Positions 1-64,000 of a stretch of DNA of 64,000 nt are shown piece by piece; within the stretch, counting starts at the first letter, position 1; each line of letters starts with the position of its first letter. The notes under the pieces are model-generated. The model did not search any database. It saw only the letters and a program-made list of their open reading frames with translations, and was not told the origin of the DNA. The DNA lies in contig PHBP01000006.1 of assembly GCA_002842035.1 (NCBI GenBank), positions 85,688-149,687 on the forward strand, given 5' to 3'. This DNA comes from Candidatus Cloacimonetes bacterium HGW-Cloacimonetes-2 (GTDB lineage Bacteria; Cloacimonadota; Cloacimonadia; Cloacimonadales; Cloacimonadaceae). The translations under genes were made by a program, and so were the position numbers.

Positions 1-105
1 CTCTCCTTGATAGGATGCTTGCTCCCTGCTTCTATCCTGCTTGAATCCTGGATGAACAGGCAGGAACCGACTGTGTTATATGTGTTTAGCAGGTGTTCAC
101 TCAAA
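1..105 (+). repeat. Intergenic repeat family I, copy 1
   Basis: This stretch matches 14323-14423 along most of its length. Both copies begin CTCTNCTTGATAGGATGC, run through staggered units of ATCCTGCTT and end near TTAGCAG. An 84-codon open frame crosses it, but the second copy does not preserve that frame and the translation has no recognisable features, so I treat it as non-coding. Confidence 0.6.
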
Positions 106-236
106 AGGGGGAGGACAGAGAGGCTTCATCCCTCGCAATCGGATATCGGTCTTATTGGGCTTGAGACCAATCGAGCAATTAAAAATGGGTATGCAGACGG
201 TAGATTCCTGCCTATACGACTCCCCAAAAATGACGT

Positions 237-382
237 TTTGCTGATTCGTTCGCAGGAATGACGGAGGGGGTCGTGTTGGGTGTTAGGTCACGTAGGAGCG
301 ACATCTTGTCGCTCAGATAGCTGTGCGTCAGGATGACGCACCTACAATCGGCACTTTGCTGATTCGTTCGCAGGAATGACGG
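237..382 (+). repeat. 28-bp direct repeats flanking a hairpin element
   Basis: An identical 28-bp sequence lies at 237-264 and 355-382, beginning TTTGCTGATTCG and ending AATGACGG. The pair brackets the double hairpin at 292-345. The GCAGGAAT in each copy is the reverse complement of ATTCCTGC at 206-213, which resembles the small ATTCC/GGAAT inverted repeats common between bacterial genes. Confidence 0.6.
292..345 (-). repeat. Double-hairpin intergenic element, copy A
   Basis: Two perfect 8-bp hairpins sit back to back: GAGCGACATCTTGTCGCTC (296-314) and GTGCGTCAGGATGACGCAC (323-341). They are enclosed by GTAG (292-295) and CTAC (342-345), which can pair. It is the reverse complement of the copies at 8099, 35817 and 56908. 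Those close with GTGG/CCAC, so the closing stem differs here by a compensatory G-C to A-T change. Confidence 0.75.
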
Positions 383-423
383 CGGGAGACTGGCTGGGCT
401 ATAGGTTCGCACCTTGCGCAGCA

Positions 424-675
424 CTAACTGCCTAACTACTAACTGTGCGAAGCACTAAGCGTAGCTCTAACTGTCTAACTACTAACTTCTAACTGTGCTA
501 TGCACACAGCTCAGCTAATCACTCACTAACTTACTAACTTGTTAACTATTAACTGCGCGAAGCGCTCAGCGCAGCTCTAACTGTCTAACTACTAACTTCT
601 AACTGTGCGAAGCACACAGCTCAGCAAATCACTCATTAACTTACTAACTGGTTAACTATTAACAGCGCAGCGCGC
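424..675 (+). repeat. Tandem 110-bp CTAACT-rich repeat
   Basis: Units start at 467 and 577 and are 110 bp apart, each opening CTAACTGTCTAACTACTAAC. A shortened unit precedes them at 424-466. Each unit is built from degenerate CTAACT and TTAACT hexamers and also carries short GCGCGAAGCGC-type palindromes. The second unit diverges after about 675. No open frame or promoter is evident. The downstream neighbour is the terminator of the protease gene on the opposite strand. Confidence 0.75.
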
Positions 676-700
676 CGATCGATTCCTGCCTGCACGACAT

Positions 701-732
701 AAAAAAAAGCGGGATACCCAAGGGCATCCCGC
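701..732 (-). terminator. Rho-independent terminator of the S8 protease gene
   Basis: Read on the minus strand, a GC-rich stem (709-732, GCGGGATGCCC paired with GGTATCCCGC around TTG) is followed directly by eight T residues (708-701). It lies 24 bases past the stop codon of the gene at 756-4040. A very similar terminator follows the other large sorting-tail gene at 28345-28376. Confidence 0.9.
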
Positions 733-755
733 GTTTATCTGTCTGAAGAACTTGA

Positions 756-3700
756 TTACTTCATTAGTACCATTTTACGTGTTTCGGTGTAGTTTCCGGC
801 TTGCATGCGATAGTAATAAATACCGCTGGAGACGCTGCGACCTGTGTTATCCGTGCCGTTCCAGATTACGCTGTGGCTGCCGGCTTCGCGGGCATCACTC
901 ACCAGGTTGCGCACGATCTGTCCACGGTTGTTGTAGATCACCAGGTTCACCAGGGAGTTTTCGCTCAGGTTAAAGCGGATGGTAGTCTCGGGATTGAAAG
1001 GATTGGGATAATTCCCTTTGAGTTCCGTAACGAGCTGAGGAACAGCGGGATCTTCATTGGGAGTGGGCTGATAGACGTTTCCGGAGCGGTTCCATCCACC
1101 CATATAACAAGCCCATTCGATGGACTGGGCAGGGCGCTTGATATCGATTGTAAAGTAGCTTACGTTATCGGGAATCACGATATCCAGATCGTCGTCTCCG
1201 TCGATATCTGCCAGAGCAGCAGAGACTTTGACGTTTCCACCCAGAGGAATCGGGAAGTTCGGGGATTGAGTTCCATCTTTGCGGATGGAGTGGATTCTGC
1301 CGATGGTATCACCAAAGATGATACCGGCATTATTGCCACCATCAAAACGCGCCACTACAGGGGTGCATTCCACTGAAGTGCCAAGTTGGACGGGCATATT
1401 GGGCAGATTGCTGCCATCTGGATTCATAATATAGACCTGGCCGGGAGCGGTGATCACTATAATCTCTTCGCTGCCGTTGTTATCTACATCAGCCACTACA
1501 GCGCTGGTCTTGATCTGCTGTCCGATATTCTTTTGGAAGAAGACAGTTCCATCGTGGTTGATAGCGTCGAGATAACCGGCAGTACTGGTGGCGATCAGGA
1601 TTTCAGGCTGAGGATCGGCATCCAGATTGGCGATAGTCATCGCGTTTTGTGAGCCGCCACTTACGGAGGCGGGGAAGCCGGCAATATTGGCTCCGGTCAA
1701 GGGATTGATCGCGTGGAGCAAGCCATTGAGGGTTACCACTAGGATTTCCAGATTGCCATCTCCTGTAAGATCTGCAACCGCGGGAGGCGCAAGCACTGCT
1801 CCACCGATGGTTACGGGGAAGTTGGCAAGGCTTGTACCGTCTGCATTCCAGGCATTCAATACGCTGCTTTGGGTAACGCTGATGACTTTCGCGGCTTGAT
1901 TGCCGATCACTTTGGCGATCACCGGGCCACCACGCAGGGTTCCGCCTGCCGGCTTGGTCCAGAGTGTTGCACCGGCTTGGTTAAAGGCTACGACGTTGTT
2001 TGCCTGTGTGCTGGCTGCAAAATCCATCAGATTGTCGTTATTGAGGGTTCCCATTGCGACGGAGCCGATGATGGCACTGCCGAGGTTGAGCGGGAATCCC
2101 GTGATTTCGATATCGGGATCGGCAGCTTTGACTGCGTGGATATTGCCGCTGTTGTCGCCAAAGACTACTTCCAGATCAGGAGTGCTATCCAGATTGTAAA
2201 GAATTGGGGATGAAGATGATGCTCCTCCCAGACTGCGGGGCCAGTTCTTTTGGATCAGGGAGAGGTTGACGTTGAAACTGAGTATCTTGTCATAGGTAAA
2301 AGTTGCACCGGGATTGGCGGTAACTCTCAGCTCAAAGGGAATCGGCTCGGAAGGCAGGGTGCTCACTGTGTTAAACTTGAAGGGTGTGCTGTAGTTCCAC
2401 ATTGTGGAGCCTGCAGTGAGCGTGCCATAAGCAGCGACAGAATCGACCAAAGAGATGCCGGGGTAGTTGCAACGCAAGGTGGCTTGGACGTTGCTGCCGG
2501 TCATCCAGGAAAGGCCGGTGTAAGGATCCATATAGTTATTTAGAGAAACTTCAAGCTTGATGACTTCACCGGGATTGGGGATGCCATCGCCATCGCCTGT
2601 GAATTCATAGACATTGAGATCATCGATTGTGATATTGGGTATCTTGTCATACATTGTGGCAGCATAGGCGTTTACGCGTCCGCTACCGAGCTTGCCGACA
2701 TAGTTTGGATTGATGTCGTAGATGTAATCCGCTGTGTCCATCAAGCGCTGACGCAGTTGATAAGCAGTCAGCGTGGGATTGAGAGTCTTGACCAGGGCAG
2801 CGACACCAGCTACCACAGGAGATGCCATCGAGGTGCCATCATAAGCACTGTAGCTATCGCCTGAGATGATGGTGGACATAATACCTTCGCCGGGAGCAGC
2901 GATATCGATCGATGCGCCATAGTCCGAGAAGCTGGCCTTGAGATCAGCGACACCGGTGGCAGCAACGCAGAGAGCGTTTGTCGCATCTGCAGGATAATCC
3001 TGATAGGATGTTGTGTGCTCGGTATTGGCATTCCCTGCAGCAGTCACTACCAGGCAACCCAGAGCAGTTACGTAATTGACTATGCTATTGGGATAAGCTC
3101 CGGTTCCTGGACCGCCCCAGGAGGCATTAACAATATCAGCTCCAATCTCGGCGGCATACTTTAGCTGGTCATAACCATTGGAGATGCCGGTGGAATTGCT
3201 GGTATTGGAAGCGCCTTTGCAGGAGAGGATGGATACCATCGGAGCTGTTCCTGATACGCCAATGCCGTTGTTTCCAACCGCTGCGGCACAACCGGCAACG
3301 TGGGTGCCATGGTCGTTATTGGCCCAGTTTTGATAGGGGTTGTTGTCGTTGCTGTAAAAGTCCCAGCCTACGAGGTCGTCTATCTTGTTTCCGCCTTCTC
3401 CGGCATCGACACCGTTTCCGCCGGTATAGGTACCGGCTGTCCAGTTGATTGTCATACCGGGAGATTCGGCAGGATTGACCCAGATATTGGCTCTGAGATC
3501 AGGATGATTCCATTTCACGCCGGAATCGGCAATACCGATCATAACGTCATAACTGCCCTGAGTATAATCCCAGGCATCAAAGCTTTTGATACGTTGGTGC
3601 ACGTATTGGGAGGTGATCATCGGATCATTGGGAACCCATTTGGGACGGTTGATGGTCTCAAATTCTGCCCAAAGCAGGTTTGAATCTTTGGAAAGCTCAT

Positions 3701-4040
3701 TGACAGCCCGGTCCATCAGGTCGTCGGAAGAGAGGATAATTCTGTAGATATTTTGCAGATACACGCCGTTGTCGTTCCAGGTGGGAACCTTTACATAGGG
3801 GTGCATATGCTCCATATCCACGATGCCAAGCTCTCTGGCAAGTGCGTCGAAAGAGGGCATACCGGTGCGAACGGAGCCGTCTTCGGTGGTAAAATTGATC
3901 ACGCCGCTGTCATTGCCGACTGCTTCCTTGGTAAAACACGCAATGATGCTGCGTGAATAGAAGTAATCCGGGTCAAATTCGAGCGCCGATAATAAGCCGA
4001 TACTTAGTATCAGCAGAACTACCGTCATCAAGTTCTTCAT
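756..4040 (-). CDS. Secreted subtilisin-like (S8) serine protease with beta-propeller repeats and sorting tail
   Basis: A 1,094-aa exported protease of the subtilase family. Residues 1-20 form a signal peptide. The catalytic domain spans about 130-460 with Asp172 (IADSGV), His244 (NDHGTHVAG), the oxyanion Asn337 (TAAGNAN) and Ser404 (GTSMASP). About 460-590 is a beta-rich spacer. From about 600 to 980 come several FG-GAP/VCBS-like blades with acidic turns such as DLTGDGN and DIDGDDD, likely calcium sites. The last 85 residues are the FlgD-like sorting tail (YPNPFNPETTIRF ... SGIYYYRM) shared with four other proteins in this window. The start is supported by GAGGT shortly before the ATG and a near-consensus promoter. 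The substrate is unknown; degradation of extracellular protein is likely for an amino-acid fermenter. Confidence 0.93.
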   Translation of the reverse strand: MKNLMTVVLLILSIGLLSALEFDPDYFYSRSIIACFTKEAVGNDSGVINFTTEDGSVRTGMPSFDALARELGIVDMEHMHPYVKVPTWNDNGVYLQNIYRIILSSDDLMDRAVNELSKDSNLLWAEFETINRPKWVPNDPMITSQYVHQRIKSFDAWDYTQGSYDVMIGIADSGVKWNHPDLRANIWVNPAESPGMTINWTAGTYTGGNGVDAGEGGNKIDDLVGWDFYSNDNNPYQNWANNDHGTHVAGCAAAVGNNGIGVSGTAPMVSILSCKGASNTSNSTGISNGYDQLKYAAEIGADIVNASWGGPGTGAYPNSIVNYVTALGCLVVTAAGNANTEHTTSYQDYPADATNALCVAATGVADLKASFSDYGASIDIAAPGEGIMSTIISGDSYSAYDGTSMASPVVAGVAALVKTLNPTLTAYQLRQRLMDTADYIYDINPNYVGKLGSGRVNAYAATMYDKIPNITIDDLNVYEFTGDGDGIPNPGEVIKLEVSLNNYMDPYTGLSWMTGSNVQATLRCNYPGISLVDSVAAYGTLTAGSTMWNYSTPFKFNTVSTLPSEPIPFELRVTANPGATFTYDKILSFNVNLSLIQKNWPRSLGGASSSSPILYNLDSTPDLEVVFGDNSGNIHAVKAADPDIEITGFPLNLGSAIIGSVAMGTLNNDNLMDFAASTQANNVVAFNQAGATLWTKPAGGTLRGGPVIAKVIGNQAAKVISVTQSSVLNAWNADGTSLANFPVTIGGAVLAPPAVADLTGDGNLEILVVTLNGLLHAINPLTGANIAGFPASVSGGSQNAMTIANLDADPQPEILIATSTAGYLDAINHDGTVFFQKNIGQQIKTSAVVADVDNNGSEEIIVITAPGQVYIMNPDGSNLPNMPVQLGTSVECTPVVARFDGGNNAGIIFGDTIGRIHSIRKDGTQSPNFPIPLGGNVKVSAALADIDGDDDLDIVIPDNVSYFTIDIKRPAQSIEWACYMGGWNRSGNVYQPTPNEDPAVPQLVTELKGNYPNPFNPETTIRFNLSENSLVNLVIYNNRGQIVRNLVSDAREAGSHSVIWNGTDNTGRSVSSGIYYYRMQAGNYTETRKMVLMK

Positions 4041-4070
4041 TGGTACCTCATCTATTTGTTTTATTGTTTC

Positions 4071-4099
4071 CTTATAATATGAGACTGCTATTTAGTCAA
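4071..4099 (-). promoter_or_regulatory. Sigma70-type promoter of the S8 protease
   Basis: On the minus strand TTGACT (4099-4094) and TATAAG (4076-4071) are separated by exactly 17 bp, about 30 bp upstream of the ATG at 4040. This is one of the clearest promoters in the window and sets the local consensus used for the others. Confidence 0.75.
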
Positions 4100-4121
4100 T
4101 TACTTTTGCAAGAGATGTTCC

Positions 4122-6221
4122 TTAGTAGAGGATAAGTTCCTCACGGCTATTGTAGAGACGGATGTATTCACTGCGCAGGAAGGAGTTGTTTTCCGCCTGC
4201 AAATCAGGATCCCGGGTGATAATGCCAAAGGCATCGTCACGTGCCTGCCTCAGCAGCAACTGGTCTTTGATGATGCTGGCAAACTTAAAGCGAGGCATCC
4301 CGGATTGCTCCGTGCCAAAGAACTCTCCCGGTCCTCTGAGTTCCAAGTCTTTTTCTGCTATCACAAAGCCATCTGTGGTCTTATTCATCGTGGAAAGACG
4401 CTCCCGGGCGACAGAACTGATCGGGAAGTGTTGGATCAGATAGCAATAGGACTGGCTGGTCCCCCGGCCTACTCTCCCGCGCAGTTGATGTAGCTGTGCC
4501 AGCCCAAACCGTTCTGCATGCTCCACGATCATCACCGTCGCATTGGGGACATCCACGCCCACCTCAATCACCGTCGTAGAGACCAATATCCTCGTCTCGC
4601 CAGCTTTGAAGGAGTGCATTATCCTGTCTTTATCCTTCGCAGACATCTTGCCATGCAAAAGAGCTGTGCTATACTCGGGATAAATCTTGGTAGAGATATA
4701 CTTATAAAGCCGCTCTGCATCCAGTAGGCTGATCTTTTCCGATTCCTCCACCAAGGGACAGACTATGTAAACCTGCCTTCCTGCGATCAACTCCTTGCGG
4801 ACTTCATTATAGACAGTATCGATCTTGCCTTCCTGACGCACAAAGGTCTGAATCGCCTTGCGGTTGGGAGGCAGTTCATCTATGATACTAAGCTCCAAAT
4901 CTCCGTAAACAGTCATCGAGAGCGAGCGCGGAATAGGCGTTGCAGAGAGATAGAGCAGATCAGGACGGCTACTCTTGCGCGCCAGCTTGGCACGTTGCTC
5001 CACTCCAAAGCGGTGCTGCTCATCAACCGCCACGAAGCCCAGCTTCTTAAAGACTGTATCATCCTGCAAGAGAGCGTGTGTGCCGATCACTATATCCAGC
5101 TCTGATTCTGCTATATCCTTCTTGATTTGTGCTTTACCCTTATAAGTTCCACCCTTGAGCAAGCCCACTTTGACAGGCAAGCCTTCCATCAGCTTGCTGA
5201 TATTCTGGTAATGCTGTTCTGCCAGTATCTCCGTCGGAGCCATCAGAGCCGCCTGATAGCCATTATCCACCGCTAAAAGCATAGCAAAGAGGCTTACAAT
5301 CGTCTTGCCGCTGCCCACGTCCCCCTGCACCATCCGGCTCATCTGCCGGGCAGAACACATATCTGAGAAGATCTCTCTAATCACCTTGACCTGGGCAGAG
5401 GTCAGCTTGAAAGGCAGCCTCTCCCAGAGCAGTTTCTTGAGGCGATCCTTGTTCTCAAAGACGATGCCATCTTCAGCTTTGATATGATAATAACGATGCC
5501 TTGCCCACATCAATTGGCTAAAAAAGAGTTCCTCATAGGCAAAGCGTTGCCTTACCTGCTCTATCTCCCCCAAGTCTGTGCCAAAGTGCATCTTTTGCAG
5601 AGCCACCTTGCGCACGGGATACTGGTATCGATCCAGCAGTTCCTGGGGCAATCTCTCGCTAATCTGAGCTGCAAAGAGCTCAAAGATCTTGTAGATCAGA
5701 TTGCGCAGCATCTTCTGCGAGAGCTTGTCCGTAAGCCCATAGACTGGCAGAATCTCCCGCGTTTTCCAAAAGTCCAGCTCCTCTTCCTGATCGGCAATCA
5801 GCTCAAAATCCGGATGCAAAAGCTGAAGCTGCCCATCGTGTTCACTTAGCGTTCCGGAGAGCCAGACAGATTGTCCCGGCTTGAAAAGCTGCTCATAGTG
5901 AGGCGGAAAGCGAAACCAGGTGCAGACCAGGGTGATTTTCGTATCGGAGACACCCACATTCAGAATCTTGGAGCCGCTCTTGGTAGGGCGCAGATCGACC
6001 CAACTGATCAGAGCAGTAAAGGCAATCATGTCTCCGACGGTTGATTCAAAGAGACTGGGATTGACCCTACGTGTCATATAGCTTTTTGGGAAATACTCCA
6101 TCAGATCCAGGGGCGTCCGTATTCCGAGCCTCCACAGCAATCTGGCACGATATTCCCCGATGCCTTTGACAAACTTCACAGGCATATCTATTTGCAATTG
6201 CGGTACAGCCTTTTGCTCCAT
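4122..6221 (-). CDS. recG: ATP-dependent DNA helicase RecG
   Basis: A 699-aa superfamily 2 helicase that remodels stalled replication forks and Holliday junctions, of normal length for RecG. An N-terminal wedge/OB-fold region (about 1-240) precedes the helicase core. Walker A GDVGSGKT is at 300-307, motif II DEQH at 400-403 (the RecG-typical DEQHRFG) and motif III SATPIPRS follows. The C-terminal half holds VSTTVIEVGVDVPNA and the QLRGRVGRG arginine-finger motif. It is transcribed away from the HtrA gene, with about 200 bp between them, and ends 81 bp upstream of the S8 protease start. Confidence 0.96.
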   Translation of the reverse strand: MEQKAVPQLQIDMPVKFVKGIGEYRARLLWRLGIRTPLDLMEYFPKSYMTRRVNPSLFESTVGDMIAFTALISWVDLRPTKSGSKILNVGVSDTKITLVCTWFRFPPHYEQLFKPGQSVWLSGTLSEHDGQLQLLHPDFELIADQEEELDFWKTREILPVYGLTDKLSQKMLRNLIYKIFELFAAQISERLPQELLDRYQYPVRKVALQKMHFGTDLGEIEQVRQRFAYEELFFSQLMWARHRYYHIKAEDGIVFENKDRLKKLLWERLPFKLTSAQVKVIREIFSDMCSARQMSRMVQGDVGSGKTIVSLFAMLLAVDNGYQAALMAPTEILAEQHYQNISKLMEGLPVKVGLLKGGTYKGKAQIKKDIAESELDIVIGTHALLQDDTVFKKLGFVAVDEQHRFGVEQRAKLARKSSRPDLLYLSATPIPRSLSMTVYGDLELSIIDELPPNRKAIQTFVRQEGKIDTVYNEVRKELIAGRQVYIVCPLVEESEKISLLDAERLYKYISTKIYPEYSTALLHGKMSAKDKDRIMHSFKAGETRILVSTTVIEVGVDVPNATVMIVEHAERFGLAQLHQLRGRVGRGTSQSYCYLIQHFPISSVARERLSTMNKTTDGFVIAEKDLELRGPGEFFGTEQSGMPRFKFASIIKDQLLLRQARDDAFGIITRDPDLQAENNSFLRSEYIRLYNSREELILY

Positions 6222-6294
6222 TACTCCATTATCTCAAAGTGCCCCGTTTTGTCAACCGGATTGAACACCCTGATTCCAAAAGCTCAATTTTTCC

Positions 6295-6323
6295 TTGACT
6301 TGCCACAAATATCCGGATAGATT
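6295..6323 (+). promoter_or_regulatory. Sigma70-type promoter of the HtrA protease gene
   Basis: TTGACT (6295-6300) and TAGATT (6318-6323) are 17 bp apart in the recG/htrA divergent interval. This leaves a leader of about 100 nt before the ATG at 6429, which has AAGGAG at 6417-6422 as ribosome binding site. Confidence 0.65.
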
Positions 6324-6428
6324 GTCCCCAAGTATCGGCTTTGCGAGTGCCTAAACTGTAGTTTTTTATTTTTTCTTGTCATTTTCCAGCGCGGAAAGCG
6401 CCAATTCATTCAAAATAAGGAGAAAACT

Positions 6429-7901
6429 ATGAACGTATGGAAACAGATCAGCCTGGCTCTGGCTCTCGTCAGTCTGATGGCTTGTGCCAATGCAAATATT
6501 GGTCTTGATTCGGTGCAGGGCCGCAGTCCGGTAGTCCAGGTAGTCCGCAATGTCAGCGAAGCTGTCGTGCAGATCAAGGTGGAATCAACCGTCACTGTCC
6601 GCCAAAACAATCCACTGATGAACGATGATTTCTTCCGCTATTTCTTCCCTCAGATGCCTCAGGAACAGCAACGCCCTGTCACCTCGATGGGCAGCGGATT
6701 TATCTTTGAATTCCAGCCCGATACCCGGGACGCATATATTATGACAAACAACCACGTGGTCGATAGCGGCAGCAACAGCAGCAATACCAAGATCACTGTA
6801 ACCCTCGCCGATAAAAAGACTTACCAAGCCACAATCGTTGGTCTCGATCCCAATACAGACGTCGCGGTGATCAAGATCACGGTAGATGAGGACGAACGCA
6901 TCACAGTCGCCCCGCTGGGAGATTCCGGCAATCTGGAGATTGGTGATTGGGCAATCGCCATCGGCAATCCCTTCGGTGATGTCGGTTTGGCACGCACCGT
7001 TACCCTCGGTGTGATCTCCGCTCTGGGACGTTCCAACCTCAATTTTGGCAATAACTCCCCCATTTATCAGGATTATATCCAGACAGATGCCGCCATCAAT
7101 CCCGGCAATTCCGGCGGTCCTCTGCTTAATATCCAAGGACAAGTGATTGGCGTAAACGCAGCCATTACGAGCACTTCCGGCGGTAGCATCGGGATAGGCT
7201 TTGCCATTCCGATCAATCTCGCCAAGCGCGTCGTTGATGACCTCATCGCCAGCGGAAAGGTTAGCCGCGCCTACCTCGGCATCTCACCCCAGGAAATCAC
7301 TCCCGACCTGATGGAAGCCTTCTCCCTAACGGAAGTCTCCGGCGTCCTGATCGCCAGCGTGGAAGAGAATTCTCCCGCCTCGCAGGCAGGTCTCGAAGTG
7401 GGTGATGTAATCATCGAACTGAATGGCGAAAGAGTCCCCAATGTCGCCAAATTCCGCATCGCAGTCGCCATCTCTCGCATCGGTGACAGCATCCCGGTCA
7501 AGATCATCCGCAATAACGAAGAACGCACTGTCTCCGTTACACTTGCCGCTTTCCCGGATGAGGCAGCCACGGCTGAAAAGCCCAGCACTCCCAGCCAGCG
7601 CGAACACGGTATTACAGTTGAGCCGATGGATGGCAATTACGCCCGTCAAAACAACCTTTCCGGTACTGCAGGTGTGGTCGTAAGCGCTGTAGCAAATGGC
7701 TCTCCCGCTGCCCAAGCCGGAATCACACCCGGATTTGTAATCCTGAGGGTAGGCAATACCCCTGTCAACAGCGTGGATGAATTTACTGAAGCTATGCGCC
7801 AGGCTATCGGTAACCTCGAAAACAGCCGTCGCAAGACGATCTCCCTCCTGGTGACCGATCGCAACAAACGTAACTTCTACTATACCTTGCGTTTTGAGTA
7901 G
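6429..7901 (+). CDS. htrA: HtrA/DegP-family periplasmic serine protease with two PDZ domains
   Basis: A 490-aa envelope quality-control protease that degrades or refolds damaged exported proteins. The trypsin-like domain (about 35-260) has the full triad: His109 (NNHVV), Asp144 (NTDVAVIKI) and Ser228 (NPGNSGGPLL). Two PDZ domains follow: about 270-370 (AYLGISPQEI ... GDVIIELNG) and about 390-490. The N-terminus is a signal peptide, and LMAC at 16-19 resembles a lipobox, so it may be lipid-anchored rather than soluble; cleavage after ANA is the alternative. It has its own promoter and terminator, so it is monocistronic. Given the number of very large exported proteins encoded nearby, an envelope-stress role fits. 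Confidence 0.94.
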   Translation: MNVWKQISLALALVSLMACANANIGLDSVQGRSPVVQVVRNVSEAVVQIKVESTVTVRQNNPLMNDDFFRYFFPQMPQEQQRPVTSMGSGFIFEFQPDTRDAYIMTNNHVVDSGSNSSNTKITVTLADKKTYQATIVGLDPNTDVAVIKITVDEDERITVAPLGDSGNLEIGDWAIAIGNPFGDVGLARTVTLGVISALGRSNLNFGNNSPIYQDYIQTDAAINPGNSGGPLLNIQGQVIGVNAAITSTSGGSIGIGFAIPINLAKRVVDDLIASGKVSRAYLGISPQEITPDLMEAFSLTEVSGVLIASVEENSPASQAGLEVGDVIIELNGERVPNVAKFRIAVAISRIGDSIPVKIIRNNEERTVSVTLAAFPDEAATAEKPSTPSQREHGITVEPMDGNYARQNNLSGTAGVVVSAVANGSPAAQAGITPGFVILRVGNTPVNSVDEFTEAMRQAIGNLENSRRKTISLLVTDRNKRNFYYTLRFE

Positions 7902-7963
7902 AGGGACAAAGCGCAGTCGTGAATCGCTGATTCCTGGATAAATACTCTATAGATAAACAACTT

Positions 7964-7995
7964 AGCCCGGTGTGATGCCGGGCTTTCTTTTTTTT
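7964..7995 (+). terminator. Rho-independent terminator of htrA
   Basis: AGCCCGG (7964-7970) pairs with CCGGGCT (7978-7984) around a 7-base loop and is followed by an 11-base T-rich run, 62 bp past the htrA stop. Confidence 0.9.
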
Positions 7996-8008
7996 AATTT
8001 CTGGGAAG

Positions 8009-8052
8009 ATGGACTGTATGGACTATATGGATTGAATGGACACAATGGACAG
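8009..8052 (+). repeat. 9-bp microsatellite module (ATGGACNNN)
   Basis: Five consecutive 9-bp units of the form ATGGACTAT run from 8009 to 8052 just upstream of a double-hairpin element. The same 9-bp motif in reverse orientation occurs at 28231-28284 (six units) and in reduced form at 48761-48778, each time beside the same larger intergenic repeat. Confidence 0.65.
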
Positions 8053-8098
8053 ATGCTGCGCCTATTGAAGCGCGACCGACCCCCACTAGATCACTTTT

Positions 8099-8151
8099 GT
8101 GGGTGCGTCATCCTGACGCACAGCAACTGATCGACAAGATGTCGCTCCCAC
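8099..8151 (+). repeat. Double-hairpin intergenic element, copy B
   Basis: GTGG (8099-8102) opens the element, then the perfect hairpin GTGCGTCATCCTGACGCAC (8103-8121), a 10-base linker, a second hairpin with one mismatch (GATCGACAAGATGTCGCTC) and CCAC (8148-8151), which pairs with the opening GTGG. Same orientation as copies C and D. Confidence 0.75.
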
Positions 8152-8277
8152 ACCACCACTCCACTTCCCCACTGCGCGTAGCACCCGGCACTTTCTCTGT
8201 GGTAAAGGAAACTCCTTCCTCTTTTACTCCTTGTTAAATCCTTCCTCCTTGAACCATCAGGCAAACCACCCCCACTG

Positions 8278-8346
8278 CTCTGGAGATCCCCTTGTCGCCA
8301 CAAGGGAATCACTAGGGGATCACTAGGGGATCACCAGTGGATTCAA
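8278..8346 (+). repeat. GGGATCACTAG tail module of the intergenic repeat, copy B
   Basis: CTGGAGATCCCCTTGTCGCC is followed by three 11-bp units of GGGATCACTAG and then GTGGATTCAA. CCCTTGT and ACAAGGG can form a hairpin with loop CGCC. Between this and the double hairpin (8152-8277) is a pyrimidine-rich linker shared with other copies (CTCCTTGTTAAATC, GGCAAACCAC). No gene is seen in 7996-8368. Confidence 0.75.
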
Positions 8347-8368
8347 TAGGGAAGAAAGGAATAACTGC

Positions 8369-8890
8369 TTATGGTTCGGGAAAAATCTCCACCCAGTCGG
8401 GCTCGATTTTGTTATCCACGCCAAAGCCGTGATAGCTATTCGTATCTCCTTTAAACCAGATCTTGGTGCCTTCTCCCAGTGGATTTTCGGGCTTTGCATA
8501 GGCCAAAATAATGCGATAGGGAGCTACATAGACTGTGCTGTTGTCGTTCACGTCTTTCAGTTTCTCAACCATCTCCGTAGTATAGAGATAGCTATCTTTC
8601 CAGGCAACTACAAAGGTCCAGTTTTTGCTAACTTTCGCCGGAACCTCAGCTTTCTGCAGAATGCTTGCCATCCGGATACCGCTGATCGTACCGGTGGTCT
8701 TCCATTCCTGGTCGATGGTATTACGCACCAATTCCAGCGCGCTACGGATTTCTGCGGCACGTTTATTCTGCAAATACCTGTTGTATCTGGGAATCAGGAT
8801 GATCGCGGCAATTATCAGGATCACGATGATCGCGATCACGAGATAGCGGGTCTTGATCTTTCTGCCGGTCTTATCGCTCTGTTCTGCCAT
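8369..8890 (-). CDS. Small membrane-anchored protein, pilin-like architecture
   Basis: A 173-aa protein not assigned to a family. A basic N-terminus (KTGRKIKTR) is followed by one strongly hydrophobic helix at about 19-38 (YLVIAIIVILIIAAIILIP) and then an extracytoplasmic domain of about 130 residues. The layout of a long hydrophobic helix running into an amphipathic segment (NKRAAEIRSALELVRNTI) resembles type IV pilins or pseudopilins, but there is no G-[FE] prepilin cleavage site before the helix. The start is supported by GGGAG just upstream. It is divergent from the 1.75-kaa surface protein gene and may share its regulatory region. Confidence 0.75.
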   Translation of the reverse strand: MAEQSDKTGRKIKTRYLVIAIIVILIIAAIILIPRYNRYLQNKRAAEIRSALELVRNTIDQEWKTTGTISGIRMASILQKAEVPAKVSKNWTFVVAWKDSYLYTTEMVEKLKDVNDNSTVYVAPYRIILAYAKPENPLGEGTKIWFKGDTNSYHGFGVDNKIEPDWVEIFPEP

Positions 8891-8917
8891 AATTCTCTCC
8901 CTTTTTGTTTTTGTGGC

Positions 8918-8945
8918 AGTATCAGAGATCCGAATGATTAGTCAA
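8918..8945 (-). promoter_or_regulatory. Candidate promoter of the gene at 8369-8890
   Basis: Minus-strand TTGACT (8945-8940) and GATACT (8923-8918) with a 16-bp spacer, about 28 bp upstream of the ATG. The -10 is imperfect. Confidence 0.45.
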
Positions 8946-9034
8946 TAAAAATTGTATTAGGTGAAAAAGCTGTTGACAGGATCAAAGCGCTGAGATTCTT
9001 ATCAGGAAAGATGAAAATCGATGGGGAAGAAACT

Positions 9035-12000
9035 ATGACGGATGTAAAGAAAACGCTGCTCTGCTGTCTCTTGCTGGCTCTGGTCTGGAGCCTGAGTGCA
9101 GTACTACGCGAGGAGACCGATAGGCTCGGTTTTGGCAACGTTTATGTGGGCGGTCATTACAACAGCACTTATACTTGGACAAACAGCAACTCCTTCCCGG
9201 TAACTTTCTTCCAGATCACACTTACGGGGAGCAGGGCTTTTTCGATCAGCGAAGTTCCGGAGCTACCATTGGTCTGTGCTCCGGGAGAGAGCTTTAGTTA
9301 CCAGATCAACTTCGATCCTATCTATGCCGGAGCGCAGTATTGCCAGACAAACCACACTACGGATTTTCCCGGGCAGCAGCAGTGGTCTAGCTATCATAGC
9401 GGAACAGCCTATTGGCCTATGATTCATAGACTGCCTTATTATGAGGATTGCAGTACGGAATTTGCAGATGATCTGCCGGCAGGCTGGAGCAAGATTGCTT
9501 CTGATACATACAACGCCCAGGTCGGGCTCTTTGAAATGGACTACTATTATCAGCAGTTGGTGCTCAATAACGGCCATACCACCAGTTCGCAACACAATTT
9601 CCTGCTTATTACGCCATTTATAGCAGATTCGCTGGATTTGAGCAGGATGCGAATGAAACTAAGGGTGCAGTCCAGCCCGGCAAACCTGCCGCTAATCCTC
9701 GGCACAATGACTGATCCGGCTGATCTGAGCTGCTTTGTGCCCTGCGATACACTGGTGACAGGGACGAATTGGGATGAGTTTGTCATAGAGCTGGCTGCCT
9801 TTCAGACCGGCGGGAGGTATCTGGCATTCAGGCATCCGGTGACAGCAAGCTATCAGAACTTCTACCTGGATGATATCACTATTGAGTATATTCCGGCTAA
9901 TGACCTCTCTGTACTGAGTTTGAGCGGTGATTACAACCAAGCTGCAATGTCCGAAGCTCTCGTCTATGCAGAGATACTTAATCGCGGAACAGAGCCTCAG
10001 GCGAACTACCGGGTGATCCTGGAAGATTACAATGGCAATACCTTGGGCGTGAGTCCCGGTGTGCTGATCGCTCCGGGGCAAAGGATTATGGTGCCATTGA
10101 TCTGGCAACCTTATGAAGCACTGGAATATAGACTTCGTGGCAACTTGGAGAATCCGGGGGATCAGAATCCCCTGAACAACAAATCACCGGAATTTCGTAT
10201 GCTGATCTCGCCGGGTTATGCCGATTTGAGAACCATCGGAGACGGCTCAATGGAAGCGCGGGTGCCGATGGATACATATTATGAGTATCATATCTTTGAG
10301 ACTATCTACTATCCCGGTGAAATCGGCAGAACCGGGCAGATCTATGCTATCAGATTTTTCAAGACCTTTGGCTCTACCTCTTCAAGGTCTTACAACGTCT
10401 TTGTCGGTGAGACTCCTCAGACGGATCTCTCTGGCGGTTGGATTCCCTCTACCCTCCTGAGCCCGGTCTATAGCGGACAGATAGGATTCTCCAACGGGAC
10501 TTCTTATGTCACGATAACTTTTCAAAATCCCTATACTTACAATGGTGGTAATCTGGTGGTGATGATCTCGAGCTTTGGTTATGCCGTGCCGGGATCGTAT
10601 GAGAATAACTTCAAGTGCCAGATCAGCGGAAGCTCCAGAAGCAGGTGGGCAACCAGAAACAACCCTGCTGCCTACAATCCTGCCGGGCCTCCGATGCCTT
10701 CCACCCTGAGCAATATCTACCCGATGACGACCCTCTTTTTCAGCGGACATCAGGACTATCAAGGCGTGTCAGTCTTTCCTCATTCTGCTGAGTTTGGTGA
10801 TCAACCGGTTGACTCTCAGCAGAGCCTGGTCTTTAGCCTGATCAATCAGAGTAACTCGCCGATCACTGTTACAAACCTCGCTCTGCGCGGTGATGAAGCC
10901 TTCTCCGTCTTGGAAGAGACTCCTCTTCCACGCATCCTGCAGACTGGACAGCGCTTGCTCTTTTCATTGAAGTATGCTCCTCTGGCTCTGGGAGATCACT
11001 CTGCAATCCTTTCCATCTCGGATGATACCGGCAGACAGATCTACAGCTTCCCGGTAAGTGGCAGTTCGATTCCTCAGGAGGTCACAGAGTTACCTCTGGT
11101 GCTGGATTTTGACCACACATATCAGGATGACGTGCCACAGGGATGGCTCAAGTATGTCCAGACTAATGCAAACTCCAGAATCATCAGATCGGGTGAGAAT
11201 CCGCACAGTAAGCCCTCCTGCTTGCTCTTTGCCAATGGCAACGATATGTATCCTCAGTTGCTAATTGCAGCACCTCCCCTGGCACCCAACATCGATATCA
11301 ACAGCCTGAGATTGAAGTTTTGGGCAAGATCAAACCTGCAGAGTTCCTTTCAGGTCGGCTTTGCAAGCGATCCTACCATCGCAAGTGACTTCCTGCTCAT
11401 CTCTGATATCCCGATCTCCACGGATTGGAGCATCTACTCAGTCGATTTGAACAGCTACCCTCCCGATGCCCAGGGCAGACGCCTCGTGATCCGTTACCCG
11501 GGAGGAGCCTCCGCAATAGCGCTCTATCTAGACGACCTCAGGCTCGAATACAAACCGCAAAGGGATCTTGAACTGATCCACTTAAGCGGCAACAGCAGCC
11601 CCAGTCTCGATCATAGCTCCACCTGCCGGGTACGCATTCGCAACTGGGGAGAGCTTTCTGCACAGAGCTTTACGGTAAGATTGCTGGATGAGAACGGGAC
11701 TATAATCAACCAACAGAGCTATGGCAACCTCCCGGCAGGAAGCAGCCAGGACTATCTCCTCAACTGGCAGAGCCCGGTCGTGATCGCCTCGCTAAGGGCA
11801 GAACTGGTCTTTCCCGGAGACGAGAACCTTGGCAACAACCTCAGTGCACCGATGCCTCTGGACTTTTGTGATGACGGTGAAGCTCTGAGCTTTGGCGAGG
11901 GCTATATCCCTGCAAATGTACCACTTGACTACAGCAAGAAAGCCAGCATATACCAGTGTATCCTCACCAGAAATCAGCTTTACGACTTTTACGGAATGAT

Positions 12001-14299
12001 CCACGGACTGGCTCTGGACTATAGATTCAACCTCCAGGTGCCTTCTCGAGCCATCAAGATCTGGCTGGGCAGAACCAGCCTGACCGATCTCTCTCAGGGC
12101 TGGATCCCTATCAGCGAGCAGGAACTGGTCTTTAGCGATAGCCTTGGCATCATCCCGCCGGGAGAGCACGAACTGAGCCTGATCTTCCCGGATAGCTTTG
12201 ATTTCCGTTATGGCGACAATCTGGTGCTCACCTTCCTGCGTCCCAACGACAACATCAATCATGGCCTCTACAAGGACTTCTATTGCCATCGGGACAGCTC
12301 CGCGCGCCATCTGTTCTTCAGCTCCGAAACCGGCGGTATTGACCCCGTTTACCCCCCTCTGGGCAATCTTACCGACCTCCTCCCCAATATCCGCTTCCTG
12401 ATCAGCACAGGCGGCACAGGTTCGCTCACCTGTACCGTTCAGGATCCCTCTGGTATGCCGGTCGCGGATGTAGCAGTGGTGCTCGCGGGCTCTGTCTATA
12501 GCACCGAAACGGACGCTAACGGCAGCTTTGGCTATGCTCATTTGCCCCCCGGAGACTACCAGATCCAGCTTTCCAAGTTTGCTTATCAACCTCTGCAGCA
12601 TGATATTACGGTTACTGTGGATCAGAACACAGACCTGCTATTGACCATCCATCCTTATCCGCAGGTCTCTATTTTCGGCAGGATTTTCGGCTCAGACACC
12701 GGTGCCCTCCTACCCAATGCCTCCGTTTACTTAAGTGGATATCAGGACTATTTTGCAGCCAGCAGCCCTGAGGGTCTCTTCCAGATTACTGGCGTATATG
12801 GCACGATGCCATACAATTACATAATCCTGGCAGAAGGATATCAGACTCGAATGGGCACTTGGTTTCCCGGCTCGACAGACCTCTATCTGGGGGATATTTT
12901 CCTCTATGAAAACGCATATCCACCCAATAACGCCCAGGCAAGTTTAGTTGATGAAGCCATTCTACTGAGCTGGGATATGCCCAATACATCGCCTGTGGGA
13001 TTGCAGGAAAGCTTTGAATCAGAAGACTTTCCTCCTCCGGGATGGAGCCGCATCATAAACAATAATGAGGGTGTGCAGCCCAGCGGCTTGATGCCTACCT
13101 GGTGCCGCAGCGGAAGCGTTAATCCCGGACTCCAGCCGGCAATTCCGCCTCATGGCTCCTACCAAGCGGGGCTGGGTTGGGCAGGATCGCATCAGGATGA
13201 GTGGCTGATAACTCCTCCTTTCAATTGCCCTGCAGAGTCCTATCTATCATTCCAATCCTATGTCTTTCAAGGCTCTACAGCGGGGGATCACTACTATGTA
13301 AAAGTCTCAAACGACAATGCTGCGACCTGGACAATAGTTTGGGATGCCGCTACACAGACCGGAGGCTGGAACTATTATCAATCTACTGTGCAGATTGATC
13401 TTGCAATCTATTCTGGGCAGGAGATCAAAATCGCCTTCCACGCCGAAGATCCAATCACAGAAGACGGCCTCTGGTATGTATGGCTCATTGATAACGTATA
13501 TGTAGGCAATGTTTTACGAAAGACAGATGACCGCGCTCTGGTCTCTTGGAAGATACACAGACTGATCCAGGGAACAGAAAATAGCCCCGAGAACTGGTCT
13601 CTGCTGGAGGAACTTCCCCTGGATGAACTCAGCTTTGTGGACACTGCCTGGCAAGAACTGCCTGCCGGAGACTTTCGCTGGGCAATCCAGGCTGTCTATC
13701 AGGCAAACGTAATCTCAGAGCCGGTCTTCAGCAATGTCATCAGCAAGCTCATCCCCTCCGGAATGATCAGCGGAGTGGTTCGCCAAACTACTCTCCAGCC
13801 TATTCCCGGAGCAACTGTATCTGCCGGTTCGATCAGCGCAACTACCAATAATTCCGGTGCTTACACATTGATTCTGCCCACCGGGACATACTCCGTCACG
13901 GCCCGTGCGACCGATTTTCAGAGCCAAACTATTGAGAATGTGATTGTTTACGAAGATCAGACCACAACCGCGAATTTTAAGCTCACACCCGGATCAGAGG
14001 CTTGGCTCGATACTCCTCCTGCAAAAACCGATCTGATCGGCTGCGCGCCCAATCCTTTTAACCCGCAAACTACTATCCGCTATAGCCTTAGAGATCACTC
14101 AACAATGAGGCTATATATCTACAACCAGCGTGGGCAGGTGGTCCGGAGAATGGTCGATCAGGAACAGCCATCCGGCTATTACTCAATCATTTGGGATGGC
14201 AAAGACTCCTCTGGGCGTTCCTGCGGTAGCGGCCTCTATCTGATTCGGATGGAGAGCGGTTCATTCAGCAAGATTGTTAAGGCCATCCTCTTGAAGTAG
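9035..14299 (+). CDS. Giant secreted surface protein with carboxypeptidase-regulatory-like domains and sorting tail
   Basis: About 1,754 aa. A signal peptide is followed by repeated beta-sandwich blocks, including two 'IWLGRTSLTDLSQGWIP'-type modules that recur in the 2,314-aa protein at 28399-35343. Three carboxypeptidase-regulatory-like (transthyretin-like) domains lie near 1127-1200, 1208-1288 and 1575-1650. A MAM-like choice-of-anchor-J domain is at about 1320-1494 (HQDEWLITPPFNCP ... GLWYVWLIDNVYVGN), and the FlgD-like sorting tail (PNPFNPQTTIRYSL ... SGLYLIRM) fills the last 90 residues. Function is unknown; adhesion or matrix formation is an inference. ATG 9035 is preferred because GGGGAAG precedes it and it gives a compact signal peptide. 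ATG 9011, eight codons upstream, is possible: TTGACA at 8973-8978 sits near it, though without a good -10. Confidence 0.9.
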   Translation: MTDVKKTLLCCLLLALVWSLSAVLREETDRLGFGNVYVGGHYNSTYTWTNSNSFPVTFFQITLTGSRAFSISEVPELPLVCAPGESFSYQINFDPIYAGAQYCQTNHTTDFPGQQQWSSYHSGTAYWPMIHRLPYYEDCSTEFADDLPAGWSKIASDTYNAQVGLFEMDYYYQQLVLNNGHTTSSQHNFLLITPFIADSLDLSRMRMKLRVQSSPANLPLILGTMTDPADLSCFVPCDTLVTGTNWDEFVIELAAFQTGGRYLAFRHPVTASYQNFYLDDITIEYIPANDLSVLSLSGDYNQAAMSEALVYAEILNRGTEPQANYRVILEDYNGNTLGVSPGVLIAPGQRIMVPLIWQPYEALEYRLRGNLENPGDQNPLNNKSPEFRMLISPGYADLRTIGDGSMEARVPMDTYYEYHIFETIYYPGEIGRTGQIYAIRFFKTFGSTSSRSYNVFVGETPQTDLSGGWIPSTLLSPVYSGQIGFSNGTSYVTITFQNPYTYNGGNLVVMISSFGYAVPGSYENNFKCQISGSSRSRWATRNNPAAYNPAGPPMPSTLSNIYPMTTLFFSGHQDYQGVSVFPHSAEFGDQPVDSQQSLVFSLINQSNSPITVTNLALRGDEAFSVLEETPLPRILQTGQRLLFSLKYAPLALGDHSAILSISDDTGRQIYSFPVSGSSIPQEVTELPLVLDFDHTYQDDVPQGWLKYVQTNANSRIIRSGENPHSKPSCLLFANGNDMYPQLLIAAPPLAPNIDINSLRLKFWARSNLQSSFQVGFASDPTIASDFLLISDIPISTDWSIYSVDLNSYPPDAQGRRLVIRYPGGASAIALYLDDLRLEYKPQRDLELIHLSGNSSPSLDHSSTCRVRIRNWGELSAQSFTVRLLDENGTIINQQSYGNLPAGSSQDYLLNWQSPVVIASLRAELVFPGDENLGNNLSAPMPLDFCDDGEALSFGEGYIPANVPLDYSKKASIYQCILTRNQLYDFYGMIHGLALDYRFNLQVPSRAIKIWLGRTSLTDLSQGWIPISEQELVFSDSLGIIPPGEHELSLIFPDSFDFRYGDNLVLTFLRPNDNINHGLYKDFYCHRDSSARHLFFSSETGGIDPVYPPLGNLTDLLPNIRFLISTGGTGSLTCTVQDPSGMPVADVAVVLAGSVYSTETDANGSFGYAHLPPGDYQIQLSKFAYQPLQHDITVTVDQNTDLLLTIHPYPQVSIFGRIFGSDTGALLPNASVYLSGYQDYFAASSPEGLFQITGVYGTMPYNYIILAEGYQTRMGTWFPGSTDLYLGDIFLYENAYPPNNAQASLVDEAILLSWDMPNTSPVGLQESFESEDFPPPGWSRIINNNEGVQPSGLMPTWCRSGSVNPGLQPAIPPHGSYQAGLGWAGSHQDEWLITPPFNCPAESYLSFQSYVFQGSTAGDHYYVKVSNDNAATWTIVWDAATQTGGWNYYQSTVQIDLAIYSGQEIKIAFHAEDPITEDGLWYVWLIDNVYVGNVLRKTDDRALVSWKIHRLIQGTENSPENWSLLEELPLDELSFVDTAWQELPAGDFRWAIQAVYQANVISEPVFSNVISKLIPSGMISGVVRQTTLQPIPGATVSAGSISATTNNSGAYTLILPTGTYSVTARATDFQSQTIENVIVYEDQTTTANFKLTPGSEAWLDTPPAKTDLIGCAPNPFNPQTTIRYSLRDHSTMRLYIYNQRGQVVRRMVDQEQPSGYYSIIWDGKDSSGRSCGSGLYLIRMESGSFSKIVKAILLK

Positions 14300-14322
14300 T
14301 TAGACAATCCCCTCTCTTTGCG

Positions 14323-14423
14323 CTCTGCTTGATAGGATGCTTCTATCCTGCTTCTATCCTGCTTGAATCCTGCTTGAACATACAAGAAACAACTGTTCTG
14401 TATGCACTTAGCAGATATCAATC
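14323..14423 (+). repeat. Intergenic repeat family I, copy 2
   Basis: Matches 1-105: CTCTGCTTGATAGGATGC, then staggered TCTATCCTGCT units, TGAACA, ACTGT and TTAGCAG. It lies between two convergent genes. No clear T-tract terminator was found in this interval. Confidence 0.6.
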
Positions 14424-14488
14424 CAAAGGCCAAGAGAAAGGGTCCAAGCTCTTTCCAGATTGAACCCTATAAACTTAATATCAGTGTA

Positions 14489-15595
14489 TCAGTAGCGGAT
14501 CAGCCTCTGCCAGGCGATCCTGCCGTCTATCTCTATTGCAGCAAAATAGATCCCTGCTGATACGGCAAAACCGCTCCTATCACGTCCATCCCAGCGAATT
14601 TCACCGCTTCCAGAACGGTCTGGATGGAGCTCAAGGCTTCGGATTACTTGACCGCGCTGATTGAATACCCGTAGTGTAGCACTCTCCTCGCGAGGCAGTT
14701 TATAAGAGATTAATGCACTGTCGTGGAATGGATTAGGTATCGGACTACGCAGATAGAACTCGGCATTGGGAGCGCTGGGATCATTGTTTGCGACCACAGA
14801 TTCGAGGATGAAGCCCTGATTGGTGATTTCTCCCGAGCTAATTGCCACGCCGAGAGCGCTTTCCGTATGATAACCATCCTTCATACAAGTGACGTCATAG
14901 TTCCCCGGAGCAAGGCTGATGCTGTATGAACCATCTGCTGCACTAAAAGCTGTGGCAGTTCCTGCCATAATAATAGCGCCTTCGATAGGAGTGCTGTTTG
15001 TGGTAACGACTGATCCACTGAGAGTTCCATTCGGTACAATCGGAGCCCAGATCATCCGCATATCGCGGAAATAGGTCTCATTTGGATAGGTCTGATCAAT
15101 CGCGGTCAGGCTCTTGCTAAAGGTCACAGTCTTGTACTTTCCGGGGTTGTTCTGGCTGGCGTTGTGCTCTGTAAATTCAACATTTACAGTATAGTTACCA
15201 TCATCCACCAGACCACCCTGAAGGTTGCGGGCATTCCAATTGACCGTGTGGAGTTGGTGGCTGTTGAGCGAAGCGCTTGTCACAGCGCCGGTTGTGTTGT
15301 TGCCGGAGGATGCCAGCCAGCGCACCAGCGTGTAGCGGTATTGGCTTGCCCAGACCTTGAGGGTCTTCACAAACTGATTCTGTCCGTTGGTAATCCAGAT
15401 TGCGCCAGCGTTACGCGGTCCGTAGGCTCCGTTGTAGGTTACAGTGCGCACTGTGAAGGTCATCGAGCCGTCGATGTTTCTGGTCTGATAGACGTAAAGT
15501 CCTGCAGGTGTGATGATTTGCTCTGCATACACGAGGCAAATTGTCAGCACGATCAAGCTGATCGATCCTAAGATCACGAGCAATCTTCTATTCAT
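14489..15595 (-). CDS. Secreted DUF2271-like protein with regulatory-like domain and sorting tail
   Basis: A 368-aa exported protein. A signal peptide (about 1-24) is followed by a domain at about 25-185 that resembles DUF2271 periplasmic proteins: GPRNAGAIWI ... FVKTLKVWAS ... TLVRWLASSG ... VTSASLNSH ... VNWNARNLQGGLVDDGNYTV. A carboxypeptidase-regulatory-like domain follows at about 190-265 (LSGSVVTTNSTPIEGAIIMAG), then the FlgD-like tail (IPNPFHDSALISYKL ... SAGIYFAAI). DUF2271 proteins often accompany flavin-linked redox proteins, but no such partner is adjacent here. The family call is from remembered motif patterns. Confidence 0.8.
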   Translation of the reverse strand: MNRRLLVILGSISLIVLTICLVYAEQIITPAGLYVYQTRNIDGSMTFTVRTVTYNGAYGPRNAGAIWITNGQNQFVKTLKVWASQYRYTLVRWLASSGNNTTGAVTSASLNSHQLHTVNWNARNLQGGLVDDGNYTVNVEFTEHNASQNNPGKYKTVTFSKSLTAIDQTYPNETYFRDMRMIWAPIVPNGTLSGSVVTTNSTPIEGAIIMAGTATAFSAADGSYSISLAPGNYDVTCMKDGYHTESALGVAISSGEITNQGFILESVVANNDPSAPNAEFYLRSPIPNPFHDSALISYKLPREESATLRVFNQRGQVIRSLELHPDRSGSGEIRWDGRDRSGFAVSAGIYFAAIEIDGRIAWQRLIRY

Positions 15596-15624
15596 AACTT
15601 ATGATTCTCCAGTTTATTTCGAGT

Positions 15625-15652
15625 GTAATAGATATAACAATTTCTGTGCCAA
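15625..15652 (-). promoter_or_regulatory. Candidate promoter of the DUF2271-like gene
   Basis: Minus-strand TTGGCA (15652-15647) and TATTAC (15630-15625), 16-bp spacer, about 30 bp upstream of the ATG at 15595. Confidence 0.4.
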
Positions 15653-15686
15653 TATTATAGATTTCAGTGGAATACAGAGGTTTTTC

Positions 15687-15715
15687 TTGACAGATGAGAC
15701 GAGTCTCTCTAGAAA
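15687..15715 (+). promoter_or_regulatory. Promoter of the GNAT/deacetylase operon
   Basis: Consensus TTGACA (15687-15692), 17-bp spacer and TAGAAA (15710-15715), with the ATG at 15734 preceded by GAGGT. Confidence 0.65.
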
Positions 15716-15733
15716 GGAAAGTTAGAGGTAGAT

Positions 15734-16825
15734 ATGGAGACCACGATGATCAGAGAATACTCAAAGAGCGAGCTAAGTCGTCTGTTGCAGGAGCCCGGCT
15801 TCTGGCAGCTTGATAATCTGCCTTTTACCAAGCTCCGTCTGGCGCAATATCTTGCCAATCCAATAGCAGAAGACGATGACATACTGTGGCTTATGGCATT
15901 TATTAATGAGCGGATCGTGGGCTATTTGGGCGTGATACCTGATCGCATCAAGATAGATGACCAGGTCGATAAATTCGGCTGGCCTACGAGTTGGTGGATC
16001 GATCCGGAGCATCGGGGGAGCGGACTGGCTGATCGGCTAATGCAGCGTTTGGCAGAGCTATATCCTCGTATGGCAGCTAATTCAGGTACACCCAGGGCGC
16101 TTGATAAGCTCCAACAAAGCGGCTTGATGCAGATCTATGGAAAGCGTCCGCGGACTTGGTACTTCCTCAATCTAAATGCCTCTGTTTTGCACGATTTCAA
16201 GCGGGATGGCAAACTGGTAATGGCTATTCTCCCTGTGCTAAGACTAATTGGCTCTACGATATCCAAGTTCAGGCTCAAGAAATGGCTGGCGACCAGCGCT
16301 GCGCCGGTCTTGAAGGTGGACTTTCTCGACAAGCCGGACATAGGTGCTTTGGTTACACTAAAAGACTTGTGGCAGAATGACTTTACTTACAAAGACGCTA
16401 CTTCCTTTGTCTGGCAGAATAGCAATCCCGCTTTTGCACCGCGTCTCAAGGGTGTAGAGAGCTTAAAATTAACCTACTTTGGCAACAACGGATATCACAA
16501 TATGAGCTTCCAACTTATGCTCTATCATAATGATAAGCCCACTGGATGGATGTCTCTGGTCTTGAGTGACGGTGTCCTTAAATTGCCTTTTGTTTACTTA
16601 AAACCCGGATATGAACGTGGCTGGCTTGATCTTTTGGCAAAGATATGCCTATCTAATGGTGTTGATGTGATTTACAGCCAGAGTTCATCCCTTTTGGAAC
16701 AGATGGATAAGCACGGTTTTCCCTGTCTATTCCGCAAGTCTTACAAGATGAAATTACTTATTTCAAAGTCCTTGGCTGCACTCCCTAAAGGACGTATTCT
16801 CCAGGATGGAGATGGAGCTTTCTGA
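15734..16825 (+). CDS. GNAT-family acetyltransferase-like protein
   Basis: A 363-aa protein whose first 130 residues look like a GNAT fold: IVGYLGVIPDRI, then WWIDPEHRGSGLADRLMQRL, where RGSGLA is the acetyl-CoA pyrophosphate loop. The remaining 230 residues have no motif I recognise, though the length and late aromatic-rich part recall double-GNAT or FemAB-like transferases. It is followed after 2 bp by a polysaccharide deacetylase gene, which points to acylation or deacylation of a cell-surface glycan or sugar precursor. The acceptor is unknown. The alternative start at ATG 15746 is four codons in; 15734 has the better ribosome site. Confidence 0.8.
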   Translation: METTMIREYSKSELSRLLQEPGFWQLDNLPFTKLRLAQYLANPIAEDDDILWLMAFINERIVGYLGVIPDRIKIDDQVDKFGWPTSWWIDPEHRGSGLADRLMQRLAELYPRMAANSGTPRALDKLQQSGLMQIYGKRPRTWYFLNLNASVLHDFKRDGKLVMAILPVLRLIGSTISKFRLKKWLATSAAPVLKVDFLDKPDIGALVTLKDLWQNDFTYKDATSFVWQNSNPAFAPRLKGVESLKLTYFGNNGYHNMSFQLMLYHNDKPTGWMSLVLSDGVLKLPFVYLKPGYERGWLDLLAKICLSNGVDVIYSQSSSLLEQMDKHGFPCLFRKSYKMKLLISKSLAALPKGRILQDGDGAF

Positions 16826-16827
16826 TT

Positions 16828-17787
16828 ATGTTGCATATAGTTAACCAAGCATTCAATCCACTTGTCAGCAGTCATCGCGTGCTTTATTGGCACAACGTTT
16901 ACACTATCGAGCCTGGGCTTTACAAAGACGGAGTCACCGCCCTGGAATTTGAGACGCAGATTATAGCACTCAAAAAGGCGGGATTCCGTTTTATCAGCCT
17001 TGCGGAAGCTCTAAATAGAGCTCGCAGCAAAGCAAAGGCGGAACAGACTGTCAGCATCACCACTGATGACGGATTCGCCTGCAATCACAATACGATCCTG
17101 CCAATCCTAAAGCGTCACGGACTGCCTATCAGCATCTTTCTGATAGGTAAGTGTCTCGACAACCGTGCCTTAGCTTGGAATCACAAGCTCCTGATCGTAC
17201 GTGCCAGAGCAGATGCAGCATCACTGGACAAAGCCATCAATAGTCTGGCATCCCAGTATCAGCTAAGCCTCTCAAAGAATACTGCAGCGTCACTCTTCAG
17301 TGTACCGATGAGACTCAAAGATGCCTTTGCAGACAAGCTTTGGGAGCTTTTTTGCGAGGAGAGTCAAGCGGAGTATCTGGCTAAACACAAGCCTTTCCTA
17401 AGTAGCGAGCAGTTGACAGAACTGATAGAATATGGTGCGGAGATTGGTACTCATAGCCACAGCCATCCTGACTTTGAGCGGCTTACCTATCCGGAGATGC
17501 TCAAAGAGATCGAGCGCTCTTGTAGTGCCCTCCAGGAACATACCGGTTCGCCGATACCTTACTTTGCGTATCCCTACGGGCGTTACAACTCCGCTGCCAT
17601 CAGCTCCAAGCTCTGCAGAGACACCTCTTTGGATCTCTGTCTGGGAGGGCGATACAGCCTCAAGGACAATCGCGGCGATTCTCGCCTCTGGCAGCGTCAG
17701 AAGATGGAGCAAAGCAGCGGACAAGTAAACCGCGAGCTATTGCTAAAGCCTTACCTGAGGGCTGCGAAAGACCTGCTAAAACCCTGA
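16828..17787 (+). CDS. Polysaccharide deacetylase (NodB-like) family protein
   Basis: 319 aa. The NodB motifs are present: TTDDGF (motif 1, usually TFDDG, here with Thr before the Asp pair), HSHSHPDF (the metal-binding HxxxH motif 2) and FAYPYGRYN (motif 3). These enzymes remove acetyl groups from N-acetylated sugars using a metal. There is no signal peptide, so a cytoplasmic or lipid-linked sugar substrate is likely. The start lies 2 bp past the GNAT-like gene's stop, so the two are translationally coupled. Its stop is 2 bp from the stop of the convergent lplA gene, leaving no room for a separate terminator. Confidence 0.87.
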   Translation: MLHIVNQAFNPLVSSHRVLYWHNVYTIEPGLYKDGVTALEFETQIIALKKAGFRFISLAEALNRARSKAKAEQTVSITTDDGFACNHNTILPILKRHGLPISIFLIGKCLDNRALAWNHKLLIVRARADAASLDKAINSLASQYQLSLSKNTAASLFSVPMRLKDAFADKLWELFCEESQAEYLAKHKPFLSSEQLTELIEYGAEIGTHSHSHPDFERLTYPEMLKEIERSCSALQEHTGSPIPYFAYPYGRYNSAAISSKLCRDTSLDLCLGGRYSLKDNRGDSRLWQRQKMEQSSGQVNRELLLKPYLRAAKDLLKP

Positions 17788-17789
17788 TC

Positions 17790-18770
17790 TCAGAAGAAGA
17801 GAGGCAGCAATTCCGCTGCACTCACCAAGCCAAAATAATCGCTGAGAGGTAGTTCTTCGAGCTTCGCACGTATTGCTTGTTCCTGATGCTCCACTCCTGC
17901 AAACTCCGCTTCAAACTCATGCGGAGAGCGATTTGAGAAGAAATCTCCATAGATCTTGACGGTCTCGATTCTGCCTGCCTGAACATCCAGATATGCTTCA
18001 ATCGTGCCGGAAGCTGTTCGTACAACATTGGAGAAGTTATACTTGGGAGATTTGCCAAAGTTCCAATCCCAGGTGCTATACTTCTCGTCACAAAGCTTCT
18101 GAATCTCTTTTATGTCCTCATCTGTGAGCTCGTAATCCTCGATCTCGGGATAGTCTATGTGTATGCGAGCCGTTACTTTCACTATAAATTCTTCCAGAGG
18201 TACAGCTTCTTTGAGGTGATCAGTGACGTTCGTAACTCTGGCTCGGATAGACTTGACGGCTTTATCGGAAAACTTCAGCGGATTGACCTTTAGAGCCGCG
18301 CTCAGATCCACCAAGCGTGAGCTGTAAAGAATAGTCCCGTGTTGCAGTATCTTCCCGCGCTCCACCAGCTTGGCATTGCCGGAAAACTTCAGCCCATCTA
18401 TCGTAAGATCGTTTCTGCCCTGTAGCCTCGCATCGACACCCAGCTCCCTCAATACCTCAAGTATCGGCGCTGTGTAACGCTCAAAGTTCCAGGGTGAATC
18501 CTCTTTGGCAGTCATAATGAAGCAGAAATTGAGGTTGCCCAGATCGTGAAAAACTGTGCCACCACCCGTTAAACGCCTCACAACAGGGATATTATGCTCC
18601 CGGACCCATTCGTAATTGATCTCCGCGATGCTATTTTGATGCATCCCCACGATGATTGACGGTTCGTTGATATAGAGCAGAAAAGCCTCTTGCCCCAAGT
18701 GACGCAGGATGTACTCCTCCGTAGCGATATTGAAGGGTGCAAAGTGGCTCTTGGAGACGATCGAGATCAT
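17790..18770 (-). CDS. lplA: Lipoate-protein ligase A
   Basis: A 326-aa enzyme that activates lipoate with ATP and attaches it to lipoyl domains of 2-oxoacid dehydrogenases or glycine cleavage H protein. The family signature RRLTGGGTVFHDLGNLNFCF is near residues 66-85, with GRNDLTIDGLKFSGNA and the lysine-bearing LSGNAK-type region after it, and a C-terminal accessory domain from about 245. Its ATG overlaps the stop of the upstream peptidase gene by 4 bp (ATGA), so the two are co-translated. Confidence 0.94.
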   Translation of the reverse strand: MISIVSKSHFAPFNIATEEYILRHLGQEAFLLYINEPSIIVGMHQNSIAEINYEWVREHNIPVVRRLTGGGTVFHDLGNLNFCFIMTAKEDSPWNFERYTAPILEVLRELGVDARLQGRNDLTIDGLKFSGNAKLVERGKILQHGTILYSSRLVDLSAALKVNPLKFSDKAVKSIRARVTNVTDHLKEAVPLEEFIVKVTARIHIDYPEIEDYELTDEDIKEIQKLCDEKYSTWDWNFGKSPKYNFSNVVRTASGTIEAYLDVQAGRIETVKIYGDFFSNRSPHEFEAEFAGVEHQEQAIRAKLEELPLSDYFGLVSAAELLPLFF

Positions 18771-20491
18771 AACTTTTCTATCTCTGCGAGTTCGCTGCGG
18801 ACAAAATCGACCAGTTCCCGGATGCGTCCCTCGGAGAAGTCAAAATCAATCCCCGCAGTGCGATACAGCTCGCTGACCGGCTTGCTGTAACCCAGCGAGA
18901 GGAAGTCCTGATACTGCCTGAGCGCTCTCGCTTTGTTCTCGCGATAATTCTTGTAAACTGAGAGTGCACCAAGCTGAGCCATCCCGTATTCTATGTAATA
19001 AAACGGAACTTCAAAGATATGCAATTGCTTGATCCAGCCGTACTTGCGATAGTCTTCCAAGCCAGTCCAATCAGTTAAACCGCTGAATCTCTTATTGATC
19101 TTCAGATATGCCTCGCAACGCTCCTGCGGACTATGCTGTGGATTGAGATAAACCCAATGCTGGAAAGCATCTACAGTCATCGCCCAAGGCAGGAAAGTGA
19201 GCGTTCCCTCAAGCTGGTCTCGCTTTGCCTTCTTCAAATCTGTCGCATCTGTATAAAACTCATCCCAATAGTCCATTGTGAGCAGTTCCATCGACATCGA
19301 AGCCAGCTCCGCAACTTCCGAGGGCGTATCGAGATACTGCACGATCGGGATAGCCGCTGTCGCCTGCGAGTGCATTGCGTGCCCTGCCTCGTGAAGCAAG
19401 GTCACAACGTCGTTATGCTGCTTGACGTGGTTCATAAAGATAAAGCTGCTGCCCAGCTCGTTGATGCCCGTGTTGTAACCCCCGGGAGCCTTACCCTTGC
19501 GGTTTTCCAGATCCAGAAGCCCGCTATTGCCCATCATTTCGAGCTGTTTAGCATAGGCAGGCGATACTTTGGAAAGCACTTTTACGGATTTCTCTATGAA
19601 TTCCGCAGTCTCAGCAAAGGGCTTTAGCACCCTGCCATCCAGATCGACCGAGCCGTCCCAGGGACGCAATTGCTCGAGCTTCAAAGCCTCTTTGCGCTGT
19701 TCATCCAGCTCTTTTACAAAAGGAATCACCACTTTCTCGACCGCATCGTGAAACTTGTAGAGATCCTCGGGACTATAGGAAAAACGCCCTAGTTCTGAAT
19801 GCATATAATCGCGGAAGTTGTCATATCCGGCATTCACGGCAATCTTGCCGCGCACTTCGCGCAGATCGTCGTAAAGCTTGTCCAGTTCGTTGGCTTGCCC
19901 GCTATAGAGCTCCCATATCAAGCGCCAGGCAGCTTCTCGCTTTGCCCGGTCGCCGTCTTTCAGAAAAACGCTCAATTGCGATACAGTGCGGTCCTCACCC
20001 TCAAAATGAGCGGTCAGAGTGCTGATGATGCTGCCGTACTTGTTGGCAAGCTCGGATTCTTGAATTTTGAGCGGGATATTCTCATCGCGGTAGAGCTCAA
20101 TCTCGTTTGCAATGATCTTGTCCAGATGCGCAAAATCCTGAGGATCAAGCTCTTTGCGCCAGGGACTCTCGTAATACATCTTCTTGATCTGAAAGCGATA
20201 AGGCTCCGCTTGGGAGGCAACATCTGCAAAATATTCGTTGTAGGCATTGGCGTAATCTTCGTTATCGGCGTTGAGAGTCATCCGGATGTAGCGCCAGGAA
20301 AGCTCATCGCCCATTGCCTTGCTGAGTTCCGAGTACTGATAAAGCATTTTGACCAATTCTTCCGCACTTTGTGGAGGAAAAGCAATTAGGTTTTCCAAGT
20401 ATTCCTTGATCTCATCCCAGCTTTCGATCTTGAAATCGGATCCGAGGTATTTGTAAGCTAACTTTGCCAGTTTTTCATCAGTGTAAATCAT
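18767..20491 (-). CDS. pepF: M3-family oligoendopeptidase (PepF-like)
   Basis: A 574-aa zinc metallopeptidase that cleaves short peptides in the cytoplasm. The zinc site is LLHEAGHAMHSQ (HEXXH), and the third ligand Glu is in the following SEVAELASMSMELL segment. There is no signal peptide. It fits peptide turnover in an amino-acid fermenter, alongside the secreted S8 and S9 peptidases. A clear promoter was not found, although a TTGACA occurs upstream. pepF versus another M3B subfamily is not resolved. Confidence 0.93.
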   Translation of the reverse strand: MIYTDEKLAKLAYKYLGSDFKIESWDEIKEYLENLIAFPPQSAEELVKMLYQYSELSKAMGDELSWRYIRMTLNADNEDYANAYNEYFADVASQAEPYRFQIKKMYYESPWRKELDPQDFAHLDKIIANEIELYRDENIPLKIQESELANKYGSIISTLTAHFEGEDRTVSQLSVFLKDGDRAKREAAWRLIWELYSGQANELDKLYDDLREVRGKIAVNAGYDNFRDYMHSELGRFSYSPEDLYKFHDAVEKVVIPFVKELDEQRKEALKLEQLRPWDGSVDLDGRVLKPFAETAEFIEKSVKVLSKVSPAYAKQLEMMGNSGLLDLENRKGKAPGGYNTGINELGSSFIFMNHVKQHNDVVTLLHEAGHAMHSQATAAIPIVQYLDTPSEVAELASMSMELLTMDYWDEFYTDATDLKKAKRDQLEGTLTFLPWAMTVDAFQHWVYLNPQHSPQERCEAYLKINKRFSGLTDWTGLEDYRKYGWIKQLHIFEVPFYYIEYGMAQLGALSVYKNYRENKARALRQYQDFLSLGYSKPVSELYRTAGIDFDFSEGRIRELVDFVRSELAEIEKL

Positions 20492-20630
20492 TGCATTACA
20501 TCCTTTTTACATAGATTTATCATTTGGCGCAAAACTGCCGGTATTATCAAGATTGTCAATCCCAATCTAAGAAAATACTCCCCTGATTAGTGCTCCCTGC
20601 TTCCACAATCTTGTAAAACCCCTGCACCCG

Positions 20631-20702
20631 ACTGGAGATCCCCTTGTCGCCACAAGGGGATCACTAGGGAATCACTAGGGGATCACCAGTGTATTCAAGC
20701 AG
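20631..20702 (+). repeat. GGGATCACTAG tail module, isolated copy
   Basis: Contains the perfect 20-bp palindromic hairpin CCCCTTGTCGCCACAAGGGG followed by GATCACTAGGG units and GTGTATTCAAGCAG. Unlike copies B, C and D it has no double hairpin upstream. It lies between the divergent pepF and permease genes. Confidence 0.75.
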
Positions 20703-20717
20703 GAAGGAACTATCTTC

Positions 20718-20745
20718 TTGACTAATAGGTGAGGCTCTTTAGACT
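20718..20745 (+). promoter_or_regulatory. Promoter very close to the start of the LolC/E-like gene
   Basis: TTGACT (20718-20723), 16-bp spacer and TAGACT (20740-20745). Only 9 bases separate the -10 from the ATG at 20755, and no Shine-Dalgarno sequence is present. Transcription would start within a few bases of the start codon, suggesting a leaderless mRNA. Confidence 0.6.
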
Positions 20746-20754
20746 GGTAAAACT

Positions 20755-22005
20755 ATGAAGAATCGATCTGTCTCATTCCTGGCAAAAAAGTACCTCAAAG
20801 CCCGGGCCAAGGGTCCGGTCGGGCGTTCGCATTACCTGACCCTGGCAGGCATTGCACTTGGCGTAATGGCTTTATTGGCAGTGAGTTCTGTGATGAACGG
20901 ATTTCAGGATGAGATGCGCGGCAGATTGATCGGCTCGCTCTCCGAAATGCGAGTAAGTCCCGAAAAAGAGACCGAATTCATTGATCCGGTTCCCACGCAA
21001 AATCGCCTGAGAGAGCTTGGCTTTCAGAGCGCTCCCGTGATCCGGCTCGAACTGATGCTAAAGCGCGGAACAATTGTCGTTCCGAGCCTGGCATTTGGTA
21101 TCGATCCTCATCAGCACCAGGATGTTAGCAACCTGATGAAAGCTGCCCGCGGCCTTAGCGGAGCGGCAGTGCAGGGAGTTGTTAGCGGAGTCGTGGACAG
21201 CCTAGCCATTGCCGATGGCGGAATCGTTTTGGGAGCAGCTTTGGCGTATCAATTGGGAGTTCAGCCGGGTGATCGGCTGCAGGTATTATCGCCTCTTTTT
21301 AACCAGCCTACTGCCTTTGGATTGATACCCAAGCTAAAGTCTTTGAAGGTTTTAGGTATCGTTAGCAGCGGAATGCCGGAGTATGATCAATCTTATAGCT
21401 ATATTCCGCTGGCGACTGCCGCGTGGTTCAAAGGCAGCTCAGAGATCGATTATCTGGAACTGAAGACGCCCGACCGCGAGAGAGTAAAGCAGTACAGCCG
21501 TATGTTGTCCAATAACTTAAAAGGTTTTCGCGTGGAAGATTGGAGCAGCTTTGATCCCAGTTTGTTTACAGCCATGCGCTTTGAGAAGTTCCTGATGTTT
21601 GTGATTATGCTCTTTATGTATATCATTGCCTCGTTTAATCTTACAGGCAATATGCTAAAGACGGTCAGCATCAAAAAGCGTGAGTTGGGCTTGCTCAAAG
21701 CGATCGGGCTCAAGGAAACTGATCTGAGCCAGCTTTTTCTGCAGCAAGCGCTCATCCTTGCCAGTATCGGGATCCTCGGAGGACTCGCTATTGCCGCGCT
21801 AATCCTATGGCTGCAGCAGACTTATGGCATCATCAAGCTGCCCTTGTCGGAGTTTGAGACAATGGTGCTCCCCGTCAAAATGCAGGTGCAGGATGTGGTA
21901 CTGGTGATTATTATGTCTTATGGCTTCACTCTGCTGAGCACCTTGATTCCGCTCAGTAGGCTGAAACAGATCAATAGCGTTGATCTGATCCGTCAATCAG
22001 TATAA
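20755..22005 (+). CDS. LolC/LolE-type lipoprotein-releasing ABC transporter permease
   Basis: A 416-aa inner-membrane protein of the FtsX/MacB superfamily. It has the expected layout: one N-terminal transmembrane helix (about 25-50, LAGIALGVMALLAVSSVMNGF), a large periplasmic domain (about 50-275) and three C-terminal helices (about 280-305, 325-350 and 375-400). LolC/E proteins extract lipoproteins for transport to the outer membrane, which fits the lipoproteins encoded at 52039 and 62660. The ATPase LolD is not adjacent. A start at 20755 gives the typical SFLAKKYL beginning. Confidence 0.88.
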   Translation: MKNRSVSFLAKKYLKARAKGPVGRSHYLTLAGIALGVMALLAVSSVMNGFQDEMRGRLIGSLSEMRVSPEKETEFIDPVPTQNRLRELGFQSAPVIRLELMLKRGTIVVPSLAFGIDPHQHQDVSNLMKAARGLSGAAVQGVVSGVVDSLAIADGGIVLGAALAYQLGVQPGDRLQVLSPLFNQPTAFGLIPKLKSLKVLGIVSSGMPEYDQSYSYIPLATAAWFKGSSEIDYLELKTPDRERVKQYSRMLSNNLKGFRVEDWSSFDPSLFTAMRFEKFLMFVIMLFMYIIASFNLTGNMLKTVSIKKRELGLLKAIGLKETDLSQLFLQQALILASIGILGGLAIAALILWLQQTYGIIKLPLSEFETMVLPVKMQVQDVVLVIIMSYGFTLLSTLIPLSRLKQINSVDLIRQSV

Positions 22006-22026
22006 AACACTATAGAGGTGATACTT

Positions 22027-22494
22027 ATGACACGCAAAGAAAGCTATCAGATGGTTATTGAGGCTGAGATCAGGGCACAAATGCTCTATCACAGCCTGGC
22101 TCGCAGCTTCCGCAATCCGGAGACCAGCGCGGTCTTTCAGGAAATGGTGATGCTGGAAAAGACGCACGAGGAAGGGATCCGCAAAGCCTATGCCGGGGAA
22201 TTTGCCGGAGAAGAACCTGTAATCAAGCCGCAGGTCGAGGTCGAGTTAAAAGGTGTGAACCTGAAGGAACCTCTTGAGGTGCTTGAGTTTGCAATGGGAC
22301 GTGAAGACATTGCTCGCTCTGCCTATCTGCAGATGGCGGATGCCAGCGATGATGCAGATCTCAAAGCTCTTTTGATCTCGTTTGCGGATCAGGAAGACCA
22401 GCATAAGCAGTTGATCCAAGCAGAGATTCAGCGTCTGCAAGGCTCTATGATTTGGTTTGATCCATCCGAACTTACCGGATTGATGGAGGATTGA
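22027..22494 (+). CDS. Ferritin-like (rubrerythrin-type) di-iron protein
   Basis: 155 aa forming a four-helix bundle with paired metal-ligand motifs: EAEIRAQ and EKTHE in the first half, EFAMGRED and DQEDQHKQL in the second. No rubredoxin domain is fused. Such proteins usually detoxify peroxide in anaerobes using an external electron donor. ATG 22027 is chosen over an in-frame GTG at 22018 because GAGGTG (22015-22020) is correctly spaced for it. It follows the permease gene by about 20 bp and precedes rarA by 37 bp, probably in one transcript. Confidence 0.87.
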   Translation: MTRKESYQMVIEAEIRAQMLYHSLARSFRNPETSAVFQEMVMLEKTHEEGIRKAYAGEFAGEEPVIKPQVEVELKGVNLKEPLEVLEFAMGREDIARSAYLQMADASDDADLKALLISFADQEDQHKQLIQAEIQRLQGSMIWFDPSELTGLMED

Positions 22495-22531
22495 GCAGTA
22501 TCACAGATGACAATCTGCTTGCGGGTAGCTA

Positions 22532-23851
22532 ATGTCGAAAGATCAGCGTAGTCTCTTTGAAGACAAACAGATAGAGGATCGTGAGGTTCCGCTGGCGGAG
22601 CGTCTGCGTCCGCATAGCCTGGATGAGTTGCGTGGACAGGACAAGCTGGTTGCGCCTGATTCTTTGCTGCAGAGAATGCTGGAGACAGGGCAATATCATT
22701 CCTTTATCCTTTGGGGACCACCCGGAACCGGCAAGACGACCATTGCCAGGATCATCGAAGGTACTGCGCAGATGAGATTTGTGCATTTCAGCGCGGTGCT
22801 TTCCTCCATCAATGACGTCAAGGCTGTGATGCGGGATGCCGACTTTGCGCATCGAACGCAGAATCAACGCACTATCCTCTTTATTGATGAGATTCATCGC
22901 TTTAACAAGAGTCAGCAAGATGCTTTCCTGCCTTACGTGGAGAGCGGGGCGGTGATCCTGATCGGAGCCACGACCGAGAATCCTTCGTTTGAGGTGATCC
23001 CGGCGCTGCTATCCAGATGCCACGTCTTTGTGCTGGGAATGCTTTCGGAAGAGGACTTGCAGGGGATTATCCAGCGGGGGATGCAGGAACTGGGCATAGA
23101 GCAGCCGGAAGAGGTTGCTGCCTGGTTGTCGAGGCAATCCGGTGGAGATGCGAGGCGGGCTCTGAACGATCTGGAATTGGTTGCGCCTTTCTTAAGAGAA
23201 AATCCTGATGCCAAGATCGATGCTTTGGCAAAGGTATTGGCAAAGAAGACAATGTTTTATGACAAGAACCGGGAGGAGCATTACAACCTGATATCGGCAC
23301 TGCACAAGTCTTTACGTGGTTCTGATCCCCAGGCAGGGCTGTATTGGCTGGCGAGGATGCTGGAAGCCGGCGAAGACCCGCTCTATATAGTGCGGAGGCT
23401 GATCCGTTTTGCCTCGGAAGACATTGGACTGGCAGATCCGCAGGCTCTTACTTTGTCCATTTCGGTACTTGAAAGCGTTCGTATGCTGGGGATGCCGGAA
23501 TCCAATACCGCGATTGCACAACTGGTTGTCTATCTGGCAACTGCGCCGAAATCAAACGCTATCTACAGAGCTTACAACGCTGCCGCGGACGATGCCCGCA
23601 AGACCAGCCACCTGGGAGTACCGCTGCATATCCGCAACGCTCCCACCAAGCTGATGAAAGAGCTGGACTATGGCAAAGACTATCAATATGATCACGATTC
23701 CCGGGATCACTACATCTATCAGAACTACTTTCCCGAGAAGATGAGAGAGCAAAGCTATTACAAACCCGGACGCTTTGGCTTTGAAAAGGAAGTCGAGAAG
23801 CGGATGGAGTGGTGGCAGAAACTGCGCAAGGACCAGGAAAAGGGTGATTGA
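22532..23851 (+). CDS. rarA: Replication-associated recombination protein A (RarA/MgsA), AAA+ ATPase
   Basis: A 439-aa clamp-loader-like ATPase acting at stalled replication forks. Walker A GPPGTGKTT is near residues 64-72, Walker B LFIDEIHRFNKSQQD near 118-132, sensor 1 IGATTENPSFEV next and SGGDARRALNDLE further on. The C-terminal half is the MgsA tetramerisation region (SKSNAIYRAYNAA ... VPLHIRNAPTKLMKELDYGKDYQYDHD). Length is normal. It ends just before a bidirectional terminator. Confidence 0.96.
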   Translation: MSKDQRSLFEDKQIEDREVPLAERLRPHSLDELRGQDKLVAPDSLLQRMLETGQYHSFILWGPPGTGKTTIARIIEGTAQMRFVHFSAVLSSINDVKAVMRDADFAHRTQNQRTILFIDEIHRFNKSQQDAFLPYVESGAVILIGATTENPSFEVIPALLSRCHVFVLGMLSEEDLQGIIQRGMQELGIEQPEEVAAWLSRQSGGDARRALNDLELVAPFLRENPDAKIDALAKVLAKKTMFYDKNREEHYNLISALHKSLRGSDPQAGLYWLARMLEAGEDPLYIVRRLIRFASEDIGLADPQALTLSISVLESVRMLGMPESNTAIAQLVVYLATAPKSNAIYRAYNAAADDARKTSHLGVPLHIRNAPTKLMKELDYGKDYQYDHDSRDHYIYQNYFPEKMREQSYYKPGRFGFEKEVEKRMEWWQKLRKDQEKGD

Positions 23852-23889
23852 TCCCGCTAAACTGACAGGTATATATATTTAGATAAACA

Positions 23890-23916
23890 AAAAGCCGATC
23901 ATCAAGATCGGCTTTT
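23890..23916. terminator. Bidirectional terminator between rarA and the tRNA cluster
   Basis: AAAAGCCGATC (23890-23900) and GATCGGCTTTT (23906-23916) form an 11-bp perfect stem with a 5-base loop, with A and T runs on either side. It can stop rarA transcription (+) and the tRNA operon (-). Confidence 0.9.
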
Positions 23917-23923
23917 CTATAGC

Positions 23924-23997
23924 TGGCTGGGATGGGAGGACTTGAACCCCCACGTACGGATCCAGAGTCCGCTGTCCTACCATTAGACGACATCCCA
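23924..23997 (-). tRNA. tRNA-Gln (anticodon CTG)
   Basis: A 74-base cloverleaf on the minus strand. The acceptor stem is TGGGATG/CATCCCA, the discriminator is G and CCA is encoded. The anticodon loop CTCTGGA gives CUG. The T-arm contains GGTTCAAGTCC. It is the last gene of the four-tRNA cluster. Confidence 0.95.
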
Positions 23998-24034
23998 GCA
24001 GGAAAACAAGGGTATGTATTGTACTCAAGAAATA

Positions 24035-24109
24035 TGGCTGGGCAGGGAGGATTCGAACCCCCGGATGGCGGGACCAAAACCCGCTGCCTTACCGCTTGGC
24101 GACTGCCCA
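24035..24109 (-). tRNA. tRNA-Gln (anticodon TTG)
   Basis: 75 bases on the minus strand. The acceptor stem is TGGGCAG/CTGCCCA with encoded GCCA. The anticodon stem GCGGG/CCCGC carries loop TTTTGGT, anticodon UUG. Close in sequence to the CUG isoacceptor next to it, consistent with tandem duplication. Confidence 0.95.
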
Positions 24110-24122
24110 GCATATTATTATC

Positions 24123-24214
<92 letters not shown>

Positions 24215-24240
24215 ATTTTGAGATCACACTATAAACTTTC

Positions 24241-24326
24241 TGGCGGAGGATGAGGGATTCGAACCCCCATGGGCATAACCCGGCGGTTTTCAAGACCGCT
24301 GCCTTACCAATTAGGACTAATCCTCC
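24241..24326 (-). tRNA. tRNA-Ser (anticodon TGA)
   Basis: 86 bases on the minus strand. The acceptor stem is GGAGGAT/ATCCTCC with encoded GCCA. The anticodon stem GCGGT/ACCGC with loop CTTGAAA gives UGA. The variable arm GGGTTATGCCC is long enough for serine. It is the first gene after the cluster promoter. Confidence 0.94.
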
Positions 24327-24342
24327 CTGATTAAGTTTGTAC

Positions 24343-24371
24343 CTTAAATTGCGAGGCGCCTAATCTGTCAA
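24343..24371 (-). promoter_or_regulatory. Promoter of the tRNA cluster
   Basis: Minus-strand TTGACA (24371-24366), 17-bp spacer and TTTAAG (24348-24343), about 17 bp upstream of the first tRNA-Ser. The position is right for a single tRNA operon. Confidence 0.65.
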
Positions 24372-24385
24372 GAGCTTTCTGTGAA

Positions 24386-25459
24386 CTAAGCACCGCTGCG
24401 TGCCAAACGAAAGCCCAAATCTACCGTCTTACGGCTGGGACGGTGCCTTATTCGTGCGGATACACGCAGTTCATTCTCCGGATAGACAGCCGATCCGCCG
24501 CGGAATACCTTGTATGAACCGCTGGTGGGTCCCCATTCTCTATCGACCAGAGCTTCTTCACCCCAGTCCCAGACCCACTCAAAGGCGTTTCCGCTCATAT
24601 CGTAAAGACCCAGCTCATTAGCTCTTTTGGTGCCAACAGGATGGATTCTGCCGCCTGAATTGGCAGTGTACCAAGCTACTTCACCGGGGCTGTTCGATCC
24701 GCTATAGATGCTGAAATTGCTCTGATTCCCGCCTCTTGCGGCAAATTCCCACTCGGCCTCACTGGGCAGACGGTAGCCATTGGCACCTGCGACTATCTTA
24801 ACGCCTGCAGGACTGCTGAGATCTCCGGCATAGAATGGTTCCAAGCCCTGCAGGGAACTGAGGGCATTACAAAAAGTGATGCAATCGAGCCAGGACACAT
24901 TGACGGCCGGGAGATTGCCTGCCGTTCTGGGACGGATACCCATCACCGCAGCATAGATCTCTTCGGTAACCTCGTATTTGCCAATCTGATAACTCTGAAG
25001 GTCGGTGCTTATCACGGGATATTCGTCTGTCCTGCCACCGCCAAAGGTATCTCCGCGCTGGAATTGACCGCCTTCGATCCTGATCATATCGATCTCCAGC
25101 TCGACATTACCGCTCGTCATCACCTTGGCAGCGGTTCCCCGACCATCGGCGACACTCTCCCCCGTCTTGTCTTTTTTTAAGACAATAACCAGCACCACAG
25201 CCAGAATCAGCACCAGCACGATCAATGCTAAGATGATGATTAGCTTGCTATTGGGAGGATTACCCGGCTCTTTGGGAAGTCTTGGAGGGGGTGTAGCTTT
25301 GATTTTGGGTTTCTTGAGGCGAGGACCTGCCGCAGAAACCGGCGGAGGGTTGACGGAACCTGCATTGTAATCTTCAGACATAAAGAAAGCCCCAGACTTT
25401 ACCTTCACGGCTGAATTAGCCGGTAAGCACCAAGGGGGACATATTGCCAAGAGCTCCAT
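24386..25459 (-). CDS. Membrane-anchored FGE/SUMF1-domain protein
   Basis: 357 aa. After a proline- and lysine-rich N-terminal segment comes one transmembrane helix at about 73-93 (LIIILALIVLVLILAVVLVIVL), then an extracytoplasmic formylglycine-generating-enzyme-like domain (about 120-357): YQIGKYEVTEEIYAAVMG, PAVNVSWLDCITFCNAL, GYRLPSEAEWEFAARGG, LYDMSGNAFEWVWDW, SARIRHRP and LGFRLAR. Most bacterial members of this fold are not true sulfatase activators, and the active-site cysteine pair was not confirmed. The start is uncertain: ATG 25459 has a strong GGGAGG, but its first 26 residues (including CPPWC) look unusual; ATG 25381 would begin MSEDYNAG without a good ribosome site. Confidence 0.83.
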   Translation of the reverse strand: MELLAICPPWCLPANSAVKVKSGAFFMSEDYNAGSVNPPPVSAAGPRLKKPKIKATPPPRLPKEPGNPPNSKLIIILALIVLVLILAVVLVIVLKKDKTGESVADGRGTAAKVMTSGNVELEIDMIRIEGGQFQRGDTFGGGRTDEYPVISTDLQSYQIGKYEVTEEIYAAVMGIRPRTAGNLPAVNVSWLDCITFCNALSSLQGLEPFYAGDLSSPAGVKIVAGANGYRLPSEAEWEFAARGGNQSNFSIYSGSNSPGEVAWYTANSGGRIHPVGTKRANELGLYDMSGNAFEWVWDWGEEALVDREWGPTSGSYKVFRGGSAVYPENELRVSARIRHRPSRKTVDLGFRLARSGA

Positions 25460-25483
25460 AAGAGCCTCCCTAACTATATATTA

Positions 25484-25506
25484 GCCCCGAGAACAGGTCC
25501 CGGGGC
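25484..25506 (-). terminator. Hairpin between endA and the FGE-like gene
   Basis: On the minus strand GCCCCGGGA pairs with TTCTCGGGGC around a 5-base loop, about 20 bp past the endA stop. It is followed by TAATATATAG rather than a T run, so it is a weak terminator or an attenuator before the downstream gene. Confidence 0.45.
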
Positions 25507-25526
25507 CAAAGTATTACCCGTGTTTT

Positions 25527-26561
25527 TTAGTTACTGCGATTCAGCTTGATAACCTGTGTATCACGACCCGATCTTGCCCTCAGGAAGTATATCCCTACAG
25601 CAGTTTCAGAGCCACGGCTGTCCTTGCCATCCCAGACGTATTCACTGTTTCCGGCTCTCAGCACCAGTTCCTCCTCCCGCATCAACTGACCTCTGAGATT
25701 GTAAATGCTGACGCTGAGAGGCAGAGTTTCCTTTGCCACAAAGGCAATACTGGCATCATCGGCAAAGGGATTGGGATAGGCGGATGCTATCATAAACTGC
25801 GGAACCGGTATCTCTAAAGGATCCTCGGCAGAGGTCGGATTCCAGATTCTATTTACAAACTCAGGATGATCCACAAAGGGATTGCGGTTGTTCTGATACT
25901 GATATACTGCCTGATTCCTGGCTAGTTCACTGGCATCCACAGGATCCTGAGCGTGCCATTGCATCAAAGTCGCCAGCATATTGACGCCACCTTGGATCAA
26001 GCCATCGTTATAGCGCACAGTAAAATACATCAAAGCTCGTGCCACATTGCCTTTGGACTGTGGAGCAGGTTCCCAAACGGTATGACCATAACCATCGTTT
26101 CCGCGATAGCTCTGCCAGGGCTCGTTTGCATAAAAGACTTCCGAAGAACTGTAACTCGCAACATTGGCAAGAGGCAGGTTTCCTCGAGCGCTATTTGCCT
26201 GCATACGAGTCGGAAAAAGGTGATGCACATCAGCTTTTTTAATAGAGCTCTGGCTGCTGCTAAACCAACTTTGCGCATAAGTATGCTCCGTATTGGGATC
26301 GCTGGAGCCATTGTAAGAACCTGATATGTTGTAAACGTGACCGGTATAAATGCAACGGACAGTTCCGTTTACATTGTCGGCTGTCTGAAACATAAAGAGC
26401 TTGGCGTTGTCATAGCTCGAATTTGTATTCGTAGAGATCAAGGTTCTCAGTGCATTACGCAGCTGATCCCCGGATAGATTCATCACATTATCATAATAGC
26501 CGGCAAATACCACCAGCGGTAAAAGCAGCAGCAATAGCGTTACGGAATAGGTCTTTTTCAT
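25527..26561 (-). CDS. endA: Secreted endonuclease I with sorting tail
   Basis: A 344-aa exported DNase of the EndA/NucM (endonuclease I) family. A signal peptide covers about 1-20. The nuclease domain (about 20-235) has the metal-binding core DVHHLFPTRMQANSARGN plus NTEHTYAQSW upstream and GNVARALMYFTVRY downstream. From about 258 the FlgD-like sorting tail begins (ASAYPNPFADDASIAF ... AVGIYFLRA), so the enzyme is probably displayed on the cell surface rather than free in the periplasm. A role in obtaining nucleotides or phosphate from environmental DNA is an inference. Confidence 0.92.
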   Translation of the reverse strand: MKKTYSVTLLLLLLPLVVFAGYYDNVMNLSGDQLRNALRTLISTNTNSSYDNAKLFMFQTADNVNGTVRCIYTGHVYNISGSYNGSSDPNTEHTYAQSWFSSSQSSIKKADVHHLFPTRMQANSARGNLPLANVASYSSSEVFYANEPWQSYRGNDGYGHTVWEPAPQSKGNVARALMYFTVRYNDGLIQGGVNMLATLMQWHAQDPVDASELARNQAVYQYQNNRNPFVDHPEFVNRIWNPTSAEDPLEIPVPQFMIASAYPNPFADDASIAFVAKETLPLSVSIYNLRGQLMREEELVLRAGNSEYVWDGKDSRGSETAVGIYFLRARSGRDTQVIKLNRSN

Positions 26562-26594
26562 CTTTGTATCCTCAAATATGTCTGAACGTTATCC

Positions 26595-26621
26595 ATTATA
26601 ATAGAGCTTGATTCCTGTCAA
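26595..26621 (-). promoter_or_regulatory. Candidate promoter of endA
   Basis: Minus-strand consensus TTGACA (26621-26616) and consensus TATAAT (26600-26595), but with a short 15-bp spacer. The ATG is 33 bp downstream. Confidence 0.5.
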
Positions 26622-26886
26622 GTCTCGTTTTATCATCATTCTCTGATGCTACAGATGGCTTCCTCTTCTACGGTTACCGATCGCAGTAGCTTATACTTAA
26701 AGATACCGCCACAAACGCCTTATCCTGCATTGCTTGTTCCAGACATCTGATTTGATGAGATATTGCAGCTTACCCAAGCCGCGAACCCTCTATTTATCGG
26801 CGCAGATTTGATATCGTAAATATGGCTTGACTTTTATGCAATGAAAGAATCATTGACTCATAATCTATAGTGTTGGGGATGAGACA
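26622..26886. other. Divergent intergenic region without detectable gene
   Basis: Lies between endA and the radical SAM gene. Two TTGACT motifs occur at 26827 and 26853, but neither has a convincing -10 at normal spacing. GGGGATGAG precedes the radical SAM start. No open frame, tRNA or repeat copy was found here. Confidence 0.5.
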
Positions 26887-27969
26887 ATGCTTTCACAGTA
26901 TCGTAACAGGTTTGATAGTAACATTTTATCTGTATTCAAACAGGCTCTGCAGATATCGCTGCGCAATAGCCGTCGTTTTACCTTCTTTAGTACCGCCGGG
27001 TTGGCTCAAGCGAGAGCAGCCAAGCTGCGTAAACGCCACCTGATCACAGGCTTACAAGTACCACCGCTTTTGATCATCAGCATCACCAAGCGCTGTAATC
27101 TCAATTGCACCGGCTGCTATTCAAAGATCCTGCATCAGGACAATCAAAGCGAGCTCAGCCCGGAGCGCTTTCGTGAGATACTAAACGAGGCGAGCACTCT
27201 TGGCGTATCGATCATCCTCCTGGCAGGGGGCGAACCCTTGGTCAGGCGGGACATTCTGGAGGTCGCAGCCGAATTTCCCCGCATCATCTTCCCCATTTTT
27301 TCTAACGGCACTCTATTGGACGACAGTTACTTATCATTCTTTTACAAGCATCAGCATTTGATCCCCGTGATCAGTTTGGAAGGCCGCGAGCTTGAGACCG
27401 ATGCCCGGCGGGGTGACGGAATCTATCAGAACTATCTGCAGCTCGTGCCAAAGTTAAAGCAGCACAAGCTCTTCTGGGGCTCATCTTTCACGCTCACCCG
27501 GGAGAACTACAATCAGGTGCTCAGCCACGAGTTTCTAAGTGCCCAATTGGCTTTGGGCGCGGAGCTATACTTCTTTGTGGAATACGTGCCAATTGCAAGC
27601 GGGACAGAATCTTTGGTCTTGTCCAGCTGGCAAAAGGAAAACGTAACACGCAGAGTTGATCGGCTCAACAAAGACCTTCCCGGCATCTTCATAGCCTTCC
27701 CGGGCGATGAAGAGCAATATGGCGGTTGTTTGGCTGCCGGACGTGGCTTCTTACACGTCAATCCTTTCGGGCTTGCAGAGGCGTGCCCCTTTGCTCCAGT
27801 CTCGGATGTAAACCTAAGCTTTTCCACACTGCGAGAGTCACTTAGCTCCCGCTTGATGGAAATGATCCGCCAGAATCACAGCCTCTTGAAAGAAGGTGAA
27901 GGCGGATGCGCTCTCTGGGCAAATAGGGAATTTTTGCAAGAACTCAGCCGGGAAGATCGCGAAGCCTAA
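26887..27969 (+). CDS. Radical SAM protein of unknown function
   Basis: A 360-aa iron-sulfur enzyme. The radical SAM motif CNLNCTGC (CX3CX2C) is at about residues 68-75, preceded by LLIISITKR, with LAGGEPLVRRDI (the GGEP SAM-binding motif) after it. Two further cysteines near the C-terminus (GGCLAAGRG and AEACPF) suggest an auxiliary cluster or SPASM-like end, but the full set is not present. The first 60 residues are basic and helical. No neighbouring peptide or substrate gene is visible. The stop is followed by a 4-bp AAGC/GCTT stem and ten Ts at 27962-27981, a weak terminator. Confidence 0.82.
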   Translation: MLSQYRNRFDSNILSVFKQALQISLRNSRRFTFFSTAGLAQARAAKLRKRHLITGLQVPPLLIISITKRCNLNCTGCYSKILHQDNQSELSPERFREILNEASTLGVSIILLAGGEPLVRRDILEVAAEFPRIIFPIFSNGTLLDDSYLSFFYKHQHLIPVISLEGRELETDARRGDGIYQNYLQLVPKLKQHKLFWGSSFTLTRENYNQVLSHEFLSAQLALGAELYFFVEYVPIASGTESLVLSSWQKENVTRRVDRLNKDLPGIFIAFPGDEEQYGGCLAAGRGFLHVNPFGLAEACPFAPVSDVNLSFSTLRESLSSRLMEMIRQNHSLLKEGEGGCALWANREFLQELSREDREA

Positions 27970-28010
27970 GCTTTTTTTTTTACTCTCGAACTTTATCCTT
28001 GGCACTTTCT

Positions 28011-28284
28011 CCCTGCTTCAATCCCTTGGTGATCCCCTAGTGATCCCCTAGTGATTCCCTTGTGGCGACAAGGGGATCGCCAGTGCAGTGCGTGTGGTTT
28101 GCCTGATGGTTCAAGGAGGGAGATTTAAACAAGGAGAAAAGGAGGAAGGAGAGCGCTTCGCGCAGTGATGAAGTGGATAGTGGCGTGGTGTGGGAGTACC
28201 GGCGATCGCGTTCGAATTCGTTTTAGAAGGCTGTCCATTACGTCAATATAGTCAATATAGTCAATACCGTCCATTTTGTCCATC
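28011..28284 (-). repeat. Modular intergenic repeat, composite copy E
   Basis: Read on the minus strand it has, in order, six 9-bp microsatellite units (28284-28231), a GGTACTCCCAC segment in place of the double hairpin, GCGCGAAGCGC, a purine/pyrimidine linker (CTCCTTGTTTAAATC), GGCAAACCAC, the CCCCTTGTCGCCACAAGGGA hairpin and 11-bp ATCACTAGGGG units ending near 28011. No gene lies between 27970 and 28398. Confidence 0.75.
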
Positions 28285-28344
28285 TTCTGCCCAGCTGTGA
28301 TGTTTTCTGTTCACCGAGCGCAGCGCTCTCTCGTCACTCTTCAC

Positions 28345-28376
28345 AAAAAAAAGCGGGACACCAGTAGGCATCCCGC
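28345..28376 (-). terminator. Rho-independent terminator of the 2,314-aa protein gene
   Basis: Minus-strand stem GCGGGATGCC / GGTGTCCCGC around TACT (28376-28353), then eight Ts (28352-28345), 22 bp past the stop. Nearly the same sequence as the terminator at 701-732. Confidence 0.88.
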
Positions 28377-28398
28377 ATTGTAATCGGAGACTTGTAGT

Positions 28399-31300
28399 TT
28401 ACTTCATCAAGACCATCTTACGGGTGCTGCTATAGCTGCCGCAGAACATCTTGTAATAGTAGATTCCGCTGGAAACTGTGCGTCCCTGTTCATCATTACC
28501 TTCCCAGGTGGTGCTGTGGTGTCCGGCAGATTTGGTCTCATTGACCAGACGTTTTACCAACTGACCGCGCTGATTGTAGATTTCGATGCGGACAGGACCT
28601 GCATCCAGGACATCGTATTTGATCGTGGTGCTGGGATTGAAGGGATTGGGGATATTGCCCACCAGCCTGGTTTCCGTTACAGGAGCGTTTGGATCATTGT
28701 TATCCGAACCGATCACCATCACAAAGTTTACCGTGGTGGTTTGATCGGCATAGACTACAACGTCGCTGATCGTCTGAGTCTGGAAGCCATTGGCAGCAGC
28801 AGTAACATTGTAAACCCCTGTTTCTGCTACAATTACATAAGCACCGGAGTTGTTGGTCGTGGCAGTATAAGTACCTGCTGTGATGGCTGCTCCGGGGATA
28901 GGCTGATTGGTGGGAGTGCGAACCACACCGCTGATCATACCGGTCTGGGTGAGATAGACGATGCTATTGGAGAAGGACGGGCTGGACATCAGGTCGTTCG
29001 TATAGACTGAGCGAACTGCCCAGAGATATGCTCCATCGTTGATATCTCCCCAGCCAAGATCGGTGTAAGCAGGATTGGTGATCGTATTGGGCGTCAGGAG
29101 AGTCCAGTTATTGGGATTGGCTTCTTGTCCGGAGACTAATCTCCATACTCTGTAGCCCACCAGGGAGCGTTCGGAATTGCCGTTGTAACGCATTGTATTG
29201 GGAGATGGCAATTGAGCTTCTCGGCGTACAATGCCTTGCTCGATCGCTCTGGAAGGGGCGGTATTGGGAATTGTGGCTCCGTTATCACGATTTGCTCTTT
29301 GGGAACGCATCTGCATCTCACCCCAGGCAAAGCGGATAGTATCAATGTCATTGCCAATATAGACGTTGTCGATAAACCAAGTGTACCAGAGACCATCGTT
29401 TGATGGAGGATCCACAGCGTGCCAGGCAAGCTTGACTTCCTGTCCGGCATATGCGCTCAGATCGACCAGGATCGGAGTCGCATAGTAGTTCCATCCGCCG
29501 GTTTGGGCGCTGGCATCCCAGAGGACAGTCCAGTTTGTACCATTATCGACTGAGGCTTTGATGTAATAGTGATCTCCGGAAGTGGAGCCCAGGAAGACAT
29601 AGGAATCAAAGCTGAGCGAAGCCTGAGGCGGGCAGAAGAAGGTAGGCGTGATCAGCCATTCGTCTTGATGCTCATAGCTCCACCAGAGTCCGGCCTGCCA
29701 TTCTCCCTGGGTAGGAGCGACGGTGCTGGTTCCGATAGTAATAGTGCCAAATCTGCACCAGGTCGGGAAGACACCGTTGGCATTGGCAGCGCCGGTATTG
29801 GTGATGTTTTGAGTCCAGCCGAGAGGCGGGAAGGTGTTGCTTTCAAAGCCTTCGGTAAGCTCCTGGGCATTGGGATCGGGCGGCAACCAGTGGATGTTAA
29901 CTGCCTGATTGGTCGTGGTTACCTCGGCAAGTACATCTCTGGGCGGATAAGCCATCTCTGCGAGGGTGATATTTCCCATCGAGTGGTTTGTAGCTCCGAC
30001 CGTAATACTGCCTGTTTGCGGGCTGTATCCGGGATTCATAATTGTGTAGTTGTAAGTCTGGTTTGCATATACCCCGGGTATCGTGAAGGCGCCTGTGGCA
30101 TTTGTATTGGCAGTGTAGCTTTCATACCCTGTGAGGCTGATGGCAGCGCCATTGATACCGGAGCCTGTATCGCTGGCAAGGACGGTACCGGTCACATTGA
30201 CCAGAGGCAGTTGGATCATCACTCCATCCAGTGTGAGCGTAATGTCTTCCTCGATCTCAGTATCCGGGAAGCTGAGGTTTTGATAGCCGTGTTTGCTGAA
30301 TATGATATCGTAGTCATCTGCAATGATGTTGTTTATGCTGTATTGACCCTGGGCATTGGTAATGGTGCTGTAGTCTGAATCGAGCAGTTGAACCTGCACA
30401 CCCGGCATAGGCTGGTTTGAAGCATTGCGGATAGTGCCGTTCAAGTGACCCACTCCACCGGGAACTATCAGAAGCGTGGTCATCGGGAATTGCCCGGTGA
30501 GGGTGCCTTCTTCAGGATTTGCAGGATCAAAGGCTGTACCATCTGAATAGAGATGGCGGCTGCGGGTAGTACCGGTGGTGGAACACTTGAAATATGACAT
30601 ACTGCTGTAGTATTGTGTGTCCATCGGGCGCTGTACCATCACGACCAGGTTTTGCCCATTCAGATACAGATAAGGAGTGATGAAGGGGATATTGATGGTG
30701 TTTTCACCGGCAGGATAGTTCACATTGCCATCAAAGACCAGAGTAAGCTCTGTGGAAGGTATCCATCCTGTTGATAGATCAGGCTGAGTGGTAGTTCCGA
30801 GCCAGACCTTGGTCGGCATATTATCCAGGGCCGAGGCTTGGGTGAAGTTGTTGTAGAAGTTCAAGCCTTGTATAATCCCTAGCGTTCCGCCCAGCTCTGT
30901 GGCAGGAATGACCATCTCAAAGAGGCTGTTCATCCAATAGAAGTTGATGGGAAGCAGGGCATTTTCTGCACCCGTGCCAATGGTGAGATTGACCAGTCCT
31001 GCCGGGAAGACGTTCACATTAAAGTTCGGTGACTGGTCGTTGATAGTGTTCTGATCCCCGGTGAGCACTGTCTTGGCATAGATGAAGCCTGGACCTTCGG
31101 TAGTGGGTGTCCAGCTAACGGGAACCGTTACACTTTGGTTTGCAGGAACTGCCGTGCCTGCTGCAGAGCCGACCTCGACATCACCTGCTGTATAGAGCTT
31201 TACCTGGTAGTTGGATTGGGTATTGGTGCCCCAGTTGAAGACAGTGACAGCGTAGTTCGTAGCCATCCCAACGTTTGGAGTGGTATTTCCGGTAATACTG

Positions 31301-34300
31301 AGGGCAGCCAGATCGTTCTGAGGCGTAATCTCAAAGAGCACATCATCAACATAGATGCTGCGATAGGTGCCTCCACCGTGACGGAAAGCAATGTAGTGCC
31401 CGGTTCCTGTGTAAGAAACGAAGGGAACAACATACTGCGTCCAGTTTGCGCTCAAGCTTACCTGTTGCACCAGACTAAAGGTTCCGGGATTCTGGGGATC
31501 GGTCATCACACCTATATCCAGGAGGTAGTTGTCGCTGCCACGGGCATAGAACTTGGTACGCATCGTAGGTAGCTGGAAGGTGTTTGCCAGGGGAGGTGCG
31601 ATCAGGATCAGGGTAGCTGCGGTATCAGAGATCGTCGTCAGGGCTACGGAGTTTGGCGCGCTCTGGGCAGTGCTGGTATTGGTTGTCACTGTTCCGGGAG
31701 TGCCGGTGCCTTGCATTATCCTGCTCCAGGTTACTGGCAAGGCAGGAGCGGTGACGGCGTCAAAGTTCTGCAGATAAGGCAGAGTGGAGATAGTCGCATC
31801 AATGCAGTTTGCACTGAGATTCACAATGTGAGTCTGTCTGGAACGGGCACTGCTACGCTGAGGAGTGGGCATATTATCATCAAAAGTGATAGTAGCTGCG
31901 TGCTCGCCCACAGCAGTCGGATTGTAACTCACTGTAAACTGGAAGCTCTGCCCAGTGGACAAGGTAACTGGCATAGCAGGCATATTCTGAACAGTGTAAT
32001 AAGGAGACCCAGCCAGATTTGCTGAATTGATCACCAGAGGTCCACCTCCTGCATTGATAACAGTGAAGCTTTGGCTGTGGCTGGTATTGAGCAGGACTGT
32101 GCCAAAGTTACGGTTTTCCGGGCTGATCAGGAAGACCGGCTCGTCAGAGAGCGGAGTCATCTGGAAGGTTGTCTTGGGGAAGTTTCCGCTCAGAGTGGAA
32201 CCATCAGGCGGAGCAGCAGGATCAAAGAGAGTGGAATCGCTCTGGATGTTTCTGCTGCGGGTATTGCCTATCTGCTGAGTGGCAAAGTTATTGCTTGAAT
32301 TATAATACTGCGTATCCATCGGGCGGTTCACCAACATCACGAGGTTACCGCCTGTGTAGTTAAAGGGAGTCTGCAGCGGGATCACGATAGCATTGGTGCC
32401 TATCGGATAGTTCACGGTACCATCAAAGACCAGAGTAAGCTGTCCTGATGGTATCCAGCCGGCAGAGAGATCCTGCTGTTGCGTGATGCCCAACCAGATC
32501 TTGGTAGGCATATTAGGCAGGTTTTGTGTGAAGTTGTTATAGAAAGATAAGCTGTTGATTGTCCCTACCAGACCCATCTCCTGAGTGTAGTAGATAGTCT
32601 CAAAGAGGCTGTTGCGCCAGAACATATCAACCGGATATCTACCCAATTGCGATCCATCTCCCACAGTGATAGAGAGTGTTCCTGTGGGCTGGATGATTAC
32701 ATTGAAATTCGGTGATTGGTCGTTCAGGTTGTTCTCATCACCCGTAAGCACTGTCTTGGCATAGATGTAATAATCACCCACACCTGTAGGAGTCCAAGCC
32801 ACCTGCACCTGCACTGTAGCTCCTGCACCTACGGAGAGTCCCGGAGAGCTGCCCACTTCAATGTTCTCAGGATTATAAAGCTTTACCTGATAGTTTGTTT
32901 GAGTAGCTGTACCCCAGTTATAGACAGAGACCGTGTAGATGCTCTGGCTACCGGAAGAAGGCGTGGCATTACCGGTTATGCCAATGGCTGCTATGTCGTT
33001 GACCGGCACATACTCCAGCTCAAAGTTGTCGATATAGATGCTGGTATAGGTGCTGGTATTGCCATGCTTGAAGGCAATGTACCTACCCGTTCCGGTATAG
33101 CCGGTAAAAGGCACCACAAGCTGAGCCCATTCCGTATTGCAATTGACGCTGGCTACCTCAGTAAAGGTCGCAGCAGACTGCGGATCAGTCATAATACCCA
33201 CAGATAGCGCCATATTCGCTGAGCTCGCTCTGGCTCTGAATTTGATCCGCATTGCCGGGACATTCAGGTTGTTTGCCAAAACAGGCGAGACCAGTAGCAG
33301 ATTGGATGCCATATCATCGTAGTTATACATCTGAATGGCATTGGGAGCAGTGACCACCGTCCCGGTCTGGCTTACCAGATAGGAATTTGGCGTAGCTGCC
33401 TGCACTATCTTGCTCCAGGTAATCGGAATTGCCGGAGCAGTCACATCATCAAAATTGTGCACATACGGCAAAGTATAGATCGTAGAATCCAGCGCATTAC
33501 CGGTGATTGGCACCGTATGCACCTGCCGGGTGAGAGCATCCACGATCGTGATGGTTGCAGTATGTTCACCGGCTGCAGTGGGATTGTAATTCACCGTAAA
33601 GCTGAAATTCTGCCCGGTACTAAGGTTCTGCGGCAATGTCGGCAAGCCACTAAGAGTGAAGAAGGGACTGCCGCTGATGCTCACGGAGTTTATTCCGAGC
33701 GTACCGCCGCCAGCATTCATCACGCGGACAGTGCTGTTGTGGGCGCTATTCATCAAGACCTGTCCAAAAGCCACACTCGAAGGATTGACCATAAAGAGCG
33801 GGTCTGGCGAGAGCGGCGTCATATAGAAGGATGTCTTGGGGAATTGCCCGATCGGCGAGGTCTGTGGAGGTGCAGCCGGATCGAAAGTAGTACCATCCGA
33901 ACTGGCTCGCAAAGCCCTGTTAGTCCCAACCGTCTGGCTATCAAACCTGTCATTATAATTGTAATACTGGGTATCCATAGGACGATTGACCAGCATCACC
34001 AGGTTTCCGCCGGTATAGGTGAAGATAGTTTGTAGCGGAATCAGGATGGTATTCTGCCCGGAGGGATAGTTCACGTTGCCATCATAGACCAGGGTCAACT
34101 GCGTGGAAGGAATCCACCCTGCAGAAAGATCCTGTGCAGTGGTCGTTCCCAGCCAAATTTTGGTCGGCATATTGGGTAGATTGGTTACGAAGTTATTATA
34201 AAAAGCCAAGGCAGTGATATTACCCAGCCCGGTCATCTCATTGGCAAAGTAGATATTCTCGTAGAGGCTGTTGCGGTAATACATATCAACGGGCATCAGA

Positions 34301-35343
34301 GCCTGTTCTCCTCCGGCTCCGACCGTTACGACCAGCAAACCTGCCGGCATTACGGTGATATTCAGGATTGAGGTCTGGTCGTTTTGGGGATTGGCATCAC
34401 CTGCCAAAACAACTTGCCCCCGGATTGCTACCGGTCCTTCGACTGTGGGAGTCCAGGAGATTGGATAAGTCTGGATTTCATTGGGCTGAATGGTATTCCC
34501 GGGCATCGTTGCCAAAACTGTTCCGGTACTGTTTACCAAGTTCACACTATAGGTAGTCTGAGCTGCAGTACCGCGATTGCGAACCTGCACATTGTAAATA
34601 GTAGGAGCGTTCATACCCGGGGTCAGATTACCGGTAATGCTCATCGCCACGAGGTCATTGGGTGCGGCAACGGTCGGGATAAAGCTAAAGACCGTTCCGT
34701 TTGCCGGGAAGGTACTGATGCTGTTTTGAGCAACAGTCGTGGAGAATGATGCCGGAGCTGTCAGCGAAAGGCTGTAAAACCAGGTACTTCCTCCGGGAGG
34801 CATCGTAATACCGATCGAGGCAGAAGGATTGTTTGGAGTACCGGTTGCACTGCCATAGACAAAGTCGATCTTGCCATTCTCATAGAGTAATATCTGGAAG
34901 TTATGCTGGTTGTCTCCGGAATAGTTCCAAGACAGATTCTGGTACTGCACGGTAAAGATGCGGTTTGGAGCGGTGCCGCTCAACGCATAGGATGCCACCC
35001 CTCCGGAAAGACTCGTATCATCCCATAGAGGGGCAATGTAAGGGAAGGCTGAGGTGATTGCCATGTCGTTTGAGAGGTTTGATCCGGTCGCCTGGTTGCC
35101 CAAACCGATCCATCCGTTTGAGCTTACCTTTAGCGAACTATAGCCAACATCTCCATAAGGAAAGGTGAATCCAATCTGGATCTCATCAGAGAGAGCATCA
35201 TCCGTGGATATGCCATCTATGGTGGTTCCTGTGATTGGAGTGTAAGTAGTTGTGCTGGCAGAGAAAGAATAGAATTCATCGATCCCCGCGTAGGCCATAG
35301 CCAACAGCGCCGTTAGCAGGACAACGAGCATTGCTTTCTTCAT
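28399..35343 (-). CDS. Giant secreted repeat protein (2,314 aa) with sorting tail
   Basis: The largest gene in the window. A signal peptide (1-19) is followed by a beta-rich N-terminal domain. Three long homologous modules of roughly 550 residues then begin near 231, 782 and 1346. Each contains a CARDB-like 'SITGN.TP ... NWGT' block, a 'PTKIWLGTT..DLSAGWIPS' block, a 'FG.VL.N..H' block and a 'LPY..NFD.VTAPA' block. Next come two carboxypeptidase-regulatory-like domains (about 1630-1790), a choice-of-anchor-J domain (about 1804-1998) and a third regulatory-like domain (2133-2208). The FlgD-like sorting tail (IPNPFNPSTTIKYDV ... SSGIYYYKM) ends the protein. The C-terminal third is a paralogue of the protein at 9035-14299. 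Function is unknown; a structural or adhesive surface protein is inferred. Confidence 0.92.
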   Translation of the reverse strand: MKKAMLVVLLTALLAMAYAGIDEFYSFSASTTTYTPITGTTIDGISTDDALSDEIQIGFTFPYGDVGYSSLKVSSNGWIGLGNQATGSNLSNDMAITSAFPYIAPLWDDTSLSGGVASYALSGTAPNRIFTVQYQNLSWNYSGDNQHNFQILLYENGKIDFVYGSATGTPNNPSASIGITMPPGGSTWFYSLSLTAPASFSTTVAQNSISTFPANGTVFSFIPTVAAPNDLVAMSITGNLTPGMNAPTIYNVQVRNRGTAAQTTYSVNLVNSTGTVLATMPGNTIQPNEIQTYPISWTPTVEGPVAIRGQVVLAGDANPQNDQTSILNITVMPAGLLVVTVGAGGEQALMPVDMYYRNSLYENIYFANEMTGLGNITALAFYNNFVTNLPNMPTKIWLGTTTAQDLSAGWIPSTQLTLVYDGNVNYPSGQNTILIPLQTIFTYTGGNLVMLVNRPMDTQYYNYNDRFDSQTVGTNRALRASSDGTTFDPAAPPQTSPIGQFPKTSFYMTPLSPDPLFMVNPSSVAFGQVLMNSAHNSTVRVMNAGGGTLGINSVSISGSPFFTLSGLPTLPQNLSTGQNFSFTVNYNPTAAGEHTATITIVDALTRQVHTVPITGNALDSTIYTLPYVHNFDDVTAPAIPITWSKIVQAATPNSYLVSQTGTVVTAPNAIQMYNYDDMASNLLLVSPVLANNLNVPAMRIKFRARASSANMALSVGIMTDPQSAATFTEVASVNCNTEWAQLVVPFTGYTGTGRYIAFKHGNTSTYTSIYIDNFELEYVPVNDIAAIGITGNATPSSGSQSIYTVSVYNWGTATQTNYQVKLYNPENIEVGSSPGLSVGAGATVQVQVAWTPTGVGDYYIYAKTVLTGDENNLNDQSPNFNVIIQPTGTLSITVGDGSQLGRYPVDMFWRNSLFETIYYTQEMGLVGTINSLSFYNNFTQNLPNMPTKIWLGITQQQDLSAGWIPSGQLTLVFDGTVNYPIGTNAIVIPLQTPFNYTGGNLVMLVNRPMDTQYYNSSNNFATQQIGNTRSRNIQSDSTLFDPAAPPDGSTLSGNFPKTTFQMTPLSDEPVFLISPENRNFGTVLLNTSHSQSFTVINAGGGPLVINSANLAGSPYYTVQNMPAMPVTLSTGQSFQFTVSYNPTAVGEHAATITFDDNMPTPQRSSARSRQTHIVNLSANCIDATISTLPYLQNFDAVTAPALPVTWSRIMQGTGTPGTVTTNTSTAQSAPNSVALTTISDTAATLILIAPPLANTFQLPTMRTKFYARGSDNYLLDIGVMTDPQNPGTFSLVQQVSLSANWTQYVVPFVSYTGTGHYIAFRHGGGTYRSIYVDDVLFEITPQNDLAALSITGNTTPNVGMATNYAVTVFNWGTNTQSNYQVKLYTAGDVEVGSAAGTAVPANQSVTVPVSWTPTTEGPGFIYAKTVLTGDQNTINDQSPNFNVNVFPAGLVNLTIGTGAENALLPINFYWMNSLFEMVIPATELGGTLGIIQGLNFYNNFTQASALDNMPTKVWLGTTTQPDLSTGWIPSTELTLVFDGNVNYPAGENTINIPFITPYLYLNGQNLVVMVQRPMDTQYYSSMSYFKCSTTGTTRSRHLYSDGTAFDPANPEEGTLTGQFPMTTLLIVPGGVGHLNGTIRNASNQPMPGVQVQLLDSDYSTITNAQGQYSINNIIADDYDIIFSKHGYQNLSFPDTEIEEDITLTLDGVMIQLPLVNVTGTVLASDTGSGINGAAISLTGYESYTANTNATGAFTIPGVYANQTYNYTIMNPGYSPQTGSITVGATNHSMGNITLAEMAYPPRDVLAEVTTTNQAVNIHWLPPDPNAQELTEGFESNTFPPLGWTQNITNTGAANANGVFPTWCRFGTITIGTSTVAPTQGEWQAGLWWSYEHQDEWLITPTFFCPPQASLSFDSYVFLGSTSGDHYYIKASVDNGTNWTVLWDASAQTGGWNYYATPILVDLSAYAGQEVKLAWHAVDPPSNDGLWYTWFIDNVYIGNDIDTIRFAWGEMQMRSQRANRDNGATIPNTAPSRAIEQGIVRREAQLPSPNTMRYNGNSERSLVGYRVWRLVSGQEANPNNWTLLTPNTITNPAYTDLGWGDINDGAYLWAVRSVYTNDLMSSPSFSNSIVYLTQTGMISGVVRTPTNQPIPGAAITAGTYTATTNNSGAYVIVAETGVYNVTAAANGFQTQTISDVVVYADQTTTVNFVMVIGSDNNDPNAPVTETRLVGNIPNPFNPSTTIKYDVLDAGPVRIEIYNQRGQLVKRLVNETKSAGHHSTTWEGNDEQGRTVSSGIYYYKMFCGSYSSTRKMVLMK

Positions 35344-35394
35344 AGCTAACTCCTAGATATTTATTTAAACGTTTATTTCACACACGTTCGGCAT

Positions 35395-35415
35395 CCCCGG
35401 CCGGGAAAACCGGGG
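35395..35415 (-). other. Leader hairpin upstream of the 2,314-aa protein gene
   Basis: CCCCGG (minus strand 35415-35410) pairs with CCGGGG (35400-35395) around TTTTCCCGG, about 50 bases before the start codon. It would lie in the mRNA leader and may stabilise or regulate it. CTAGGAG precedes the ATG. No clear promoter was identified upstream. Confidence 0.35.
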
Positions 35416-35584
35416 CCATTTTGTAATATCATCAGTCACTTATCTTCTTGTAGCATGCCTATCTGTCTCAAAAGGTCTTGTAACGACCTATTTAACGATT
35501 TTATGCATAAAATGTTCCCTTTTGTGGAGTTTTTGCATCAAAGACCCGGAGCCTAAGCGCGTGGCGCCTTTTGGGTGGGCAAAC

Positions 35585-36050
35585 TCCTGATTTGCCACAG
35601 CGAACGCAGATCGCAACGTGTTTTGACTTGAACAAATGCCTGTGCAATCTATCGCCGATGATACATTTTATTACCGGCATTTGTTTGAGTTAAAAACGAA
35701 AACCCGGCGCATCATCTCGGCTATCACTGCTTGCATTGTTTTTAACTCATAGTTCTGCCGAGAATGACCAGCTTGTCAATCCAAGGATACCAAGGTAGAA
35801 TTATAAGTCAAAACATGTGGGTGCGTCATCCTGACGCACAGTCCTTCCGAGCGACAAGATGTCGCTCCCACATCACCACTACACCACTTCATCACTGCGC
35901 GAAGCGCTCTCCTTCCTCCTTTTCTCCTTGTTTAAATCTCCCCTATTGAATCCCAAGGCAAAACCCTGGCACTTCTCTGGAGATCCCCTTGTCGCCACAA
36001 GGGGATCACTAGGGGATCACTAGGGGATCACCAATGGATTCAAGCAGGGA
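35585..36050 (+). repeat. Modular intergenic repeat, composite copy C (longest)
   Basis: Comprises a 110-bp upstream module (35585-35695) closely matching 56796-56904, with arms CAAATGCC and GGCATTTG. A unique stretch of about 110 bp follows, then the double hairpin (35817-35871), GCGCGAAGCGC, the CTCCTTGTTTAAATC linker, and the tail with CCCCTTGTCGCCACAAGGGG and three 11-bp GATCACTAGGG units (35976-36050). No gene was found in 35344-36210. Confidence 0.78.
35817..35871 (+). repeat. Double-hairpin intergenic element, copy C
   Basis: GTGG, perfect hairpin GTGCGTCATCCTGACGCAC (35821-35839), linker AGTCCTTCC, perfect hairpin GAGCGACAAGATGTCGCTC (35849-35867), CCAC. All three stems are intact, making this the best-formed copy. 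Confidence 0.8.
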
Positions 36051-36210
36051 CTATGCAGATCGAAGGCCTCAATCTCCACTACTAAAGGGCACGGGCAGCA
36101 ATCCGCAAGAAGGGATCAAAAAAAACTTGCCTTGATAGAGCCTTTTCAATTATTGGGTTTCTACAAAATCTGCAAAGCTTGAACAGCCATTCGAGCATAA
36201 GGGAGTGTTA

Positions 36211-37536
36211 ATGCGCTTGAAGACTTTTCCTGGGGGTGTACATCCCCATGATTCAAAGCATTATTCAAATTCCAAACCGATCGTTTCAGCTCCCCTGCCC
36301 TCCAGAGTAATCGTCCCCCTATCCCAACACATAGGCTCTCCAAGTACGCCTATCGTGCAGATCGGGGATGAAGTGCTCGCAGGCCAGAGGATTGCCGAAG
36401 CATCGGGCTTTGTATCAATTCATCATCATGCCCCTATCAGCGGTAAAATCACCAAGATCGAGAAATTCCCCCACCCCGTCGGTAATTTCCAAATGGCTAT
36501 TGAGATTACCGGTGATGGCGAGGACAAATGGATCGATCTGATTGACGAGCCAAATTATCTCGATCTGGCAGCCGACGAACTGAAGAGCCGCATTGCCGAA
36601 GCCGGTATCTGCGGAATGGGCGGCGCCGGATTCCCTACTCAGGTAAAGCTTTCACCTCCTCCGGATAAGCAGATCGATACGATCATCCTGAATGGAGTCG
36701 AATGCGAGCCTTTCCTTACTTCGGATCACCGGCTGATGCTGGAGCATCCCGAAGAGATCATCAGCGGGCTCAAAGCGATTATCAAGATTACCGGAGCCAA
36801 ACAGGGTATGATCGGGATCGAGGCAAACAAGCCGGACGCGATCAAGCTTTTTAGCGATAAGCTGGCCAAAGAAGCCAATCTGGCAGTAGTGCCGCTGGCT
36901 CTGCAATACCCTCAGGGTGCTGAAAAACAGCTTATCTATGCCGCTACCAGACGCAAGGTCCCAAATAAAGGTGGGCTCCCGCTCGCAGTGGGAGTGGTGG
37001 TGCAAAACGTCGCCACAGCCTATGCCATTCACGAAGCCTGCCGTTACAAAAAGCCTCTGGTGGAGCGTATTATCACCGTTACAGGACCAATCGTGAAGAA
37101 TCCTGCTAACTACCGCGCCAGAATCGGTACTCCTTATGCGGAGCTTGTAGCTCTCAGCGGCGGAACGACTGAGGATCTCGGCAAGGTGATCTCCGGCGGG
37201 CCGATGATGGGTTTTGCCCTGCCCAATCTTGATGCTCCGATGTCCAAAGGCTCCAGTGGCTTGGTACTCTTTGGCGTGAAAGACGCTCATGATATGAAGG
37301 AACACGATTGCCTGCGCTGCGCACGTTGCGTTGATGTCTGTCCGCTTGATCTGATGCCGAGTATGATCGCCAGTGCGGTCAAATACAAGAATCTGGAAAT
37401 GGCGATCAAAGCCGGCTTGAATGACTGTATGAAATGCGGTAGTTGCGCCTACGTCTGCCCTGCCCATATCAGGCTGGTACAATGGATAGATACCGGCAAG
37501 ATACGCTGGGCGGAACAACAGCGAGCCAAGAAGTAG
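36211..37536 (+). CDS. rnfC: Rnf electron transport complex subunit C
   Basis: A 441-aa membrane-associated subunit that binds NAD(H) and flavin and passes electrons within the ferredoxin:NAD oxidoreductase. The N-terminal biotin-carrier-like region has HHHAPISGKI and the nucleotide-binding region has GMGGAGFPTQVKL. Two [4Fe-4S] motifs lie near the C-terminus: CLRCARCVDVCP (about 367-378) and CMKCGSCAYVCP (about 407-418). ATG 36211 is preferred to GTG 36205 because AAGGGAG is spaced for it and MRLKTFPGGVHP is the usual RnfC beginning. First gene of a compact rnfCDGEAB operon. Confidence 0.96.
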   Translation: MRLKTFPGGVHPHDSKHYSNSKPIVSAPLPSRVIVPLSQHIGSPSTPIVQIGDEVLAGQRIAEASGFVSIHHHAPISGKITKIEKFPHPVGNFQMAIEITGDGEDKWIDLIDEPNYLDLAADELKSRIAEAGICGMGGAGFPTQVKLSPPPDKQIDTIILNGVECEPFLTSDHRLMLEHPEEIISGLKAIIKITGAKQGMIGIEANKPDAIKLFSDKLAKEANLAVVPLALQYPQGAEKQLIYAATRRKVPNKGGLPLAVGVVVQNVATAYAIHEACRYKKPLVERIITVTGPIVKNPANYRARIGTPYAELVALSGGTTEDLGKVISGGPMMGFALPNLDAPMSKGSSGLVLFGVKDAHDMKEHDCLRCARCVDVCPLDLMPSMIASAVKYKNLEMAIKAGLNDCMKCGSCAYVCPAHIRLVQWIDTGKIRWAEQQRAKK

Positions 37537-37548
37537 GGGAGAAAGATA

Positions 37549-38679
37549 ATGAAAGATAGAATTATAGTATCAGCGGCTCCTCATCTCCACGATCGTACCA
37601 ATATCCCGATGGTGATGTGGAATGTCGTTATCGCCCTGGTGCCGGCTCTCGTTGCAGCAGTCTGGTTCTGGGGTTGGAAGAGCCTTTGGCTTACGCTTTT
37701 GGGAGCTTTCTCAGCAGTCGCAGCAGAGGCATTGGTCCAGAAATTCCGTAAGCTGCCGGTCTCTGTGGCAGATGGCAGTGCCTTCCTTACAGGAATGCTC
37801 TTGTCTTACAATATCTCCGTGGGAGCGCCTTTCTGGCTTCCTATGGTGGGATCGGTCTTTGCGATTATCATCGGCAAGCAGGTCTTTGGCGGGCTGGGCA
37901 ACAATCCTGTCAATCCAGCGCTCTTGGGACGTGCTTTCCTCTTGGCATCCTGGCCTACCCTGATGACAGATAAGTGGGTTCCGGCTCTGAACCGTGCCGT
38001 CAAAGACGGTCATTATGCCCTCAGCGGAATGAACGACCTCTCTCTGATCGCGGCAGACAGTTTGCAGACCGCTTTCCCCAAGGTGCATGCTTTGCTTACC
38101 ACCAGCGCTACACCGCTCAAGGTGGCGCAAACCCTGCGTGACACGACTTGGATCAGCTCTCTCAGTCCTGATCAGGTAGCCAATAAAGCAGTCAGTCTCT
38201 CGGTCTTTGAGAATCTCTTTGATCTTACTACGCTGAAATCTCTCTTTGCGGGGAATATCGGCGGGTGTATCGGTGAAGTCTCAGTCTTTGCGCTGCTATT
38301 GGGTGCTGCTTGGTTGATCTACAAGAATATCATCGACTGGCGTGTGCCATCCTTCTATATAGGCACTGTCTTTGTGATAGCCTTCCTGTTTGGCGGCATC
38401 CCCGGCAGTTCCTACTCCATAGGCTTACCCTTCTTCCATATCTTCTCCGGCGGTTTGATGCTGGGTGCCTTCTTTATGGCAACGGATTATACTACTACGC
38501 CGCTCACCAAGAAAGGAAGGATCATCTTTGGCATAGGTTGCGGCTTGCTCACAATGGTGATCAGGCTGGTGGGAGGTTATCCGGAAGGAGTTTCCTATAG
38601 CATCCTGTTTATGAACGTGATGACTCCTCTGATTGATCGGCTTACCATGCCCAGAGCATTCGGGGAGGCCAGGAAATGA
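37549..38679 (+). CDS. rnfD: Rnf complex subunit D (membrane flavoprotein)
   Basis: A 376-aa integral membrane protein with about ten helices, homologous to NqrB. LTTSATPL near residues 183-190 fits the site where FMN is covalently attached to threonine (Thr188). GNNPVNPALLGRAF and DYTTTPLTKKGR are conserved family segments. It starts 12 bp after rnfC with GGGGAG before the ATG and overlaps rnfG by 4 bp. Confidence 0.95.
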   Translation: MKDRIIVSAAPHLHDRTNIPMVMWNVVIALVPALVAAVWFWGWKSLWLTLLGAFSAVAAEALVQKFRKLPVSVADGSAFLTGMLLSYNISVGAPFWLPMVGSVFAIIIGKQVFGGLGNNPVNPALLGRAFLLASWPTLMTDKWVPALNRAVKDGHYALSGMNDLSLIAADSLQTAFPKVHALLTTSATPLKVAQTLRDTTWISSLSPDQVANKAVSLSVFENLFDLTTLKSLFAGNIGGCIGEVSVFALLLGAAWLIYKNIIDWRVPSFYIGTVFVIAFLFGGIPGSSYSIGLPFFHIFSGGLMLGAFFMATDYTTTPLTKKGRIIFGIGCGLLTMVIRLVGGYPEGVSYSILFMNVMTPLIDRLTMPRAFGEARK

Positions 38680-39233
38680 AGTACTACATCACGCTTACAC
38701 TTACTCTCCTGATCTTTTGTGCGGTGGCAAGCGGTATCCTGGCTTATGTCAATTCGCTTACCAGCCCTATCATTGCAGATCGTAAAGCACAGGAAGAGAT
38801 AGCCACTCGCGCTTTGCTGATCCCGGGTGCAGAATTCACCGAGCACAAAGCCAAGGCAGATACCAACTTCGTGTACTATGTGGCAAGCAAGGACAGCACA
38901 GTAGTCGGATATACCTTTATTGCCACTGGAACAGGCTATGCCGGTCCGGTGAAGACGATGGTCGGTCTCGATAAAGACCTCAAGGTCATCACTATCAAAG
39001 TGACAGACCAGGCGGAAACACCCGGCTTGGGTGCCAATTGCACCAAGGAAGACTTCCCGGAGCGTTTCAAGGGACGCGCGGAAGCAGAACTTATGGTTGA
39101 CAAAGACATTGGCCCCACAGGCATCAAGTCCCTTACAGGCGCAACCATCACAACCCGTGCTATTGCAAATTCCATCAGAGGTCAAATCCTGATGCTCAAG
39201 GCAGATCTCGATACAGCAGGAGAAACGTTATGA
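38676..39233 (+). CDS. rnfG: Rnf complex subunit G (periplasmic covalent FMN subunit)
   Basis: 185 aa with an N-terminal membrane anchor (about 4-25) and an FMN-binding domain outside the membrane. The covalent FMN motif SLTGATITT lies near 151-159, and ETPGLGANCTKEDFPERF is the conserved segment before it. The start codon overlaps the rnfD stop (ATGA) and the gene's own stop overlaps the rnfE start, so translation is coupled through the operon. Confidence 0.95.
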   Translation: MKYYITLTLTLLIFCAVASGILAYVNSLTSPIIADRKAQEEIATRALLIPGAEFTEHKAKADTNFVYYVASKDSTVVGYTFIATGTGYAGPVKTMVGLDKDLKVITIKVTDQAETPGLGANCTKEDFPERFKGRAEAELMVDKDIGPTGIKSLTGATITTRAIANSIRGQILMLKADLDTAGETL

Positions 39234-39820
39234 GCTTTATAAAAGAACTTAGCAAGGGCATCGTAAAAGAGAATCCGATCTTTGTGATCGTGCTTGGAAT
39301 GTGCCCCACTCTGGCGGTCTCCACTTCGGTGCAAAACGCTCTGGGTATGGGACTCGCAGCGACCTTTGTCTTGATGTGTTCCAATATGATCATATCACTG
39401 ATCAAAGATATTACTCCCGAGAAGATCCGCATCCCGATCTACATCGTGGTGATTGCAGCATTCGTGACGATCGTCGATATGGCGATGGCAGCTTATGTGC
39501 CGGATCTGCACAAGAGCCTCGGTATCTTCATCCCGTTGATCGTAGTAAACTGCATCATCCTGGGACGTGCGGAGGCTTTTGCCAGCAAAAACAACATCCT
39601 CAATTCCCTGGCTGATGCCATCGGTATGGGTGCCGGATTCACTCTCTCGCTCACCGTGGTTGCTACCATCCGCGAGATCCTGGGCAATGGCACCTGGCTC
39701 AATATCCAAGTATTGCCAAAGACCTATCAGCCGATGCTGGTAGCGATCCTGGCACCCGGTGCCTTCATCACCCTGGGCTTTTTGATGGCTCTGATCAATC
39801 TAATTAAGGAAAGGAGATAA
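39230..39820 (+). CDS. rnfE: Rnf complex subunit E
   Basis: A 196-aa six-helix membrane subunit paired with RnfA to form the ion- and electron-conducting core. Family motifs GMCPTLAVSTSVQNALGMG and IPLIVVNCIILGRAEAFASKN are present; the cysteines at CPTLA and NCIILGRAEA correspond to those that hold the intramembrane iron-sulfur centre in Rnf/Nqr. It overlaps rnfG by 4 bp. Confidence 0.95.
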   Translation: MSFIKELSKGIVKENPIFVIVLGMCPTLAVSTSVQNALGMGLAATFVLMCSNMIISLIKDITPEKIRIPIYIVVIAAFVTIVDMAMAAYVPDLHKSLGIFIPLIVVNCIILGRAEAFASKNNILNSLADAIGMGAGFTLSLTVVATIREILGNGTWLNIQVLPKTYQPMLVAILAPGAFITLGFLMALINLIKERR

Positions 39821-39822
39821 AG

Positions 39823-40431
39823 ATGGGATACCTTGGTGAAATCTTCGTAATGGCGATGACCGCCATCTTTATCCAGAACTTCGTATTATCACGCTTTCTG
39901 GGATTATGCCCTTACCTGGGCGTCTCCAAAAAGCTGGATTCAGCAATGGGTATGGGCTTGGCAGTGATCTTTGTGATGACCCTGGCATCCGCCTTTACTT
40001 TCCTGATCCAAAAGTATTTACTGATTGCCCTGGGGCTCGAATACCTGCAGACAATTGCTTTTATTCTTACGATTGCTGCGCTGGTACAATTTGTGGAGAT
40101 GGTGATCCAGAAGAACGCACCTGCTCTCTACAAAAGCCTCGGCGTTTACCTTCCCCTGATCACCACCAACTGCGCTGTGCTTGGTGTCGCAATCCTCAAC
40201 ACCAAGACCTTCCGCAGCGACGGTATCACCCCCTACAACTTCCTGGATGCCACTCTGAATGGCTTCTTCAGCGGGGTTGGTTTTACCTTTGTGCTGCTGG
40301 CAATGGCTGGTCTCAGGATGCGCCTGGAGATGGCTCCGCTACCCAAGAGTATGAAAGGTATGCCCATCAGTCTGATCCTGGCAGGGATTATGGCGCTGGC
40401 TTTCTACGGCTTTATGGGCTTTAAGATCTGA
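39823..40431 (+). CDS. rnfA: Rnf complex subunit A
   Basis: A 202-aa six-helix membrane protein homologous to RnfE with inverted topology. FVLSRFLGLCPYLGVSKKLDSAMGMG and LPLITTNCAVLGVAILN carry the matching cysteine positions. It begins 2 bp after rnfE with AAGGAGA as ribosome site. The final IPLILAGIMALAFYGFMGF helix is typical. Confidence 0.95.
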   Translation: MGYLGEIFVMAMTAIFIQNFVLSRFLGLCPYLGVSKKLDSAMGMGLAVIFVMTLASAFTFLIQKYLLIALGLEYLQTIAFILTIAALVQFVEMVIQKNAPALYKSLGVYLPLITTNCAVLGVAILNTKTFRSDGITPYNFLDATLNGFFSGVGFTFVLLAMAGLRMRLEMAPLPKSMKGMPISLILAGIMALAFYGFMGFKI

Positions 40432-40440
40432 GGAGGAGAG

Positions 40441-41469
40441 ATGATGATAATACTGCTTAATACCGCATCTGCTCCCCTGATGTCCACCCTCTTGCCTCCG
40501 ATCCTGATCGTAGGCGGGATGGGACTGATCTTTGGGCTGGTACTGGCTATCGCCTCAAAGATATTTTTCGTAAAGGTTGATCCCCGCGTCACCGAGATTC
40601 TGGAAGCTCTGCCCGGTGCCAATTGCGGTGCCTGCGGAGAAGCCGGATGCGCCGGATATGCCGATGCAATCGTCAACAAAGGCGAATTGATCAACAAATG
40701 CGCACCCGGTGGCAGTAACGCTGTATTCGCAATCGCAAAGATAATGGGCGTCGAAGCCAGCACCACTATCCGCAAAGTATCCGTTATCCATTGCAGTTCC
40801 GGTGGTTACACAAACACTAACTGGCGCTATTCCTACGAAGGTGTGAGCTCTTGCAAAGCCGCTGTCAACATTGCCGGCGGACCAAACCGCTGCGATTACG
40901 GCTGTATGGGGCTAAACGACTGTATGAACGCCTGTATGTTTGATGCCATCAGCCTCGACGAAAACGGCATCCGCGTAATCAATTACGACCGCTGCACCGG
41001 CTGTGGAGCTTGCGTTGTCGCCTGCCCGCGTCAATTGCCCCAGCTTGTCCCGATCGACCACTGCGTCTATATCAAATGCTCGTCCAAAGATAAAGGCAAT
41101 GTCGCCAAGCAGTTATGCGGCAACAACGCACCCTGCATAGGATGCGGAATCTGCAGCCGTAACTGCCCCGTCAATGCCATCACAGTGAAGGACAATCTGG
41201 CGCGAATCGATTATGACGTCTGCATCAATTGCGGCATCTGCGCCACCAAGTGTCCCACTCACGCTATCCAGGATCTGCTTGCCGGCAAACGCAAAAAGGC
41301 AGAGATCGAGCCTGAGAAATGCATTGGCTGCACCATCTGCGCCAAAAACTGCCCTGTGAGCGCGATCTCCGGAGAGCTCAAACAGGTGCACGTCATTAAC
41401 AAGGAAGCTTGCGTGGGCTGCGAGATCTGCGTACAGAAATGCCCCAAGAAAGCAATTAAAATGGTCTGA
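40441..41469 (+). CDS. rnfB: Rnf complex subunit B with seven iron-sulfur motifs
   Basis: A 342-aa subunit that accepts electrons from ferredoxin. An N-terminal membrane helix (about 18-43) is followed by the Fe-S domain (CGACGEAGCAGYADAI ... INKC). Six ferredoxin-type cysteine sets follow: CDYGCMGLNDCMNAC, CTGCGACVVACP, CIGCGICSRNCP, CINCGICATKCP, CIGCTICAKNCP and CVGCEICVQKCP. The last pair (from about 285) resembles the C-terminal dicluster domain of NuoF/HydB-type proteins and extends beyond shorter proteobacterial RnfB. It is the last gene of the operon and ends before a strong terminator. Confidence 0.95.
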   Translation: MMIILLNTASAPLMSTLLPPILIVGGMGLIFGLVLAIASKIFFVKVDPRVTEILEALPGANCGACGEAGCAGYADAIVNKGELINKCAPGGSNAVFAIAKIMGVEASTTIRKVSVIHCSSGGYTNTNWRYSYEGVSSCKAAVNIAGGPNRCDYGCMGLNDCMNACMFDAISLDENGIRVINYDRCTGCGACVVACPRQLPQLVPIDHCVYIKCSSKDKGNVAKQLCGNNAPCIGCGICSRNCPVNAITVKDNLARIDYDVCINCGICATKCPTHAIQDLLAGKRKKAEIEPEKCIGCTICAKNCPVSAISGELKQVHVINKEACVGCEICVQKCPKKAIKMV

Positions 41470-41489
41470 TAGACCTCTCAATATGTCAT

Positions 41490-41518
41490 AGGCGCGGGGA
41501 TAACCTGCGCCTTTTTTT
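41490..41518 (+). terminator. Terminator of the rnf operon
   Basis: AGGCGCGGG (41490-41498) and CCTGCGCCT form a 9-bp stem with loop GATAA, followed by seven to eight Ts, 20 bp after the rnfB stop. Confidence 0.9.
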
Positions 41519-41751
41519 GCTCTCAGTGGGCATCTGCTATGACCTAAGAATACACCCCAATTACTATGATTCACCGCGTACTTGGGGAATTATTCCTCTC
41601 GATTTGTGGATGGGATTCCACAACTTCTTGCTCAATATCAACACAAGCGCTAATTTCGGACTCAGGTTAATTACCTTAACTATAAGGCAATTTATGTATT
41701 TACGATTTACATTCAATTGGAACGCGGCTTGCGATTATATATAGCATAGTT

Positions 41752-41858
41752 CCGAAATCGGCAACCCCTGCCGAAGCTGCAGCCTGCCCCTGGCTGTGGC
41801 CATGACCTCCTAAGTCAAAACCTGTAAGCCCCCACCGCAAGGCGGGGGTTTTCTTTTT
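41752..41858 (+). ncRNA. Candidate small regulatory RNA with C-rich loops
   Basis: No gene lies on the plus strand here, yet there is a candidate promoter (TTGGAA 41717-41722, 17 bp, TATAGC 41740-41745) and a strong terminator at 41829-41858. Between them are a 6-bp hairpin TCGGCA/TGCCGA (41758-41774) with loop ACCCC, a 9-bp hairpin (41776-41800) with loop TGCCCCT, and a single-stranded CCTCCT (41806-41811), the exact complement of a Shine-Dalgarno sequence. C-rich loops plus a terminator are typical of RNAs that block ribosome binding sites (RsaE/RoxS type). I found no match to 6S, SRP, tmRNA or RNase P RNA. Confidence 0.45.
41829..41858 (+). terminator. Rho-independent terminator with no coding gene upstream
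   Basis: CCCCCACC (41829-41836) pairs with GGCGGGGG (41841-41848) around GCAA with one A-C mismatch, followed by TTTTCTTTTT. The nearest plus-strand gene already has its own terminator 310 bp earlier, so this one implies a separate transcript. Confidence 0.8.
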
Positions 41859-41880
41859 CCGGTGATTTTCCTTTTCTTGC

Positions 41881-41950
41881 TCCTTGAATTCTTGGGTGAT
41901 CCCCTAGTGATCCCCTAGTGATCCCCTAGTGACGACAAGGGGATCTCGGC
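41881..41950 (-). repeat. GGGATCACTAG tail module, isolated copy F
   Basis: Minus-strand order: GATCCCCTTGTCGTCACTAG, then GGGATCACTAG units three times, then CCAAGAATTCAAG. The right arm of the hairpin (ACAAGGGG) is replaced by CACTAGGGG, as in copy D. No double hairpin is attached. Confidence 0.7.
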
Positions 41951-42006
41951 AGGATTACGATAGGACTACGGGAGAATTCAAAGGGGAGGCTGAGACAAAT
42001 CATCAT

Positions 42007-42039
42007 AAAGCAAAACCCGGCTGATAATTACCAACCGGG
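42007..42039 (-). terminator. Terminator of the copA gene
   Basis: Minus-strand CCCGGTTG (42039-42032) pairs with CAGCCGGG (42023-42016) around 8 bases, then TTTTGCTTT. It is 29 bp past the copA stop. Confidence 0.8.
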
Positions 42040-42067
42040 CTAATCGTCTGGCATAAGGAGTGTTTCT

Positions 42068-44284
42068 TTACAAGTTCAATCTTTTCAGCAGATTGGCGTT
42101 GGTAACGACCGTGATGGAGCTGCCTGCCATTGCGATCTCAGCGATCACGGGATGAAGCAATCCAAGGATAGCCAAAGGTATGGCAATCAGATTGTAAAAG
42201 AACGCCCAAAACAGGTTTTGACGTATCTTTCTGAAGGTGGCGTTGGAGAGCTTGACAGCCTTGGGAAGCTGGGCTAAGTCACTGCGCATTATGGTGATGT
42301 CCGCCGCTTCAATGGCAATATCGGTGCCCTGTCCCATAGCGATGCCAATGTCGGCTTGCTTGAGGGCAGGAGCGTCGTTGATCCCATCGCCCACCATCGC
42401 AACTGCTCCATAGCTCTCCTGCAGCTTGCGGATGGCGGCAGCTTTCTCCGTGGGCAGGACGTTTGCCACCACATCGTCGATACCGCATTGAGCAGCAATG
42501 GCGCGGGCAGTGGTCTCGTTGTCACCGCTGATCATTATGCTCTTGATGCCGAGGGCGTGGAGCGCGCCGATGGTCTGCGAGGCTTCCTCTTTGAGAGTGT
42601 CCGCAAGCCGGAACACAGAGATAAGTTTATCATCATCAGCCAGATAGACACGGGTTGCGTGAGCCAGGTCGTTGCTTTCAGGCTCAGTAATTGAAATGCC
42701 AAGTTCCGTGAGATAAGACTCTTTGCCAACGTGATAGTTCTTGCCGTTGATGCTGCCGGAAACGCCTTTGCCGGGGGCATTACGGAAGTTATCCACCTTG
42801 TAGAGGGTGGAGAAAGGCAGTTTTGATGCGCGCAGGATGGCTTTGGCGAGAGGATGTTCAGAGAGTGCTTCCAGCGATGCAGCGAGTTTCATAGCCTCGG
42901 CTTCTTCACCCACAAGTGTATGATGCCGGAGCAATTCCGGCTGTCCATAAGTCAGCGTTCCGGTCTTGTCAAATGCCATAACTTTGATGTCTTTCATCCG
43001 CTGCAGAGCCTCACCATTACGGATCAGGATGCCGTGCTGCGCGCCCATACCGCTGCCTACCATCAGAGCGGTCGGAGTTGCCAGACCCAATGCGCAGGGA
43101 CAGGCAATCACCAGCACAGCGATTGCCGCCATCAAAGCGGCTGCCAGGCCGGTGCTGGGGAGATTGAGCCGGATGATCAGACCAATGGTCGTGGATATGG
43201 AGGTCATCAGATCCGGAAATACAAGCCAGATCAGGAAAGTAAGCGCAGCCAATACAAGGATCACAGGCACAAAGACCGAAGTTATTTTGTCCGCCAGGAC
43301 TTGGATCGGGACCTTGGAATGCTGGGCTTCCTGGACGAGCTTGATCACCTGGGCAAGGAAGGTGTCGCTGCCGATCTTTTGGGCTTCTACTTGCAAATAG
43401 CCGTCCTGAACGATCGTGGAGCCTAGAACGTGATCACCCGGTTTGCGGAAGACAGGCATTGATTCACCGGTCGCCATCGATTCGTCAAGCACGCTTTCGC
43501 CCATCACAATCACACCGTCTGTGGCGACTTTCATCCCTGGTTTGACGATGAAGATATCGCCTAGTTTCAGCTTGTGAATGGGGATTTCGATCTCTTGACC
43601 GTCCTGGAGGATCAGAGCCGTTTTGGCACCGAGATTGAGCAGTTTTCGGATTGCTTCGGATGCCTTGCCACGGGCACGGTATTCGAGGTAGCGTCCGGTC
43701 AAATGGAAGGCGAGAATCATCCCGGCAATACCGGTAAAGGCGTGTCCATCAATGCCTTTGACCACGAGAGAGAGAGGCAGTACCATCAGCGAAGAGATAG
43801 TGCCCAGGGCGATCAGGACATCCATATTGGCAGAGCCTGATCTTACTGATTTGAAGGCAGAGACATAGACGTTGCGGGCAGGAAAAAGCATCAGGAGGAC
43901 AGACAAGCCAAACATAATCCACAGATCTGAGTACATACTTAAGAGGTGAACCCCCCAGATCATATGGCTCAGCATCAGCTCCATAATGACGATGGTAACT
44001 GCCCAGGTGAGGATCATCCGGTCGCGTGATTGTTTCATCTTGAGTATCTGCTCGTCCTCAGTAAGGATGGCTTCTCCACGCAGGCTAAAACCTAGGGATT
44101 TAACGATTTTTTCCAGATCTTCGGGCTTTACTTTGCGGTCATCAAGCTCCAGGCTGGCTTCTTCGAGAGCGAGATTGACATGCGCCATACTGACGCCCGG
44201 CATCTCAGCAAGAGCCTTTTCTACTCTGGCGCTGCAGGATGCACAGTGCATTCCGTCAATACCGATGCTGATTTGTTTCTTCAT
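42068..44284 (-). CDS. copA: Copper-translocating P1B-type ATPase (CopA-like)
   Basis: A 738-aa inner-membrane metal pump. One N-terminal heavy-metal-associated domain carries GMHCASC (Cys14, Cys17). The intramembrane metal site CPC is at 395-397 (ACPCALGLATP), the phosphorylated Asp439 is in DKTGTLT, SEHPLAKAI is the HP nucleotide motif, and MVGDGINDAPAL completes the catalytic core. CPC points to Cu(I) or Ag(I) efflux. It is transcribed alone, with a strong promoter that overlaps a 14-bp dyad and its own terminator. No chaperone or regulator gene is adjacent. Confidence 0.95.
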   Translation of the reverse strand: MKKQISIGIDGMHCASCSARVEKALAEMPGVSMAHVNLALEEASLELDDRKVKPEDLEKIVKSLGFSLRGEAILTEDEQILKMKQSRDRMILTWAVTIVIMELMLSHMIWGVHLLSMYSDLWIMFGLSVLLMLFPARNVYVSAFKSVRSGSANMDVLIALGTISSLMVLPLSLVVKGIDGHAFTGIAGMILAFHLTGRYLEYRARGKASEAIRKLLNLGAKTALILQDGQEIEIPIHKLKLGDIFIVKPGMKVATDGVIVMGESVLDESMATGESMPVFRKPGDHVLGSTIVQDGYLQVEAQKIGSDTFLAQVIKLVQEAQHSKVPIQVLADKITSVFVPVILVLAALTFLIWLVFPDLMTSISTTIGLIIRLNLPSTGLAAALMAAIAVLVIACPCALGLATPTALMVGSGMGAQHGILIRNGEALQRMKDIKVMAFDKTGTLTYGQPELLRHHTLVGEEAEAMKLAASLEALSEHPLAKAILRASKLPFSTLYKVDNFRNAPGKGVSGSINGKNYHVGKESYLTELGISITEPESNDLAHATRVYLADDDKLISVFRLADTLKEEASQTIGALHALGIKSIMISGDNETTARAIAAQCGIDDVVANVLPTEKAAAIRKLQESYGAVAMVGDGINDAPALKQADIGIAMGQGTDIAIEAADITIMRSDLAQLPKAVKLSNATFRKIRQNLFWAFFYNLIAIPLAILGLLHPVIAEIAMAGSSITVVTNANLLKRLNL

Positions 44285-44319
44285 TGTAGTTCCTCTGGGA
44301 TAGCATAGTTTTTATGTAT

Positions 44320-44357
44320 AATATAAAGGTACAATCGACCTGTAGCAAGTGCTTGCT
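44320..44357 (-). promoter_or_regulatory. copA promoter with overlapping dyad operator
   Basis: Minus-strand TTGCTA (44348-44343) and TATATT (44325-44320) with a 17-bp spacer, 35 bp upstream of the ATG. A perfect inverted repeat AGCAAGTGCTTGCT (44344-44357, arms of 6 with a 2-base centre) covers the -35. A metal-responsive regulator binding there is likely but unproven. Confidence 0.6.
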
Positions 44358-44381
44358 TTCTGTATCAACTAAGGCAGGGGT

Positions 44382-45578
44382 TTAAGCTTCGGTGATCAGA
44401 TCGCAGGTATCGATAGCGATCTGGAGCTCTTCATTGGTGGGAATCACCAGGATAGTGATCGGAGAATAAGGCTGGGAGATGATCCCTGCGTTGGCTCCGA
44501 TACTGCGGTTGAGCTCGCGGTTAATGTGGATACCGATGTTCTCCAGTCGGCTGCAGATACGCTCACGCATCTTAACGCCAAACTGCCCGATCCCACCGGT
44601 AAAGACTATCATATCGACCTTGATCAGATTTGCGACATAAGCACCGATGTAGCGGCGGATCCTGTAGGCATAGGTATCGAGAGCTTCGATGGCATTGCAA
44701 TCGCCTTGCTCGGCTGCTTCCTCCAGATCACGCAGGTCACTGGATATACCAGAAAGACCCAGCAGTCCGCTCTTTTTGTTGAGGATATTGTGCAGTTCGT
44801 GAAAGTCGTAACCGCGCTCTTCCAGATAAAAGATGATGGAGGGATCCAGATCACCGCTGCGAGTGCCCATCATCAGGCCTTCCAGAGGCGTAAAGCCCAT
44901 CGAGGTGTCGATTGACTTACCTCCCTGGATCGCTGTGATTGAGGCACCATTGCCGAGGTGGCAGGTGATCATATTGGTATTCTCTTCGGAGCGCTTGGCT
45001 AGCTCCAGCGCTATCCCGTGGACATAGCGGTGACTGGTGCCGTGGAAGCCGTATCTTCTGATCCGGTATTTCTCGTAAAAGTCCCTGGGAATACCATAGA
45101 GATACGCGCTGGGAGGCAGTGTCTGGTGAAAAGCTGTGTCAAAGACAGCTACTTGCGGTACATCCTTGAAGATAGCAGCAGCCTCGGTAATACCTGTAAG
45201 ATTGGCAGGATTGTGCAGGGGTGCCAGCTCGCAATTGTCTTCAATAGCTGCTTGTACTTCGCTGTCTATGATCACTGATGAGGAATACTGCTCCCCGCCG
45301 TGCACCACTCTGTGCCCAATACCGGTGATCTCGCCGGCATCCTTGAGGATACCTGTCTCCTTGTCCAGGAGAGCAAGCATCATCTGCTCAAAAGCTACTT
45401 TGTGATTGGGAATCTCCAGCTCTTTACAATAGTGGATGTCCTGAAAGTGTTGACAAATCTTGCCTACTTTCTGCCCGATACGTTCCACCAGCCCCTTGCC
45501 CAGACTGATCCTCTCCGGCATCTGATAGAGCTCATACTTGAGTGATGAACTGCCACAGTTTATAACTAATATTTTCAT
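44382..45578 (-). CDS. ackA: Acetate kinase
   Basis: A 398-aa enzyme interconverting acetyl phosphate + ADP and acetate + ATP, giving substrate-level ATP. It starts with MKILVINCGSSSLKYEL (adenosine-binding loop) and contains GHRVVHGGE, VFDTAFHQTLP, RYGFHGTSHRYV, HLGNGASITAI and FTGGIGQFG. Length is normal. No phosphotransacetylase gene is adjacent. It lies 54 bp downstream of the chromate transporter pair on the same strand; a TTGACT is present upstream, but a good -10 is not evident. Confidence 0.96.
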   Translation of the reverse strand: MKILVINCGSSSLKYELYQMPERISLGKGLVERIGQKVGKICQHFQDIHYCKELEIPNHKVAFEQMMLALLDKETGILKDAGEITGIGHRVVHGGEQYSSSVIIDSEVQAAIEDNCELAPLHNPANLTGITEAAAIFKDVPQVAVFDTAFHQTLPPSAYLYGIPRDFYEKYRIRRYGFHGTSHRYVHGIALELAKRSEENTNMITCHLGNGASITAIQGGKSIDTSMGFTPLEGLMMGTRSGDLDPSIIFYLEERGYDFHELHNILNKKSGLLGLSGISSDLRDLEEAAEQGDCNAIEALDTYAYRIRRYIGAYVANLIKVDMIVFTGGIGQFGVKMRERICSRLENIGIHINRELNRSIGANAGIISQPYSPITILVIPTNEELQIAIDTCDLITEA

Positions 45579-45632
45579 TGTTCACTCCCTGAGCACAGCC
45601 AAACGCCTTTGCTCAAATAGTCAAGGGAAATC

Positions 45633-46151
45633 CTAACCCAAAAAGAAGCCCAAGAGCCCTGCTCCGAGCATCACCAATACAGGATTGGGCTTGTAAAACC
45701 AAGCTATCAATAACACTACAACAAAGACCACGATAGAAAAGATATCCGTCAAGGCACCCTGCGCGATCAGAATGGCTGCCGCTGCGACCAGTCCTACTGC
45801 CAGGAGCCTGAGCTCTCTGAAGATTGCCTTGAACCACAGCCTATCCCTAAGGATATTGTAGCTGAGGCTAATTGCCAGCATAATCAGGACAGAAGGCAGA
45901 ATCACACCGATCGTACAGATCAATGAGCCCAGAAAGCCGGCTTCTTTATAACCGATATAAGTCGCCGCATTGATCGCTATTGGCCCAGGCGTCATCTGCG
46001 AGATCGCAACGATATCCTGAAACTCACTCAGAGTAAGCCAACTATGCTTTACCACCACCTCTTGCTGGATCATCGCAAGGATGGCATAACCGCCCCCAAA
46101 GCTGAAGAGACTGATCTTCATAAATGTAAGCAGCATATTCAGATATATCAT
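45633..46151 (-). CDS. chrA: Chromate transporter-family subunit, second half
   Basis: A 172-aa membrane protein with a single CHR domain of about five helices: SFGGGYAILAMIQQEVV, then MTPGPIAINAATYIGYK. It overlaps the preceding CHR gene by 4 bp. Short-chain CHR proteins occur as adjacent pairs that together make a full transporter. Chromate or sulfate export is the family role; the true substrate here is unknown. Confidence 0.88.
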   Translation of the reverse strand: MIYLNMLLTFMKISLFSFGGGYAILAMIQQEVVVKHSWLTLSEFQDIVAISQMTPGPIAINAATYIGYKEAGFLGSLICTIGVILPSVLIMLAISLSYNILRDRLWFKAIFRELRLLAVGLVAAAAILIAQGALTDIFSIVVFVVVLLIAWFYKPNPVLVMLGAGLLGFFLG

Positions 46152-46699
46152 TTCTCAGCTCTCCTGATCGCCCGCTCGCTTTTCAGGCTCTTGATGACTG
46201 CATAAGCTATCATCGCCAGGATCAAATAGACCGGAGAAAGTCCCAGGAATCCTACCAAAACTGCCGTCAATAGCGGAATCCAGATAGTATAGAGATTCAC
46301 ACCCGCTGCCTTGGACATCTGCACCATCGGCACTATGATCAAAGCGACCACCGCAGGCTTCAGCCCGTGAAATATCCTACGGGTAAAATCCAGATTCTCG
46401 ACCTTGCCAAAGAATGCCGCAATCACCAGCATCACCAGAAATGACGGCAATATCGTGCCCAGGAGCGCTATCAACATACCGGAGAGACGATGCAGACGAT
46501 AGCCCAGATAGACGGAGATATTCGCCGCAATCGGCCCCGGAGCACTCTGCGCAGCCGCCAAAGCATCCAGAAAATCATCGTCACTCAGCCACTTCTGCTT
46601 CTGCACCAGATCCCTGCGGATCAGGGGAATCATCGCATAGGCTCCGCCAATCGTAAAAGCTCCAATTTTGAAGAAGATCAGAAACATTCTCAGGAGCAC
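46148..46699 (-). CDS. chrA: Chromate transporter-family subunit, first half
   Basis: A 183-aa CHR-domain membrane protein: KIGAFTIGGAYAMIPLIRRDLV, then SAPGPIAANISVYLGYRLH. It shares the fold of the next gene (45633-46151) and likely pairs with it as the opposite-orientation half. Its start overlaps the end of ispG by 10 bp, so the two are read from one transcript. Confidence 0.88.
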   Translation of the reverse strand: MLLRMFLIFFKIGAFTIGGAYAMIPLIRRDLVQKQKWLSDDDFLDALAAAQSAPGPIAANISVYLGYRLHRLSGMLIALLGTILPSFLVMLVIAAFFGKVENLDFTRRIFHGLKPAVVALIIVPMVQMSKAAGVNLYTIWIPLLTAVLVGFLGLSPVYLILAMIAYAVIKSLKSERAIRRAEK

Positions 46700-47754
46700 G
46701 GCATATCCTTTTCTATCAATCTGATAAGCTCCGTTATAAGCTGTGCTTCCGGCACCTTTTTGACGATCTCGCCCTTCACAAAGAGCAAGCCCTCGCCCTT
46801 GCCCCCGGCTAGCCCGTAATCCGCTTCACGAGCCTCTCCCGGACCATTTACGGCACAGCCCATCACTGCCACGGTAAGCTCCTTGTCGCGATACGCTTCC
46901 AAGGCTTTCTCAACCTGTGTTGCAAGCCCGATCAGATCGATCCTGGTGCGTCCGCAAGTGGGACAGGATATGACGTTTAGACCCTTGCGCAACCCCAGAG
47001 TTTTCAGGATTTCCCGGGCTACTTTTACCTCCAAAGCAGGATCTGCCGAGAGCGAGACGCGGATTGTATCCCCAATCCCCTCTGCCAGTAGCAAACCCAA
47101 GCCAATGGAGCTTTTAACCGTCCCTGGGAGCAGTGTTCCCGCCTCTGTGAGCCCCAGATGCAGCGGATAGTCGCAAGCAGCCGCCAGTTCCCTGTAACTC
47201 TGTAGCATCAAGGCTAGTTGCGATGCCTTGGCTGAGATTTTGATATCGTAAAAAGACAATTCTTCCAGGATTTGTACATGCCTCAAAGCAGCTTCCACCA
47301 TCGCTTTGGGCGATACTCCATAGCGTTCGACCAAGTCTTTGGGAAGAGAGCCGCTATTGACCCCGATGCGTATTGGCACTCTGCGTTCTTTTGCTTGTGC
47401 CACAAGCCTTTCCACTCCGGCACGTTCCCCAATATTTCCCGGATTGATCCTAAGACCGTCGATTCCGCCATCCAGTGCCGCCAAAGCCAGCTTGTAATCG
47501 AAGTGTATATCCGCCACTAGCGGCACTTTACTGAGCTTTTTTAGCTCCGGTATTACCGCCGCATCGTCCATATCCATCACGCTGAAGCGCACAATCTCGC
47601 AGCCGCTTTCCGCCAGGGAGACGAGTTGAGTGCTACTGCGCTGTAGATCAGAGGTTTTGACCGAGAGCATCGATTGGATCGAGACCGGGGCATCTCCCCC
47701 GATCAAGATCGATCCCAGCTTTATCTGTCGTGATTTTCTACGTATAATATTCAT
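46690..47754 (-). CDS. ispG: 4-hydroxy-3-methylbut-2-enyl diphosphate synthase (IspG)
   Basis: A 354-aa iron-sulfur enzyme of the non-mevalonate isoprenoid pathway that reduces MEcPP to HMBPP. The cluster ligands are in VISCPTCGRTRID and VAVMGCAVNGPGEA; GGDAPVSIQSM at the N-terminus and LRINPGNIG are family signatures. The start is set at ATG 47754 (MNIIRRKSRQIKLG), 14 codons into the longest frame, as in other family members. A possible promoter, TTGACA (47790-47785) then TAGCGC (47768-47763), lies only 8 bases before it. Confidence 0.94.
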   Translation of the reverse strand: MNIIRRKSRQIKLGSILIGGDAPVSIQSMLSVKTSDLQRSSTQLVSLAESGCEIVRFSVMDMDDAAVIPELKKLSKVPLVADIHFDYKLALAALDGGIDGLRINPGNIGERAGVERLVAQAKERRVPIRIGVNSGSLPKDLVERYGVSPKAMVEAALRHVQILEELSFYDIKISAKASQLALMLQSYRELAAACDYPLHLGLTEAGTLLPGTVKSSIGLGLLLAEGIGDTIRVSLSADPALEVKVAREILKTLGLRKGLNVISCPTCGRTRIDLIGLATQVEKALEAYRDKELTVAVMGCAVNGPGEAREADYGLAGGKGEGLLFVKGEIVKKVPEAQLITELIRLIEKDMPCS

Positions 47755-47868
47755 AATTCCAAGCGCTACTTGCTTAGCAGTTTCTGTCAATACCAAATTG
47801 TTGAAAAGAGCTTAGATACGGTAGCCCGGCTGTCGTTTAACAGCTATAAGTAGGTGATATGCTGAGAT

Positions 47869-48384
47869 TTACTTATTACGATTGTATTCGATCAAGAGAC
47901 CGACTTGCTGGCGAAACGCCATAATCTCATCCGCCCGATACTTCTTCATCGGATAGATAAACTTGGTGCCACCGGTAAAGATCCCCAGATAGGAACGGTC
48001 TTTTGCCAATAGGACCAGCAGAGCTGTAAACAGCACAGTGATCAAAATCCCAGGAATTGCCGCTTCAGTAGAGTACTCGAGCACAGCAATCGATGGGATC
48101 AAGCCGGCAATCCCCGCCAGTATGATCAGAATCCTGAGCCAGAGAAAGCTTTTGATCTCGTAACTCGTTCCCGTAAGATCGTTTACATTGTAATCTTCAT
48201 CGATGGTCACTTTTCCGCGGCCCAGGATGAAGGTCTTGCCCTTGACGTAGAGACGTTGATTGGTGAGCACCATAACCAGCTTGGTGAGTCCTGCTCCGGA
48301 GAGGAAACTATCAAGGTAAGTCTTTCCCAGAGTGGCAATCATGCTCTCGTTTGCAGCAAAAAAGATGTTGCGTTGTTCAGCCAT
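47869..48384 (-). CDS. Small membrane protein with PH-like regions
   Basis: 171 aa, family not identified with confidence. The first 75 residues (LTNQRLYVKGKTFILGRGKVTIDEDYNVNDLTG) resemble bacterial PH-like beta-strand domains. Two transmembrane helices follow at about 82-102 and 111-127, then a second short PH-like segment (GIFTGGTKFIYPMKKYRADEIMAFRQQV). AAGGAGT precedes the ATG. It probably sits in the inner membrane with both soluble parts cytoplasmic. It ends 115 bp upstream of the ispG start and could be in the same transcript. Confidence 0.78.
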   Translation of the reverse strand: MAEQRNIFFAANESMIATLGKTYLDSFLSGAGLTKLVMVLTNQRLYVKGKTFILGRGKVTIDEDYNVNDLTGTSYEIKSFLWLRILIILAGIAGLIPSIAVLEYSTEAAIPGILITVLFTALLVLLAKDRSYLGIFTGGTKFIYPMKKYRADEIMAFRQQVGLLIEYNRNK

Positions 48385-48550
48385 TTTGACTCCTTTCAGA
48401 TGTGTTTTGCCATTGGAAGAAGGCTTGGGGCTATCGCTATATTTGTCAATCTCTTTTTGGTGGCGTTTGGATTGGTGAATTCGATGCTTGATTTGTGTAT
48501 AGCGAATAATTTGAAGGAGGATTTTAGGAATTAATTAGGATTTCCACGGT

Positions 48551-48778
48551 TTTCTTCCTGCTTGAATCCACTGGAGATCCTCTTGTGATCCCCTAGTGAT
48601 TCCCTTGTGGCGACAAGGGGATCGCCCGAGAAATGCCAGTGATTTGCAAGTGTGTTCAAGGGGGGGGGGCTTAACAAGGAGTATAGGAGAGCGCTTCGCG
48701 CTGTGTTAGAGTGGTGAAGTGGTGGAGTACCAGCGGTCACGCAGGGATTAATCATTAAGGCTGTCTATCCCGTCCATC
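48551..48778 (-). repeat. Modular intergenic repeat, composite copy G
   Basis: Minus-strand order: two 9-bp microsatellite units (48778-48761), GGTACTCCACC replacing the double hairpin, GCGCGAAGCGC, the CTCCTTGTTAAG linker, a run of nine Gs read as Cs, then CCCCTTGTCGCCACAAGGGA and ATCACTAGGGG. The following bases CTGCCCGGCTGTGATG match those after copy E. No gene was found in 48385-48950. Confidence 0.7.
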
Positions 48779-48913
48779 CACCTGCCCGGCTGTGATGACA
48801 GCACCAAGTTCTTACAACCTGATTTCCAAGCGCAAGGCCGTAGTCCCTCCCCTGGCGCAGCTTCACTTCTGAACTCATTCACTCGTTAACTTGTTCACTA
48901 GACAAAAAAGGTA

Positions 48914-48941
48914 TTGACAAGCTCTGCGAGTGCAAGAGATT
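48914..48941 (+). promoter_or_regulatory. Promoter very close to the start of the S9 peptidase gene
   Basis: TTGACA (48914-48919), 16-bp spacer and GAGATT (48936-48941), then 9 bases to the ATG at 48951. The same spacing occurs at 20718-20755. No good Shine-Dalgarno sequence is present, suggesting a leaderless transcript. Confidence 0.55.
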
Positions 48942-48950
48942 GTGGAACTT

Positions 48951-51044
48951 ATGAAGAAGATTTGCTTACTGCTCTTTATCCTGATGCAACTTGGATTGGT
49001 CTTAGATGCGGGCACCCGGGTTCCAATCGCGGAATCGCGTCCTGACACCCTCGAGATTCACAATCATCAATTGATAGATAACTGGAGCTGGCTCCGCGAT
49101 CGTGAAGATCCTGCCCTGCAAGGTGTTCTGCAAAAAGAACAGCAATATGTGGCAGAAGCGATGCGCAATTCACGCAGCCTCTCCCGCAGGCTTTTCAAAG
49201 AGTACAAAGCCAATATTACCAAAAACTTCCGCAGTTATCCTTACCTCCGCGGCAACTACCTGTATTATTGGCGCCAGCCCAATAACAAAGCCTACGCTAT
49301 CAATTGCCGCAAAGCAAACCGTCCCAAAGCCCGCGAAGAGGTGATCCTGGACGAAAATCGCCTGGCAAGGGGTCACGACTACTTTTACCTCGATCAGTAC
49401 GCTATAAGTCCCAATGGCAGATACTTAGCCTACACGACGGATACCGTGGGCGACGAGATTTACCGCCTCTATATCAAGGACTTGGAGAGTGGCAGAACGG
49501 TGGATACGGGAATTACGGAGATCTCCGAATGCATCTGGAGAGCAGATAACGACCAGATTTTCTTTACCAAACAAAACAGCCGTTTGCAGACTGACCAGCT
49601 CTGGCTTTACAGTCGCGAGAGCCGCGAGGAAATCCTTGTCTATAAAGAGCTTGATCCCACTTTTACCCTGGGTTTGCATTACAGCACCGATCGCTCTATG
49701 ATATTCCTGACTGCTTCGAGTAAAAACAGCACCGAAGTGCGCTTTATCAATAGCCGCGGCACCAGCACGGAATGGACTCTGCTTAGTTTTCGCCAGCCCG
49801 GGCACGAGTATTATCCTGATTTCTACGACGGACTCTTTTACATTTTATCAAACAAACAGACCCGCGATGGCAGCATCTTCGTCTGCGCTCCCACAAACCT
49901 GAGTCAAACCGATTGGCGCGTAATCGTACCCGGTGCACCATCCTCGCCGATCACGGACTTTTTAGTCTGCGATTTTGGCTTGGTGGTCAAGACCCGGCAT
50001 CAGGGCTTTGAACGGCTCGAAGTGCACAGCCGCAGACGTCCTGAAATGCTTTATGTACTGCCGGTTCCGGAGATCTCGGATTACTCATTTTGGGTAAACG
50101 AAGACCCCCGTGAAGCTGCTTTCTATTACACCCGTGAGAGTGAGCTCAGCCCTACCAGCATCATCAGGCATACCTTTGCAACTCGCAGCGACAGCGTTCT
50201 TTATGTCTATGCGCCACCCAATGAGTATTATCCGGAGCAATATCGCACCGATCTCAGGATGGTGAGGGCTGCGGATGGCTCGATGATCCCACTGCGCTTG
50301 ATTTACAGGAGGGATCTGGATCTCTCCAGGCCGCATCCTGTAATTCTTTCGGGTTATGGAGCCTATGGCGACAGCGAAGATCCTTACTTTTCCACGAGCA
50401 ATTTCTCTCTCTTAAAAAGAGGTGTGATCCTGGCGACAGCGCATATTAGGGGTGGAGGCGAGCTGGGCAAGTGGTGGTATGATAGCGGCAAACTGCTCAA
50501 CAAGAAGAATAGTTTCTCGGATTTCATCGCCTGTATGGACTATCTGATCGCTGCTAATATGACCAATCCCTCCAAACTGGTGATCTCGGGCGGTAGTGCA
50601 GGCGGGCTATTGATAGGAGCGGTGCTCAATCTGGCTCCCAACAAGATGAAGCTGGTGCTGGCAGATGTGCCTTTTGTGGATCCGATCAACACAATGCTCG
50701 ATCCTGATCTACCGCTCACAACCCAGGAATACGAGGAATGGGGTAATCCGAATCAGCGTGAAGTGTTTGAATATATGCTATCTTACAGCCCTTATGACAA
50801 TGTTCAGAGGGCAAATTACCCCGAGATCCTGATCACAGCAGGCTGGTACGATGCCCGCGTGGGCTATTGGGAAGGCTTGAAATGGGCACAGAAGCTGCGC
50901 CAAAACAATACCGGAAGCTCCCGCATCCTGTACCGTTTGATGGATGAGGAAGGTCACGGAGGCAGCGGTAACCGCTTTGACAGCTTGCGTTACCAGGCAG
51001 ACACGATGGGCTATGTGCTCAAGGTGCTTGGCTTTAGGAAGTAA
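48951..51044 (+). CDS. Exported prolyl oligopeptidase-family (S9A) peptidase
   Basis: 697 aa from ATG 48951. An in-frame GTG at 48930 would place the start inside the promoter and before the signal peptide. Residues 1-20 (KKICLLLFILMQLGLVLDA) are a signal peptide. An N-terminal seven-bladed propeller (about 60-410) gates a C-terminal alpha/beta-hydrolase domain. Ser549 is in SGGSAGGLL, Asp is in AGWYDARVGYWEG and His in DEEGHGGSGNRF. ILSGYGAYGDSEDPYFS is the conserved start of the hydrolase domain. Most similar in pattern to oligopeptidase B or prolyl oligopeptidase; substrate specificity is not resolved. It likely finishes peptides made by secreted proteases. Confidence 0.94.
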   Translation: MKKICLLLFILMQLGLVLDAGTRVPIAESRPDTLEIHNHQLIDNWSWLRDREDPALQGVLQKEQQYVAEAMRNSRSLSRRLFKEYKANITKNFRSYPYLRGNYLYYWRQPNNKAYAINCRKANRPKAREEVILDENRLARGHDYFYLDQYAISPNGRYLAYTTDTVGDEIYRLYIKDLESGRTVDTGITEISECIWRADNDQIFFTKQNSRLQTDQLWLYSRESREEILVYKELDPTFTLGLHYSTDRSMIFLTASSKNSTEVRFINSRGTSTEWTLLSFRQPGHEYYPDFYDGLFYILSNKQTRDGSIFVCAPTNLSQTDWRVIVPGAPSSPITDFLVCDFGLVVKTRHQGFERLEVHSRRRPEMLYVLPVPEISDYSFWVNEDPREAAFYYTRESELSPTSIIRHTFATRSDSVLYVYAPPNEYYPEQYRTDLRMVRAADGSMIPLRLIYRRDLDLSRPHPVILSGYGAYGDSEDPYFSTSNFSLLKRGVILATAHIRGGGELGKWWYDSGKLLNKKNSFSDFIACMDYLIAANMTNPSKLVISGGSAGGLLIGAVLNLAPNKMKLVLADVPFVDPINTMLDPDLPLTTQEYEEWGNPNQREVFEYMLSYSPYDNVQRANYPEILITAGWYDARVGYWEGLKWAQKLRQNNTGSSRILYRLMDEEGHGGSGNRFDSLRYQADTMGYVLKVLGFRK

Positions 51045-51047
51045 GTA

Positions 51048-51995
51048 TTGGCGTCAGGAATCCTGATCTATCCTCTCTTCTTCCCGCAGGCGGCTTGCCC
51101 TGGGACTTGTATCTACTGCGATCAGGCGGCTATCAGCGGAGTAAGTGATACCACAGATCCGGCTCAGATGGCGATCGATGTAAGGGACTTTGTCCAGAGA
51201 AACCCGGGGCGCGAAAAGCAGATAGCCTTTTATGGCGGCTCCTTTACAGGGCTGCCTTTGATCTATCGCAAACAACTGATGGAGTATATCTTGCCCTGCC
51301 TGGATAAAGATAGCAGTATCCGTATCTCCACGCATCCGCTGATGATCGATGAAGATATCCTTGCCTGGGCTAAAGATAACAAGATCAGGACGATAGAGCT
51401 GGGCGTTCAGGATTTTGCAGATGATGTATTGGCAAAGTCCGGGCGTGGATACAGCGGTGCACTGGCAATTGAGGCTTGCGAACTGATCAAGGCAAAGGGG
51501 CTGGAGCTGGGTGTACAATTGATGCCTGGACTGCCGGGCTCTTCAAATCAGAGCATCGGCCTTAATATGCAGCGCCTCAGAGAGATAAGACCAAAGTATC
51601 TAAGGATTTATCCCTTGATAGTGATAGCCGGTACACCTCTGGAAGAGCTCTATCGGACAGGGGAATATAAAGCGCTATCGCTGGATCAGGCAATCGGCAT
51701 TTGCGTGGATTATCTTGATCTGGCAGAACAACTTGGCATCACAGTCATCAAGATCGGACTGCCTTCCAATCTGGCTGTGGATAAGGTAATCTCAGGGCCG
51801 TATCATCCTGCCTTTGGGGAATTTGTAATGGCTGAGCGCTTGATCCGCAGAATTGTGCTTGATTACGTGCCGGATTCGGCTATTATATTGAATGAGAGGC
51901 AGCGCTCTCTGTTGTGTGGGCATCAGTGCCGCTTTTTGAGAATCCTTGAGGACAGGCTCAATTCTTGCACATTGGATATCAGGTATGTGAAATGA
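51048..51995 (+). CDS. Elp3-like radical SAM protein
   Basis: A 315-aa iron-sulfur protein with the Elp3/MiaB-type motif CPGTCIYCDQ near residues 17-26, preceded by IYPLFFPQAA, and IAFYGGSFTGLPLIYRKQLM just after. LRIYPLIVIAGTPLEELYRTGEYKAL is the HemN/Elp3-type segment. The acetyltransferase half of true Elp3 is absent, so tRNA wobble modification is not assured. The start is a TTG at 51048, three bases after the S9 peptidase stop, with AGGAAG upstream, so it is probably translationally coupled. Confidence 0.85.
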   Translation: MASGILIYPLFFPQAACPGTCIYCDQAAISGVSDTTDPAQMAIDVRDFVQRNPGREKQIAFYGGSFTGLPLIYRKQLMEYILPCLDKDSSIRISTHPLMIDEDILAWAKDNKIRTIELGVQDFADDVLAKSGRGYSGALAIEACELIKAKGLELGVQLMPGLPGSSNQSIGLNMQRLREIRPKYLRIYPLIVIAGTPLEELYRTGEYKALSLDQAIGICVDYLDLAEQLGITVIKIGLPSNLAVDKVISGPYHPAFGEFVMAERLIRRIVLDYVPDSAIILNERQRSLLCGHQCRFLRILEDRLNSCTLDIRYVK

Positions 51996-52038
51996 GTTTA
52001 ATCACCCTGCGCGGTGTATTCATAATAAGGAAGTGTTT

Positions 52039-53550
52039 ATGAAGAAATACCTTGCCTTGCTATTGGTTTTATTGCTGTTTGTGGCAGCTTGCGAGATTGA
52101 AAAGCCGCATCTGCCATCCTGGGATATCGATTTAAATGTCCCATTGATCAATGAGAAGTATCTCTTATCAGACCTCGTGGACAACGAGAACATCTTTATT
52201 GGAGAGGATAACGTCCTTTATCTGGAGAATTCCGGAGATCTCTCTACTCCAATCTTTGGAGATGTGAGTTTCTCTATTCCGCTGGATACCGGAGAAGTTC
52301 CGCTCCTGGCAGGTCCGCCTCTGGGAGGAAGCTTTGATCCACAGGATCAGGCCAATGGCTATCTGATTTCTTATGGAAAAGTCGCCACTGGTATGATCAA
52401 AGCCAGATTTACCAATGTATCCGCAGGTGTGCAATCGATCAGCATTACCTTCAATGGACTGGCAAATGCAGGCGGTAATCCCCTGCAAATAAACTACTCG
52501 GGAAATAATGGCTGGAATTCCACTAACCTCTCAGGTTATCATATGGGAACATTCAATAGCGGACAGATATTGAATGAGATAGACTATACGATTACTGTGG
52601 CATCTTCTTATCCTGCAGGAACTCACGTGGCAGATGTCGAGATCAAGATAGAGGATCCTGTCACGTTTAATCTCTTTCAGGGCAAGCTGGATAATTACCT
52701 GCTGCCTTCCGATGGTGATGTCCAGACCATTGATATCAGCTATCCTTATGGTATCGAAGATGCGATCGAGCTCCAGCAAGCCAGATTGGTGCTAAATATC
52801 TCCAATCCGATTGGCTTTTCCTGTGAGTTTACAGGCAATCTCTTTGCTATCAACGAAACGACCGGCGATAGCGTCTCTCTCCCAATCAAAGACGATGACA
52901 ATAACAACTTTGTGATAGAAGCAGGCGTCGGTGGAGTACCCACAATCTCCGAACTGGTGATCTCAAATGGGATCAGTGCTCTCTTGCAGATTATGCCGCA
53001 TAGGATAGAGGTTCGCAATGGTGCCTTCAAGATACTGCCCTCCACCACGGTCGGAACCGTCCGAAACTACGATCAGATCACAGGCACATATACCATTACT
53101 GCTCCATTTGACTTCATCCTGAATCCTCACGAATTCACTCTGGACGAGCCTATCGAGCTAGAGATGTCCGAGGACAACAGGGAACGCATCGAGAAGTATG
53201 CCATCTCTGCCGGGCTCAGGATGCAAGTCCGCAATATGCTGCCTATTGGTGCCACTGCCAAGCTGTATATCGGCACGACAACCGCCATTGACCCTGCGGA
53301 CAGCACCACTTACGAACTTACCAGAGAGCTTACGATCAGGCCTGTCTCTGTCAATTCAGGCTATCAGGAACTGGAATTCCAGATCAGTCCGGAGGAGATG
53401 GAAATCTTTACCAATCCTATGATCTATATGCAGATGGCTTTCAGCTTTGAATCAAACGGGATGCCGGTGCTGATTACAGCGGCTCCTTCTGACTATGTGC
53501 AGATCAGAGGGATGCTGAATGCACGGGTGCACATTGAGGAGGATATATGA
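52039..53550 (+). CDS. Large predicted outer-membrane lipoprotein
   Basis: A 503-aa protein. MKKYLALLLVLLLFVAAC is a lipoprotein signal with the acylated cysteine at 18. The mature part is beta-rich and begins EIEKPHLPSWDIDLNVPLINEKY; this 'P.W.....P' beginning is common in lipoproteins of Bacteroidetes-like groups. No enzymatic motif is seen. ATG 52039 is chosen over GTG 52033 because AAGGAAG is spaced for it. It overlaps the next gene by 4 bp, which suggests a lipoprotein/barrel pair. Confidence 0.85.
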   Translation: MKKYLALLLVLLLFVAACEIEKPHLPSWDIDLNVPLINEKYLLSDLVDNENIFIGEDNVLYLENSGDLSTPIFGDVSFSIPLDTGEVPLLAGPPLGGSFDPQDQANGYLISYGKVATGMIKARFTNVSAGVQSISITFNGLANAGGNPLQINYSGNNGWNSTNLSGYHMGTFNSGQILNEIDYTITVASSYPAGTHVADVEIKIEDPVTFNLFQGKLDNYLLPSDGDVQTIDISYPYGIEDAIELQQARLVLNISNPIGFSCEFTGNLFAINETTGDSVSLPIKDDDNNNFVIEAGVGGVPTISELVISNGISALLQIMPHRIEVRNGAFKILPSTTVGTVRNYDQITGTYTITAPFDFILNPHEFTLDEPIELEMSEDNRERIEKYAISAGLRMQVRNMLPIGATAKLYIGTTTAIDPADSTTYELTRELTIRPVSVNSGYQELEFQISPEEMEIFTNPMIYMQMAFSFESNGMPVLITAAPSDYVQIRGMLNARVHIEEDI

Positions 53551-54791
53551 AACACTTAGCTCTTGCTCTCTGCCTCCTTGCCTATCTCTCTTCCCTTACT
53601 GCCTTTGGGACAGGTAAATCCATCCTCTTTTCAGATAGCTATATGCTACGTGCACAAGGCATCGATGCAGTTTATTACAATCCCGCCCTGATCAGCGAAG
53701 CCTACACGGATGTCTCCCTCCCCATCGTCAATACAGGCATCTTTATAGCCAACAACTCCATCAGTCTGGACACATACAATTATGTAATGAAGCGTGATTA
53801 CCTCACAGACCAGGACAAAGAGTACCTGCTAAGCAGTATGCAGCCCGGGATGGCGGTTACTTCCGAGATGCACACCAGTATCTTTGGGCTTACGATGGGC
53901 AATGTAGGTCTCGCATCATCTGCTCATCTCTATTCCCGCGGCTCCATATCCCGCCAGTATCTGGAACTCCTGCTCTATGGCAATCAGGATTCACTCTATG
54001 TCTTTAATAAACAGGACAACAACCTCTCCCTTTTGACTTTCACCGATATCAGCCTGGGAATTGGAGATATCAATATACCTCTGCCGGAGAGTTGGAACAC
54101 CACAATGAAAGTAGGCGCATCCGGCAGTCTGTTGATCGGCATAGAAGACATCTACACCCACAAGTTTGACGGCAGATTCTCCTCCGGCTTTGATGGCTTG
54201 GCGCTTTCCCAGGAAGTAGTGATGAATACCGGAGTAGGCGGTGCAGGCTTCAAGGGAATGCTCGGCACAGTCGTTCAACCCCTGCCCTATCTCAAGCTGG
54301 GAGCCACTCTGGATAATATCCTGGGCTTCATCAAGTGGGGACTCAATACCGAAGCAGTAACCTACACCTTCCGTGCAGACAGCATCTACGTAGCAGATAT
54401 CGAGGATGACTTCTTCACCGATGAAGTTACCCGCAGCCAGATAGGCAGCTACAGCACAGAGCTTCCTATGGAGCTACGTCTGGCAGCTCTCTACCAGGCT
54501 GGCTTGCATTCAATCTCGGTTGATTGGGTACTCCCCGCCGGTGGCTCCGTGATCGGTGCCAATAAAGGTGTGCTATCCTTTGGCGCAGAAGTCAATCCCC
54601 TGAAGTATTTCCCCCTGCATCTGGGCTTTTCTCCCGGTAATTCAGAGGTTCCCGCCCGCTATTCCTTTGGACTTGGGATCAAGACCAGCTATGGCGATTT
54701 TGGTGCGGGATACCAGAGCTTTGATTCACTAATCCCAGGTTCCAGCTCCAAAGGAGTCTCTCTAGGCACCTACTTCAGTTTCGATCTTTGA
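53547..54791 (+). CDS. Outer-membrane beta-barrel-like protein (DUF5723/TraF-like)
   Basis: A 414-aa protein with a signal peptide (about 1-20). The mature start 'ILFSDSYMLRAQGIDAVYYNPALISE' is typical of predicted outer-membrane proteins in which an RAxG....YNPA segment precedes a barrel. The remainder alternates beta strands (LKYFPLHLGFSPGN ... TSYGDFGAGYQSF) and ends in an aromatic residue pattern (LGTYFSFDL), as barrels do. GGAGGATAT precedes the ATG. It overlaps the lipoprotein gene by 4 bp and the following gene's start by one base. The family name is from remembered motif patterns. Confidence 0.8.
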   Translation: MKHLALALCLLAYLSSLTAFGTGKSILFSDSYMLRAQGIDAVYYNPALISEAYTDVSLPIVNTGIFIANNSISLDTYNYVMKRDYLTDQDKEYLLSSMQPGMAVTSEMHTSIFGLTMGNVGLASSAHLYSRGSISRQYLELLLYGNQDSLYVFNKQDNNLSLLTFTDISLGIGDINIPLPESWNTTMKVGASGSLLIGIEDIYTHKFDGRFSSGFDGLALSQEVVMNTGVGGAGFKGMLGTVVQPLPYLKLGATLDNILGFIKWGLNTEAVTYTFRADSIYVADIEDDFFTDEVTRSQIGSYSTELPMELRLAALYQAGLHSISVDWVLPAGGSVIGANKGVLSFGAEVNPLKYFPLHLGFSPGNSEVPARYSFGLGIKTSYGDFGAGYQSFDSLIPGSSSKGVSLGTYFSFDL

Positions 54792-56779
54792 TGCTGCAAT
54801 ACATACTGATACTCGCCTTCGCTGCGCTTATTGCCAGCTATCTATATTTGCGCACCCAGCCGGAGCTTAGCCGCGGCAAAAAGCTCTTACTTGCATCATT
54901 GAGAGGACTCTCCCTCGCCATCCTGCTACTGCTGCTGATCAGCCCAATCTATTACTATCGCTCCAGTAGAAAGCTCTCCCCAATGATCATCACTCTGCTG
55001 GACAATTCTGCCAGTATGAAGCTCACCAGCGGTAGCGGCCCCAAAGACAGCAAGCTCTATCCCGAGGCACGTAAACTGGCAGAACTCTTTAAAGAACAGG
55101 GCTATGCTACCCGGGAATTCAGCTTTGCCAGCGGACTGGAGGGCGATCCCGGCAGCAGTCTGCTTAGTCCCGCTCTGGAAGCCCTTGCCGGGGAGATAGA
55201 TCTCGAAAGACTCGGTGGCATCATCCTTGCTTCCGATGGCTGGCTGCGGGATGAGAAGCTATCCTTGATCTCACGCCTGGGCATACCTTTCTACGTCGTA
55301 TCAGACACCATCCGCTCCCAAAATCCCGATTTGGCTGTGCTCCGTACCCAAAATAACCGCTATGCCTACCGCGGCGAACCCAGCATCCTGCGTGCAGAGA
55401 TCCAAGCCACCGCCTACAGCGGCCCCACCCAGGTAAAACTCTTCTTTGGCTCACGGCTGATAGCCCAAAAAGCTGTCAATCTCAGAGCCGGAGAAGCCCA
55501 AAGCGTTGATTTTTCCCATAGCTTCACCTCCACCGGCTTTGTCTCCTACCGGGTTGAGATCAGTGCCGCAGGCATTCAGGAACGTGCCCTGGCAAACAAC
55601 AGCCTCCCCGGTGGCATTGAAATCCTCGCAGACAAGGAAAAGATCGTCCTGATCTCCGATAAACCGGGCTGGGACAACAAGTTTATCCTCGATGTGATCG
55701 CTGCCAACAACCGCTGGGAAGCCGAGCATTATACTCTCAAAAACAACCGCATTTTCAGAGGCGAGACCGCCGTAACAGCCCTGCCTGCGGACAATCTTGC
55801 CGCGCTGGTGATCATCAACAACGGCAGCCTCGTCCTGCCCAACGACACCCGTGATTACATCCTCCAAGCCAATCGCCGGGGCATCGGTATCCTGTATCAG
55901 GGTGCTCCTCTTGCCTCTCTGGAGAGCATCCTGCCAATCGCCCCGTCCAATGTGACCGCTCCTTACAACGGCTTTCTGAGCTGGACCAGCGCAGCCGGTG
56001 CCTATCCGATGTTGTCTCTCGAGGAAGGTGCTCAAAGCCGCATCCCGCCCGTAGATTACTACTATGTGAATGCCAAACGCCAGGCGCAAATCCCGGTCCG
56101 CATCAACAATCCCCAAGCATCACCCGCCATCGCCGTGACCAACGGCACAGGCGGAAAAGTCCTCGCTATGGCATTTCTCAATCTCTGGAAATGGCAGATG
56201 CAGGACTCCAGCGGATCTTACAACAAGCTGGTCAACGCCTCGCTCACCTGGCTTTCAAACCGCAGCGAAGGCAGTTTCCGTCCCATTTACAAGAACAGCT
56301 ATCTTCAGGGCGAAGAGATCCTGATCGGACTCCAGAGTGACGATTCCATCCGCCAAAGCAGGCTCGATTTAAACCCGCTTTTGATCGTCTATGACAAGGA
56401 TAACAAAGAGGTTTTCCGCGACTATATGACCGCAAACGAGGCAGAATATCGCCTCGGACTGGAGCTGGACAAGCCCGGTGATTACCGCTTTGAGATCAGT
56501 GACAAGGCATCAGGCGAACGCGCCGGAGGCTACTTCAACCTCGCCGAAGGCAGCATCGAAGCCCGGGATTTTGATTACAATATACCCCTGCTCGCCTGGA
56601 TCGCCTCCGAAAGCGGCGGTCGCATCGTCGATTCCGCATACAAACCTATCCCCGCGGAGCCCGAGATCCGCATCCAATCCCACGAAATCCCGCTTTACCG
56701 CAAGTGGTACGTGATCAGCCTCTTTATACTGCTTTTTTGTGTGGAACTCTTCCTGCGTCGCAGATGGGGACTCTTGTAA
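54791..56779 (+). CDS. Membrane protein with vWA-like domain
   Basis: A 662-aa protein. Two N-terminal helices (about 2-18 and 33-53) are followed by a von Willebrand A-like domain starting IITLLDNSASMKL, whose DxSxS metal site reads DNSAS. One C-terminal helix (about 636-655) lies next to a basic end. The middle contains a region resembling the amidotransferase-like fold of large vWA membrane proteins (ILYQGAPLASLESILP). BatA/BatB-like proteins are the closest pattern I recognise. The start ATG shares one base with the upstream stop (TGATG). Role unknown; assembly or regulation of the neighbouring surface proteins is only an inference. Confidence 0.78.
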   Translation: MLQYILILAFAALIASYLYLRTQPELSRGKKLLLASLRGLSLAILLLLLISPIYYYRSSRKLSPMIITLLDNSASMKLTSGSGPKDSKLYPEARKLAELFKEQGYATREFSFASGLEGDPGSSLLSPALEALAGEIDLERLGGIILASDGWLRDEKLSLISRLGIPFYVVSDTIRSQNPDLAVLRTQNNRYAYRGEPSILRAEIQATAYSGPTQVKLFFGSRLIAQKAVNLRAGEAQSVDFSHSFTSTGFVSYRVEISAAGIQERALANNSLPGGIEILADKEKIVLISDKPGWDNKFILDVIAANNRWEAEHYTLKNNRIFRGETAVTALPADNLAALVIINNGSLVLPNDTRDYILQANRRGIGILYQGAPLASLESILPIAPSNVTAPYNGFLSWTSAAGAYPMLSLEEGAQSRIPPVDYYYVNAKRQAQIPVRINNPQASPAIAVTNGTGGKVLAMAFLNLWKWQMQDSSGSYNKLVNASLTWLSNRSEGSFRPIYKNSYLQGEEILIGLQSDDSIRQSRLDLNPLLIVYDKDNKEVFRDYMTANEAEYRLGLELDKPGDYRFEISDKASGERAGGYFNLAEGSIEARDFDYNIPLLAWIASESGGRIVDSAYKPIPAEPEIRIQSHEIPLYRKWYVISLFILLFCVELFLRRRWGLL

Positions 56780-56795
56780 GGGGCAAGGGATTGAG

Positions 56796-57108
56796 TCCTG
56801 ATTTGCCACAGTGATAGCAGATCGCTACCTGTTTTAACTTAAACAAATGCCTGTGCAAACTATCGCCGATGATACCTTTTCATCGGTATTTGTATGAGTC
56901 AAAACATATGGGTGCGTTATCTTGACGCACAGTCCTTCCGAGCGACAAGATGTCGCTCCCACACCACCACTCCTTCCTCCTTTACTCCTTGTTAAAACCT
57001 CCCCTATTGAATCCTAAGGCAAACCACACGCACTGCACTGGCGATCCCCTTGTCGTCACTAGGGAATCACTAGGGGATCACTAGGGGATCTCCAGAGCAT
57101 TCAAGCAG
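56796..57108 (+). repeat. Modular intergenic repeat, composite copy D
   Basis: Comprises the 110-bp upstream module (56796-56904, with CAAATGCC and GGTATTTG arms), the double hairpin (56908-56962), the CTCCTTGTTAAAACC linker, GGCAAACCAC and the tail with three 11-bp ATCACTAGGGG units (57036-57108). Compared with copy C it lacks the 110-bp stretch between the first two parts. Further on, TTGACG at 57220 may be the -35 of the downstream operon, but its -10 is unclear. No gene lies in 56780-57318. Confidence 0.78.
56908..56962 (+). repeat. Double-hairpin intergenic element, copy D
   Basis: First hairpin GTGCGTTATCTTGACGCAC (56912-56930) holds one T-G pair that would be a G-U wobble in RNA. The linker AGTCCTTCC is the same as in copy C. 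The second hairpin GAGCGACAAGATGTCGCTC (56940-56958) is perfect. The closing stem is TGG/CCA. Confidence 0.75.
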
Positions 57109-57318
57109 CAGGAAAGCACAAAGAATTCCTGTAATACTATCTATCTACAACGTACCCATAAACTTACCAGCCTTGTCCCAAAAACTTCACATATACCGGG
57201 TCGTGAGCAAAAATCCTGCTTGACGGATTCTGTTTATTATAGAGTATGGTTAATCGCCTGATTTGTGATTGGGTTAGACCTCAAAATCAATAAGAAACAT
57301 AGATTTAAAGGAGTAACG

Positions 57319-58872
57319 ATGCTCTCAGCCAAGGATGCAATCCAAAAATTGCGTGACAAAGAAGCCAAAATCCTCGCCATGGGCGGCGAAAAAGCAGTCG
57401 AAAAACAGCACAGCGGCGGTAAACTCACCGCTCGTGAACGCCTTGATCTGCTCTTTGACGCAGGTACTTTCCGCGAGCTTGATATGTTCGTAAGCCATCG
57501 CTGCGACAATTTTGGGATGGAAAAGATCGAGATTCCCTCGGATGGCGTGATCACCGGGCACGGAATGGTCAATGGCCGTCCGGTCTTTGCTTTTTCACAG
57601 GATTTCACCTCTCGGGGCGGCAGCTTGGGAGAAATGCACGCCGCCAAGATCTGCAAAGTGATGGATATGGCGCTCAAATCAGGCGTTCCCTGCATCGGGA
57701 TCAACGATTCCGGCGGTGCCAGGATTCAGGAAGGCGTCGATGCCTTGCGTGGCTATGGCGATATCTTTTTCCGTAATTCCCGCGCCAGCGGTGTGATCCC
57801 CCAGATCACCGCCATAATGGGACCCTGCGCCGGTGGAGCGGTCTATTCTCCTGCAATGACTGACTTTGTCTTTATGGTCAAGAACACCAGCTTTATGTTT
57901 ATTACAGGGCCGGACGTGATCAGAGCGGTCACCGGCGAAGAGACTACTCAGGAAGAGCTGGGCGGTGCAATGGCGCACAACAGCAAAAGCGGAAACGCCC
58001 ATTTTGCCTGTGAAAACGATGCCGATGCGATCGAGCAGATCAAGATCCTGCTGAGCTACCTGCCTTCGAACAATATGGAAGATCCTCCCCGCAGCGCAAC
58101 AACTGACGATCCCTGGCGTATTTGCCCCGAGCTGGACGAGATCATCCCTGATAATCCCAGAATGAGCTACGATATGCGCGATGTGATTCACAGCATCGTG
58201 GATGATGGCGTGTTCTTTGAGCCTCATATGTATTATGCCCAGAATATCATCGTGGGGTTTGCCCGCCTCAATGGACGCTCGGTCGGCATCATTGCCAATC
58301 AGCCCAATGTCCTGGCAGGTTGCCTCGATATCGATGCTTCGGACAAAGCTACACGCTTTATACGTTTTTGTGATGCTTTCAATATCCCGCTGCTTACTCT
58401 GGTGGACGTCCCCGGCTATTTGCCCGGAACGCATCAGGAATGGAACGGCATTATCCGTCACGGTGCCAAGCTCTTGTGGTGCTATTCCGAAGCAACTGTC
58501 CCGAAACTCACAGTTGTGACCCGCAAGGATTACGGCGGCAGCTATATCGCGATGAGTTCCAAGCATCTGGGCGCTGATATGGTCTTTTCCTGGCCGGCTG
58601 CCGAAATAGCCGTGATGGGTGCTCAGGGTGCCGCCAACATCATCTTCCGCAAAGAGATTGAGGGAGCCGAAGACAAGGCAGCCAAGCGTGCGGAAATGAT
58701 CGGTATTTACGAAGAAGCTTTCAACAACCCTTATGTGGCTGCCTCACGCGGTTATGTGGACGCAGTGATTGTGCCTTCGGAGACGCGCAAACGCTTGATC
58801 GATGCATTGGAAATCCTCTGCACCAAGAGCGAGAGCCTGCCGCCCAAGAAACACGGAAACATCCCGGCATAA
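57319..58872 (+). CDS. mmdA: Acyl-CoA carboxylase/decarboxylase carboxyltransferase subunit (MmdA/PccB-like)
   Basis: A 517-aa carboxyltransferase that moves CO2 between methylmalonyl- or propionyl-CoA and biotin. It contains GGKLTARERLDLLFD, the acyl-CoA-binding GINDSGGARIQEGVDALRGYG, GPCAGGAVYSPA (oxyanion-hole glycines) and VDVPGYLPGTHQEWNGIIRHGAKL. ATG 57319 is set by AAAGGAG with proper spacing; the frame is open 18 codons further upstream, but without a start signal. It heads an operon with a small subunit and a biotin-carrier carboxylase, so it is probably the 12S-like part of a transcarboxylase or a methylmalonyl-CoA decarboxylase. Sequence alone does not settle which. Confidence 0.94.
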   Translation: MLSAKDAIQKLRDKEAKILAMGGEKAVEKQHSGGKLTARERLDLLFDAGTFRELDMFVSHRCDNFGMEKIEIPSDGVITGHGMVNGRPVFAFSQDFTSRGGSLGEMHAAKICKVMDMALKSGVPCIGINDSGGARIQEGVDALRGYGDIFFRNSRASGVIPQITAIMGPCAGGAVYSPAMTDFVFMVKNTSFMFITGPDVIRAVTGEETTQEELGGAMAHNSKSGNAHFACENDADAIEQIKILLSYLPSNNMEDPPRSATTDDPWRICPELDEIIPDNPRMSYDMRDVIHSIVDDGVFFEPHMYYAQNIIVGFARLNGRSVGIIANQPNVLAGCLDIDASDKATRFIRFCDAFNIPLLTLVDVPGYLPGTHQEWNGIIRHGAKLLWCYSEATVPKLTVVTRKDYGGSYIAMSSKHLGADMVFSWPAAEIAVMGAQGAANIIFRKEIEGAEDKAAKRAEMIGIYEEAFNNPYVAASRGYVDAVIVPSETRKRLIDALEILCTKSESLPPKKHGNIPA

Positions 58873-58882
58873 AGAGGTGAGG

Positions 58883-59068
58883 ATGGATAAGAAAGCCCTC
58901 GCAGCAATCGCCGGAGTAATGGCTCTGGTAAACACCGAAGATAGCGGCCCTGCCTATGTCCCGCGCCTTCCGGCGGAATATCCGCATCCCTATAGCCAGC
59001 AAGCACGCCAGCAGATAATGCAATATCGCGACATCACCCAAAGAAGAATAATTAAAAGAAGCAGATAA
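58883..59068 (+). CDS. Small subunit of the carboxyltransferase complex (MmdE/OadG C-terminal-like)
   Basis: 61 aa, with GAGGTGAGG directly before ATG 58883, 10 bp after mmdA and 11 bp before the oadA-like gene. It starts with an Ala-rich helix (KKALAAIAGVMAL) and ends PHPYSQQARQQIMQYRD, which resembles the AIAAA ... PWARAGRLEQM pattern at the C-terminus of MmdD/OadG or in the small MmdE subunit. It has no strong transmembrane helix. A structural linker in the complex is likely; assignment is by pattern and position. Confidence 0.72.
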   Translation: MDKKALAAIAGVMALVNTEDSGPAYVPRLPAEYPHPYSQQARQQIMQYRDITQRRIIKRSR

Positions 59069-59079
59069 AAGGAGTTAGA

Positions 59080-61062
59080 ATGGACAAGCACGGCGTCTTA
59101 GAAATGACCAAAATGCAGTATGGTACAGAGCGTCCCAAGGCAGCAAATCCGATTAAAATCCAGGATTTGAGCCTCCGCGACGGACATCAGTCGCTCTTTG
59201 CCACCCGCGGTCGCACCGAAGATATGATCCCCATCGCAGAGATGATGGATGAAGTGGGCTTTTACTCAATGGAAGTATGGGGCGGAGCTACTTTTGACAC
59301 TATGCACCGCTATTTGGGCGAAGATCCCTGGGAGAGAATCACCACTCTCAAGAAGTATATCAAAAAGACCCCCTTCTCTATGCTGCTGCGCGGACAAAAC
59401 CTGGTCGGCTATCAGAATTATGCCGATGATATCGTGGAGACCTTTGTACAGCGTGCCAGCGACAATGGCATCGATATCTTCAGAGTCTTTGATGCGCTTA
59501 ATGACTTTCGTAATTTCGAGACTGCCGTCAAGATCATCAAAAAGAACGGCCGTCACTTCCAGGGAACTATCTGCTATTCACTCACCGAACAGCGTATGGG
59601 CGGTGAGATTTACAACATCGACTACTTTGTAAACAAGGCAAAACAGCTCCAGGATATGGGTGCGGACAGCGTCTGCGTCAAGGATATGGCTGGTCTGGTG
59701 GCGCCTTATGATGCCTATGATCTGGTCAAAGCGCTTAAGAATGCCGTGAAAGTCCCGGTGCATCTGCATACTCACTTCACCAGCGGTATGGGCGATCTGG
59801 CGCTGTTCAAAGCCATCGAAGCCGGAGTCGATATAATAGACACCTGCGTGGCTCCTTATGCATACAGAACTTCACATCCCGCCGTGGAACCCTTTGTGAT
59901 CTCACTTTTGGGCACAAACCGCGATACGGGCTTTGATATCAAGCTGCTCAATAAGATTGGCAAAGAGATCGAGAAGTTCCTGCCCAAGTATATGCAATTT
60001 GCAGATAATACCAAGTTCAGCATCATCGATACAGACGTGATCATTCATCAAACTCCCGGCGGAATGCTCTCCAATCTGGTCAATCAACTGCGCCAGATGG
60101 ATGCCTTGGACAGGCTGGACGACGTGTTTGCCGAGATCCCAAAGGTTCGCAAGGAACTCGGAATGATTCCGCTGGTCACTCCCACCAGTCAGATCGTGGG
60201 TATTCAGGCTGTCAATAACGCTCTCTTTGATACAAAGGATGGCGAGTATGCCCGTATCACCGAGCAGGTCAAAGACCTGTGCTACGGTCTTTATGGCAAG
60301 ACGACCCTGCCCATCGACAAGGATGTGCAAAAGAAGGCTCTGGTGGGTTATCCCAGAGGCGAAAAGCCCATCACAGTGCGTCCCGGAGACGTGATCGAAC
60401 CTGCTATGGCACGCATCCACGAAGAGATCAAAGAAGAAGCCAAGACCATCGACGACGAGCTGATTTATGCACTCTATCCCGTGACCGGACGTAAGTTCTT
60501 GCGTGTAAAATACGGCAAAGATCAGATGCCTGCGGATATGAAGCCGATCACGCTGGAAGAAGCTAAGCACCTTGAAGAACTCTGTGCCAAAGCAAAAGCC
60601 GGCAAGCTGGTCGAAAAGAGCGAGAAAGCAGCTCCTGCCAAGCCGGAAGACCTGAGGCAGTTTGATGTCTTTATAGATAACGACTACTTCCTGGTAGAAG
60701 TGAGCGAGAAGGGCGGTGCTCCGCGCATAGTGAGTCACAAGCCTGCTCCTGTAGCACCTGTGGCTCCTGTGGCTGTTGCTCCAGCACCCGTAACTCCTGC
60801 TCCCAAGAAAGAAGAGCCCAAGCCGGCACCTGCTCCCGCTGTAGAGGGAGGCTCTCAGATTACAGCTCCTATGCCCGGAATGCTGGTCAAGTATGAAAAA
60901 CAGATCGGTGCATCAGTCAAGAAAGGCGAGACCGTCCTGGTGCTCGAAGCAATGAAGATGTATAATAATATTCCCAGTCCCGTGGATGGCGTTGTCGCTG
61001 CCACACCGTTCTCTGCAGGTGATTCCGTCGGTAAAGGCGACGTCCTTGCAGTAATTCAATAG
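59080..61062 (+). CDS. oadA: Oxaloacetate/pyruvate carboxyltransferase with biotinyl domain (OadA-like)
   Basis: A 660-aa protein with a metal-dependent TIM-barrel carboxyltransferase domain (about 25-300: IQDLSLRDGHQSLFATR, VKDMAGL, HLHTHFTSGMG), a conserved PYC/OadA domain (about 310-500) and a Pro/Ala-rich swivel (about 565-590). The C-terminal biotinyl domain carries the biotinylated lysine in LEAMKMYN. It can act as the alpha subunit of oxaloacetate decarboxylase, pyruvate carboxylase subunit B or the 5S plus 1.3S parts of transcarboxylase. Together with MmdA, transfer between methylmalonyl-CoA and pyruvate (propionate pathway) is the most natural reading. No membrane-bound OadB/MmdB is nearby. 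Confidence 0.94.
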   Translation: MDKHGVLEMTKMQYGTERPKAANPIKIQDLSLRDGHQSLFATRGRTEDMIPIAEMMDEVGFYSMEVWGGATFDTMHRYLGEDPWERITTLKKYIKKTPFSMLLRGQNLVGYQNYADDIVETFVQRASDNGIDIFRVFDALNDFRNFETAVKIIKKNGRHFQGTICYSLTEQRMGGEIYNIDYFVNKAKQLQDMGADSVCVKDMAGLVAPYDAYDLVKALKNAVKVPVHLHTHFTSGMGDLALFKAIEAGVDIIDTCVAPYAYRTSHPAVEPFVISLLGTNRDTGFDIKLLNKIGKEIEKFLPKYMQFADNTKFSIIDTDVIIHQTPGGMLSNLVNQLRQMDALDRLDDVFAEIPKVRKELGMIPLVTPTSQIVGIQAVNNALFDTKDGEYARITEQVKDLCYGLYGKTTLPIDKDVQKKALVGYPRGEKPITVRPGDVIEPAMARIHEEIKEEAKTIDDELIYALYPVTGRKFLRVKYGKDQMPADMKPITLEEAKHLEELCAKAKAGKLVEKSEKAAPAKPEDLRQFDVFIDNDYFLVEVSEKGGAPRIVSHKPAPVAPVAPVAVAPAPVTPAPKKEEPKPAPAPAVEGGSQITAPMPGMLVKYEKQIGASVKKGETVLVLEAMKMYNNIPSPVDGVVAATPFSAGDSVGKGDVLAVIQ

Positions 61063-61071
61063 GGAGGATAA

Positions 61072-61608
61072 ATGCAGACCAAAAGCCAGATTATGGACAA
61101 AGCGCAGATGGAGCGCACAGTCCACCGTATTGCCCACGAGATTATCGAGCAAAACCGGGGCTTGGAGAAGATCCGCCTGGTGGGTATCCGCTCCCGTGGA
61201 GTTCCCTTGGCACAGCGTCTCTCCAGCTATCTGAAGCTGATCGAGAACCAGGAGATTCCCGTAGGTATCCTGGATATTACTCTTTACAGAGATGATCTGT
61301 CCACTATCTCACACCAACCTGTGATCAAAGGCAGTCAGCTTGATTTTGATATCGAGGATGCTGTCATAGTGCTGGTTGATGATGTGCTCTTTACAGGCAG
61401 GACAGTGCGTGCTGCTATTGATGCGCTGCTGGATTTTGGGCGTCCGCGCCAGATCCAACTGGCTGTATTGATCGACCGTGGTCACCGTGAACTGCCTATC
61501 AAGGCAGACTACGTAGGCAAAAACGTTCCTACTTCCAACGAGGAAATTATCAAAGTAGAATTTGAGGAAACCGATGGGCAGGACTCAGTCCGCATCGTTT
61601 TGGTCTAA
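61072..61608 (+). CDS. pyrR: PyrR: pyrimidine operon regulator/uracil phosphoribosyltransferase
   Basis: A 178-aa PRTase-fold protein. The PRPP-binding loop is [19 protein letters not shown], and [16 protein letters not shown] and [23 protein letters not shown] are PyrR signatures. In Firmicutes it binds pyr mRNA to cause attenuation; in other groups it may only salvage uracil. I saw no PyrR-binding leader in this window. GGGAGGATAA precedes the ATG. The gene starts 9 bp after the oadA-like gene and overlaps pyrF by 35 bp. Confidence 0.93.
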
Positions 61609-62392
61609 GTATAATAGCAGATGGACGCAGACCGGTTCGCTGGTCTGCGTCGGTCTGGATACTCAGATCCCGCTGATTCCCTCATTTCTGCACTCCTCGC
61701 CCAATCCTATCTGGGAGTTTAACCGCAGCATCATAGACAGCACTGCCGAGTATGCCTGCGCTTACAAGCCCAATCTCGCTTTTTACCTGGCAGACGGACT
61801 GCGTGGCCTGGAAGCTCTTGAGAAAACCATCGACTACATCCCGGCTGAGATCCCGGTAATACTGGATTGTAAGGCAGGAGATATCGGCAATACTATGGCT
61901 GCTTATGTGGAAGGCTTCTTTGAGAGCCTGGGAGTTGACGCTATCACCTTTAACCCCCTGATGGGTTCAGACGTTGCCAAGCCTATCCTCGCCAATGAGC
62001 AGTACTACGGCTTTGCCCTGGCGCTTACCTCCAATCCCTCTGCTCAAGACTACCTGAAGCAGGACAATCTCTGTGGCAAGATCGCTTTCTGGATCAATAG
62101 CTGTCCCAATCAACAAATCGGAGCAGTCGTAGGTGCCACTCAAACCGCTGATCTGGCTACAATGCGAAGCCTGATGCCCCAGACAATCTTCCTGGTTCCC
62201 GGTATCGGTGCACAGGGTGGAGATCTCTCAGCAGTGCTCAAGCACGCCTCAGCCAGCGTTGATAACCCCTTGATCCTGATCAATTCCTCCCGCGGTATCC
62301 TCTATCAAGACAATAGCATTAGCTTTGCCAAAGCTGCCGCCACCGAGGCACAACGCCTACGTGATGAAATCCTGAGCGAAATCAGAGGCTAA
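61574..62392 (+). CDS. pyrF: Orotidine 5'-phosphate decarboxylase, type 2
   Basis: A 272-aa enzyme making UMP from [35 protein letters not shown] and the catalytic segment [16 protein letters not shown] (Asp-x-Lys-xx-Asp) are family motifs; [13 protein letters not shown] binds phosphate. ATG 61574 has GAGGAA at the right distance; a TTG at 61562 is less likely. The frame overlaps pyrR by 35 bp, consistent with coupled translation of two pyrimidine genes. Confidence 0.93.
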
Positions 62393-62393
62393 G

Positions 62394-62660
62394 ATGGGCA
62401 AACTCGAACCCAAACGCTTGATCGGACTGATCCTGATCCTCGCAGCATCCGCTTTCCTGATTGCCGCAACCTGGCTGGCACCAGCAGTCAATCGTTCACA
62501 ATGCGTGGGTTGCGGTGATTGCGCTGCGATCTGCCCCACCGGATCAATCACCATCGTTCGCGGCAAAGCCGTCATCGACGACGCCTCATGCATCCGCTGC
62601 GACAATTGCGTCCGCGCCTGTCCCTACAATGCTATCAACGGCAAAGACAGGAAGTACTGA
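62394..62660 (+). CDS. Membrane-anchored 2[4Fe-4S] ferredoxin, probably facing outward
   Basis: 88 aa. A basic N-terminus (MGKLEPKR) is followed by one helix at about 9-28 (LIGLILILAASAFLIAATWL) and then a dicluster ferredoxin domain (CVGCGDCAAICP, CIRCDNCVRACP). By the positive-inside rule the N-terminus is cytoplasmic and the ferredoxin outside. GAGG lies 5 bp before the ATG, which follows the pyrF stop by one base. It shares the GKAVID turn with the next gene and is likely its paralogue. The electron partner is unknown. Confidence 0.85.
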   Translation: MGKLEPKRLIGLILILAASAFLIAATWLAPAVNRSQCVGCGDCAAICPTGSITIVRGKAVIDDASCIRCDNCVRACPYNAINGKDRKY

Positions 62661-62905
62661 TGAAGAGATCTCTATTACTGCTGCTTTGCCTGGCGATGCT
62701 GCTGGCTATGACTGCCTGCAAATCCCTCTCCGACACCGAGTATCACATCGATAAGAGTGCCTGCAACGGCTGCACAAACTGCTCTGCAGTCTGCCCCAGC
62801 GATGCAATCTATTTCGATTCCAACGGCAAAGCCGTGATCGACCAAAGTAAATGCACCAAATGTGGTGACTGCGTGGCTGTATGTCCTCAAAACGCTATCT
62901 ACTAA
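62660..62905 (+). CDS. Lipoprotein 2[4Fe-4S] ferredoxin
   Basis: 81 aa. MKRSLLLLLCLAMLLAMTAC is a complete lipoprotein signal peptide with the acylated Cys at 20. The mature protein is only a dicluster ferredoxin: CNGCTNCSAVCP and CTKCGDCVAVCP. Its start shares one base with the preceding stop (TGATG). A Sec-exported, lipid-anchored ferredoxin is unusual, because clusters are normally inserted in the cytoplasm. The lipobox and both cluster motifs are clear in the sequence; the location is predicted. Confidence 0.87.
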   Translation: MKRSLLLLLCLAMLLAMTACKSLSDTEYHIDKSACNGCTNCSAVCPSDAIYFDSNGKAVIDQSKCTKCGDCVAVCPQNAIY

Positions 62906-64000
62906 GTATCCTGTTTCTGCTCATAGTCCTGGGATTGACAGCCCAGTTCAGCTTCCAATCCAGCACTGATCTACGCTTGCGCACCGGTGATTCCAACGCT
63001 TGGGGCTTAGTGATGGATACCGGAATCTACGCTCCTATCGACCAATACAGCTATATTGAGGTCACAAACCTGCTGGATTGGTGGGATCGTGCCACAGAAA
63101 ACCGCAATGCCAAGACGCGAGATCACTTCACACTCGGCTACGTCTATAATGAAGACTCTCTCGAATACGGACTATCCTACTACGGGACATTCTTCAAAGA
63201 CGCCACCCCCATCTTCATCGAGTTCGATCCGACCGCCCCCCAATGGGCTCAGTACTCCCGAAAGGCTATTCACCAGGCAAATCTCGATCTGAACTACAGA
63301 CTGGGACGGCTCAATGCCTCTGCTGATGCCAATCTACGCCTTGTCAAGACCGAACCGCATCTGCTCTTTGGCAGCCCCGATCCACAGCCCGAAAGCAGTT
63401 TATTTGATAACTACATAACTGCCGCTGCAGGCTATCAGCTCACCCCGGAACTGGCTGTAAACGCTGAACTGAACTACAAAACACAGACTCCCTATGCTGA
63501 GCTCATCGATTCCTCCCGCGATTCCGAAAGCTATGCCATGCGCACCGGACTCGCCTTTAAAAAAGACTTCGGAACCAATATCCTCAGCCTCGACATCCGC
63601 TATCAAAAGCAGGATTGGGACAATATGCCCGAGGCACTGGGTAACCAGTTTATCAGCGAGCTGCATTACAACCACTCCTTTGGCCCCTATCTAAATGGCT
63701 TTCTTAGCTTTATAAACCGCAGCAGTCTTTATGAAGACGAGCTATGCCTATTGGCAAATTACGCCCGTGCCCAGATCAAATACAGCTTACCATCAGATGA
63801 ACTGGCAGGCAGTTACGTACTCCTCGGAGCAAAGCTTCGCCCTGCCAACGATGCTGCTTTTCATCCCGATTGCTCAGCCTATTTTGGAGAGTGCAATTTC
63901 CTCCTCGTGCCCAATCTTTACCTGGGCGCAGCGCTCAATCTCGCCCCCGAGATTCAGAACCAATACAGCGCCAGACTAAGCTACAGAGTGGACCAAAACA
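62881..64000 (+). CDS. Outer-membrane beta-barrel-like protein, partial (runs off the window)
   Basis: Opens at ATG 62881 inside the end of the ferredoxin lipoprotein gene (25-bp overlap) and stays open through 64000, at least 373 codons. A signal peptide (KRYLLSILFLLIVLGLTAQ) is followed by alternating strands rich in aromatic residues, such as FTLGYVYNEDSLEYGLSYYG, AGYQLTPELAVNAELNYK and NILSLDIRYQKQDWD, typical of porin-like barrels. No family is assigned. Overlap with the ferredoxin gene suggests a functional link. Not all its strands are visible because the C-terminus is missing. Confidence 0.8.
   Translation, partial: MSSKRYLLSILFLLIVLGLTAQFSFQSSTDLRLRTGDSNAWGLVMDTGIYAPIDQYSYIEVTNLLDWWDRATENRNAKTRDHFTLGYVYNEDSLEYGLSYYGTFFKDATPIFIEFDPTAPQWAQYSRKAIHQANLDLNYRLGRLNASADANLRLVKTEPHLLFGSPDPQPESSLFDNYITAAAGYQLTPELAVNAELNYKTQTPYAELIDSSRDSESYAMRTGLAFKKDFGTNILSLDIRYQKQDWDNMPEALGNQFISELHYNHSFGPYLNGFLSFINRSSLYEDELCLLANYARAQIKYSLPSDELAGSYVLLGAKLRPANDAAFHPDCSAYFGECNFLLVPNLYLGAALNLAPEIQNQYSARLSYRVDQN

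Follow-up and report, generated by a model that had tools for sequence, protein, structure and literature searches.

Inverted REP doublets linked to a Y1 transposase gene in a Candidatus Cloacimonetes genome

REPs have been defined by a GT(A/G)G head and a palindrome, by their arrangement as inverted pairs that flank rayt genes, and by complementary mutations in their stems (PMC2817692). A GTAG-tagged REP superfamily is described from several phyla (PMC3733652). It has been proposed that REPIN doublets are the units that are moved or copied (PMC3116915), and a guide role in cleavage has been assigned to the GTAG tetranucleotide (PMC8266576). In the E. coli transposase, residues W94, Q95, E/D100, H101, and R104 contact or accompany this guide (PMC6006769).

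In this study, a window of 64,000 nucleotides from the 2.5 Mb genome of Candidatus Cloacimonetes bacterium HGW-Cloacimonetes-2 (G000) was analysed together with a congeneric genome of a sister species (G001). A first-pass annotation of the window had described four copies of a sequence in which two hairpins lie side by side and the ends can pair. These were present at all of the positions given, with a GTRG-like tetranucleotide on the outer side of each hairpin and far above chance (Table 1), and proved to belong to a family of 49 complete paired doublets genome-wide, all in one arrangement. This count, obtained with patterns that allow mismatches and require pairing, excludes four reverse-order pairings and may miss more decayed copies. 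The consensus in one orientation is GTRGG-TGCGTCA-TCC-TGACGCA-CAG...YG-AGCGACA-RGA-TGTCGCT-CCYAC. Exact matches to the two hairpins numbered 22 and 33 in the whole genome; reversed control patterns gave none, which rules out chance palindromes. REPs of the GTAG superfamily typically number tens to hundreds, dispersed and for the most part extragenic. Here, three of the 49 doublets fall within stop-free frames of 200 codons or more, all three in the locus of the transposase gene itself; the other 46 are outside such frames. We conclude, with a probability of about 0.93, that the copies are REPINs (BIMEs), that is, non-autonomous inverted REP doublets spread by the RAYT (TnpA-REP) encoded at 456 kb of contig C2. 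The family is a new representative of a known class of elements in a new host lineage.

Table 1. Doublet features in the window (window coordinates) and RAYT homologues that share long open frames with host domains
Feature	Position	Strand	Remarks
REPIN copy A	292..345	-	Genome C1:85979-86032; opposite strand to copies B-D; GTAG at both feet; CGTC-tagged repeat on both sides
GTAG guide tetranucleotide, copy A second REP	292..295	+	Direct sequence reading
Copy A REP hairpin, AGCGACA type	296..314	+	8-bp stem, TCT loop
Copy A REP hairpin, TGCGTCA type	323..341	-	8-bp stem, TCC loop
GTAG guide tetranucleotide, copy A first REP	342..345	-	Direct sequence reading
REPIN copy B	8099..8151	+	GTGG at both feet; second hairpin mismatched (ATCGACA/TGTCGCT)
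REPIN copy C	35817..35871	+	GTGG at both feet; both hairpins perfect
REPIN copy D	56908..56962	+	Feet ATGG/GTGG, closing stem broken; first hairpin C-G to T.G
RAYT homologue L062			In frame in Eco57I/PglX-like methyltransferase
RAYT homologue L204			Eco57I/PglX-like methyltransferase; same phylum as G000, same site as L062
RAYT homologue L063			In frame in UDG family 4
RAYT homologues L065, L066			MmeI methyltransferases of two genomes, same inter-domain position
RAYT homologue L067			C-terminal fusion to MenD-like frame
RAYT homologue L068			In frame in RecG

Both halves of the doublet, read from the outside in, have the form GTRGG followed by nGCGnCA-TCY-TGnCGCn, and they differ by two compensated base pairs (T-A versus A-T at stem positions 1 and 5). 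Judged by these sequences, a single REP is present twice, in inverted orientation, and this unit, with a short spacer between its halves, was found in 49 of 49 cases. GT(A/G)G stands 5' of the short palindrome, with GTRG at 47 of the 49 left feet (the exceptions are ATGG and TTGG) and at 47 of the 49 right feet. In these features, as well as in extragenic dispersal, clustering near a RAYT gene, and complementary stem changes, the doublets resemble the REPINs of Pseudomonas fluorescens SBW25 (PMC3116915) and the BIMEs of enterobacteria and Stenotrophomonas (PMC2817692). They differ from both in having new stem and loop sequences, in belonging to another lineage, in numbering only about 50 copies, and in that the REPs of a pair diverge at positions that would leave four near-fixed mismatches in a long hairpin. 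The GTRG tag, 6-9 bp stem, 3-nt loop, and pairing in opposite orientation also agree with the GTAG-tagged superfamily (PMC3733652); the major tag here, in contrast, is GTGG, and the stem family was not found among those described in the text of that paper.

The first-pass annotation had taken the complementary ends for a compensatory closing stem that makes a three-way junction. Its reading of GTGG/CCAC in copies B and C and of GTAG/CTAC in copy A was correct, and 8-bp hairpins are indeed present in copies A and C, but not in the second half of copy B. The end of copy D, given as TGG/CCA, is really ATGG/CCAC with an A.C mismatch, i.e., a shortened stem without compensation, and the hairpin change in that copy is from C-G, not from T-A. 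Over all 49 doublets the foot combinations were GTGG/GTGG (29), GTGG/GTAG (6), GTAG/GTAG (5), GTAG/GTGG (5), and four others, so that copies with mixed ends (GTGG/CTAC or GTAG/CCAC, 11) outnumber those with GTAG/CTAC (5). Among 36 distinct doublets, the variable inner pair was G-C in 22, G-U in 6, A-U in 4, and A.C or another combination in 4; the outer pair was broken in two. The types of left and right guide were weakly associated (Fisher p = 0.048 for all copies, 0.033 with one per locus), which we count against the REPIN explanation. Four of the five GTAG/GTAG copies, including copy A, share one flanking repeat, and two members of the same flank group carry GTAG/GTGG. Because of these shared flanks, the apparent compensation traces mostly to one ancestral pair of guides, the Fisher association is explained without covariation of the closing stem, and essentially no covariation beyond shared ancestry is left there. 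In the predicted best single-stranded DNA fold of copy A the GTAG is unpaired and the closing stem is absent on both strands; in copy C the stem contributes only about 0.2 kcal/mol.

The decisive evidence on the closing stem came from solitary REPs. About 20 dispersed single REPs of G001 keep GTRG although no partner REP hairpin was found downstream of them, three solitary REPs of G000 retain GTGGG, and GTRG was present in every correctly oriented REP read in G001. Since the tetranucleotide is kept without a partner, it is best read, from these sequence comparisons, as a four-base signal recognized by the transposase rather than as a stem selected for pairing. The ends are complementary because two GTGG or two GTAG guides face each other in inverted REPs, and the four window copies seemed to covary because inverted guides are complementary by construction.

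Selection on folding, as proposed in the same annotation, stood for the hairpin stems. Near the transposase gene, TGCGTCA/TGACGCA is replaced by TCCGTCA/TGACGGA, and in the second stem AGCGACA/TGTCGCT by AGCTACA/TGTAGCT; the copy at C1:165328 has the stems AGCGTCA/TGACGCT and AGCTACA/TGTAGCT. Between G000 and G001, the outer pair of one REP changes from G-C to A-T, and in the other REP TGCGTCA becomes CACGTCA, with the partner strand following. These changes support true covariation of the stems, although the independent events are few and fall below an R-scape-grade test; such covariation is expected for folded single-stranded DNA. One long cruciform or hairpin was considered and rejected: across the 36 distinct copies it is 77.9% paired, with no excess of covariation over shuffles, versus 97.1% for two hairpins plus ends. 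The long form carries four near-fixed mismatches (in 34 or 35 of 36 copies), which favours a two-hairpin "clover".

Fold z-scores of the window copies range from -3.9 to -6.0. They remain low when the copies are folded as RNA (-3.9 to -5.2), and copies A, B, and D are situated 3' of genes, where transcription is plausible; together with the covarying stems, this is what would be seen if the doublet were a structured non-coding RNA with a three-way junction, kept by selection on the transcript. That explanation is nonetheless very unlikely. Covariation does not extend to all helices, the closing stem being the one that is not maintained in the pair counts, and GTRG persists without its partner. 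A search of Rfam returned no family for the doublets, and the plus strand of copy A folds as RNA into a different, long hairpin. Copies are also found in either orientation, within translated frames, and as tandem arrays, as expected for REPs. Most likely, the folded object is single-stranded DNA presented to a transposase and not a structured RNA; the folding proposed in the annotation holds for the hairpins and fails for the closing stem. A MITE of an ordinary DDE insertion sequence would likewise be a short, non-coding inverted-repeat element with many copies. Here each half has its hairpin in its interior, GTRG stands at the ends in place of long terminal inverted repeats, and the flanks that were read showed no apparent target-site duplication; linkage to a Y1 HUH transposase gene refutes this reading, to which we give practically no weight.

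Somewhat more room, though still little, is left for a cruciform or protein-binding DNA element (for gyrase, IHF, or transcription termination) that is kept for a function in the chromosome or at mRNA ends and whose spread is only historical. Nearly all copies are intergenic, such roles have been reported for REPs (PMC6006769, PMC3733652), and a function of this kind can coexist with the REPIN explanation. A housekeeping role is hard to reconcile with few, patchy copies: among 41 related genomes the hairpin family was found only in G000 and G001, apart from one lone match with a single mismatch in G027. The copies are also tied to one transposase gene, which is unexpected for a chromosome-wide function.

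The REPIN explanation is supported by this linkage. G000 holds one Y1_Tnp gene (228 codons, L001:1432-2118), with the same doublets on either side of it; its product exceeds the Pfam cut-off for the Y1 domain and contains NHVH. The homologue in G001 (192 residues, 57% identical where the two align) has three doublets on one side and four on the other, so that in both genomes the RAYT sits between cognate inverted REPs as in a REPtron. Both proteins keep NHVH and W-Q-x4-D-H-x2-R, with the spacing of the E. coli residues cited above. REP_Tyr_transpos was the best NCBIfam match for both, yet the scores (45.9 and 64.3) were below the 80-bit cut-off, which counts against a RAYT/REPIN reading. A PDB sequence search with the G001 protein gave only weak, irrelevant kinase matches. 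By its motifs, on which the assignment rests, the pair resembles TnpA-REP subclass 2.4 (PMC6006769), with NH[IFV]H and WQ, REP insertions inside the transposase gene, and occurrence in scattered phyla. Unlike that subclass (YIxNNP), the G001 protein has YIQNHD as its Y motif, and in G000 the insertion removes the Y motif. The G000 protein diverges immediately after EYFDHIVR, where a decayed REP starts; the tyrosine column holds a serine, and REP-encoded sequence takes the place of the catalytic tyrosine that follows HUH in G001 and other homologues. With its Tyr-bearing C-terminus lost to the REP array, the G000 RAYT is predicted from sequence to be catalytically dead. This appearance also counts against the REPIN/RAYT reading and implies that the family probably no longer moves by its own enzyme. 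The 49 REPINs remain beside a sole RAYT that is tyrosine-less, apparently as an orphaned family. G001, with an active-looking RAYT, and G000, with many copies but a RAYT that lacks the tyrosine, form a natural pair for studying whether REPINs can persist without their transposase. What seemed a new folded RNA thus falls into a well-understood class of elements, and a REPIN/RAYT pair is added in a poorly sampled lineage.

By analogy with the enzymes of E. coli, Stenotrophomonas, and Marinomonas, the RAYT would bind the REP hairpin in single-stranded DNA, GTRG would guide the choice of cleavage site, and the doublet would be moved or copied at replication forks. Flanking sequence is common to many doublets (clusters of 21, 7, and 6 copies by the left flank), so some of the copies arose when larger mosaic repeats spread or were duplicated in tandem, and this is counted against a purely RAYT-driven spread. 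An identical repeat, CGTCATTCCTGCGAACGAATCAGC on the minus strand, lies on both sides of copy A (240-263 and 358-381); it resembles the CGTC-tagged palindromes of PMC3733652 and accompanies other GTAG copies. Copy D and the G000 copy at C1:150968 share long flanks (approximately GAGTYAAAA on the left, CTCCTTTACYCCTTGT on the right), which belong to a more extensive intergenic repeat of mosaic structure. At several contig ends (the end of G000 C1 at 248.9 kb, the start of C13, and L144 on G001 C78), single REPs or REP doublets form tandem arrays, which probably break the assembly.

In both G000 and G001, the RAYT gene separates two methyltransferase genes of an R-M-like operon (REPtron loci L089, L150, and L198); the second of these is of Eco57I type (Pfam). 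Downstream of this pair G000 encodes an 836-residue protein with a T5orf172 domain. The REP arrays around both RAYT genes are translated as peptide repeats. In a related copy of the operon at 330 kb of contig C2 of G000, the two genes are adjacent and no RAYT is present. It is already known that REPs occur inside genes, including repair genes (PMC3733652). The literature searched contained no description of an entire RAYT in frame within a methyltransferase, a weak sign of novelty. The RAYTs from our search of the phylum, nearly all of them on draft or metagenome contigs, mostly occupy ordinary frames of 190-270 codons, so carriage within genes is the habit of a subset. We see about even odds that this RAYT lineage lives within or between DNA-modification genes of its host and is translated there as a guest, carried in an intein-like manner without splicing. 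If confirmed, the in-frame carriage of RAYTs by genes for methyltransferases and repair proteins would be a less familiar means of housing and expressing a transposase. All seven homologues in long frames (Table 1), which are close relatives of the G000 RAYT, keep HUH and the downstream tyrosine motif, some of the chimeras are flanked by REP-encoded peptide linkers, and one methyltransferase insertion site is shared across two phyla.

Follow-up and report, generated by a model that had tools for sequence, protein, structure and literature searches.

A putative sigma-54-dependent small RNA with an anti-Shine–Dalgarno-like core is conserved in Cloacimonadota

What does the gap between the rnf operon and the gene that follows it encode in this Cloacimonadota genome? 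We analysed the surrounding 64,000-nt stretch of DNA (the window), in which a sequence-only reading had proposed that a small RNA with C-rich loops, an anti-Shine–Dalgarno stretch and a terminator is encoded as a unit of its own. The setting it described was confirmed: rnfB, the last gene of the rnf operon (40441–41469, plus strand; Pfam Fer4 and FeS domains), is followed by a separate operon terminator (41490–41512, plus strand, by terminator scan), and the next gene, for a heavy-metal P-type ATPase (42068–44284, minus strand; Pfam E1-E2_ATPase and HMA), is convergent. The locus between them is real and larger than first reported, comprising an RNA of ~114 nt at about 41745–41858 on the plus strand, delimited by covariance models, covariation and fold, with a start inferred 12–13 nt 3′ of the −12 GC of its promoter; the gene is kept in relatives with its loops, anti-Shine–Dalgarno stretch and terminator. 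Right behind that terminator, an 11-bp unit (GTGATCCCCTA) occurs three times in tandem without a mismatch (41896–41932). Elsewhere the minus strand of the window carries a cluster of four tRNA genes (23927–24326) and a gene (28399–35343) whose 2,314-aa product has a signal peptide, repeated domains and a C-terminal segment that resembles, by eye, a sorting signal.

When folded, the region 41717–41858 is predicted to form a pair of hairpins, then a small hairpin at the core and lastly a terminator. The proposed succession of structures was recovered in place, and the loops read ACCCC, TGCCCCT and, exposed, CUCCUAA. The fold energy of the RNA is −44.1 kcal/mol, with a z-score of −3.29 against 200 shuffles. 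Across 14 sequences, changes on both sides of a pair were detected in 6 of 7 pairs of hairpin 1 (41758–41774; loop 41764–41768), in all 7 of hairpin 2 (41776–41800; loop 41785–41791) and in 5 of 7 in helix 4, the stem of the intrinsic terminator (about 41826–41851, with a T-rich tail reaching 41858); over the whole structure this holds for 18 of 24 pairs, and 91.4% of cells in paired columns of the 14 aligned members are paired compared with 72.4% after shuffling and 30–48% in slid controls, although the alignment (A6) was fitted to the covariance model, which biases pair counts towards that model. Covariation lies mostly in helices 1 and 2, and no shuffle matched the observed covariation score. 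A spurious antisense row of alignment A5 was dropped. The simple terminator scan listed an overlapping weaker stem (41843–41861) and not the stem at 41826–41851. No small-peptide reading frame is conserved across genera among the members.

The best-conserved segment is a single, non-repeated sequence of 12–14 nt. Its anti-Shine–Dalgarno-like core ACCTCCTAAGTCAA (41805–41818, plus strand) is displayed on a small GAC/GTC hairpin or without pairing, and is identical in 12 genomes, reads AAGTCTAA in G068 and G004 and has diverged in G003; ACCUCCUAAGUC within it is almost invariant while the stems covary. The base 5′ of ACC is A in 6 of 14 aligned members, which costs the small hairpin one pair. 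For 12 members, fold prediction leaves the CUCC of the core largely unpaired, though to a lesser degree in G017, G019 and G035. Judged from these alignments, the kept element of the core is its sequence and not the small hairpin. The hairpin loops vary in sequence from genus to genus, with a run of at least CC in 15 of 16 members for hairpin 1 (G019 is not C-rich) and in 13 of 16 for hairpin 2 (the exceptions being G003, G017 and G028).

We assigned 16 genomes as members, namely 15 of the 49 genomes of the window's family and UBA6081, another Cloacimonadota genome. The exact core is present in 13 of 124 genomes of the phylum, 12 of them in the family and all 12 with the whole arrangement; G100 (L043) has the exact core without a visible sigma-54 promoter or hairpins and was dropped. 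A covariance model built from six sequences (R1) added G068 and G004, and a second model (R2) added G003 (E = 4.4 × 10−8). Scanning 84,980 species for core plus terminator returned ten matches, of which nine were Cloacimonadota (eight known members and, newly, UBA6081) and one an archaeon (L146), which was left out of the member set. We also discarded covariance-model matches outside the family (best E = 1.4 × 10−5) and weak ones inside it, and four short loci (L085, L088, L099 and L100) of the 19 considered are not part of the member count. Exact-core and covariance-model searches found nothing above noise in genera g4 and g6 of the family. Conservation among relatives, the lack of which would by the sequence-only reading have refuted the proposal, was found, including covariation of the stems. 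The locus has no match in Rfam 15 (best 19.7 bits against a gathering threshold of 55). Its arrangement, a separate sigma-54-type gene with upstream sites at nearly fixed places in a family without detected Hfq, sets it apart as a new family within a known kind of RNA. In two genomes of another family, f10, loci L086 (G054:C3:42160–42253) and L087 (G044:C20:445–537) show a hairpin, then AACCTCCTACCCTAAACCCTG, then a terminator, with a TTGACA-like promoter in front; this unit may be remotely related or may have converged on an anti-Shine–Dalgarno RNA.

A sigma-54-like −24/−12 element (GG-N10-GC) precedes the free-standing RNA in 16 of 16 members; in the window it reads TTGGAACGCGGCTTGC (41717–41732, plus strand; −24 GG, −12 GC). 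Thirteen of the 16 members have the form TGG-N8-TTGC, against 0.23 on average in shuffled sequences, and 15 have TGG-N8-[AT]TGC, against 0.54; strand and place for these counts were set from this same element, with no member lost thereby; the variant in G017 is TAG-N8-TTGC. The three members found by covariance models (G068, G004 and G003) also carry the element, which was not part of either model. The inferred start lies 58–71 nt 5′ of the core in the 12 folded members. The promoter proposed at the head of the unit is therefore present, 41717 being the first base of the conserved element, but it did not stand as a sigma-70 promoter: a sigma-70 scan at the locus found 0, with 1.8 expected by chance. 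Taken together, the promoter is better explained as being of the sigma-54 type. RpoN (sigma-54) was detected in 45 of the 49 genomes in the family, and the strict pattern YTGGMAYN5TTGC has 32 sites in the window's own genome compared with 6 for the reversed control. Several other sigma-54-type matches in that genome (L182, L191, L200, L204, L208 and L196) directly precede genes for signal-peptide or pilin-like proteins, which suggests that sigma-54 may control cell-surface proteins in this lineage.

Upstream of the promoter lies a dyad, TGTGGA-N6-TCCACA (41605–41622, plus strand; about −139 to −122), a putative enhancer-binding-protein site that is the sole TGTNGA-N6-TCNACA in the window, followed by a further half-site, TCAACA, 21 bp past the first (41638–41643, plus strand; about −106). 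Among the 16 members, TGTNGA occurs at −138 to −140 in 8, TCNACA at −125 to −127 in 10 and TCNACA at −102 to −106 in 13 (absent in G002, G014 and G003). Half-sites of the form TCHACA/TGTDGA number 37 over the 16 genomes compared with 4.07 in shuffles, a comparison that is descriptive since the members share ancestry and the motif was chosen after viewing the alignment. Spacings of 12 and 21 bp, nearly fixed, would suit putative activator dimers on one helix face, and the sites resemble an enhancer for a sigma-54 activator. The TGT-N12-ACA geometry is also that of TyrR boxes, a lead only. Given a sigma-54 promoter and an upstream putative activator site, expression of the RNA is probably triggered by a single signal rather than constitutive. 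A candidate for the activator, and a candidate only, is an NtrC-like protein with REC, sigma-54 AAA and HTH_8 domains (L275:895–2334), with orthologues in at least 13 member genomes and at least 11 genomes without a detected RNA; among the matches listed, none was found in members G009 and G011. A gene for a receiver-domain protein lies directly 5′ of the RNA in G009 and G019, with a look-alike, by its start sequence, in G014. All 49 family genomes match the sigma-54 activator domain PF00158, but so do all 14 control genomes, and a match by itself therefore tells little. In many family genomes PF00158 matches fall within open frames of ~1,400–1,460 aa (for example G000:C10:133803–134306), unusually long for a sigma-54 activator.

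We then asked what the RNA might act on. It had been suggested that it represses energy-metabolism genes, with rnf as its neighbour. In seven of the 16 members the RNA is the neighbour of rnfB at its 3′ end; the two share a strand in the window and converge in UBA6081, G002, G009, G017, G068 and G003. In the others the RNA is located elsewhere; adjacency to rnf is hence probably ancestral and dispensable for function. No divergent copies were found next to rnfB at E up to 1 at 24 loci in genomes without a detected copy there, and when 30 rnfB loci were searched as text for core plus promoter, the six already known came back together with one partial match, in G061. Among 41 genes of the window, the ribosome-binding site of rnfB formed the strongest duplex (−22.8 kcal/mol), yet the core pairs equally well with rnfB of non-members, and rnfB was not retained as a target. 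A test of 349 genes (400 kb of contig C2 of the window's own genome, plus the window) likewise gave no excess over shuffled tails (mean best duplex −20.7 for shuffled tails versus −20.1). The suggested repression of energy-metabolism genes thus found no support in pairing, and the link to rnf is one of neighbourhood. Sites of the form GACTTAGGAG-N3-22-ATG are not enriched across the 49 genomes (28 listed places, including 4 self-matches, versus 31 in the reversed control), and complements of the extended core with up to 3 mismatches are rarer in the window's own genome than the reversed control (136 versus 227).

Pairing with Shine–Dalgarno regions is nevertheless the most likely mechanism on sequence grounds, because the core repeats ACCUCCU, which we take to be the anti-Shine–Dalgarno end of 16S rRNA, the loops are mostly C-rich and Hfq was detected in none of the 49 genomes of the family, compared with 5 of 14 controls. 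Sigma-54-dependent small RNAs include Qrr, which works with an enhancer-binding protein, GlmY/GlmZ and CrcZ; Qrr needs Hfq, which was not detected in the family studied here. Our favoured explanation, which we consider probable, is that the locus is a free-standing, activator-dependent and Hfq-independent gene for an antisense small RNA that blocks ribosome-binding sites. A signal would turn on the activator protein, allowing sigma-54 polymerase to transcribe the RNA; the core, aided by the C-rich loops and a pyrimidine-rich 5′ end, would then pair with Shine–Dalgarno regions of selected mRNAs and shut off their translation without Hfq.

Other explanations account for parts of these data. The RNA could act as a sponge that uses the CCUCCU core and the C-rich loops to titrate a hypothetical RNA-binding protein, or another RNA, as CrcZ and CsrB titrate a protein, with mRNA pairing secondary. 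The display of several alike C-rich loops on variable stems fits such a role, as does the lack of enrichment of complementary ribosome-binding sites; however, conservation peaks in one non-repeated sequence, as for a pairing seed, and the loops are unlike between genera, and we regard a sponge as unlikely. A bolder form of the pairing model seems to us quite unlikely: a dedicated sigma-54 activator would turn on a mimic of the 16S rRNA anti-Shine–Dalgarno end, which would slow translation broadly or silence secreted and surface proteins together, again without Hfq.

It is also conceivable, though in our view very unlikely, that the RNA acts mainly on a single mRNA that differs between lineages, for instance that of a secreted or surface protein, instead of on many ribosome-binding sites. 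G014 contains a 16-nt perfect complement (GGTTTTGACTTAGGAG) immediately 5′ of a signal-peptide protein gene, and in the window's own genome GGTTTTAACTAAGGAGGA precedes the gene for a 902-aa signal-peptide protein (G000:C2:149982), the best leader of the 349; 10 of the 25 best leaders of that set are signal-peptide-like (one-sided P = 0.046, a crude test). Against a single target, shuffled tails pair equally strongly, the gain from core pairing beyond the Shine–Dalgarno match is no larger for secreted genes (P = 0.92, 349 genes) and the two candidate targets may not be orthologues; we treat both leaders as leads and not as results. Finally, what lies beside rnf might be no more than successive terminator hairpins or the remains of repeat DNA, with an ordinary sigma-70 promoter or none. 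Its position between converging genes, where terminators are common, and the AT-rich stretch 3′ of the promoter would suit this explanation, but the promoter and upstream sites are conserved, the stems covary and the core is frozen, also at places away from rnf, and these findings with the negative sigma-70 scan make it scarcely credible.

The favoured antisense RNA has counterparts in other bacteria. Alpha-r14 or cuckoo RNAs, represented by NfeR1 of Sinorhizobium meliloti, carry three identical CCUCCUCCC motifs, and NtrC represses NfeR1 (PMC10746234). The RNA described here resembles NfeR1 in its multiple hairpins, sequence-variable stems, unpaired anti-Shine–Dalgarno motif and putative wiring to an NtrC-type regulator, but differs in having one ACCUCCUAAGUC core and unequal C-rich loops, and in its putative activator site with a sigma-54 promoter. 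The identical CCUCCUCCC motif in three hairpins that marks cuckoo RNAs was not found here, since the loops differ and the core reads CCUCCUAAG, and the Rfam comparison revealed no sequence relation to them. RoxS/RsaE of Bacilli and staphylococci are likewise free-standing RNAs with several C-rich regions, which pair with G-rich mRNA sites; they are, however, under Rex and ResDE, and they belong to a different phylum, with no Rfam match here (PMC5419742). CJnc230 (FlmE) of Campylobacter jejuni is RpoN-dependent and has a putative anti-Shine–Dalgarno stretch between two stem-loops but is processed from flgE mRNA, whereas the present RNA has a separate gene with its own upstream sites (PMC11187230). 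These comparisons, which for CJnc230 covered Rfam, revealed no homology to NfeR1, RoxS or CJnc230.

Our literature search, which lay mostly outside subscription journals, found no report of a small RNA in Cloacimonadota. The locus provides a well-supported small regulatory RNA for this phylum, which is frequent in anaerobic digesters, and the sequence by itself reveals the promoter, putative activator site, structure and seed of that RNA. The locus probably adds another case of a sigma-54-driven small RNA in bacteria where Hfq is not found. Should the RNA prove to be an anti-Shine–Dalgarno mimic, it would be the first such riboregulator in Cloacimonadota, an uncultured phylum.
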